From: a virus
Virus record (IMG/VR): IMGVR_UViG_3300023116_000192
Span: 1 to 32,427 of that record
Length of the DNA stretch: 32,427 nt
Direction: 5' to 3' (one strand)
The translations under genes were made by a program, and so were the position numbers. Below, piece after piece: positions 1 to 32,427 of this stretch (its first letter is position 1; the number at the start of each line of letters is the position of its first letter). The notes below the pieces were generated by a model. That model ran no database searches. It saw only the letters and a list, made by a program, of their open reading frames with translations, and had not been told where the DNA came from.

Positions 1-38
1 ACCACATGTAAGAATTTACGAAATACCAAACTAAGAGA

Positions 39-338
39 ATGAACATGATGCAAGAATTATTGATGAAAGACCATTTCACTTATGCCTTGGTGATTGGCAC
101 AATCATCTTGAGTGTGACAGCTGGCTATTTCTTAGGCCACCAAGACAAGGCGGTTGTGTGTGCTCAATATATCACAGACCTTGAAGACCTTAAGGTCAAG
201 AAAGCTACCTGTGACACTGACTTGACAACCTGCAAAGGCAAAGGTGCTGCCAATGGTGTGCTTCAATGCAAGCCCATTTGTGACCAACAAGTGAAGGTTG
301 CACTTGAGACACAGAAGGTTTGGCACTGTAATGATTAA
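39..338 (+). CDS. small membrane-anchored, cysteine-rich protein
   Basis: This 99-aa protein is not recognised as any family. A single hydrophobic segment lies at about residues 13-33, followed by a mainly polar tail with six cysteines, three of them close together near the C-terminus. This fits one N-terminal membrane anchor with an exported tail, where the cysteines could form disulfides. The ATG at 39 follows a purine-rich stretch (aagaga), and two further ATGs lie within the first four codons. The stop codon overlaps the ATG of the next gene, so the two are probably translationally coupled. The topology resembles an inner-membrane spanin, but it has no clear Rz signature, so a lysis role is only inferred. 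Confidence 0.6.
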   Translation: MNMMQELLMKDHFTYALVIGTIILSVTAGYFLGHQDKAVVCAQYITDLEDLKVKKATCDTDLTTCKGKGAANGVLQCKPICDQQVKVALETQKVWHCND

Positions 339-804
339 TATATTCTTAAGTGCTTTGCTTGTGCTTGTGCCTTTGAAGCCTGCCAATATTCCACCTAATT
401 GGATTTACCTTGGTGAAAAGGTTGAACCAATCAAAGGAATCAAGGCTGAACGTGGCTTTGTCTTAACCTTTGAAGGTGCTGTCTTGACTGTACCTGACTT
501 TATCAGAATAAAGAGCATCATCGAGGGGAGCAAAGACATTTGTGTTTATGCTGTGGATAGTGCCTTGAAAGAGTGCAGTGAAGGAATGACCAAGGCTTTG
601 AGTGAAGCTCATGGAAGGGAAACCAACCACTTTGAAATCATAACTGCTTATGAATCAAGACTTGGCAAGTATGAGCTTCAAATTGGCAACCTTGAAACAT
701 CATTGCAGACTGAGCAGAAGAAGTCTAAAATGTTGTTATTCATTGCAAGTGGTCTTGGTGTTGTGGCCACCTTGTTCACCACTCTATACTTTGCAAAGGA
801 CTAG
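331..804 (+). CDS. membrane protein with N-terminal hydrophobic segment and C-terminal TM helix
   Basis: This 157-aa protein starts at the ATG at 331, which overlaps the preceding stop codon. An upstream TTG at 298 would add 11 residues inside the previous gene and is less likely. Residues 2-14 are hydrophobic and could be a signal sequence or a short TM. The middle is soluble and partly helical, with a heptad-like stretch at about 105-130. A clear TM helix lies at about 134-154, followed by a short charged tail. An exported N-terminal part and a C-terminal anchor recall unimolecular spanins, but no lipobox cysteine follows the N-terminal segment. No family is recognised. Confidence 0.6.
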   Translation: MINIFLSALLVLVPLKPANIPPNWIYLGEKVEPIKGIKAERGFVLTFEGAVLTVPDFIRIKSIIEGSKDICVYAVDSALKECSEGMTKALSEAHGRETNHFEIITAYESRLGKYELQIGNLETSLQTEQKKSKMLLFIASGLGVVATLFTTLYFAKD

Positions 805-808
805 CATC

Positions 809-1051
809 ATGGACATGAGCATGTTTGACATTGGAACAGTGCTGGCAGTACTTGGTTTATTCTACAAACTAAGTGCAGACAAGGCCGCACATGCTGAAGA
901 GATGGGAAAGCTCAAGCAACAAGTCAGATCACTTGAAAGTCGTACAAGTCGCATTGATGATCGACTAGAGAGCATTGATGACAAGCTGGGAAACTTACTG
1001 ACTGCAATCATCAAGCTAGAAACTATCATTGGACAGAAGGGGCAGTCTTAA
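809..1051 (+). CDS. small TM plus coiled-coil protein, XhlA-like in architecture
   Basis: This is an 80-aa protein from the ATG at 809, four bases after the preceding stop. A longer reading from 650 would lie inside the upstream gene and is rejected. A short hydrophobic stretch is at residues 7-18. It is followed by an almost continuous amphipathic helix (about 24-72) with regular heptads of L/I and alternating D/R and E/K. The architecture is like the small hemolysin XhlA or phage coiled-coil proteins that sit beside holins, although the TM here is N-terminal. It is the last + strand gene before the convergent recT-like gene, only 25 bases away. The function is unproven. Confidence 0.6.
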   Translation: MDMSMFDIGTVLAVLGLFYKLSADKAAHAEEMGKLKQQVRSLESRTSRIDDRLESIDDKLGNLLTAIIKLETIIGQKGQS

Positions 1052-1076
1052 GCGATTGCAAAACACCCTTCAACTT

Positions 1077-2153
1077 TTAAAGCATTTCAAGAAGACTAGC
1101 AAACACGTTCCAATCATTGGGGTCCATGTGACTGAGCATTCTTATTGCTTTCTTTTTGTCCTCCATTTCATTGGCCACAATAAGAGACTTGACGAAAGCA
1201 CCACAAGCCAATCTTGGACCATACCAGGCAGGGCTTGCGGTCTCCAGGATGGGATATTCAGCAACAAAACCTTGGTGGATTGCTTCAACCTTTTCTTCTT
1301 CTCCTTTGTACCAATCAATATCAAAAGACCAAGACTTACGACTGACCTTATGAATGATGACATTGAAGAAGAATGATTCAAGCTCTTGGGCGGTCATGTC
1401 TGCAAGTTCTACCTGTTGACGTGATGTTGCTTGGTTCACTTCTTCAATAGGTATTTCATGCTCTTCACATACATTCAAGAATTCAGCTTCATTACTGAAG
1501 TTCCAAGGGCAATCTTCTAACTTAGTCTTTTTTTTTGGTTGCTCCTTTGGTGGTGCGGCTGGTGTTGGTCGAGTGCTGGGAACTTTCATTGGTTGTGGTC
1601 TTTGGCTGATATTCAACTCTTCACCAAGACTTTCTGCACTTATCTTTGCTCTCTCGTCATCACTCATGTTGGTGTTGTCTGCTATTTCATCGGCTGAGTA
1701 GATACCACTGACAGCATCGGGAAAGACAGCACGAAGACCCATTGTCAACACACGACTTCTTAACATTTGCAAAGGCATTTGTCGCCAATTACGGTTCTTA
1801 GTTAGCCCTTGAGCATCAGCCATCTCCATGGTGTAAGTGAACTCATGAACTATCTCTTGTGGTTCATCACTTCGAGCAAAGACCATTGAGCAGTGGTTAA
1901 TATCCCAAGTGGTGATCTTCATGAATCTTACAAGGCCTGAACTTCTGCAGATACCTGCCATTGCATCAGCATTGAGGGAAGGCTTGCCACGAAGACAAAA
2001 GGACTGTGTAGATACAAGACCCATATCACCATTGAAGTGATGGCCAAATGAAGCATGACACTTAAGAAGGTCAAGTGGTGCTTGGTTGTCAAGTAGTGTT
2101 GCAATCTCTTTTGCTTCTTCAAGGTTCTTTGGTACATAGATTGATTGATACAT
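1077..2153 (-). CDS. RecT-like single-strand annealing protein
   Basis: This 358-aa protein has a RecT/Redβ-like N-terminal half. Residues about 20-90 contain the core with many small and aromatic positions (FGHHF, AMAGICR). Residues 123-156 contain the family's hallmark helix (WRQMPLQMLRSRV), then GLRAVFPDAVSGIYSADE. In this family such proteins coat and anneal single strands during phage recombination and end repair. After a proline/lysine-rich linker (about 190-212) there is an extra C-terminal domain of about 140 residues that I do not recognise. No partner exonuclease is visible in the window. It is the last gene of the leftward operon, with a purine-rich ribosome site (aggagaaac) just before its ATG. 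Confidence 0.8.
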   Translation of the reverse strand: MYQSIYVPKNLEEAKEIATLLDNQAPLDLLKCHASFGHHFNGDMGLVSTQSFCLRGKPSLNADAMAGICRSSGLVRFMKITTWDINHCSMVFARSDEPQEIVHEFTYTMEMADAQGLTKNRNWRQMPLQMLRSRVLTMGLRAVFPDAVSGIYSADEIADNTNMSDDERAKISAESLGEELNISQRPQPMKVPSTRPTPAAPPKEQPKKKTKLEDCPWNFSNEAEFLNVCEEHEIPIEEVNQATSRQQVELADMTAQELESFFFNVIIHKVSRKSWSFDIDWYKGEEEKVEAIHQGFVAEYPILETASPAWYGPRLACGAFVKSLIVANEMEDKKKAIRMLSHMDPNDWNVFASLLEML

Positions 2154-2187
2154 TATGTTTCTCCTGTGGTTGTGTCAGTTTAAGGTC

Positions 2188-2496
2188 TTATTGGATCATG
2201 TCTGGTGTTCTTGGGAATTCGGGAAAGGTCTTGGCTGCCTTCAAGTGAACCTTCCAATCAATTTGGTGATTATCACACCAATCTTTTACTTCATCATAAG
2301 AAGGTGTGAAGGTATCACTACCAATCAATAGCTTTCTTTGATAAGGGCTTATTGCTGATCTTACCTTATCAGCACAGAAGGCAGCTTCATCAAATTCAAT
2401 AGTTTGCAAGTAGGCTGAAAGCATCATCATTAAGACGATGGCTAAGAAGGCAAGGCCAACATCTTGGGCAAGTCTTTGGTCGGGTGTCATTGTCAT
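2188..2496 (-). CDS. small single-TM protein of unknown function
   Basis: This is a 102-aa protein with one strong TM helix at about residues 12-30, including a run of methionines. A hydrophilic domain with two cysteines and several aromatic residues follows. It lies between the acidic 54-aa gene and the recT-like gene in the leftward operon, with short gaps on both sides. An aggaga-type ribosome site precedes the ATG. No family is recognised. A membrane protein in an early immunity or recombination operon could act in superinfection exclusion, but nothing in the sequence shows that directly. Confidence 0.6.
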   Translation of the reverse strand: MTMTPDQRLAQDVGLAFLAIVLMMMLSAYLQTIEFDEAAFCADKVRSAISPYQRKLLIGSDTFTPSYDEVKDWCDNHQIDWKVHLKAAKTFPEFPRTPDMIQ

Positions 2497-2521
2497 TTTA
2501 GGTCTCCTGGTTGTTTGTGGT

Positions 2522-2686
2522 TTAAAAGTTGCGGTTAAAGGCCAAGGCTTCTTCTTGGTCTAGTTCGTCATCAAGGTCTTCTTCGTACTCTTCAACGTCG
2601 TTTTCTTCGGGGTCAAGAGTGTCATCTTCTGAGTCATATTCATCAATGCTGTTCTCAATAAAGTCATTCCAATCATCAATATTCAT
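2522..2686 (-). CDS. very acidic 54-aa protein, possible DNA mimic
   Basis: Reading the minus strand from the ATG at 2686 to the TAA at 2522 gives 54 residues, of which 25 are Asp or Glu and only one (Arg52) is basic. The estimated charge is about -24. The ATG overlaps the TGA of the upstream HTH gene in an ATGA junction, a strong sign of coupled translation and of a real gene. The protein opens with NIDDWNDF and carries several aromatic residues between the acidic clusters. Small, highly acidic phage proteins often mimic DNA and bind DNA-binding enzymes; that role is inferred here. It could equally be an unstructured partner of the neighbouring RecT-like protein. Confidence 0.7.
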   Translation of the reverse strand: MNIDDWNDFIENSIDEYDSEDDTLDPEENDVEEYEEDLDDELDQEEALAFNRNF

Positions 2687-2916
2687 TGTTCTGTAACCTT
2701 TATAGTAATCTTGGGAATAAAGTCTGTGGCGGTGAAATAGTCAGTTTGAAAGGAAAGCACATTGGCTTGTTCTGCCAATGATTGTGCCAGCTCATCACTT
2801 GGCACTAAGTGATTGTTAATGATTCTTGACAAGTAGCCAAGTGTGATTCCTGTTCTTTCAGCGAGTAAAGAAAGTTTAACATGCTTTTTAAGAAACTGTC
2901 TTTTGTAGACCTTCAT
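2683..2916 (-). CDS. XRE/Cro-CI-type HTH regulator
   Basis: This 77-aa protein has a helix-turn-helix at about residues 13-45: KLSLLAERTGITLGYLSRII, followed by a typical third-helix region ending in LAEQANV. The size suits a Cro-like or short repressor that consists only of the DNA-binding domain plus a short β tail. It is the first gene of the leftward operon (regulator, acidic protein, membrane protein, recT-like). It faces the initiator gene across a 133-base divergent control region with a TTGACA promoter. This layout is that of a phage genetic switch. No cleavable CI C-terminal domain and no integrase are seen, so lysogeny cannot be claimed. Confidence 0.8.
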   Translation of the reverse strand: MKVYKRQFLKKHVKLSLLAERTGITLGYLSRIINNHLVPSDELAQSLAEQANVLSFQTDYFTATDFIPKITIKVTEQ

Positions 2917-2949
2917 TGATTGTCTCCTATGGTCAAAGGTTGTGATGTA

Positions 2950-2978
2950 TTGTTAACTTCTTTTTTTTGTCATGTCAA
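2950..2978 (-). promoter_or_regulatory. sigma70-type promoter for the leftward regulator/recT operon
   Basis: On the minus strand a perfect -35 box TTGACA (2978-2973) is followed after 17 bases by TAACAA (2955-2950). The predicted start lies about 27 bases before the regulator's ATG, leaving room for the AGGAGA ribosome site at about 2927-2922. The same 133-base region must also drive the + strand initiator gene. There the best candidates (TTGAAA at 2988 or TTGATA at 3007) are weaker and not resolved. Operator sites for the regulator were not identified. Confidence 0.55.
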
Positions 2979-3049
2979 ATAAATTTGTTGAAAAGTTTTT
3001 TTAAAGTTGATAAACCATATTTAGCTTTCATATACACAGGAGAAGAAAC

Positions 3050-3607
3050 ATGAAAGAACATGAAGTCAGAAAGGCCATTATGAGCCGCAAAGACCTTACC
3101 GATGGTGACAAGGTAGTCATGCTTGCGATACTCTTAACAGTAGATTGGGAAACATGGACCAATCCAACCAGCTTAAAAGCGATTGCAAATTTGACAGGCA
3201 AGAAACGACCAAACATTGTAAGACACTTCAAGAAGCTGGAGCAGTTAAAGCTGATAAGCAGAGATTGGTTTACAAGCCAAGTTTGCAAAGCTCCAATTAT
3301 GAAAGTCCACCTTGAAAACATCAAGCAACCTGTTATCAATATGATAACACCACCTGTTATCAAGATGATAACACCCCGTTATCAAGATGATAACACCACC
3401 TGTTATCAAGATGATAATACCCCTGTTATCAATATGAGAACAGATGCTGTTATCAATTCGATAACACTAACAACTAACTTTAATAATCAATCTATATATC
3501 AATCTAATATCAATATGTATGGATTGAACGTTGGAGAGCTTTGGGGCGATGAATTAAGAGAAGAAGTAGAGGAGAATTTAAGAGCAAAGAAGGAAGGTGA
3601 GAAATGA
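3050..3607 (+). CDS. replication initiator (lambda O-like arrangement) with internal iterons
   Basis: This 185-aa protein has a winged-helix-type N-terminal domain at about residues 14-85. It includes a HTH around SLKAIANLTGKKRPNIVRHFKKLEQ, as in phage replication initiators and replisome-organiser proteins. Residues about 94-140 are encoded by six near-identical DNA repeats and look low-complexity (PVINMITP, RYQDDNTT). After a polar AT-rich linker, the C-terminus is a short acidic helix that could contact the helicase loader. A strong AGGAG site precedes the ATG. The stop overlaps the start of the DnaC-like gene (gaaATGA). Position, domain and embedded repeats together indicate an O-type initiator binding its own gene, although sequence similarity to lambda O itself is not evident. 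Confidence 0.75.
   Translation: MKEHEVRKAIMSRKDLTDGDKVVMLAILLTVDWETWTNPTSLKAIANLTGKKRPNIVRHFKKLEQLKLISRDWFTSQVCKAPIMKVHLENIKQPVINMITPPVIKMITPRYQDDNTTCYQDDNTPVINMRTDAVINSITLTTNFNNQSIYQSNINMYGLNVGELWGDELREEVEENLRAKKEGEK
3331..3466. repeat. six palindromic iterons, putative replication origin
   Basis: Six copies of a 19-bp element, consensus TGTTATCAAKATGATAACA, start at 3331, 3355, 3377, 3401, 3424 and 3448 (spacing 24, 22, 24, 23 and 24). Each is an interrupted palindrome, TGTTATC-N5-GATAACA. Copies 1 and 2 fit perfectly, copy 3 lacks the first T, copy 4 has ATA at the end, copy 5 has GAGAACA, and copy 6 has a different centre (AATTC). Because 22 and 23 are not multiples of three, the same DNA is read in different frames in neighbouring copies, so it is the DNA, not the peptide, that is kept. 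An AT-rich stretch (about 3467-3530) follows, as in lambda ori. Confidence 0.8.
3467..3530. other. AT-rich stretch next to iterons, candidate DNA-unwinding element
   Basis: Directly after the sixth iteron the sequence becomes strongly A/T rich, with runs such as actttaataatc, tctatatatc and ctaatatcaata. In lambdoid origins the initiator-bound iterons lie beside such an easily melted region where the helicase is loaded. The DnaC-like loader gene begins about 75 bases further on. The role as an unwinding element is inferred from position and composition. Confidence 0.5.
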
Positions 3608-4524
3608 AAAGATTAGGTGATGAACTTGGAAAGCTCTCAAGACAGCTTAAGGAAATGAGAAAGACAGTAGCTGAAATGAACAGCAATAAGCCAAAGGTCA
3701 AAGTCCAGCTTCAAGACTTTAGACATATCAATCCAAGCAACCTTGAAGAAGAAGACTTGGTCTTTAAAGATGCACCTTTCTTTCAATGCAAAGTTCTTCC
3801 ATTCTGTGGTCGGTGCAAAGAGGGCTTCATTTATCAAGCAAATGAACAGAATACACTTGACGCTAAGGTGTGCAAGTTCTGTGAGATACCAAGAAGAAGA
3901 ATGGCCAAACTCACCAAGCTCCAACTTCCAAGTGATTCTTATGGTATGCACTTCAAAGCATATGAATGGGATTCACCACACCAACAGCAAAGAGTCCAAG
4001 GCTTATTGGATTGGATCAAGAAACCAAATGAAAGACAGATACAAGCAAGTCCTTCTTTATATCTTCGTGGTGATCCTGGCAATGGCAAGACCTCCCTGCT
4101 TTACTGCCTAGCAAAAGACGCTATCTTCAGCGGTCAGCGTGTTATGTATATCTCACACAATCAGCTTATTGACCAAATCAAAAGATCATTCAATGGTGAG
4201 AAGGACCCATTGAAGCATTGGCTTGATAAGACTGATTTACTTCTCTTTGATGAATTCTGTGGTGTTGGTGGTGGTGCAAATCAAACACAATGGTTTAAAT
4301 CGACCACAGCCGATATAGTTCAAAAGATATATGAGCGGTGGAAGTCAGGCCAGTTGTCAGTTGTCTTGACTAGCAACTTGACCAATCAACAGCTTAAAAC
4401 AGCGATTGACTACAACAAAGCTATCTTAAGCAGATTCATTGCCATGTTTGGTGAGCCTGTCAACATGATAGGAAGAGACCGAAGAGTTACAGACAATCAC
4501 CTTCTTAACGCTTGGATAGGATAA
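3604..4524 (+). CDS. DnaC-like helicase loader (AAA+ ATPase)
   Basis: This 306-aa protein has a zinc-ribbon-like N-terminal part (C68-x2-C71 ... C90-x2-C93) and a DnaC/IstB-type AAA+ core. The Walker A motif GDPGNGKT is at 156-163, Walker B LLLFDEF at 212-218, a sensor-1-like VVLTSNLT follows, and an arginine (ILSRF) near the C-terminus suits the arginine-finger region. DnaC-type proteins load the DnaB helicase onto the melted origin. No phage helicase is seen, so the host DnaB is the likely client. The start overlaps the initiator stop, which makes an O-P-like pair. The length fits DnaC/DnaI relatives with an N-terminal zinc domain. A hairpin terminator follows immediately. Confidence 0.85.
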   Translation: MKRLGDELGKLSRQLKEMRKTVAEMNSNKPKVKVQLQDFRHINPSNLEEEDLVFKDAPFFQCKVLPFCGRCKEGFIYQANEQNTLDAKVCKFCEIPRRRMAKLTKLQLPSDSYGMHFKAYEWDSPHQQQRVQGLLDWIKKPNERQIQASPSLYLRGDPGNGKTSLLYCLAKDAIFSGQRVMYISHNQLIDQIKRSFNGEKDPLKHWLDKTDLLLFDEFCGVGGGANQTQWFKSTTADIVQKIYERWKSGQLSVVLTSNLTNQQLKTAIDYNKAILSRFIAMFGEPVNMIGRDRRVTDNHLLNAWIG

Positions 4525-4529
4525 AAAAA

Positions 4530-4560
4530 GCCACACAAGGGGGCGCTTGTGTGGCCTTTC
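4530..4560. terminator. hairpin terminator after the helicase-loader gene
   Basis: A perfect 10-bp stem GCCACACAAG (4530-4539) / CTTGTGTGGC (4546-4555) encloses a 6-base loop. It is flanked by seven A's on the left and CTTTC on the right. On the + strand the U tract is short. On the - strand the A run gives seven U's, so the hairpin may work in both directions. It closes the initiator/loader operon and isolates the next promoter region. Confidence 0.75.
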
Positions 4561-4862
4561 ATAGAAAATAGGAGGCTATTGACTGCAACAAGTATACAGC
4601 AACCAATATCCACTTCAAGAAAAACAAGTGATGAATAAGTGTTGACTTGTCTTGAAAAAGTCTTTTGTATGGTAAAGAATCAGATAGTGTCACCTTCTTT
4701 AATTCTAATTAACATCTTTTCAGTGACAGTAAGTTGTTTCGTTTTGTGTTAGTTTTTAAAGGTCCTTATTCATAGCTTTTTTTTACTATCTGGTTACTTT
4801 TTTGTTTTCTTCTCAGTCTCTACAGTGTATACTTAGTTTCTCATGTAGAGAAGGAGACAAAC
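4561..4862 (+). promoter_or_regulatory. 302-base non-coding leader with candidate promoters
   Basis: No gene of convincing size is seen. The stretch is A/T rich with T runs. One candidate promoter is TTGACT (4642-4647)-17-TTGTAT (4665-4670), and a second -10 box TATACT is at 4828-4833 with a poor -35. An 8-bp inverted repeat CAGATAGT (4681-4688) / ACTATCTG (4785-4792) brackets the middle, and TGTCAC/GTGACA (4688-4693, 4723-4728) lies inside it. These may be regulatory or chance. A strong AAGGAG ribosome site (4851-4856) serves the next gene. This is the probable start of the middle-gene operon. Confidence 0.45.
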
Positions 4863-5144
4863 ATGGAAAAGAAACAAAGAAGGCAGCCTATCACCTTCAG
4901 AACAAGTCAAGAGAACATTGACTATCTTGACGAGATAGCCACAATCAACAGGCGGTCAATAAGCACACTTGTGGATTGGGGTATTACCTATGTCATTGAA
5001 CACCATCGAAGAGCTGGAACAGGAAATCAAACAGGCCTTGAAGTACTACAACTTTTGGGATCAGCAAAGACACCTGCCAACAGCAGCACAAACAGCGGAC
5101 TACTTTGCCAGCAGACTGCAAACACTAAGGAGCAAACTAAATGA
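4863..5144 (+). CDS. ribbon-helix-helix DNA-binding protein
   Basis: In this 93-aa protein residues about 8-47 look like a CopG/MetJ-type ribbon-helix-helix. A basic strand (RQPITFRTS) is followed by a helix (QENIDYLDEIATIN), a turn (RRSIS) and a second helix (TLVDWGITYVIEH). Such proteins bind operators as dimers and regulate small phage operons. The start is well supported by AAGGAG six bases upstream. The C-terminal half (about 48-93) is low in hydrophobic pattern, rich in T/S/N/Q/G, and overlaps a more protein-like ORF in another frame. The TGA overlaps the ATG of SSB (ATGA), which argues that the frame is truly read to its end. Confidence 0.7.
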   Translation: MEKKQRRQPITFRTSQENIDYLDEIATINRRSISTLVDWGITYVIEHHRRAGTGNQTGLEVLQLLGSAKTPANSSTNSGLLCQQTANTKEQTK

Positions 5145-5196
5145 CCTTAAGCGTGAACGAAGTGACCTTGTTGGGCCACCTAGGAAAAAACCCTGA
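4990..5196 (+). CDS. overlapping out-of-frame helical ORF (possible nested gene)
   Basis: In the +1 frame relative to the ribbon-helix-helix gene, an ATG at 4990 opens 68 codons that run into the SSB gene. The predicted product is a convincing amphipathic helix protein: TIEELEQEIKQALKYYNFW, a short loop, then helices around YFASRLQTLRSKLNDLKRE. It looks more like a folded protein than the host frame does over the same bases. The ribosome site is weak (GGGG nine bases upstream). Possible explanations are a true overlapping gene, a frameshift extension of the RHH protein, or a sequencing indel. The terminal residues overlapping SSB look arbitrary. Confidence 0.4.
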   Translation: MSLNTIEELEQEIKQALKYYNFWDQQRHLPTAAQTADYFASRLQTLRSKLNDLKRERSDLVGPPRKKP

Positions 5197-5542
5197 GTTT
5201 GTTGATGAACATCAACAAGTAGCTATCTTCTCACTCGCAACAAATGAAAGCTATCAAGACAAGCGTGGAGAGTGGCAAACTTCAACAGAGTGGCACAGAA
5301 TAAAAGTTCGTGGTCCACTTGCTGAAAGAGCAGTAAGAAGCCTTAAGAAAGGTTCAAGAGCTTACATTAAGGGCAAAGTGTCAAGCTATGAAAACAAGAG
5401 CGGTGTGCGTAAGTGGGAAATCATAGCTTTTAAGTGTGGTGGTCTTGATAAGACACAAGCCCACTTCGATGATTCAAGCGAACTCTTACCACCCGAACAA
5501 CCACAGGCAAACACCTACCCCAAATCACCTTGGGGAAAATAA
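5141..5542 (+). CDS. ssb: single-stranded DNA-binding protein (OB fold)
   Basis: This 133-aa protein matches bacterial-type SSB over residues about 3-105. It has the opening strand NEVTLLGHLGKNPEF, then VAIFSLATNESYQDKRGEW, EWHRIKV, a GPLAERAVRSLKKGSRAYIKGKV helix/strand, and WEIIAFKC. It would coat single strands at the replication fork and work with the origin proteins and the RecT-like protein. The C-terminal tail is short and ends in SPWGK. The acidic DDDIPF-type tip that recruits host partners is missing, so it may not bind the usual host SSB interactome. The ATG overlaps the RHH stop and has AAGGAG six bases upstream. Confidence 0.9.
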   Translation: MTLSVNEVTLLGHLGKNPEFVDEHQQVAIFSLATNESYQDKRGEWQTSTEWHRIKVRGPLAERAVRSLKKGSRAYIKGKVSSYENKSGVRKWEIIAFKCGGLDKTQAHFDDSSELLPPEQPQANTYPKSPWGK

Positions 5543-5547
5543 CCACA

Positions 5548-5928
5548 ATGAAAGATTGGAAGACCATGAACATGACACACCAATTTCCTATTCCCTTTGA
5601 CTTTTCAACACTCCGAAATATCAAAGGGCGAAAGCTACCCAAAGAAACCAAGTTGAAGATGATTAAGGAAGGTCTTCAAGCTGGTCTACCCTTGAATAAG
5701 ATCAGTGTTGAAATTGGCTATTCACCATCTTATTTGATGAATGTCTACAACAAGAACAGCGGTTTTGAAAACCACAAACTATATGATGACCTTTGCAGAA
5801 TCATGGAAGAGGTAAACAGTGGTCGAAGTGTTGAAGACCAGCTAAAGGCCACCATTAAAGATCAACAAAAACTAATTGCTGAGTATGAAACAATCGTTGA
5901 ACAGCTTTTAAAATTACTCGACCGATAA
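5548..5928 (+). CDS. HTH plus C-terminal coiled-coil protein
   Basis: This 126-aa protein is counted from the ATG at 5548, just after the SSB stop. An ATG at 5566 is an alternative, and the TTG at 5530 is unlikely. The central part (about 45-75) resembles a HTH: an entry helix KLKMIKEGLQAG, then PLNKISVEIGYSPSYLMNVYN. The last 40 residues form a likely coiled coil (EDQLKATIKDQQKLIAEYETIVEQLLKLL). It could be a dimeric DNA-binding regulator. The next gene begins directly at its stop codon. No named family is recognised. Confidence 0.6.
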   Translation: MKDWKTMNMTHQFPIPFDFSTLRNIKGRKLPKETKLKMIKEGLQAGLPLNKISVEIGYSPSYLMNVYNKNSGFENHKLYDDLCRIMEEVNSGRSVEDQLKATIKDQQKLIAEYETIVEQLLKLLDR

Positions 5929-5958
5929 ATGACAAACAAACCACAGGAGAAAAACAAC

Positions 5959-7926
5959 ATGTCAACTAAACCAATGAAAGACGCTAATCCTTCAGCCTTC
6001 CTTCTTCGTGCAAGTACTTTGATGCACAGCCAGCAATATATGAGAGAAATATATCAGAACAGTGTTGAAGCTGGTGCAACTGACATAAGATTTACCTTTT
6101 GCCGACCTTTTTACAAAACACAAAAGATTAAAAGAGCAGCTATCATTGACAATGGTCCAGGTATGTCAAAGAAGGAGCTTGAAAGATATACCAATGAAAC
6201 AAACAGTTCTTCAAAGTCTACAGGCGGTATTGATGAAAACTTTGGTGTTGGTCTTAAAGTCTCCACCTTGCCCTTCAATCAATATGGTGTGGTAATCATT
6301 TCAAGAACAAAAGAACAGCCCTTTGGTTCAATGATATGGCTTCATATTCATAAAGGTATTGCAGGTGCTAGAGGTTTGACAAGTGCTGAAAATATGATTG
6401 AACGAATAGACACACAAGGAGAGATTGAAGAAGTCATTGATTATGTGGTGGACTTTGAGGAAGTCATCGAGCGTGGCTATGACAAATACACAGTCGATGG
6501 TGTGGATTGGCTTAATTGGTGGGATAATAACTTTTACAACACAACATCCCGAAAAAACTTTATTACAGGCACTGCCATCATTTTGTGTGGTAATAGGCCA
6601 GGAAGATGGGAAGATACCTTTCAAGATATGCAATTAAAAGGCTATCCATATTTGAATGACAGATATTTAACTTATCCTATTATTCCCCAAGCCCTAGTTT
6701 CAAGGATTGTAGGTGTAAAACATCAAAAACTTACAAGTCCTCTTGAATTATTAAACAGCATTTCAAAAGAACTTCAACCATTAAACTTTAAAGGTTGGAA
6801 GATTAGGACTTTTTTAAAACAAGGAGCAAGTAGTGGTAATGGCTATGGACAATCTTCAATATCCAAACAACAATTTAATCAGTCTATCATTTACAAAAAT
6901 GAAGTGTATGGTGACTTTGGTCAACTATCACCACAAACCATTGCTTCAATAAGAAACTCTTGGGGTATATATTACAAGAATGTAGGCAAGAAAATCACCT
7001 TGTTGATTGAACCACCAATTTACACCAAGTCTTCTAAGTGTGGCGTATTTCCAAACCAAGAAAGATCAAAGCTATCTTGGAAAGAATCACCAACTGCAGA
7101 ACAAACCGAACATCTACCACTCGATGAACTAAAGCAATACTTCCAAGAGAATATGCCTAGGGAACTTGTGGACCTTATTGAAGAAGAAGCCCTTGGCCAA
7201 ATTTTCAAGAAGTATGAATCAAAAGCCGCTAAGAAGATGGAACGTTGGTTGAAGATTCCAAAAGACAACCGAAAAGCAAAAAAAGGTGATGGCTTATTCA
7301 TTGGTGATATTCATGGAACTTTGATGGCAGGTGACAAAGTTTGTGACTTGTTTGGGTTAATGAATGGCAATCCTTCAAAGCCAAGTGAATCATTGCCTGG
7401 CACTTCAAGCGATAAGAAACCAAAGACCAAAGAAGAACTTGAAAGAGAAGAAAGGAAGAAGAAGGCAAGAAAGGCAGCCGAAGCAAGCAGACGTGAAGCC
7501 CCAAGAGTAAGATTCATTTCAAAAGACCATGATGACTATGAAGAAAGATTCTTGGTTGATGGTCATCTTTATGGTGCTTTCTATGAACCACCAAGTGCAA
7601 AGGGCAATCATGGAAATGTCTTGTGGATCAATAAAGACCATAATCTTCTTCAAGGTTATATTAATGTGGCAGAAGATTGGTTGAGTAAGAAGAATATCAC
7701 TTTTAAGCGTAACTTTATCTTACAGCACTTTGTGATTCCATTTTGGGAAGAATATGCACCTTGCACAATTCAGCATGGCAAATCACTTCCAGAGTTCAAG
7801 AAAGATTCAAACTCTTTTTCAGCTGAAAGAATCACTTGGGCCTTAATGGGCTGCCAAGCCTTCTTTGAGATGGACATGGTAAGACTTTATAAGCAATACA
7901 AACTAATTGAGGTAATAGCGGTATGA
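5959..7926 (+). CDS. GHKL-type ATPase (Hsp90/MORC/MutL-like ATP-binding fold)
   Basis: This is a 655-aa protein from the ATG at 5959, chosen because AGGAGA lies eight bases upstream. An ATG at 5929 directly after the previous stop would add ten residues without a ribosome site. The GHKL signatures are clear: N-box REIYQNSVEAGATDI (Glu30, Asn34), G1 box DNGPGM (64-69) and G2 box FGVGLK (95-100). After the nucleotide domain come about 350 residues without a recognised match, a lysine/glutamate-rich helix (around 500-525), and a C-terminal domain of about 130 residues. There is no TOPRIM or histidine-kinase DHp motif, so it is neither a topoisomerase nor a kinase. It lies among replication genes, and its role is unknown. 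ATP-driven clamp formation on DNA or protein is an inference. Confidence 0.8.
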   Translation: MSTKPMKDANPSAFLLRASTLMHSQQYMREIYQNSVEAGATDIRFTFCRPFYKTQKIKRAAIIDNGPGMSKKELERYTNETNSSSKSTGGIDENFGVGLKVSTLPFNQYGVVIISRTKEQPFGSMIWLHIHKGIAGARGLTSAENMIERIDTQGEIEEVIDYVVDFEEVIERGYDKYTVDGVDWLNWWDNNFYNTTSRKNFITGTAIILCGNRPGRWEDTFQDMQLKGYPYLNDRYLTYPIIPQALVSRIVGVKHQKLTSPLELLNSISKELQPLNFKGWKIRTFLKQGASSGNGYGQSSISKQQFNQSIIYKNEVYGDFGQLSPQTIASIRNSWGIYYKNVGKKITLLIEPPIYTKSSKCGVFPNQERSKLSWKESPTAEQTEHLPLDELKQYFQENMPRELVDLIEEEALGQIFKKYESKAAKKMERWLKIPKDNRKAKKGDGLFIGDIHGTLMAGDKVCDLFGLMNGNPSKPSESLPGTSSDKKPKTKEELEREERKKKARKAAEASRREAPRVRFISKDHDDYEERFLVDGHLYGAFYEPPSAKGNHGNVLWINKDHNLLQGYINVAEDWLSKKNITFKRNFILQHFVIPFWEEYAPCTIQHGKSLPEFKKDSNSFSAERITWALMGCQAFFEMDMVRLYKQYKLIEVIAV

Positions 7927-8270
7927 CTTGGCAAAACAGAGCAAAGCAGCTTAAGCAGCAAGGCTTGACCATTGAGGAAGTCTTACAAGTCTTGAAAGAT
8001 GAAGGCTATCGAAGACCAAACGGAGAATGTTACACAAGATGGTTCATTCAACCATTCGTCAAGGGTATTAATTCACAGCGTGGTTATCGCAAGACAGGTG
8101 TTTATGATCTTACACCACAGGAAAGGAAGTTGTATGATGAAGAGATGAAGGAACGTCAAAGACAACGGTCCAAGCGGTGGAAGGAAAACAACCTTGAACG
8201 TCATCGAGCGTATCAAAAGCAATATCAACAGGAATACAGAGACTTACTGAAGGGGCTTAAACAAGCATGA
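7923..8270 (+). CDS. small basic HTH protein resembling a recombinase DNA-binding tail
   Basis: In this 115-aa protein residues 5-50 (AKQLKQQGLTIEEVLQVLKDEGYRR, then PNGECYTRWFIQPFV) match the pattern of the helical DNA-binding part of large serine recombinases (grammar 'L...G.s..eIa..L...G..tP.G..W....v...l'). The catalytic domain is absent, so it is not a recombinase. The remainder is a long, very basic and glutamine-rich helix (about 68-113). It is probably a DNA- or RNA-binding accessory protein. It overlaps the ATPase gene by ATGA at its start and thyX by ATGA at its end, so all three are probably co-translated. Confidence 0.6.
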   Translation: MTWQNRAKQLKQQGLTIEEVLQVLKDEGYRRPNGECYTRWFIQPFVKGINSQRGYRKTGVYDLTPQERKLYDEEMKERQRQRSKRWKENNLERHRAYQKQYQQEYRDLLKGLKQA

Positions 8271-8938
8271 TTCATTACATATATGAAGATGAAATTGGAA
8301 GTGTGGAACTTATTGACCACATGGGAACGGATAAGAGTGCGGTCAATGCTGCTAGAGTATCATTCTTAAAAGACAGCAAAGGCAAGGAACTGACTGCCAG
8401 AGATAAGAATCTTATCAACTTCTTGGTGGGTCACAGCCATACTTCACCTTTTGAGCACATGCAAGCAACCTTTAGGTGTACCGTTCCTTTATTTGTCAGA
8501 AGTCAGGTGATGAGACACAGAACATTCTCTTACAATGAAGTATCAAGGCGGTATACTGCAGACAATCTCCAATTTTGGAAACCACAGGTCTTTAGAGGTC
8601 AAAGCAAGTTAAACCTTCAATGCTCAGAAGGCACTACAACCGAGCAAGAGACTTGTCATAATCTTTTTAACCATTGCATAGCTGAAACATTAAAGCACTA
8701 TCACAGCTTGCTTCAAAAAGGGGTAGCAAGGGAGATGGCAAGGGCTATCCTACCACAAGCCCTATATACTACCTTTTACATGACAGGCAGTGTTCATAAT
8801 TGGGTTAAGTTCTTAAAGTTGCGTCTTGATGAACATGCACAGATTGAAACACAGTTGATGGCCAAGGCAATCAAGCAAGACCTTTTTGAGCTTTACCCCA
8901 TAACCATGAAGGCCATGATGAAAGAAGATAATGGATAA
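8267..8938 (+). CDS. thyX: flavin-dependent thymidylate synthase ThyX
   Basis: This 223-aa protein has the defining ThyX motif RHR-x7-S, with R83-H84-R85 and S93 in RHRTFSYNEVSRRY. It also has the preceding SPFEHMQATFRCTVPLFVRSQ and the C-terminal helix (LPQALYTTFYMTGSVHNW, then LRLDEHAQIE) that completes the dUMP site. ThyX makes dTMP from dUMP using FAD, NADPH and methylenetetrahydrofolate. Phages carry it to supply thymidylate during replication. The length is normal for the family. It starts at an ATGA junction and its TAA overlaps the next ATG, at the end of the replication block. Confidence 0.95.
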   Translation: MIHYIYEDEIGSVELIDHMGTDKSAVNAARVSFLKDSKGKELTARDKNLINFLVGHSHTSPFEHMQATFRCTVPLFVRSQVMRHRTFSYNEVSRRYTADNLQFWKPQVFRGQSKLNLQCSEGTTTEQETCHNLFNHCIAETLKHYHSLLQKGVAREMARAILPQALYTTFYMTGSVHNWVKFLKLRLDEHAQIETQLMAKAIKQDLFELYPITMKAMMKEDNG

Positions 8939-9171
8939 TGGATAATAGTAAACAACTTGAACACACACACGCGCGCGTAATCACTGACCTTGTAGAATTA
9001 AGCAAGCGATTAAAAGAGAAAGTGATTCTTGAAGGTGACTTGGCAAAAGAGAGTCAAGACCTTTACAATTATATTATATCAACCCTCTATGAAGCATACG
9101 GTGAATTATATGGCTGGAACAAAGAAGAAAACAGCGACCAAGAGAAAAAGCCCGAAGCTATCCAAGACTAA
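8938..9171 (+). CDS. small acidic helical protein before TerS
   Basis: This 77-aa protein is not recognised. It is predicted mostly helical (RVITDLVELSKRLKEKVILEG, then AKESQDLYNYIISTLYEAYGELYGW) with an acidic, lysine-containing tail. The ATG overlaps the thyX stop (TAATG). Its last 62 bases overlap the start of the terminase small subunit in another frame. The codons for residues 9-13 contain an 18-bp alternating purine/pyrimidine tract. It may be a packaging or replication accessory protein; there is no direct evidence. Confidence 0.6.
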   Translation: MDNSKQLEHTHARVITDLVELSKRLKEKVILEGDLAKESQDLYNYIISTLYEAYGELYGWNKEENSDQEKKPEAIQD

Positions 9172-9577
9172 AGACACCATCAAGAAAAGTGTGATTGACC
9201 ACCTAGAGGTTGGAAACACTATTGAAGCAAGTGCCTTCAAGTCAGGTATTAGTAGAGGAACATATTATAATTGGTACAATGCAGATGAGCAGTTTGCGCT
9301 TGCTTGTGATGAAGCTATGGCCAAAGCAGAAGAAGCCCTTCTAAACCAAATTATGAGAATGGCCATCACTCGTGATGATTGGAGAGCACCAGCTTGGATT
9401 CTTGAAAGACGTTTTCCCGACCGTTGGGGAGCAAAGCAAGAAATCAAGATGGAGACCACAAGCAAGTCCGATGGAACGAATGAAGTCTTATCAATGCTTG
9501 AACAAATTAAGAAAGGTCCTTCACAGCCACAGGAGAAGTGTTTTGACACAAAAACTGTGAAGGACCAATCAACCTAG
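9110..9577 (+). CDS. terS: terminase small subunit
   Basis: This is a 155-aa protein from the ATG at 9110. An open frame extends back to a TTG at 9029, but that part reads as nonsense inside the preceding gene. A basic N-terminal tail is followed by a HTH (NTIEASAFKSGISRGTYYNWYN) and then the helix region with the typical small-terminase motif DWRAPAWILERRFPDRWG. A polar tail follows. Small subunits recognise the phage packaging site and hand DNA to TerL, encoded 57 bases downstream. It overlaps the 77-aa gene by 62 bases, and its ribosome site is weak (ggtga). Confidence 0.85.
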   Translation: MAGTKKKTATKRKSPKLSKTKDTIKKSVIDHLEVGNTIEASAFKSGISRGTYYNWYNADEQFALACDEAMAKAEEALLNQIMRMAITRDDWRAPAWILERRFPDRWGAKQEIKMETTSKSDGTNEVLSMLEQIKKGPSQPQEKCFDTKTVKDQST

Positions 9578-9634
9578 AAGACTAGGAGACCTTTAGGGCA
9601 TGACACTCCCTTGAAAGTATAGATAACAGATATT

Positions 9635-11011
9635 ATGACAGCTATCAAACTAAACGAACTACAAAGGCAAATCATCACAGCCATTAAAGATGAACAGAAG
9701 GTAATCAGTGCAAGGTGTGGCTGGGGTAGTGGAAAGACCTGCGCTTTGGTCTTCTCCATTCTCTTCATTGCCAAGACAAGACCAGGCACTTCCACCTTGG
9801 TAGTCACTGACACCACACCAAGATATAACAGTGTATTAATGCCCGAAATGCAAAAGTGGTTAAGTCCTTTGGGGTGGACTTACAACCACACCAACAAGCA
9901 ATGGCTTGACCCCTCCACAGGTTCAACAGTGTGGTGTCGTTCCTATTATCGACCAGGAACAAGAGATGCTACCCACAACCCCCTTGAAGGTTTAAATATC
10001 ACAAGCGGTGTATGCCTTATTGATGAATGTCAAACCCTTGATGTTGAGGTGGCACATAAAGCCCTTGGTCGTCTTCGTGCTGGCCCTTCACCAATCTTGA
10101 TATTGGTGGGCTTGCCTGTGGCAGATGCTTGGTGGTGCTCAATGGCAGAAAACGCAGGCTACATTCCTATGTTGTTCACAAGCTATGTCAACCAAGACAA
10201 CCTTGCTGATGAATGGTTTGAAGCCACCAAGCTATTACCTGCAGAAGAACGTGAAGCTATGATTATGAATAAGCCCAAACCACCAACAGGCTTGATTTAT
10301 CAAGAGTTCACAGAAGGCCACATTATTGAAGATTGGACTTACAAGCCCACCATGACAGGAAGGATTGCCATAGATTGGGGATTCAGAAAACCAAGCGTGT
10401 TGATTATTTGCCATGATGAAGACCTTGAAGCTGATATAATATGTCATGAGTTCAACCCAAAGGAAGTGACCACTGAGCAGTTGACAGCCCTTATTCTTTC
10501 AGTAGCTTGGCCAAGGTCATTAAAAGACCAAGCACCAAGTGATAGAATATGGTTAGACACAGGGGTGGCAGACAAGGCAGGCAAGGCAAGGAACGACCAA
10601 ACAGGCAAAAGTGCCTTCCGAGTAATGAGACAGCCACCACCTTTGGGTCTTGGCCTTCCACTAAGATCAACCACTGATCCAATCAAGGTGGACATCTTGA
10701 ACGGTGTGCAGCGGTTGAAACGTGCCTTCAATTCAAGACGCTACTTGATAACCAAAGAAGTTTGGGAACGTGGGGAACGTGTGACAGGCAATAGCATAAG
10801 GAAGGCTTTGTTGTCTTATGCTTGGGATAGCAAGGAACAACCCAAGAAAGATGGAAGGGAAGACCCACTTGATGCTTTAAGGTATGACTGTATTATCTTT
10901 AATTGGAATGATGTTGCAGTTGACCAAGGCTACAAGCCAAGAGGTGGTGGAATAAAGACAAGAGAAAAAAGACGTGTTAGTGTTGGGGGGTCAAAAGTAA
11001 GGAGCTTTTAA
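9635..11011 (+). CDS. terL: terminase large subunit
   Basis: In this 458-aa protein the N-terminal ATPase has Walker A CGWGSGKT (28-35), Walker B VCLIDE (126-131, with the catalytic Glu131), and a coupling-motif region. The C-terminal nuclease begins at IAIDWG with Asp247 as first metal ligand and ends with the family motif DPLDALRYD. It pumps DNA into the prohead and cuts it. The length is typical, perhaps slightly short. A clear ribosome site is not obvious before the ATG at 9635 (ataacagatatt). The TAA overlaps the ATG of the cyclase gene (TAATG), so cyclase translation is tied to that of TerL. Confidence 0.92.
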   Translation: MTAIKLNELQRQIITAIKDEQKVISARCGWGSGKTCALVFSILFIAKTRPGTSTLVVTDTTPRYNSVLMPEMQKWLSPLGWTYNHTNKQWLDPSTGSTVWCRSYYRPGTRDATHNPLEGLNITSGVCLIDECQTLDVEVAHKALGRLRAGPSPILILVGLPVADAWWCSMAENAGYIPMLFTSYVNQDNLADEWFEATKLLPAEEREAMIMNKPKPPTGLIYQEFTEGHIIEDWTYKPTMTGRIAIDWGFRKPSVLIICHDEDLEADIICHEFNPKEVTTEQLTALILSVAWPRSLKDQAPSDRIWLDTGVADKAGKARNDQTGKSAFRVMRQPPPLGLGLPLRSTTDPIKVDILNGVQRLKRAFNSRRYLITKEVWERGERVTGNSIRKALLSYAWDSKEQPKKDGREDPLDALRYDCIIFNWNDVAVDQGYKPRGGGIKTREKRRVSVGGSKVRSF

Positions 11012-11835
11012 TGGAACTCATAGAAACCAAGCTGGCCATAGTTCTACTTGACCTTATTGGGTCAACCAAGTTTGTCCAACGTGCAGGTGCTATGAAGGCA
11101 GCCAAATGGTTGCAATACCATGACAGGCTTACACGTTCCTTGATTCTCAAGTTTAATGGTCGAGAGATAGACCGGTCAGATGGTTTTTTACTTTCCTTTG
11201 AAAGACCTGTTGATGCTGTGAACTTTGCCTTGCACTATCAACAGCACATACCACCAAAGACCAAGCTACAATGTAGGATTGGGATTCATTGGGGAGTTGT
11301 GGTGGAAGTCAAGCAAGATGAAATTTATACCTTGGGTGGTGCAAAGCAAGTTGAGCTTGAAGGGGTAGCTAAGAACATAGCAGCAAGGACCATGTCACTT
11401 TGTGGAGCGGGTCAAGTCCTCTTAACCCAAGAAGCCATGAAGGCAGTCAAGCACAGAACCAACAGGTTTACCCCAAAGGGCACAAGGTATGCTTTAGCAG
11501 GTGAATACAGGTTCAAAGGTGTAAGAGAAACACAAATCATCTACACAGTTGGTTCAACCATTGAAAGTCTCCAACCACCCAAGGGAAGTGAGAAGGTTAA
11601 GCGTCTTGGTGGACCTAAGCGAATAAAAAGCAGAATGAGAGACAAGAAGTTGAAAGAGTGGATATGGTTCTTATTAACCAGAACAGCACTTGTTTTCATT
11701 TGCTGCTTAATCACCATGGTTGGTCCTGCCTTACTCGATAAGCACAAGCGCCTTATGAGCGGCCTTGAAATATGGTTTGGTTGGATTGATCCCATAGCGG
11801 AATTGATTCAAAACATAATGGAGTTGATACCATGA
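11011..11835 (+). CDS. class III nucleotide cyclase domain with C-terminal membrane anchor
   Basis: In this 274-aa protein residues about 7-185 match a class III adenylyl/guanylyl cyclase homology domain. First metal Asp14 lies in LLDLIGST, second metal Asp57 in the variant SDGFLLSF, then come RIGIHWG (89-95) and transition-state Asn122 and Arg126 in KNIAAR, followed by GAGQVLLTQEA. All core catalytic residues are therefore present. The usual 'KTxGD' is changed to DRSDG and the base-selecting position seven before Asn122 is Glu115, so the base used cannot be read off. After a basic linker, a TM helix lies at about 217-242, then an amphipathic helical tail. It overlaps terL (TAATG) and the next gene (ATGA). 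Codon style matches the neighbours. A cyclase between terL and portal is unusual. Confidence 0.82.
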   Translation: MELIETKLAIVLLDLIGSTKFVQRAGAMKAAKWLQYHDRLTRSLILKFNGREIDRSDGFLLSFERPVDAVNFALHYQQHIPPKTKLQCRIGIHWGVVVEVKQDEIYTLGGAKQVELEGVAKNIAARTMSLCGAGQVLLTQEAMKAVKHRTNRFTPKGTRYALAGEYRFKGVRETQIIYTVGSTIESLQPPKGSEKVKRLGGPKRIKSRMRDKKLKEWIWFLLTRTALVFICCLITMVGPALLDKHKRLMSGLEIWFGWIDPIAELIQNIMELIP

Positions 11836-12296
11836 AAGATGAAAAGAAAAAGAGTCATGTTGAATTTACCAAAGATCAAAAGGCAAGGCGTGGCTGGTGG
11901 TTTTCAGTCTTCTTCTTAATCTTAGTTGTGGCCCTTATTCTGTTCTTAACCTATGTCAAGATAGTTGATGAAAACAGAGATGTGCTAGTGGGAATACTTG
12001 GTGTTATCACAGGCAGTATTTCAAGCATGGTAGCCATTGCCAGCGGTCGTGATCCTTCAGAAGTGGAAGAGTTGAAGGATAAACTAGCAAGTGCAAATGC
12101 TGACAGAGAGGCCTTGATAGCAAGACTTCGTGATGCACAAATCCAAATGCAGTTGAAGACCGACCAGCTTATGGAACTTCAAACAGCGGTCATTGATAAG
12201 CTATCCATGTTTGCCAATCAACACCCGATCAAAACACAAAGTGAAGAGCAAGTTATCTTGCACCCAAAGGTTGAAGAATGGATTCCAAAGGGATAG
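11832..12296 (+). CDS. two-TM coiled-coil membrane protein paired with the cyclase
   Basis: This 154-aa protein has a very basic N-terminus, TM1 at about 21-45, TM2 at about 51-72 (VLVGILGVITGSISSMVAIASG) and a heptad-rich cytoplasmic coiled coil at about 76-125. Both ends are likely cytoplasmic. The start codon overlaps the cyclase stop (ATGA), so the two are made together. It could be an effector, a receptor or a scaffold for the cyclase, or a holin-like protein simply placed here. No cyclic-nucleotide-binding domain, TIR domain or other known effector is visible. The stop codon lies in the left arm of an 11-bp inverted repeat. Confidence 0.7.
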   Translation: MKDEKKKSHVEFTKDQKARRGWWFSVFFLILVVALILFLTYVKIVDENRDVLVGILGVITGSISSMVAIASGRDPSEVEELKDKLASANADREALIARLRDAQIQMQLKTDQLMELQTAVIDKLSMFANQHPIKTQSEEQVILHPKVEEWIPKG

Positions 12297-12355
12297 CCCA
12301 AGGTCATATTAAACTTGTCCTAGATTCATTGAAAGAAATGAAAAGACCTTGGGCT
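12295..12355. terminator. perfect 11-bp inverted repeat closing the cyclase cassette
   Basis: AGCCCAAGGTC (12295-12305) and GACCTTGGGCT (12345-12355) pair perfectly around a 39-base A-rich loop. The left arm contains part of the upstream stop codon. No U run follows (gccttcat), so it is not a classic intrinsic terminator. It could be an mRNA-stability or attenuator hairpin, a processing site, or a protein-binding site that limits read-through from terL and the cyclase into the head genes. Confidence 0.5.
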
Positions 12356-12396
12356 GCCTTCATATATCACTTGATTTTATACTGAACAACCTTTTA

Positions 12397-12425
12397 TTGA
12401 TAAATTATGTTATAGGTGCTTATAT
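12397..12425 (+). promoter_or_regulatory. candidate promoter for the portal/head operon
   Basis: TTGATA (12397-12402), 17 bases, TTATAT (12420-12425), in an A/T-rich stretch within the 164-base gap before the portal gene. With the preceding inverted repeat this gap looks like an operon boundary. It matches the sigma70 consensus imperfectly, and phage late promoters may use other factors. Confidence 0.35.
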
Positions 12426-12460
12426 GTTAAAAGAGACACCAACACACTAGTGAGTAGCCA

Positions 12461-13873
12461 ATGGATCAACAAGGCAAAGATAAGACACCTAGACACCTTA
12501 GGGCACTGTCACCACGTTTTGTCACCAAGGGGATAACAGGAACACAGCTTGGTGGTGGTGTCATCACAGGCAAGGAAAACAATCCACAGCTTACGGGCCT
12601 TAATTGGGTGAGTGAAGCTGAAGAGATGTTAAGAACTGACCCAATAGTAAGAAGGTCTTGGCACATGCTAAGACAAACTTTGTTAAGTGCTACTTGGCGA
12701 TTCATACCAGGGATTGAAGATGACCCTGTAGCTGAAAAGCTGGCCAACTTTGCAAATGAAGCCTTTGGCTTTGATGGTTATAGCGGCCAAATGTCAGTAT
12801 CTTGGGAAGATCAACTGTCTTACCTGTTTGAGTTCATTCCACTTGGTTACAGATACGCTGAAGAAATCTACCGTGTTGGACCTGACCATGAAGGCAAGAT
12901 CAGAGTATGGCTTGACCTTTATGCAGACAGAGAACCAAGCGCCCACCAAAAGTGGTTAAGTAGAGACAACCAACACCTTGATGGTGTACTTCAAAACACA
13001 GTGGGCTTGACTTACACACCCGAACCAATCCCAGCAAACAAGTTGCTACTGCTTACCTTGAATAGAACAGGCAGTAACTTTGAAGGGGTGGGAATGTTAA
13101 GGCCTGTTTGGTGGTGGTGGAGAACTAAGCAACGTGTGTCTAATCTCATGTGCGTTGGTCTTGACCGTTGGGCTGTTCCTACACCAAAGGTAAAAGTCGA
13201 CCGTTCCAAAGCTGAAGAACTAGGCTTAACAGATGGTGACATTGATGCAATGCTTGATGATGCCGAAGCACAGGCCCAAAGTTTTATAAGTGCAGAGCAA
13301 AGCTATTTGGTGGAAAATGGTGCTGTCAGTTTTGACACTTATGCAGTGCAGCCCAACTTATATGCAAGTGGACCAATAGACATCATCACCAAGTGTGATG
13401 GACAAATAAGTGCTGCCTTCCTCACTCAGTTTGCTGACCTTGGCAACACTGAGACAGGAGCTAGAAGCGTTGGTGAAGTTCACCTGTCTGTTTTTAGAAG
13501 GGCAGCTATCAACCTTTGTGACCTTGTAGCTAGTCAAGTCAGTGGAGTTGATCGAAGAGGTGGCGGAACTATTGGCCGCTTGATCCGTTGGAACTTTGGA
13601 ATGGTCGACCCCTCCAAACTTCCAAAGCTAGTTCATACAGGCCTTGACACAGATGACCTTGCTGAATCATTGGGAATGTTGCCTGGCCTTGTGCAAAGTG
13701 GTTTACTCACACCCGATGATGAACTTGAAAGAGCAATAAGAGAGCGTCTTGGTGCAGGTGACTTGCCCGAAGATGCACAAAGAACAGCCATTGAAAGGAC
13801 TTCCTCTATTGGCGGTCGTGGTGGTGTAGCTTCACTTGCTGAACAACTCATAAGGAAAAGACGCAATGGCTAG
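12461..13873 (+). CDS. portal protein (Mu gp29 / DUF935-like)
   Basis: This 470-aa protein has the DUF935-type portal pattern: LRTDPIVRRSWHMLRQTLLSATW near the N-terminus, then FEFIPLGYRYAEEIYRV, LLLLTLNR, GVGMLRPVWWWWRTKQ and a long helical stem with DDAEAQAQSFISAEQSYLV. The portal ring forms the DNA entry vertex, docks the terminase and later joins the tail. Length and position (downstream of terL, upstream of the protease/scaffold gene) fit. The ribosome site before ATG 12461 is weak (gtgagtag). The stop overlaps the start of the next gene. A C-terminal basic tail (IRKRRNG) is present. Confidence 0.85.
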   Translation: MDQQGKDKTPRHLRALSPRFVTKGITGTQLGGGVITGKENNPQLTGLNWVSEAEEMLRTDPIVRRSWHMLRQTLLSATWRFIPGIEDDPVAEKLANFANEAFGFDGYSGQMSVSWEDQLSYLFEFIPLGYRYAEEIYRVGPDHEGKIRVWLDLYADREPSAHQKWLSRDNQHLDGVLQNTVGLTYTPEPIPANKLLLLTLNRTGSNFEGVGMLRPVWWWWRTKQRVSNLMCVGLDRWAVPTPKVKVDRSKAEELGLTDGDIDAMLDDAEAQAQSFISAEQSYLVENGAVSFDTYAVQPNLYASGPIDIITKCDGQISAAFLTQFADLGNTETGARSVGEVHLSVFRRAAINLCDLVASQVSGVDRRGGGTIGRLIRWNFGMVDPSKLPKLVHTGLDTDDLAESLGMLPGLVQSGLLTPDDELERAIRERLGAGDLPEDAQRTAIERTSSIGGRGGVASLAEQLIRKRRNG

Positions 13874-15839
13874 AACAGAAGCACAAACACCAGCACCCAA
13901 GAAAGACCAAATCAAGGGAAGTAAGACCAATCCCAAGGGTAGTGCTTCAGGCTCAAGGGGTGGAATAGAGATTGGTGATAGTGCAGTCAAAGCACTTGAG
14001 AACCTAAGAGACCGACACAATAAAAGATACAAGTCTCAGTCTAAGCAAGTAGACCTTGGTATGTTAAAGGCAGTCTTTAGACGTGGTGCAGGTGCTTTTT
14101 CTGTTAGTCATCGACCAGGTATGACAAGGACACAATGGGCATTGGCAAGAGTAAGAACCTTTCTCAAGTTGGTTGGTACAGGTGAGAGAAAGAAGTCTTA
14201 CACAACCGACCTTGACCTTTTACCCAAAGGCCACAGACAAAGAGTTGAAGCCAAGGTTGAAGCCTTGGCCATACCTGACAAATACAGCCATATTGACTTC
14301 ACACCACCAAAGGGAGCACAAGACGCTGCCAAACGTGCCTTGGAAGTCAGAGCAACAAAGCCACCTTCACAGCGTGGTATGACACCTGTAGGTATTGCTA
14401 GAGCTAGAGACCTAGCCAATGGCAAAACACTTTCTCCCGAAACGGTGAAGCGTATGCTTGCCTACTTCACTCGCCATGAAGTTGACAAAAAAGGTTCAAC
14501 TTGGAGCGACCAAGGGAAGGGCTGGCAGGCTTGGCAAGGTTGGGGCGGTGACGCTGGTTATTCTTTTGCAAGGAAAGTTGTGAACCAAATGAAAAGAGCA
14601 GATGAAAAGCAAACAGCACTTCGGGCTTATGGTGAAGCAATCCAACTCACCAACCTTAGAGAACCATCTTATGATCTACCCGAAGGATTAACCATTGGTA
14701 AACCGTTCAAGACTTTGGCCCTTGGTCAAGTATCTTCAAGAATGAACGGTGAAAACATTGGCCAAGAAATAGACCATGAACTTCTTGGTGAAATGATACG
14801 AGTATTTAAAAAACGTCAATATGCTGATCCTGTAATTATTGATTGGCAGCATGCAACAAGCCCTTTTCAAGGTGGACACCCAGCACCACCCGAAAGTGGG
14901 AACGCACTTGGCTTAATCGTAGACATTGAACTTAGAGAAGATGGCTTATATGCAACACCAGCTTATAATGAAAGAGGTCTTGACGTGGTCAAGTCTGCAG
15001 GTGGTGTGCTTTGGTCTTCACCCGAGTTTATCGTTGGTGATGTCTTCGCTCGTGATGGTGGAGACCCCATTGGAAGTGCTCAACTTTTAGCTATTACCCT
15101 TACTCCACGACCTGCACAGTCTAATGATAAGATTGGTCGTGTACTCTTAAACGAAAGGACAACCTCAATGGATAACATTGAAGCCCTATCTGTTGAAGAA
15201 CTTCGTCAAATGCTTGTCGCTAAAGACGCATTGGTCAAGGAGCTTGAACAGAAAATGAAGGACATGATGGAAGATTCAGAGTCAGCAATGGTTGACGAAA
15301 AAGAAGAAACCATGATGGAAGAAGAAGACAAAGCCGAAAAAATGGCGGAGTCTAAAGAAGAAGACAAAGCTGAAAAGATGATGGAAGATGAAGAGAAGAA
15401 GTCTTACAAGATGAGTGAGACCTTAACCGAGTCAACCCTACTTAGTGAAGTCCAAGCCTTGCGTGAAAACAATGCTAAACTATCACAGCGTCTTGAAGCT
15501 ATTGAAGCCGAAAAGAAAGAAGTTGAAAAGCGTGAAGCGGTCAATCTTCTTCTTAATGAAGGCAAGATCACACCAAGTGAAGTTGAAGTTGCTGGCAAGG
15601 CATTTGAACTTCGTGAACTTCAAGGTGAGTTTTGGACTATGTTCTCAGAGCGACCTTCAAACAGTGCTGTGCCATTGGTAGAGGTTGGTCATGGTGCAAG
15701 TGGTCAAGAGATTAATAAGGCTACTCTTGACCAAGAAGTAAGAAAGCTAGCTAGTGAGAAATCAGTTAGCTATTCAGAAGCCTTGAACCTTTTCGCTAAA
15801 TCAAACCCCGACTATTACAATAAGGTCTTTGGAGCTTAA
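13866..15839 (+). CDS. fused head protein: unknown N-terminal domains, Mu I-like protease, scaffold
   Basis: This 657-aa protein has four parts. Residues about 58-125 form a basic helical domain (FRRGAGAFSVSHRPGM, then TQWALARVRTFLKL). Residues about 136-241 hold IPDKYSHIDFTPPKG, GIARARDLANGK and YFTRHEVDKK. Both recur in phage head proteins as I remember them, but I cannot name them. Residues about 270-430 resemble the Mu gpI-type protease (PF10123-like): IIDWQHA with Asp326 and His329, then REDGLYATPAYNERGLDVV and SSPEF. Residues 435-657 are an acidic coiled-coil scaffold with repeated EDKAEKM units. The protease would free the scaffold and mature the prohead. An internal start at 15168 could make the scaffold alone. 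Confidence 0.75.
   Translation: MARTEAQTPAPKKDQIKGSKTNPKGSASGSRGGIEIGDSAVKALENLRDRHNKRYKSQSKQVDLGMLKAVFRRGAGAFSVSHRPGMTRTQWALARVRTFLKLVGTGERKKSYTTDLDLLPKGHRQRVEAKVEALAIPDKYSHIDFTPPKGAQDAAKRALEVRATKPPSQRGMTPVGIARARDLANGKTLSPETVKRMLAYFTRHEVDKKGSTWSDQGKGWQAWQGWGGDAGYSFARKVVNQMKRADEKQTALRAYGEAIQLTNLREPSYDLPEGLTIGKPFKTLALGQVSSRMNGENIGQEIDHELLGEMIRVFKKRQYADPVIIDWQHATSPFQGGHPAPPESGNALGLIVDIELREDGLYATPAYNERGLDVVKSAGGVLWSSPEFIVGDVFARDGGDPIGSAQLLAITLTPRPAQSNDKIGRVLLNERTTSMDNIEALSVEELRQMLVAKDALVKELEQKMKDMMEDSESAMVDEKEETMMEEEDKAEKMAESKEEDKAEKMMEDEEKKSYKMSETLTESTLLSEVQALRENNAKLSQRLEAIEAEKKEVEKREAVNLLLNEGKITPSEVEVAGKAFELRELQGEFWTMFSERPSNSAVPLVEVGHGASGQEINKATLDQEVRKLASEKSVSYSEALNLFAKSNPDYYNKVFGA
15168..15839 (+). 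CDS. internally initiated scaffold protein (nested, same frame)
   Basis: Inside the protease ORF an in-frame ATG at 15168 (residue 435) is preceded by GAAAGGA eight bases upstream, a good ribosome site exactly at the domain border. Translation from here would yield a 223-aa scaffold: an N-terminal helix, a Met/Glu/Lys/Asp-rich stretch (about 24-90), a coiled coil (ALRENNAKLSQRLEAIEAEKKEV) and a C-terminal capsid-binding-like helical region. Lambda C/Nu3 and Mu I/Z use the same arrangement. The dedicated ribosome site is seen in the sequence; use of the start is inferred. Confidence 0.6.
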   Translation: MDNIEALSVEELRQMLVAKDALVKELEQKMKDMMEDSESAMVDEKEETMMEEEDKAEKMAESKEEDKAEKMMEDEEKKSYKMSETLTESTLLSEVQALRENNAKLSQRLEAIEAEKKEVEKREAVNLLLNEGKITPSEVEVAGKAFELRELQGEFWTMFSERPSNSAVPLVEVGHGASGQEINKATLDQEVRKLASEKSVSYSEALNLFAKSNPDYYNKVFGA

Positions 15840-15841
15840 TC

Positions 15842-16219
15842 ATGTCAAATATTATCAATTCTTTTGTAGCTGCAGAAGCTATCACTGAGTTTGCCCTTGT
15901 TTCTGTTAACACAGCTGGCAAAATTGTTATTACTGATGCCGCTACTGATGCTCGTTGCGTTGGTATTGCACAACGTGCTTGTGCAAGCGGTGACAGTGTG
16001 GAAGTTCTTGTGCAAGGTGTAAGTCGTGTGATTGCAGGTGCGACCATTGCAAACACTGTTTCCCTTGTTATGGCTGATACTGATGGGAAAGTTGTTACTC
16101 ATGCAACAACAGGAAACTACAGCATTGGCCAAATCCTACCTAACATCAACCAAACTTCAGCAAGTGCAAGCGATCAAATCTTGATTAAATTCACAGGCCC
16201 TTGCAACTTACTACCTTAA
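15842..16219 (+). CDS. capsid decoration / head-stabilising protein
   Basis: This 125-aa, β-rich protein is full of A, T, V and G. Phrases such as VSVNTAGKIVITDA, CVGIAQRACASGDSVEVLVQGVSRV and TDGKVVTHATTGNYSIGQIL match the style of the DUF2190/gpD-like decoration proteins encoded between scaffold and capsid. It would bind the outside of the expanded capsid as a trimer. It starts two bases after the protease/scaffold stop and is followed within 12 bases by the capsid gene. No signal peptide is present. The identification rests on composition and position. Confidence 0.65.
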   Translation: MSNIINSFVAAEAITEFALVSVNTAGKIVITDAATDARCVGIAQRACASGDSVEVLVQGVSRVIAGATIANTVSLVMADTDGKVVTHATTGNYSIGQILPNINQTSASASDQILIKFTGPCNLLP

Positions 16220-16231
16220 GGAGCTTAACAC

Positions 16232-17233
16232 ATGGCTAGTTCATACGCTAATTTACACCCTGTTGACCAAATTTTAACAAGCCTTGTTCAAGAAGCTGTT
16301 CCAAGTGATGACCAGCTTATCGCTGACAAGGTTCTTGAGACCATCAAAGTTCCCGAGCGTTCAGGTACTCTTTTAGTTGAGAATACCCGCAACTTTATGG
16401 GAGCAGGTGCAGGTCTTGACATCGAGAGAGCTCCTGGCTCAAGTCGTGCTTCTATTGGTGGCTTTGATCGTTCAAGCCAAACCTTCAAAGCCAAGATTTA
16501 TTCAGCAAGTGATTCAATCGCAATGGAAGACATCTTTGACAGCCAATACCCTGGCAGCGAAGAAGCGCGTATTGCAAAGAAGGTTGCTCGAGTAATGAAA
16601 CTTGCTCGTGAGAAGAGAGCGGCTGATTTATTATTTGGTACAAGCAACTTCAACAACAACAATTCAACAGCTGAATTTGGTGGCAAGTTCAATGCTGCAG
16701 GTGCTGAAGGTCTTAGTTATCTCCATGAGCTTAAGGACACTGTTTTTGAGGCAGCACATGGAATCAATCCTGATACCTTAATCTTTGGTCGTCAACTCTT
16801 CAGAGAGCTTGCACGAAATCCAGAAGTCCGTGGTTATGTTGGTGATTCGACTGCAGGTATCGCTAGTGGTAATCGCATCTTGAATGATGAAGCTGTTATT
16901 GCTGTGCTTCGTGATGTCCTTGGTATTCCAAACATCTATGTTGGTCAAGCTCGTCAAGATACTGCAGTGCCAGGTGCTACTTCTTCAGAAAGCTACATTT
17001 GGACAGGTGACAGCTTGTTTATGGGTATTCTTCGTGGTTCTGATGCTATCGTTCAAAAGAGTGGTAACGTGAAGGGTATGCCTGTTGCTGCTCTTAATCT
17101 TGCTTTTTCTGATATGGTAAGCGGTCAGTATGACAGCCTAGACAAAACACGTCGTTATGTTTGGGGTGAAGAGGTTAACTCTTTCCACGCTGTAGATTCA
17201 ACCCTTGGTCGTATCATCACTGACTGTCTATAA
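16232..17233 (+). CDS. major capsid protein
   Basis: This 333-aa protein sits in the capsid position after protease, scaffold and decoration genes, behind a strong AAGGAG ribosome site. It carries features of HK97-fold capsid proteins of the Mu-like group. It has an N-terminal extended region (VPERSGTLLVENTRNFMG), a spine-helix region (EEARIAKKVARVMKLAREKRAADLLFG), PDTLIFGRQLFRELARNPEVRGYVG, an A-domain strand IPNIYVGQARQDT, and WTGDSLFMGILRGSD. It forms the icosahedral shell. The codon choice is rich in C/T-ending, likely optimal codons, as expected for the most abundant product. Confidence 0.85.
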   Translation: MASSYANLHPVDQILTSLVQEAVPSDDQLIADKVLETIKVPERSGTLLVENTRNFMGAGAGLDIERAPGSSRASIGGFDRSSQTFKAKIYSASDSIAMEDIFDSQYPGSEEARIAKKVARVMKLAREKRAADLLFGTSNFNNNNSTAEFGGKFNAAGAEGLSYLHELKDTVFEAAHGINPDTLIFGRQLFRELARNPEVRGYVGDSTAGIASGNRILNDEAVIAVLRDVLGIPNIYVGQARQDTAVPGATSSESYIWTGDSLFMGILRGSDAIVQKSGNVKGMPVAALNLAFSDMVSGQYDSLDKTRRYVWGEEVNSFHAVDSTLGRIITDCL

Positions 17234-17241
17234 GGTGAAAG

Positions 17242-18153
17242 ATGCTTTGTACATGTGGCCAACAAATATCCTTACTCGCTGAGAATGACGCTGATAAGGA
17301 AGCAATAGAGGACTTGACAAGACAGGCAAAAAGTCAGTCAGGTCCAATGGCCACATTGACAAGGGCAAGACGTGACCAGCTCAAGGCAGAAGTAAAGGCT
17401 GAACAGGCTTTTGCTAAGTCCTTGAAGCAAGGGGCTTTGGATATTTCCAAGGCTATGGAAATAGCAATTAAGACCGCAAGAGTCGAAACCATAATGAACT
17501 ATACTGATGAACAGCTTATGCAGTTCATTCTTGAAAATGGTCTTGGCCTTGCTGTTGATGAATTCATTGAACAAACTGACTTAATAAGGCAGGCTGTTCA
17601 AAAAGGCATATTGGCGATAAGGACAGATGTTGACTTTTCAAACATTGCTTCAAACATGCAAGCAATCCAAGCCATGACTGCCAAACAAGTATTTGAAGAC
17701 GTGATCTTACCACCTGTTAAGAAAAGTATTGCTAGAGGTCTACAAGATGCAATCTTGGAAGTACCAGCTGAAATCATAGCAAGCAATCTCCAAATACAAC
17801 TTGAAAGCGCAATGGGTAGGCAGCTAACAGAAGTCAAGACGCAAATATCTTCCTTTGGTCGTTCAATAACTGCCTTTGTTGCAGAAGACGCAGGACTTGA
17901 CCACTACCTTTACACAGGCCCCAAAGACGGTATAACAAGACCTTTTTGTCGTGAACTCATTGGCTTGGTAGTTACCAAGGAGCAAATGAGAAAACTTGAC
18001 AATGGTCAAGGGCTTGGTGTGCTAGTATATTGCGGTGGATATAATTGCCGCCATAGTTGGTCACCTGTCAGTGAAGGTTTCATTGAAGCTGCTAAACTAC
18101 CCCTTGCGACCAATACAAATATCAATCAAGCAAACAATAAAGCACAAAGGTGA
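17242..18153 (+). CDS. Mu F-like minor head / head morphogenesis protein
   Basis: This 303-aa protein is mostly helical. Its C-terminal domain (about 215-275) has the Mu F pattern: LYTGPKDGITRPFCRELIGLVV, EQMRKLDNGQG, then CGGYNCRHSWSPVS. These cysteines and the histidine may bind metal. Mu F-type proteins are injected or portal-associated head components. The N-terminus begins MLCTCGQQ, which resembles half of a zinc knuckle. It lies eight bases after the capsid gene, with AAGGTG as ribosome site. In many phages this gene follows portal directly; here it follows the capsid gene. Confidence 0.75.
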   Translation: MLCTCGQQISLLAENDADKEAIEDLTRQAKSQSGPMATLTRARRDQLKAEVKAEQAFAKSLKQGALDISKAMEIAIKTARVETIMNYTDEQLMQFILENGLGLAVDEFIEQTDLIRQAVQKGILAIRTDVDFSNIASNMQAIQAMTAKQVFEDVILPPVKKSIARGLQDAILEVPAEIIASNLQIQLESAMGRQLTEVKTQISSFGRSITAFVAEDAGLDHYLYTGPKDGITRPFCRELIGLVVTKEQMRKLDNGQGLGVLVYCGGYNCRHSWSPVSEGFIEAAKLPLATNTNINQANNKAQR

Positions 18154-18158
18154 TAGCC

Positions 18159-19115
18159 ATGATTAAGGTTGCTACAGATACAGACTTACTTTTTGAATGG
18201 AACGCACCAACACCCATCACAGGTAGTGTGACCTTAAAAGTGTATGCTACAAGCACACCTGTGACAGTGGCCTTGACCCAAAGCAGGACAGCCTTAACGG
18301 TGACAGCCATTGCAAGCGACCGAAGAACATTGACACTTTCAGCAAGTGCAACAGCCTTGCAAGCTGACCAAGTTAAGGCCTTCTTTGTGACCAATGGAGA
18401 CACTTACTTTTCAGTAGCTATTTCAAGGATAGTTGATACCACAGCGATATTGGCCGAACCACTACCAAGAGAAGTGGACTTATCAACTAGTGGTAGTCTT
18501 GAATTCGCCATGTACTATGGAACGGTAACAACTGCACAAGTCACAGACACACCTGGCTATTACCCCTATACAATAGGCTATACTTCCAACCTTGGAAGTC
18601 AGACCCAAGGCAAGACTGAAAAAGGTATCATCAAGGTCACTAATCGACCATTTGACACAGGTCTTGACCATGACGAACTAGTAAGAACTTTTGCAAACCT
18701 TGCGGACATGGTGCCAAGAAGACAAAGCAGTTTTGAACCACAAATTAAGGCAAGCCTTGAGGAAATCATCTTAGTCATTAGAAACCACTTAAGAGCAGAT
18801 GACATCACAGAAGATGAAGTCTTCAACCCAGAGTCCTTTAAACTTGCACATGCTTATTGTGCAGCTTCAAGGATATATGAGCAAGCCTTACAGTTTGATG
18901 CTGCCAGCATGATGAAAGCAAGGTGTGAAGAATTAATTGATAAGGCTTTAGCCACTATATCACTTGACCTTGATGGAGATGGGTTGGTTGATAGTGGTGA
19001 AGAGGTCTTATCGAGAAAAGGTGGTGGACCAACTGACTTTAGAGCAAGTTGGAGAACTTACAGCAAATCAGCAAATGATTCTTTCTTTACTCCGAAACGT
19101 GGAATGAGGCACTAG
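18159..19115 (+). CDS. head-tail connector-type protein with EF-hand loop
   Basis: This is a 318-aa protein from the ATG at 18159, with AAAGGTG just upstream; a GTG at 18150 would overlap the previous stop. The N-terminal 130 residues are β-rich with many T, V, S and A. The C-terminal part (about 170-300) is helical (HDELVRTFANLADMVPRRQ, LEEIILVIRNHL, HAYCAASRIYEQALQFD) and looks like a connector/adaptor domain. Residues 270-281 form a textbook calcium-binding EF-hand loop (D-L-D-G-D-G-L-V-D-S-G-E). The position between the minor head and tail-completion genes supports the neck assignment. The exact family is not recognised. Confidence 0.6.
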   Translation: MIKVATDTDLLFEWNAPTPITGSVTLKVYATSTPVTVALTQSRTALTVTAIASDRRTLTLSASATALQADQVKAFFVTNGDTYFSVAISRIVDTTAILAEPLPREVDLSTSGSLEFAMYYGTVTTAQVTDTPGYYPYTIGYTSNLGSQTQGKTEKGIIKVTNRPFDTGLDHDELVRTFANLADMVPRRQSSFEPQIKASLEEIILVIRNHLRADDITEDEVFNPESFKLAHAYCAASRIYEQALQFDAASMMKARCEELIDKALATISLDLDGDGLVDSGEEVLSRKGGGPTDFRASWRTYSKSANDSFFTPKRGMRH

Positions 19116-19117
19116 TC

Positions 19118-19621
19118 ATGCCTGTTAAGTATAAGTTCAACTTTCCAAGCAACCTATGGACACAACAAGACAGTGCTATTCTTGGATCAAATACACTTGC
19201 ACAAATCAAGATAAGAACAGGCAAGGGGATTGATGCAAATGGACAACCATTTGAAGACTACTCTACCAATCCAATATATGTGAAAAAGCAAGGTGCAAAA
19301 CTTAAGCCCAAAGGTGGCAGACCTTCCAAGTCAGGTGATAGTGTTTACTATGAAAAAGGATATGCTCAATATAAGCATGAATCAAGAAGACGTGGTCAAG
19401 GTGGTGAAAGTGCAGAAGTTGACCTTGTACTTAGTGGCAACATGCTAAACAACTTCATAGTGAAAGAAGCCACTGACCATGGATTCAAGATTGGCTTAAC
19501 TAATCAAGCTCAATATGGTTATGATGTTAATCGAGAACGTGAATTTATTGGCTTGACTGATGGTGAAGTTGAAATGATTGTCAAGGCTGTTGAACTTGAT
19601 CTTAAAAGGAAATTACAATGA
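19118..19621 (+). CDS. neck / tail-completion protein (Mu virion morphogenesis-like)
   Basis: This 167-aa protein has a core similar to the phage virion-morphogenesis/HK97 gp10-like group. It has an N-terminal helix and 'IRTGKGIDANGQPFEDYS' (a small-residue turn before a substrate-like loop), a basic middle with KPKGGRPSK, then LVLSGNMLNNFIV and a C-terminal TDGEVEMIVKAVE helix. Such proteins join head and tail. It starts two bases after the connector gene, and its stop overlaps the next start by ATGA. Confidence 0.6.
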   Translation: MPVKYKFNFPSNLWTQQDSAILGSNTLAQIKIRTGKGIDANGQPFEDYSTNPIYVKKQGAKLKPKGGRPSKSGDSVYYEKGYAQYKHESRRRGQGGESAEVDLVLSGNMLNNFIVKEATDHGFKIGLTNQAQYGYDVNREREFIGLTDGEVEMIVKAVELDLKRKLQ

Positions 19622-20082
19622 GCCAAGGCATATTTGCAGCACTTGAATTCTTAGAAGATATGGTTGAGAACATTGACCCAAAGACAGATTCACACCATGG
19701 CTTTGTTGCCATTAATCGTGGCACAGGCTTCACAGCGTCTTTGGAAGATCGACCAAATAGTACAAGATACTTTGAGCTTGCCATTGATGGACTTGCCAAA
19801 GACGATGGCATGGCTGGTCTTAGTGGTCGAAAAAGAGCAAGGGTAAATTGTCGAGTTCGTTATGATGTACCACATGACCAAGGCTTCTTGCTTCGTCTTA
19901 TTAATGAAGACGTAGCTGATTTAATCGACACCTTAAAAGGTCCACAATATAATCTTGCTTCAACAGGGATTGTTTCTTTAATTCCCCTTGATGCTACACT
20001 TACAACTATTCTTGATAACCAAGGTGACCGCTTTGCCTATATCTTGGTTCTTCCTTTTGATCTTCTTTATTTGGAGAATTAA
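19618..20082 (+). CDS. tail terminator-like protein
   Basis: This 154-aa protein follows the neck gene (ATGA overlap) and comes directly before the tail tube. That is the usual place for the tail terminator (lambda gpU-like), which caps the tube. It has a helix-rich N-terminus (IFAALEFLEDMVENI) and alternating strands (RARVNCRVRYDVPHDQGFL, FAYILVLPFDLLYLEN), consistent with the α/β terminator fold. Assignment is by position, size and strand pattern; no motif is diagnostic. Confidence 0.55.
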   Translation: MSQGIFAALEFLEDMVENIDPKTDSHHGFVAINRGTGFTASLEDRPNSTRYFELAIDGLAKDDGMAGLSGRKRARVNCRVRYDVPHDQGFLLRLINEDVADLIDTLKGPQYNLASTGIVSLIPLDATLTTILDNQGDRFAYILVLPFDLLYLEN

Positions 20083-20085
20083 ACA

Positions 20086-21384
20086 ATGGCAGTAACACAC
20101 AGAAGTTTAAGCATTGCAGTTGAATCACTGTTTGGTTCACTCGATCCCACAACAGGTATTCCTTCAGCTTCAGGACTTACCTTCATTTCAATTCCTTGCG
20201 AACGTGACCCCATCATCGTGCCAGGTGAGCCTGTGGTCAGTGAAAGAAATGATGCAAGAGATGGTTCTTACAATGTACCAAGTGAACCCGACACAGTGTG
20301 GAGCGGTGGGGCAAGAGTAAGAAGAAGAACAGGTCAAGTTGTTTGTCGTGTTGACCTTACCACCATTGGTACAGCTTCAAGCGACTATTCAACCAACTAT
20401 CTTGGTTATCTTCTTGGTGCTGGCCTTAAAACCAAGATTCCAAGTGTAGCGACTGACACAGTCACAGCGGTTGATGCTAACACCTATACACCAACAAGTG
20501 CGCCCGCTATTGCTGATATTGGCACTTTGATAAGTTCAACTATTAATGGTCGTGCTGAATATTCAGCAATCACAGACAATGCAGATGCAAGCAGTGATGT
20601 GACTATCTCACCTGCACTTTCAACAAGTTCATATACTGCTATTCGTGGCCTACAGACTTGGTACACACCAAGCCGAACCAACACAGGAGACTATGAAGCA
20701 AGCGTCGCCTTTAAGATTGAAGGTGTGGACTTCCTTTCTTATGCTTATGGTTGTGTTATGGAAAGCATGAACATTACTCTTGACAATGGTCGCTTAATGG
20801 CTGAGTTCACCTTCCAAAGTGCTTTCATTACAGATGACCATGGAAGTGCAAGCGGTCCTGTTGAACCTTCTTATAATAGCGGTGCAGCACCTTTGTTTAG
20901 AGGTGCTTATGTGGTCGTTTCTTCAACAGCACCTTCAAGCCTAACCAATGCAAGTGTGGGAGATAAACTTGGAAGAACTGCACTTGATTGTGAAGACTTT
21001 AGTTTGACCTATACCAACACCTTAACCCCTATGGGTCACAGCAATAGTGTTCTTGCAATGTCTGACATGGAAATAAGTGATGTTCAAGTTGAACTATCTT
21101 TGACCTTGTCAAGTGTCAACACCACCATAGCAAATGACTTCTTCAACCGAACTGTAAGACAAGTCTTAGTTGGCACAGGTCCACAAGGTGATGGACAAGG
21201 CTGTGCAATTATGTTGCCTGCAGGTATGCTTACAGTTGATCCTTCTGTTTATGACGTAAGTGGTAACGATATTGTCAGACAGCAATTAACTTACGTTCAA
21301 TCACGTTATGCTGGCGACTTCTCCACACTCAGCTATGAAGATAACGCTGGCAATTCACCATTTAGACTAGGACTTGGAATCTAA
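20086..21384 (+). CDS. major tail (tube) protein
   Basis: This 432-aa, β-rich protein is placed between the terminator and the G/GT chaperone genes. It has the tail-tube style: an N-terminal loop region with PCERDPIIVPGEPVVSERND, then ARVRRRTGQVVCRVDLTTIG, YGCVMESMNITLDNGRLMAEFTFQSAF and ALDCEDFSLTYTNTLTPMG. It is longer than typical lambda gpV (about 246 aa), implying an additional surface domain, perhaps the threonine/serine-rich middle (about 120-195). There is no sheath gene, so the tail is probably long and non-contractile. Confidence 0.7.
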   Translation: MAVTHRSLSIAVESLFGSLDPTTGIPSASGLTFISIPCERDPIIVPGEPVVSERNDARDGSYNVPSEPDTVWSGGARVRRRTGQVVCRVDLTTIGTASSDYSTNYLGYLLGAGLKTKIPSVATDTVTAVDANTYTPTSAPAIADIGTLISSTINGRAEYSAITDNADASSDVTISPALSTSSYTAIRGLQTWYTPSRTNTGDYEASVAFKIEGVDFLSYAYGCVMESMNITLDNGRLMAEFTFQSAFITDDHGSASGPVEPSYNSGAAPLFRGAYVVVSSTAPSSLTNASVGDKLGRTALDCEDFSLTYTNTLTPMGHSNSVLAMSDMEISDVQVELSLTLSSVNTTIANDFFNRTVRQVLVGTGPQGDGQGCAIMLPAGMLTVDPSVYDVSGNDIVRQQLTYVQSRYAGDFSTLSYEDNAGNSPFRLGLGI

Positions 21385-21385
21385 A

Positions 21386-21895
21386 ATGGCTTTAACCTTT
21401 TTGACTAGTGAAGACCAAACTATTGACATTGTGATAACTTGCGACAAAGCACTTGAAGCGAGTGATGAACAAAAGAAAACCTATCTATCAAGCGGTAAAC
21501 TTGAAGACCTTGGCAGTGTGGAAGGTGCAACCAAGTTCACCATCAAAGCACTTTCACCAAGTGAAAGAGAACATGCAGAAGTTCAAGCTGGTGCATATTC
21601 AAGAAGTGAACTTGGTCGCTTGCTTTGGGTCGAAGCTCCTGTTGACCCTTCAGAGAGGGCTAGATGGCATCATGCTTTAACAGATGATGAGCGTGAAGCC
21701 ATGGCAGGATATGAAGCCTACTTGTCAAGAGTCTACCTTGAAATGATAAAAGCAAGCCTTCTCTCTATTGATGGTGAAGAAGCAAGCCTTGAGCAAGTAC
21801 AAGCCATAAGGCCTGACAGCTTTAGAGTAAGGGCAATAAGTGAACTTGTTGCACATATTCAAAGAATAAGCCTGTTAGGCATTGAGGGAAAATAG
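21386..21895 (+). CDS. tail assembly chaperone G (frameshift donor)
   Basis: This 169-aa protein is acidic and helical (SPSEREHAEVQAGAYSRSELG, ALTDDEREAMAGYEAYLSRVYLEMIK). It lies between tail tube and tape measure, the place of lambda G. The gene ends GAG GGA AAA TAG with a canonical -1 slippery heptamer G GGA AAA directly before the stop. The zero-frame product is G, and the -1 product continues into the next gene to give GT. Both would hold the tape measure while the tube assembles. The ATG at 21386 is preferred over the TTG at 21374. Confidence 0.75.
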   Translation: MALTFLTSEDQTIDIVITCDKALEASDEQKKTYLSSGKLEDLGSVEGATKFTIKALSPSEREHAEVQAGAYSRSELGRLLWVEAPVDPSERARWHHALTDDEREAMAGYEAYLSRVYLEMIKASLLSIDGEEASLEQVQAIRPDSFRVRAISELVAHIQRISLLGIEGK

Positions 21896-22323
21896 CCATG
21901 GCCTCTTCGGTGTGGCTTGGTCACTCGAAGGGGCGAGCTTGGTCTTGTGACCAATGCAGAGCAAAGAAGGGATTAAGAGAACTTCGTGGGAATTGTGGAG
22001 GACCATTCAAGCAAGGCCTTCCACTTTTACAGCAAGACGAAGAAGGGGGCTTTGTGCCTGGTTATCGAGTAGCCCCAGATTGTGGTGAAGACTATTCTGA
22101 TTTAAAGATTAGGTCTTGTCCTGTTGCTAGTGCCAATAGACTTTCATCAATTATTCAAGCATACCATAGGCACAGAGCAGGCTTGATTAAGATAAGCGAA
22201 ACATACCCAAGGCCAAGTTGTGCTCTACTTGAAGCAATAGATGTTTTACACTCTAATACAGAAGAAGCAATTTACAGAGCACAGGAACGGTCAATGAAGG
22301 AGTCAAGACATGGCAACCAATGA
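21386..22323 (+). CDS. GT fusion made by -1 frameshift at 21886-21892
   Basis: After slipping on G GGA AAA, the ribosome reads GGG AAA ATA GCC and continues in the frame of the ATG at 21898. This gives a product of about 312 residues: the 169 residues of G, two linker residues (Ile, Ala) and the whole 141-aa T part. In lambda the equivalent G-T fusion, made from GGGAAAG, binds the tape measure through T. The span is given as the full region; the coding switches frame once. Frames and codons were checked base by base. Actual efficiency is unknown. Confidence 0.7.
21886..21892 (+). promoter_or_regulatory. -1 ribosomal frameshift slippery site (G GGA AAA)
   Basis: Codons GAG GGA AAA TAG place the heptamer GGGAAAA in the required X XXY YYZ phase, right before the zero-frame stop. 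A possible stimulatory hairpin lies downstream: TTGGTCAC (21917-21924) pairs with GTGACCAA (21947-21954), with a small inner stem TCG/CGA. It starts 25 bases after the site, further than usual, so its role is uncertain. The adjacent stop codon itself may add pausing. Confidence 0.75.
21898..22323 (+). CDS. T part of the tail assembly chaperone
   Basis: This 141-codon frame begins with an ATG two codons after the upstream stop but is probably used mainly as the extension of the GT fusion. It holds several cysteines (WSCDQCRAKKG, GNCGGPF, PDCGEDYSD, RSCPVASANR), like small zinc-binding T-type domains, then a helix rich in H/R (IIQAYHRHRAGLIKISE). It has no strong ribosome site of its own. Its end overlaps the tape-measure start, so it is coupled to the protein it is expected to chaperone. 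Confidence 0.65.
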   Translation: MASSVWLGHSKGRAWSCDQCRAKKGLRELRGNCGGPFKQGLPLLQQDEEGGFVPGYRVAPDCGEDYSDLKIRSCPVASANRLSSIIQAYHRHRAGLIKISETYPRPSCALLEAIDVLHSNTEEAIYRAQERSMKESRHGNQ

Positions 22324-24421
22324 AGTAGAGATTGAACTAGTCTTAACAGGTGCAGAAAAAGCAGTTGATGGTTTTAAAGAGATTGGCGAGACTTCCAAAA
22401 AGATGGCCGACCGATTCGCCAAGGACAATGAAAAACTTGGTGAAGGTCTTGGCAATATCACAACCAATGTCAAAGACATTGCAAGCTCAGTAAGAGGTTT
22501 AAGCACAGCACTTTCAACAAGTGGCCAAGGCTTCATGGCCTTGATTGGTCCTATTGGAGCAGTGGCAGCCGCTGGCTATGCTTTATATGAGACCTTCTTA
22601 AATATCAGTGGGGCAGCACAAGAAGCAGAAGACCGAGCCGAAGCAATGGCAGCGGCAGCAAGTGACCTTCAAAGCAAGTTGGAAGCACTAGCAGAAAAAG
22701 GTGTAATCCTTACCACTGAAGAGCTAAGGCGATTCTCAAGGGCTACCCTTGAAGCACAGCTTGCCAAAGAAGCAGTACAAAAGAGGATTGAAAAACTAAC
22801 CCCAAAATATGCTGAACTAACCGAAGCACAAGAAGGCCTTAATCATGCTCAAAAGGTTTACAATGAAGGAAACATTGGTGATGTTCTATTGCAGGCCATT
22901 GGGTGGACTGATGACTTAACGGAGTCAAGAGAGCGACTTGTTGAAGCAAACAGAGCCTTGAATCAATCTTTAGATAAGATTCTACCCACACAACTTGAAG
23001 CCAATAAGAAACTGAGCGAAGCGGCCAAACAAGAGAAAGAGCTTGAAGAGACCAGCAATGAAGCGAGACTTGCAAGGATAAAAGAAAACCAAACAAGACT
23101 TGATACAATTAGACTTCTTGAAGCAGAAACTATCAAGACAGAAGAGCAAGCCAAGGTCTTCGATGCTGTTCAAAAACAAAAGAAGGCCATTCTTGAACTT
23201 GACCTTGAGCGAAACAAGGAAAATAAAGAGTTCTTAAAAACACTCGATGAAAGATTAAAAGGTGAAGTCAAGTCACTTGAAGAAAGTGGAAAAGCAAGAA
23301 GGATCATCGAAGCCAGGGGCCTTAAAGAAGTTGAGGACATAAGAAAGGCAGCAAGGGAAAAAGAGCAAGCAGAAGAAGAAAAAGCAAGGGCAAGGAGACA
23401 AGCCCAAAGAGCTGCGGCCAATGCCAAGGCCCAAGCAATGGCAAGACAAAGACAAGCCGAAGAAGCCCAAATCAGACAACTTGGTTATGAGCAACTAAGG
23501 CTTGATGGGATTGCAGAAGCAGACCTTCTCAAATTGCAATATGATGACAGCTTAAAACTTGTTGGTGATAATGCTAATAAGAAGTTAATCATTGAAATGA
23601 AGTATCAAAATGACCTTCAAAGATTGCAACAAGAGCAGCAAGCAAGACTTGAAGCAGATATGCAAGAGCAAGCAAGACTTGAAGCTGAAAACCAGGCAAG
23701 ACTTGCTGAACAAAGGCAAGCCTTTATTTATTCAACCATGGAATTTAACAGCCAACGGATTGAAGACGAGACAGAGAGACAACTTGCACAGCTTGAACTG
23801 AGATATAACAAAGAGATAGCACTTAATGAATATACACAAGACCAAATAACTGAGCTTCAAAGAAGGCAAGCAATAGAGCGTGAAGAGATAATCAATGCTT
23901 CCATTGATTCACAGATTCAAAAAGTTGGAGAGTTCACCAATCAATATGGTGCTGGCCTTGCAGAAGCAGCCTATAATTCTTTGCTATTTGGTGAGAGCTT
24001 CCAAGAAAGTGTTGGCCAAATGTTGATTGCACTTGGTAGGCAGGCAGCGGTTGAAAGTCTCATGGAGACAGCAAAAGGAACAGCCGCTTTATTCACTAAT
24101 CCTGCACTTGCTACAAATCACTTTGCAGCCGCTGGCTTATTTGCAGGAGCAGCTGCCACTGCAGGACTTGCAGGCAAAGCACTTGGTGGAGGTACTAGCG
24201 GTGGAAGTGGTGGTGCAGGTTCAGCTTCACCAACAGGAACACCACAGACAGCACCAACACCACAAAGAGAACAAGCAGACACGCAAGCCATGGTATTCAA
24301 TATCAACTTTGGTGGTGCTGTGATATATGATACACAGAGAGCAGCCGAACAAGCACTTGCAGATAGAATCACAAACTTGCAGAATACAAGAAGACGTGGT
24401 GCACCAAGGAGACAATTCTAA
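22310..24421 (+). CDS. tape measure protein
   Basis: This 703-aa protein has a hydrophobic segment near residues 74-98 (GFMALIGPIGAVAAAGYALYETF). Long coiled coils fill about 100-560, with strongly repeated Q/E/A/R heptads such as QEQARLEAENQARLAEQRQ. Near the C-terminus a second hydrophobic alanine/glycine segment (about 600-630) is followed by a glycine/serine-rich linker. These are marks of tail tape measures, which set tail length and help DNA pass the host membrane. At the rule of thumb of about 0.15 nm per residue the tail would be roughly 100 nm. It follows the G/GT genes. Confidence 0.85.
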   Translation: MATNEVEIELVLTGAEKAVDGFKEIGETSKKMADRFAKDNEKLGEGLGNITTNVKDIASSVRGLSTALSTSGQGFMALIGPIGAVAAAGYALYETFLNISGAAQEAEDRAEAMAAAASDLQSKLEALAEKGVILTTEELRRFSRATLEAQLAKEAVQKRIEKLTPKYAELTEAQEGLNHAQKVYNEGNIGDVLLQAIGWTDDLTESRERLVEANRALNQSLDKILPTQLEANKKLSEAAKQEKELEETSNEARLARIKENQTRLDTIRLLEAETIKTEEQAKVFDAVQKQKKAILELDLERNKENKEFLKTLDERLKGEVKSLEESGKARRIIEARGLKEVEDIRKAAREKEQAEEEKARARRQAQRAAANAKAQAMARQRQAEEAQIRQLGYEQLRLDGIAEADLLKLQYDDSLKLVGDNANKKLIIEMKYQNDLQRLQQEQQARLEADMQEQARLEAENQARLAEQRQAFIYSTMEFNSQRIEDETERQLAQLELRYNKEIALNEYTQDQITELQRRQAIEREEIINASIDSQIQKVGEFTNQYGAGLAEAAYNSLLFGESFQESVGQMLIALGRQAAVESLMETAKGTAALFTNPALATNHFAAAGLFAGAAATAGLAGKALGGGTSGGSGGAGSASPTGTPQTAPTPQREQADTQAMVFNINFGGAVIYDTQRAAEQALADRITNLQNTRRRGAPRRQF

Positions 24422-25623
24422 TGCCATTAAATAACCCAGCTCCACAATTTGGCTTACTTACTTCTTGGGATATGAGAAGCCTATCAAGTGTTGAACTTTT
24501 CACAAGGCCAGGCGGTGCGGTGAATATGCCCACCTTTAGCAGTGGCCAAGGTATCTATGAAGACGTGCTTTTCTTTCTCAATAACAGAGAGAGTAACACT
24601 TCAGTGAATGGAACTAGACAACTGCAAACGGATTCCACCTTTGGGCTTACTTCTTCTTGGTCGATCACCATCAACGAGAATGACAAGGTGGTCATTACTT
24701 CAGATACAAAGTTCGACTTAGTGCCTTTGGGATCAAGTGATCCAATGGGCTTTGGCAATGCAACCTTGACAGCCACAGCGACAGGTGCAAATTGGGAAGT
24801 GATAGCACCAAATGATTGGCAGCGTGGCCTTGCTGCCCTCGAGGACACCTTTTACAGAATAGATGAAGTGGGCGGTGCTGGCACTTTCAACTTCCCCAAC
24901 AACGTGCCTGATGTTCAAGACATCACCACCTTTTTAAGGTTAACAGAAGGTGATCTTGATGACTTCAGTCTTCAAAGCCTTACCGAGCTTGACAATGCAG
25001 CACAATCAACAAGTGATATTTATTGGTCAATAGATGACAATGGTTTTACTCATTGCTTTTATCCAACAAGTGCAGGTGCTATCACATGGAGCAACACAAC
25101 CATAAGAGACCTACTTGGATTCACAGGGAACGAAACAACCACGACAAGTGGAAGTTACAGCAGATTGACTTCAACCCACAAGAACAGTGGGGCCTTATTA
25201 CCATCAAGACCTTACCAATCACACCACCTTCAAGTTCAGAATGTTGGACAGAGCAGAAGAAAAATTGGTGGTGGTTATGTCACAAACTTTGTTGGTTCTT
25301 ACGTTACTTCTATATTGCTCTTTGACCTTGATGCACTACTTGACCAAAGTGATGACTATAGACACTTTACAAATAGGTTTTTGCCATTGGTCGGGCCAGG
25401 TGAAAGAATCAACTTTTACCAATGTTGGGGGGATAGTAGGCGAGCATTGAGGACTGCTCAAGTGGTAGGAAGTCAAGAAGCGTATGACCTTCTTTACACT
25501 TCAGAAGACAATGGTGAGTTTGGAAGGATAAGAGCAAGTCTTTTGACTGCAGAATATGACCTTGCTTATCCATCAAGACTTCAAAGACGTGTTCCTGTTT
25601 CCATGGAGATTGAACACTTATGA
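24421..25623 (+). CDS. distal tail / tail-tip structural protein
   Basis: This 400-aa protein is not recognised as a named family. It is β-rich with many N/T/S and aromatic residues. It sits immediately after the tape measure, where Dit-type or tail-tip proteins occur, and its ATG overlaps the tape-measure stop. A central part (GFTHCFYPTSAGAITWSN, then RDLLGFTGNE) and a later part (RFLPLVGPGERINFYQCWGDSRRAL) look like compact β-domains. The TGA overlaps the next ATG (ATGA). A role at the tail tip is inferred only from order. Confidence 0.5.
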   Translation: MPLNNPAPQFGLLTSWDMRSLSSVELFTRPGGAVNMPTFSSGQGIYEDVLFFLNNRESNTSVNGTRQLQTDSTFGLTSSWSITINENDKVVITSDTKFDLVPLGSSDPMGFGNATLTATATGANWEVIAPNDWQRGLAALEDTFYRIDEVGGAGTFNFPNNVPDVQDITTFLRLTEGDLDDFSLQSLTELDNAAQSTSDIYWSIDDNGFTHCFYPTSAGAITWSNTTIRDLLGFTGNETTTTSGSYSRLTSTHKNSGALLPSRPYQSHHLQVQNVGQSRRKIGGGYVTNFVGSYVTSILLFDLDALLDQSDDYRHFTNRFLPLVGPGERINFYQCWGDSRRALRTAQVVGSQEAYDLLYTSEDNGEFGRIRASLLTAEYDLAYPSRLQRRVPVSMEIEHL

Positions 25624-26681
25624 GCAACACCTTTACAAGCACACCAACACTTGTTGATTCGGGGCGAGTATCAGCAAGCCAAACAATAAGAACAACGGAA
25701 GCCGCAAGGCTTGGAGACTTGCAAAATTATTGCTTTGCCTATGGTGGAACAGGTGATGTAGTCAACCAATGTTGGGATGCTGGTGTTTTATATATCGATA
25801 ATGCTTCAAGTGGTGATATTTGCGAATGGTATATCCCAAGACCTTCCAACCTTCACAACACTTTCAAGTTCAGAGTGGCTTGCTTTACTACCAAGTCAGG
25901 TTCAAGCGTTCAATGTGAAATCAAGTTCCCTATTTCGGGCAACTCTTACAACGCAAGCACCACCATCACAGATGGCTCAAGGTATGCTTCAGTTTTTGAA
26001 GAATTAACTGTCAGTGTCACAGGAACAGAGACAGAGCTTTATTGCATTTGTCGATTGAATGTAACAGCTCTAAGTGGTTCGGGTAGCATTGTGGAAATCT
26101 CCAATGTTGCAGGTAGGTGGTCACCATTGACTTCACCACTGAATACTTCACCACTTGGTCAAGGTAGTGATTCATTTATTCCCCAAGGGATAAGCAGACT
26201 AGGCCAAGACTTTCCTTTGCCTGCAAGGTTCGGAGTGCAAACAATAGAGAATATCGAAGTGCTTAGGAAGAGAGGAAGAACCTTGCTTAATTGGTCGGGT
26301 GCAGAAAGATTCAGTTCTTTGGTGAGTCCTGCTAAGGGGCTTGGAATAGCAGATGTTGAAGTCATGTTCTCTAAAGCTGCCTTGTTTGCTGGCATGAACC
26401 AAGTCAACCTTGATGTGGATATATTCTTAAAGATTGTCAACCATAGCTCAGGCACTAGCTTTGACATCTTTGGCCATAGGCTAACACCTGCCACCAATGG
26501 GTGGAATAGCTTTGGGGTGACATTAAGGCTTGATGAATCACCACTAAGCAATGAGTTTAACTTGTCTATGTATCGTGTCGGAGTTGAGAACACAGAAACC
26601 AATGGTAACAATCTGCTAAACTTTAACAATCGTGTTTCAAGTGATATGTATATTAGCGCAATATCCATCATAGGAGTTTAA
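25620..26681 (+). CDS. tail-tip protein with β-sandwich-like domains
   Basis: This 353-aa protein is not recognised. It is rich in strands and polar residues. The first half (about 70-190) looks like a β-sandwich with CEWYIPRPSNLHNTFKFRVA, VQCEIKFPISG and ELYCICRLNVT. The second half ends with the phrase MYISAISIIGV, like the end of the next protein (VHIYDVLIPEV), which may mark a shared fold. Several cysteines are present, odd for a cytoplasmically assembled virion part. It overlaps the preceding gene by ATGA. Confidence 0.5.
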   Translation: MSNTFTSTPTLVDSGRVSASQTIRTTEAARLGDLQNYCFAYGGTGDVVNQCWDAGVLYIDNASSGDICEWYIPRPSNLHNTFKFRVACFTTKSGSSVQCEIKFPISGNSYNASTTITDGSRYASVFEELTVSVTGTETELYCICRLNVTALSGSGSIVEISNVAGRWSPLTSPLNTSPLGQGSDSFIPQGISRLGQDFPLPARFGVQTIENIEVLRKRGRTLLNWSGAERFSSLVSPAKGLGIADVEVMFSKAALFAGMNQVNLDVDIFLKIVNHSSGTSFDIFGHRLTPATNGWNSFGVTLRLDESPLSNEFNLSMYRVGVENTETNGNNLLNFNNRVSSDMYISAISIIGV

Positions 26682-26683
26682 TA

Positions 26684-27292
26684 ATGCTTATCCCCACAGG
26701 CTTTGCAAAATTGCCTTCTATTGATTCTTGTTATAACAACCAACTTGTTTTTGGTGGTACAGTTGGACAGTTAGCCAATGGCCTTGCACAGCTTTCTAAT
26801 TGCAAGTTTCTTGGTGAAGCCCATTACCACATAGGCCAAGAAGTACCAAGTGCTATTGGTGGAGCGACCAACACCAACACCACCTTGAAGCTATCCACCA
26901 CTACATGGAACTTGCTTTATCAATCCACACCACTTTCAACACACTTGGCAGTTATCGCTTATTATAAGGCAGGTAATTACAGCTTTGGTCCATACTTGCA
27001 ATTCAGCTTAAGGGCTACCTTTGCGAATAGCTACACAGGTGCGGTTCTCGATTATGGGTGCAAGTTCCAAGCTGGTATTGACCTTGCACATGAAAGAGAC
27101 AATCTACAAGAAGCCTTCACAGGTTGTGAGCTCATACCCGCACCAACTAACACAAGTCCCGAACCACCAAGGCCTTTGTATGTGCCTTTAGCTCATAGGG
27201 GTAGTTTGTTGAATGTGGTGGTGGAAAGTCAAAACTTGCTTCCCTATAGTGTCCATATTTATGATGTATTAATACCAGAGGTGACAGTATGA
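26684..27292 (+). CDS. small tail-tip structural protein
   Basis: This 202-aa protein is not recognised. Its composition and ending resemble the second half of the preceding tail protein (VVVESQNLLPYSVHIYDVLIPE), and it may be a single copy of the same β-sandwich fold. It begins two bases after that gene and ends in an ATGA overlap with the hub gene, so it belongs to the tail-tip operon. A P-rich segment (PAPTNTSPEPPRPLYVP) near 150-166 probably links two parts. Confidence 0.5.
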   Translation: MLIPTGFAKLPSIDSCYNNQLVFGGTVGQLANGLAQLSNCKFLGEAHYHIGQEVPSAIGGATNTNTTLKLSTTTWNLLYQSTPLSTHLAVIAYYKAGNYSFGPYLQFSLRATFANSYTGAVLDYGCKFQAGIDLAHERDNLQEAFTGCELIPAPTNTSPEPPRPLYVPLAHRGSLLNVVVESQNLLPYSVHIYDVLIPEVTV

Positions 27293-30200
27293 CAGTCTCA
27301 AGCTCACATGGTAGGCGAGTCTTTGCCCTTCAAGTCAGTGGCCTTGAATACCGTTATCACAGCAATACACCACCAAGTTCAAGCAATCTTGATTCAACTA
27401 TAACAAGCTCGATTGATTACATTGACCAAGAAGGGATTGTGTCAGTTGGTGCTTTTAGTGCAAGCATAGACCCAAGTGGAGGGGTAGCCCAATATGGTGC
27501 ACTATCCATCACTTTGCAGATTGATAAGAAGGCTGGCCTTGGTGATCCTGGCATTATCTTTGGTCGATGTGGTGCAAGAAGTGCAGGCACTAGGGCACAG
27601 TTAACAAATGATGCAGACCGAACCACCACCACCTTTGAAGTTGATACCAACTTAACAAGTCTGACTTATCCAAGGTTGCTTCATATTGGTTCAGAGACTG
27701 TGAGAGCAAGTAGTGCAACCACTAACACAGTGACAGTGACAAGAGGACAAGGAAACACCACACCACAAAACCACAGCATAAGCCTTGAAGGTTCTTTTGT
27801 TCCCGAACTTACAACAGAGATCACCACCTTTAGAGGTCGAAGGGCTAAACTGTTTTGTGCTCATAGGTATGCAGATGGATCAACAAGTGATTATGTGGAG
27901 ATTGTAAATGGGTTCATCGAGCAAAGCCCGAACATTGAAGAAGGTGATACTATCTCTTTATCAATCGTTCCATTGACAGCCTTGATTGATACTGACCTAA
28001 CAGACAAGATCAACCAAACACAGTTGCTTCAAGACTACCACTACTATGACGGTATTAATGGAAGTGCTTTAGAATATGCCCTTGGTCGGTCACATGATTC
28101 TAGCTTTGACCCCATAAGACTTTATGTTGACACTAGTGCAAGCATAACAGCCAACACCTTCCAAGTGACAGTTGACCAAATACAAGGCTATCAACATATA
28201 CTTGATGACTTTGACCCTACCTTGCCAGGAGGGCCAGACCTTGATGATTATAGACATGAACACCCACGTTATCCAAAGTTGACAAGGTTGACAGATAGCA
28301 GAACAGAAACAGATGGTGTATTCCCAACAGCGACAGCCTTTAGCCTTAGCCTTCCTGGCTATGTCATTAATGCAGACAGCACACCGGGCAACGCTTTAAC
28401 AGCTGGTGAAATCACAGCCACAGAAACATTCACAGTCTCTTCAAGTACTGAGATTAAGCAGCATGAACTTGGAAGTGCAGAAGTGAAGCGGTGGCCTAAT
28501 GTCATAAATGATACTCTTGAAAGTGAAGGGCCTAGCTCAGTCACAGGTTTAAGCGGTGGTGTGGCAAAGTGGAGAATTAATGCTGAAAACCAAATAAGAG
28601 CCACCAAGTTGAGTAGCTCACCTTTCATTGCTACAGTCACCTTATGGACACACAGAACACCTTACGAGCAATGGCAAACAAGCAGCGCTGAATCACAAAG
28701 TAGCCGCTTTCCTTGGGCTTGGTCGGCCAATGGAACAAACTACATGCTCGATGACCTATCAAGGTTAAGCTACCCCATAGACATTGGACAAGGTGAAGAC
28801 CCCTATTTGGATTCACCAACCCAAGGCGATATTGGCTATTATAAGATAGCAAGGCTTTGGAGGATTGAAGATAGTGGCTCAATATTACCTGTGAGGGATA
28901 TTGCAAAGGCCTACTATCAATTATATGAATCAGCCATCTTGGTTGAAAACAGTCTTGGTCTTCCTACTTCAGAAACAGCTGGTGTTAGCTATGACATTAT
29001 TGTGTCATACTATGACCGAACAAGCGACAGCATAAAGCGGCAGTCTTTCAAAGCAAGCCATGAGACCACAGCCACCTTTGGTGGAACAGATGTTGGTGTA
29101 CTTATCCATATAAGTAGTGAAAACGACTTTACCCAACAAGTGAGCTTTGGAGATTGGACCGACAAGGAAAGAACCTTGCTGTTTAGAGGTTCATCTTTAA
29201 TAAGGGAAGATGTTGGAACTATCCTTTTAAGATTGCTTGAAAGTGGTGGAGGTGGCCAAATTAATGGCACTTATGACACCTTAGCCATTGGCTTCAATAT
29301 CAACAGTACAGATATTGATGAAGAATCATTCTTGGCTATTGGTTCAAGTTGTCCTTTCTCACTCACCAATAGGTTCGCAGGTGATGGCACGAACTTGAGA
29401 GACATCTTTGAGAGTCTTCTTAAGTTGGTTGGTGCTGTGCTCATTATGAAGCGAGACGAAACCACAGGAAGAAGTAAGATCACTCTTCAAGCCATTGGCC
29501 AAGAAAGATTGGTTGATGTGTCCGCTACTATTGCCAATGGTGATTGGCTTGCAGATGAACCACCACATTGGGATATTTATGATGATATAGTCACTCAGAT
29601 TAAATATGAGTTCGATTATGACCCAGCAGAAGATAAGTTTCTAAGTGAAGTAGTTTTCAATAACCAAGAAGCGATCAACCGTTTTGGCGGTGAAAGCTCC
29701 AAGATTACCTTGTCTTTGCCTGGTGTCTCTTCCAATGATGTTGGTCGTTTTGCAGGTGATAGGTTTGCACGTTTCCTTCCCACGTCTAACAGAATATTCA
29801 ATATTCTATCCAATCCCTTAAGGCTTTGGCGAGGGGCTATTGGCAGCGGTCCAAGTATCTTCCTTGATGTTGGTTCTTACATAGCTGTGAACAGTCCTCA
29901 TCTTCGTGGCTATTCAGATAGCTATGGAGTCACCAATGGTGTGGGAATGATACGAAGCATTAACCAAGAATTAATGGGTGAAGGTTGCACTCTTGAGATA
30001 TTGACCACAGGACTTTCCCCTGTAGCTTGGAACGCTACTGCCACAGTAAGCACAATCACAAGCACAACCAAGGTTGAAGTCAAGGCTAACGACTACAGTA
30101 GAACGGACAGTGCAGATGTTAACTTCTTTGCAGTTGGTGATGTTGTGGACTATTTGCCTAATGGCAATCACGATGCTGCTATCACAGGACTAGAGATTGA

Positions 30201-30375
30201 TTCCATCAGTGGCAACATTATCACCTTCACCACTTCCCATGGTATCACCACCACAGAAGGAACACTTGAACCCACTACTTACGCCAATGCAAGCACCACC
30301 CACCAAAGTGATGCTTACCTTGCAAACAGTGCAAACTTAATCAACTCAACAGTACCAGCACAGGAGTATTCATAA
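27289..30375 (+). CDS. tail hub / central tail-tip protein
   Basis: This 1028-aa protein is the largest in the window. The N-terminal part (about 1-240) has hub-type wording: VFALQVSGLEYRYHS, a β-domain with DYVEIVNGFIEQSPNIEEGDTISLSIVPL. The middle is composed of S/T-rich β-domains. A segment near 685-800 resembles the ring-forming domain seen in hub and host-specificity proteins: NLRDIFESLLKLVGAVLIMKRD, VTQIKYEFDYDPAED. The tail from about 930 is threonine-rich. Such proteins close the tube tip and contact the host surface. The ATG overlaps the previous stop (ATGA). The function is inferred from size, order and style. Confidence 0.6.
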   Translation: MTVSSSHGRRVFALQVSGLEYRYHSNTPPSSSNLDSTITSSIDYIDQEGIVSVGAFSASIDPSGGVAQYGALSITLQIDKKAGLGDPGIIFGRCGARSAGTRAQLTNDADRTTTTFEVDTNLTSLTYPRLLHIGSETVRASSATTNTVTVTRGQGNTTPQNHSISLEGSFVPELTTEITTFRGRRAKLFCAHRYADGSTSDYVEIVNGFIEQSPNIEEGDTISLSIVPLTALIDTDLTDKINQTQLLQDYHYYDGINGSALEYALGRSHDSSFDPIRLYVDTSASITANTFQVTVDQIQGYQHILDDFDPTLPGGPDLDDYRHEHPRYPKLTRLTDSRTETDGVFPTATAFSLSLPGYVINADSTPGNALTAGEITATETFTVSSSTEIKQHELGSAEVKRWPNVINDTLESEGPSSVTGLSGGVAKWRINAENQIRATKLSSSPFIATVTLWTHRTPYEQWQTSSAESQSSRFPWAWSANGTNYMLDDLSRLSYPIDIGQGEDPYLDSPTQGDIGYYKIARLWRIEDSGSILPVRDIAKAYYQLYESAILVENSLGLPTSETAGVSYDIIVSYYDRTSDSIKRQSFKASHETTATFGGTDVGVLIHISSENDFTQQVSFGDWTDKERTLLFRGSSLIREDVGTILLRLLESGGGGQINGTYDTLAIGFNINSTDIDEESFLAIGSSCPFSLTNRFAGDGTNLRDIFESLLKLVGAVLIMKRDETTGRSKITLQAIGQERLVDVSATIANGDWLADEPPHWDIYDDIVTQIKYEFDYDPAEDKFLSEVVFNNQEAINRFGGESSKITLSLPGVSSNDVGRFAGDRFARFLPTSNRIFNILSNPLRLWRGAIGSGPSIFLDVGSYIAVNSPHLRGYSDSYGVTNGVGMIRSINQELMGEGCTLEILTTGLSPVAWNATATVSTITSTTKVEVKANDYSRTDSADVNFFAVGDVVDYLPNGNHDAAITGLEIDSISGNIITFTTSHGITTTEGTLEPTTYANASTTHQSDAYLANSANLINSTVPAQEYS

Positions 30376-30376
30376 G

Positions 30377-31045
30377 ATGCCTACCAAAGCCGAACTTGAA
30401 GCCAAGATTGAATCATTAAACGAAGACCTTAGAAGACAGCAAAGGGCAATCAACCAACTGAACATTGACCTTGATGACTTGCCACCTGTGGCCTTCAACC
30501 AATTTACTGCACCACATGCAAACGAGCATGCAAGGGAAGCAATCAACCGAGCACACAAAGAATGGGAACTTGTAGTCAAAGACCCTTCAAGCGGTGAACG
30601 TATTGACCTTTATATCAAAAGCAGTCATGGCCTTAAGTGGTCTTGGGAAGAAAACTATACTCGCAACGGTCAGTTTGCTTGGTGTGGTGCTTTCGCTTCT
30701 TGGTGTTACACTGATGTTAAGCAACCCATAAGAACCAAGATATTTCCTTCCTGTTATCGTATGTACAAAGCATGGTCCAACACTTCAAGACGTATTGATC
30801 CAATGAAGGTGCAGCCTGGTGATATTGTGGTTATTTATACAAGTAAGCGTTCAGTCCAAGGGGATCATATTACCTTGTGTGTTGATACAAGCAATATTAA
30901 TGAAGGCTATATCAACACGATTGAAGGGAACGCTAAAGGAACGCTTGGTGATGGAACTTATGGTGAAGGTGTCATCAAGCAAGAAAGAACCTTGGATAAG
31001 ATTGCACATGTTTACAGATTGCTTGGAGAGGACTTTAACGAATGA
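30377..31045 (+). CDS. endolysin, CHAP-type amidase/peptidase
   Basis: This 222-aa protein has an N-terminal coiled coil (about 1-35), a linker, and a CHAP/NlpC-P60-like catalytic domain. The nucleophile Cys103 is in FAWCGAFASWCY, His164 in GDHITLCVD, and EGN (183-185) is the likely third catalytic position. Before His164, the strand VQPGDIVVIYTSK is typical of CHAP folds. It would cut peptidoglycan peptides at lysis or at entry. No signal peptide is seen, so release needs the holin encoded next. The ribosome site AGGAG is 10 bases upstream. It overlaps the holin gene by ATGA. The N-terminal coiled coil may be a multimerisation or tail-binding segment. Confidence 0.8.
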   Translation: MPTKAELEAKIESLNEDLRRQQRAINQLNIDLDDLPPVAFNQFTAPHANEHAREAINRAHKEWELVVKDPSSGERIDLYIKSSHGLKWSWEENYTRNGQFAWCGAFASWCYTDVKQPIRTKIFPSCYRMYKAWSNTSRRIDPMKVQPGDIVVIYTSKRSVQGDHITLCVDTSNINEGYINTIEGNAKGTLGDGTYGEGVIKQERTLDKIAHVYRLLGEDFNE

Positions 31046-31284
31046 CCGACCAAGAAAAAACAGAACTACAGTTCAAGGACAAGATGGGAGGGAGGAAGGT
31101 GACAGCCTTCTATGCTACCCTTGCAAGCTGTCTACTATTGGCACTACTCGACAAAGCACATGGTGAAGTCTTGGGTCTTATTGATACTTTGTTTTTCATT
31201 TATGCAGGTGCTAATGTAATGACTAAGAGGTCACCACAAATAAACGTTCAACAATCAAGCGAGGTTCAAAACAATGGGAAATAA
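31042..31284 (+). CDS. holin candidate (two TM helices)
   Basis: This 80-aa protein has two hydrophobic segments at about 20-36 (VTAFYATLASCLLLALL) and 43-60 (VLGLIDTLFFIYAGANV). A hydrophilic amphipathic N-terminus and a polar C-terminal tail flank them, as in small class II-type holins. It directly follows the endolysin (ATGA), which supports the call. It would make inner-membrane lesions that release the endolysin. The order endolysin-then-holin is the reverse of lambda but common elsewhere. Its last codons overlap the next gene. Confidence 0.7.
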   Translation: MTDQEKTELQFKDKMGGRKVTAFYATLASCLLLALLDKAHGEVLGLIDTLFFIYAGANVMTKRSPQINVQQSSEVQNNGK

Positions 31285-31663
31285 ACTAGGTGTTTCAAAC
31301 CCTGTCTCAGCAGGTCAAGTAATCGGGTCTTACAATGCTTCAAGCGTAAGCGATACCGATTGGCACACACTAACAAGCAATGAGTTCTATGATGCAACCA
31401 CAGGAACACAACTTGCTGATGGATTGCAATTTGCTTTTGTGGCCTTAATCAGTTCATCGACTTCCACTCTTAGTTATTTGAAGCTAAGAGAAGCAAGTGG
31501 AGCAGGTGATGGAAAGACCAACACTGATGGGGTAATACCTGTCTTTGGTCGTTTTGAAGTTGACGTGCAAGCCCTTCAAGATGGTGCAAGTGTGACTTCG
31601 ATTGCTTATGCCAAAGGTGCTACAGGTGACAGTGTTGTCCTTGTTGCTGGCTTCAATAAATAA
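31274..31663 (+). CDS. small structural protein before the tail fibre
   Basis: This 129-aa protein is not recognised. It is β-rich and rich in S, T, G, A and D (QVIGSYNASSVSDTDWHTL, LQFAFVALISSSTSTLSYL, FGRFEVDVQALQDGASVTS). The style resembles capsid/fibre accessory proteins or the N-terminal attachment part of fibres. It overlaps the holin stop by about 11 bases and precedes the fibre gene by 11 bases behind the ribosome site AAGGTGGTG. Confidence 0.5.
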   Translation: MGNKLGVSNPVSAGQVIGSYNASSVSDTDWHTLTSNEFYDATTGTQLADGLQFAFVALISSSTSTLSYLKLREASGAGDGKTNTDGVIPVFGRFEVDVQALQDGASVTSIAYAKGATGDSVVLVAGFNK

Positions 31664-31674
31664 GGTGGTGATTC

Positions 31675-32427
31675 ATGGCGATTAAATTAGATACCTTTTC
31701 GAGTGCTGGCGGTGGAGCAGGTACAGACAACCTTGATGATGTTACTTCAAGAGGTGCTACAACTACCAACGCAATCACAGTTGGTGGTGTAACCGTTGGT
31801 ACAGAGTACACGCTACCAAGTGCAGATGGTTCAACCAATCAATACTTAAAAACTGATGGTGCAGGTAATTTAAGTTTTGCTGATTTAGACATCACAGGCG
31901 GCTTGACTTATCAAGGTGCTTTCAATGCTACAGCTGGCACACCTGACATAAGCAACGCTGAAAAAGGTGACTTCTATGTCATTGACACAGCTGGCACAAT
32001 CTATGGTCAAACTTGGGCGGTGGGAGATCACTTGCTTGTCAATGAAGACATGGGTGGAACTATCACCAACAGCAAGATTGACAAGATTGATAATACTGAC
32101 CAAGTTACAAGCGTTAACGGAAACACAGGTGCTGTTGTTCTTAGTGGTGATGACTTGGCAGCCGACCACACAGCGGTGAACTACACAGCGACCAATGCCA
32201 ACATTGATGGTCATCTAAGTGGGATTGATACTGCTATTGGTGCAAGTTTAAGTCCAACCCTCGATGACGTGACCACCAACGGAAACACAACCACCAACAC
32301 CATTGAAGTTGGTCAAGTCACTGTCAGTGGTGACATCTTGGCAAGTAGTGCAGACACAAGAACCATTGGTGCAGAAGGTACAAGGTTCATCACTTATTAT
32401 GGTGACATGAATGGAGCGATAAGATTC
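31675..32427 (+). CDS. tail fibre protein, truncated by the window end
   Basis: The frame opens at ATG 31675 and stays open to the last base (251 codons), so the C-terminus lies beyond the window. The sequence has fibre-type repeats: LDDVTSRGATTTNAITVGGVTV near the N-terminus and LDDVTTNGNTTTNTIEVGQVTV about 177 residues later (each ~20 residues, 'LDDVT..G..TTN.I.VG.VTV'). A 'KTDGAGNLSFADLD' segment and the motif VNGNTGAVVLS complete it. These repeats probably form β-helical or trimeric shafts. The ribosome site AAGGTGGTG is strong. It is the receptor-binding candidate, with the receptor-binding tip missing from view. Confidence 0.75.
   Translation, partial: MAIKLDTFSSAGGGAGTDNLDDVTSRGATTTNAITVGGVTVGTEYTLPSADGSTNQYLKTDGAGNLSFADLDITGGLTYQGAFNATAGTPDISNAEKGDFYVIDTAGTIYGQTWAVGDHLLVNEDMGGTITNSKIDKIDNTDQVTSVNGNTGAVVLSGDDLAADHTAVNYTATNANIDGHLSGIDTAIGASLSPTLDDVTTNGNTTTNTIEVGQVTVSGDILASSADTRTIGAEGTRFITYYGDMNGAIRF

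Follow-up and report, generated by a model that had tools for sequence, protein, structure and literature searches.

A GHKL ATPase family with an unmatched C-terminal domain in a variable slot of uncultivated phage genomes

The virus record IMGVR_UViG_3300023116_000192 (32,427 nucleotides), which was taken over its whole length and is called the window below, encodes an ATPase, distantly related to MORC, MutL, Hsp90, and T4 rIIA, of an undescribed, previously unlabelled family that is found in numerous uncultivated phages and on certain bacterial plasmids. The gene is a resident that has been repeatedly lost or replaced, and it is accessory. Its product is predicted to combine an otherwise known GHKL and transducer plan with one new element, a C-terminal domain of no recognized fold. 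In the reading that we tentatively favor, with a probability of roughly 0.45, the protein would be an accessory, ATP-gated, dimeric GHKL-transducer clamp used in intergenomic conflict, with counter-defence as the leading direction. To our knowledge, phage GHKL ATPases besides topoisomerases and rIIA are little described. The rIIA protein itself is poorly understood even after decades. The present proteins constitute a second phage GHKL family, with a confidently modelled but unmatched C-terminal domain, and they are encoded by small tailed phages, by contigs of 338 to 376 kb, and by plasmids that carry them beside Gabija.

Gene and genomic surroundings

The record also encodes SSB, a DnaC-like loader, a lambda-O-like initiator, RecT, ThyX, and a terminase, and the ATPase gene (Table 1) ranks with the most AT-rich 2-kb stretches of this record, with a GC content of 0.377 compared with a mean of 0.425. 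The start at 5959, which had been chosen in an initial sequence-only reading of this DNA, is more likely than the first ATG at 5929 because AGGAG stands 9 nt upstream and because family conservation, as seen with the full-length relative in viral contig L003, begins at that methionine. The gene had been placed between those of an HTH protein and ThyX; this order is correct, although a small gene intervenes before thyX and the upstream protein is only HTH-like. This upstream protein is missing from L003, and it weakly resembles the C-terminal part of the nuclease-like protein that occupies the same slot in L089. In L011 (positions 2782 to 3642), ThyX is extended at its N terminus by about 80 aa, which include an HTH-like stretch; this is a variant arrangement of the window's pair of small gene and thyX.

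Table 1. Features of the ATPase locus in the window
Feature	Position	Strand	Basis or remark
SSB gene	5141..5542	+	Pfam SSB, 1.8e-18; upstream flank of the variable slot
HTH-like/coiled-coil protein, 132 aa	5530..5928	+	Pfam AraC E value of 0.08, hence HTH-like only
Segment missing from near-identical contig L067	5889..7925	+	2,037 bp, replaced there by 48 bp
GHKL-transducer-CTD ATPase gene	5929..7926	+	ORF; 665 aa from first ATG, 655 aa from likelier start 5959
Shine-Dalgarno sequence AGGAG	5945..5949	+	9 nt ahead of ATG 5959
GHKL ATPase domain	5989..6594	+	aa ~21-222; Pfam and secondary structure of the model
N-box REIYQNSVEAGAT with E40 and N44	6043..6081	+	aa 39-51
G1 box IDNGPGM	6145..6165	+	aa 73-79
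G2 box/end of ATP lid NFGVGLK	6238..6258	+	aa 104-110
Predicted transducer (S5-like) domain	6601..7113	+	aa ~225-395, approximate limits; fold search and secondary structure
Arg379 codon	7063..7065	+	Candidate finger residue
Predicted disordered linker	7264..7416	+	aa 446-496; pLDDT < 50
Predicted C-terminal alpha+beta domain	7483..7923	+	aa 519-665, ~147 residues; pLDDT 93 when modelled alone
115-aa protein gene	7923..8270	+	Downstream slot flank; ATGA overlap with ATPase gene
ThyX gene	8267..8938	+	Pfam Thy1, 4e-50

Domain architecture and conservation

HATPase_c_3, with 34.1 bits against a cut-off of 25 and an E value of 3e-8, is the sole Pfam domain above the cut-off and places the protein, by sequence, in the GHKL ATPase superfamily, which confirms the initial assignment from the N, G1, and G2 boxes. 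These boxes are near-invariant in a 26-sequence alignment (A6), as are the motifs GT.....G, Y..E.Y, and P...R..L. E40 and N44 are kept in all 24 homologues that cover those positions and, by analogy, may act as the general base and the Mg2+ ligand, respectively. Arg379 is invariant (26/26 sequences) and is likewise a candidate, by analogy, for a transducer finger contacting the γ-phosphate of ATP. Across five pairs of close relatives, dN/dS is about 0.2 (0.17 to 0.26), which indicates purifying selection on the ATPase gene.

An AlphaFold2 model built on the A6 alignment has a pLDDT of 78, with the linker and the ATP lid disordered, the latter showing low pLDDT at aa 93 to 107. The GHKL domain alone is recognized by sequence, in line with the original impression that no known middle domain follows it. 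At the level of the model, this impression does not hold: a middle domain is predicted after all, because Foldseek matches the GHKL and transducer part to the corresponding parts, transducers included, of Hsp90 (E value of 4e-12), MORC2 and MORC3 (about 1e-10), and TopoVI-B and MutL (about 1e-7); SMCHD1 is also among the matches. The model thus puts the protein in the group with GHKL and S5 transducer domains to which MutL, MORC, topoisomerases, and Hsp90 belong. The TM-scores of the fold matches are only 0.3 to 0.5 because domain orientations differ, and the claim therefore concerns the order in which the domains follow each other and not how they superpose.

The C-terminal domain matches no PDB sequence and no PDB fold (best E value, 0.65). 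A counterpart in a known topoisomerase, kinase, or chaperone family, which would have overturned the initial description, was looked for by PDB sequence and fold searches and none was found. Searches of the window protein against PHROGs, PADLOC (which holds no model for the ATPase), and PDB sequences returned no family. Pfam matches to DUF3408, in the C-terminal part of the window protein, and to SACS, VPR, and CdiI_2, in a few members, were rejected as below the cut-off or of low complexity.

Comparison with known GHKL systems

In the GHKL domain, the closest proteins by sequence profile are MutL and TopoVI-B (E values of about 2e-6 to 1e-5), with which the family also appears from the model to share the GHKL and transducer fold, but it has neither the MutL nor the TopoVI C-terminal part. 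A MutL identity was rejected on finding no MutL C-terminal dimerization or endonuclease domain and no PDB sequence or fold match for the domain that stands in its place. Likewise, no TOPRIM domain (Pfam) and no topoisomerase partner among the scanned neighbours were found for a type II topoisomerase ATPase subunit. A histidine kinase was rejected because the GHKL domain starts at aa ~21 and no DHp/phosphoacceptor or other Pfam domain precedes the HATPase.

MORC and paraMORC1 to -5 proteins (Iyer et al. 2008, PMC2292703) resemble the family in that a GHKL domain is followed by an S5-type transducer with an invariant basic residue, in having a C-terminal extension, and in the nuclease genes found nearby at related loci. 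The motif that defines MORC, GhXhhpXXRhl, lies in the S5 domain (PMC2292703), and a pattern search found it in 0 of 26 family members. MORC membership was therefore rejected, and what stands of the early comparison with MORC-like or Hsp90-like ATPases is the fold, as predicted with AlphaFold2 and Foldseek. MORC and paraMORC ATPases with GHKL and S5 domains act with nucleases in restriction systems (PMC2292703), and paraMORC1 to -5 are described in operons with an SFII helicase, a methylase, or an RE-fold/HNH nuclease. In contrast, the window gene has no helicase/methylase restriction operon, its neighbours being those for SSB, the HTH-like protein, ThyX, and terminase; the family is mainly viral, and its C-terminal domain includes no recognized RE-fold or TIR extension. 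VcSduA, a GHKL-Shedu protein in which a GHKL domain is joined to a nuclease in defence (PMC12137116), is similar in its GHKL ATPase, its clamp-like middle domain, and its conflict setting, but the window protein has no DUF4263 nuclease domain in Pfam. A C-terminal RE-fold nuclease of the paraMORC3/VcSduA type (E-D-ExK; DUF4263) was rejected, as there was no Pfam match, PDB fold, or evident motif.

Distribution of the family

At least 25 homologues of the window ATPase, with 18 to 71% identity, are present in metagenomic viral contigs, the one in L003 being the relative at 71%. A degenerate motif scan (NFGxGxK(V/I)..L..N..YG) identified 19 contigs, each with a homologue at the motif that is full length where the contig, being a fragment of a viral genome, allows. 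An alignment-based scan found 31 loci, among them the contigs of 338 to 376 kb, and on such jumbo-size contigs the ATPase occurs in other gene contexts. In one 362-kb contig (L045:8004-11449), the ATPase gene is followed by genes for a dCMP deaminase and a D12-class adenine methylase, and these two gene types are also found near the ATPase in small phages. Among 50,697 reference phages, no match was found to the window protein or to those of L003, L045, and L047, in a search that was validated by a terminase control, which gave matches. Scans of genome contigs also gave no relative.

Variable gene content between SSB and ThyX/terminase

The contig L067 shares about 94% DNA identity with the window at 4801 to 5888 and 7926 to 9700, and the ATPase gene between these flanks is absent from it. 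Since the slot of L067 contains neither a GHKL nor a nuclease gene, no function is obligatory there, and this natural near-isogenic pair with and without the gene makes its role directly testable. Among the best 80 of 559 confirmed terminase relatives, ranked by how closely their terminase resembles that of the window, 30 loci extend 4.2 kb or more beyond the terminase gene on its upstream side; the ATPase is present at 10 of them, 2 of which are duplicates. In the L084/L083 pair, with flanks about 90% identical (~89 to 91%), the ATPase is exchanged for a gene encoding a 284-aa nuclease-like protein that bears a D..IEIK motif, and in the L096/L098 pair (flanks, 89 to 91%) it is exchanged for an HTH-coil gene. 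The same slot holds genes identified by Pfam as HNH (L118:6348-6965) and GIY-YIG endonuclease (L129:3648-4292), both possibly homing endonucleases. Diverse slot proteins with a PD-(D/E)XK-like D..(I/V)E.K signature, an assignment made by motif only, with weak Pfam matches, are found in L089, L090, L088, L097, L083, L124, L111, and L123, and many of them carry HTH and coiled-coil tails. In the L009/L027 clade, the ATPase gene is directly followed by one for a 303-aa protein with the RE-like motif FE..SDG..ECK. The slot occupied by the ATPase amounts to a list of candidate conflict genes.

The terminase and ATPase trees have most clades in common, yet they conflict significantly, most clearly in the case of L020, which has nearly the same terminase as L011 but a strongly diverged ATPase. 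Because most clades are shared, recent acquisition was rejected as a full explanation; for the most part, the gene is a long-term resident, not a frequent traveller.

Plasmid homologues and Gabija

More distant full-length homologues are carried by alphaproteobacterial plasmids, and those of Agrobacterium and Dinoroseobacter align end to end with the family profile (positions 3 to 647). The C-terminal profile alone failed to reach the plasmid homologues, and hhalign of the C-terminal part against them gave a probability of 69. The plasmid modules L136:4800-10069 and L137:4748-11486 each contain a small gene, the GHKL ATPase gene, and the Gabija genes gajA and gajB, matched with 730 and 590 bits, respectively. 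The ATPase gene lies directly upstream of gajA/gajB in Agrobacterium and one gene upstream in Dinoroseobacter, where L137 has an extra 461-aa gene; the small gene upstream of the ATPase is common to both plasmids, and a caspase-like gene follows the Gabija module in Agrobacterium. The two proteins are closely similar, and their association with Gabija is therefore a single observation in evolutionary terms. Next to the Acidisoma and Rhizobium homologues, no Gabija gene was found within the stretch seen.

Possible function

Conflict between phage and host or between phages is the probable role of the gene, rather than basic replication, since near-identical phages lack this gene or have nuclease-like genes instead. 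This reading draws on the dispensability of the gene, its swap partners, its company on plasmids, and the literature on MORC/paraMORC, rIIA, and VcSduA. In the proposed mechanism, ATP would close the N-terminal GHKL domains into a dimer, as in MutL, MORC, and topoisomerases; the transducer would relay the ATP state, with Arg379 as the likely γ-phosphate finger; and the family-specific C-terminal domain, on its flexible linker, would supply dimerization or the binding and choice of a target. We infer a dimeric clamp acting on DNA or protein in counter-defence, which may block or remodel a host immune complex on DNA. DNA work or strand clamping, as initially suggested, is plausible from the architecture. 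Counter-defence is favored over the exclusion of competitors because the gene is carried by phages and in most cases has no partner nuclease, and what had been one suggestion among several is strengthened as a category by the accessory slot, the nuclease-like alternatives, and the Gabija genes beside plasmid homologues, the role itself being a candidate. Against conflict, a role in DNA metabolism would also be in keeping with an operon location between genes for replication and packaging, and the Gabija link is seen in only two closely related plasmid modules. A more specific proposal, that this is a phage/plasmid conflict ATPase which on plasmids works with or regulates Gabija and whose phage form uses the new C-terminal domain to interfere with DNA immunity of a Gabija-like or restriction type, is improbable in all its parts together.

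It is possible, though doubtful, that the protein is instead the ATPase half, with a regulatory task, of a nuclease module by which a phage or plasmid keeps out competing phages or elements, following a logic like that of paraMORC or VcSduA; the nuclease would then come from a neighbouring gene or from an alternative occupant of the slot. The alternation with nuclease genes, the 303-aa protein of the L009/L027 clade, the plasmid homologues adjoining Gabija, and the coupling of GHKL domain and nuclease in VcSduA (PMC12137116) all fit such a module, but the window, L003, and most clade members have no adjacent nuclease gene, and the C-terminal domain shows neither a known nuclease fold nor, in its alignment, an evident conserved ExK-type motif. 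Rather unlikely is an accessory factor of replication/recombination or packaging, a MutL/MORC-like clamp working on phage DNA with SSB and RecT. The structural relatives MORC2 and MutL act on DNA, MORC2-DNA structures are among the fold matches, and the position between SSB and ThyX/terminase is kept throughout the lineage; however, the gene is missing from near-identical phages sharing RepO, DnaC, SSB, and RecT or is replaced by unrelated genes, and it has other contexts on jumbo-size contigs. The replication control once suggested from the position is weakened by the same relatives.

A divergent homologue of T4 rIIA, a membrane- or lysis-related protector, is very unlikely. GHKL proteins of the rIIA type are classed among counter-defence factors (PMC7824862), T4 rII guards against RexAB (PMC8594841), and both proteins are phage GHKL ATPases of 650 to 900 aa with a C-terminal half of their own; rIIA proteins also dominate the list in a fold search of viral models. 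Nevertheless, hhalign of the family against eleven rIIA proteins (probability of 91) aligned 109 GHKL columns and nothing beyond, the invariant motifs of the second domain differ, and the family profile scores rIIA sequences far below MutL and TopoVI-B. Since the family gave no match to an rIIA PHROG and the scanned window proteins, a subset of the ORFs, gave none to an RIIB PHROG, membership in rIIA was rejected. An Hsp90-like chaperone for phage proteins is scarcely credible: Hsp90 is the best single PDB fold match, but the C-terminal domain was not matched to the Hsp90 C-terminal dimerization domain in the fold search, and the gene is dispensable.

A cyclase gene pair downstream

Between the terminase and portal genes, the window encodes a protein with a class III nucleotide cyclase domain (11011 to 11835; Pfam Guanylate_cyc, 4e-6; TIGR04510, 152 bits, below the cut-off), directly followed by a small protein (11832 to 12296) that weakly resembles SLATT_fungal 2TM effectors (E value of 0.0024). 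This pair (11011 to 12296) is conserved through the lineage and recalls the cyclase/effector pairs of Pycsar-type systems.
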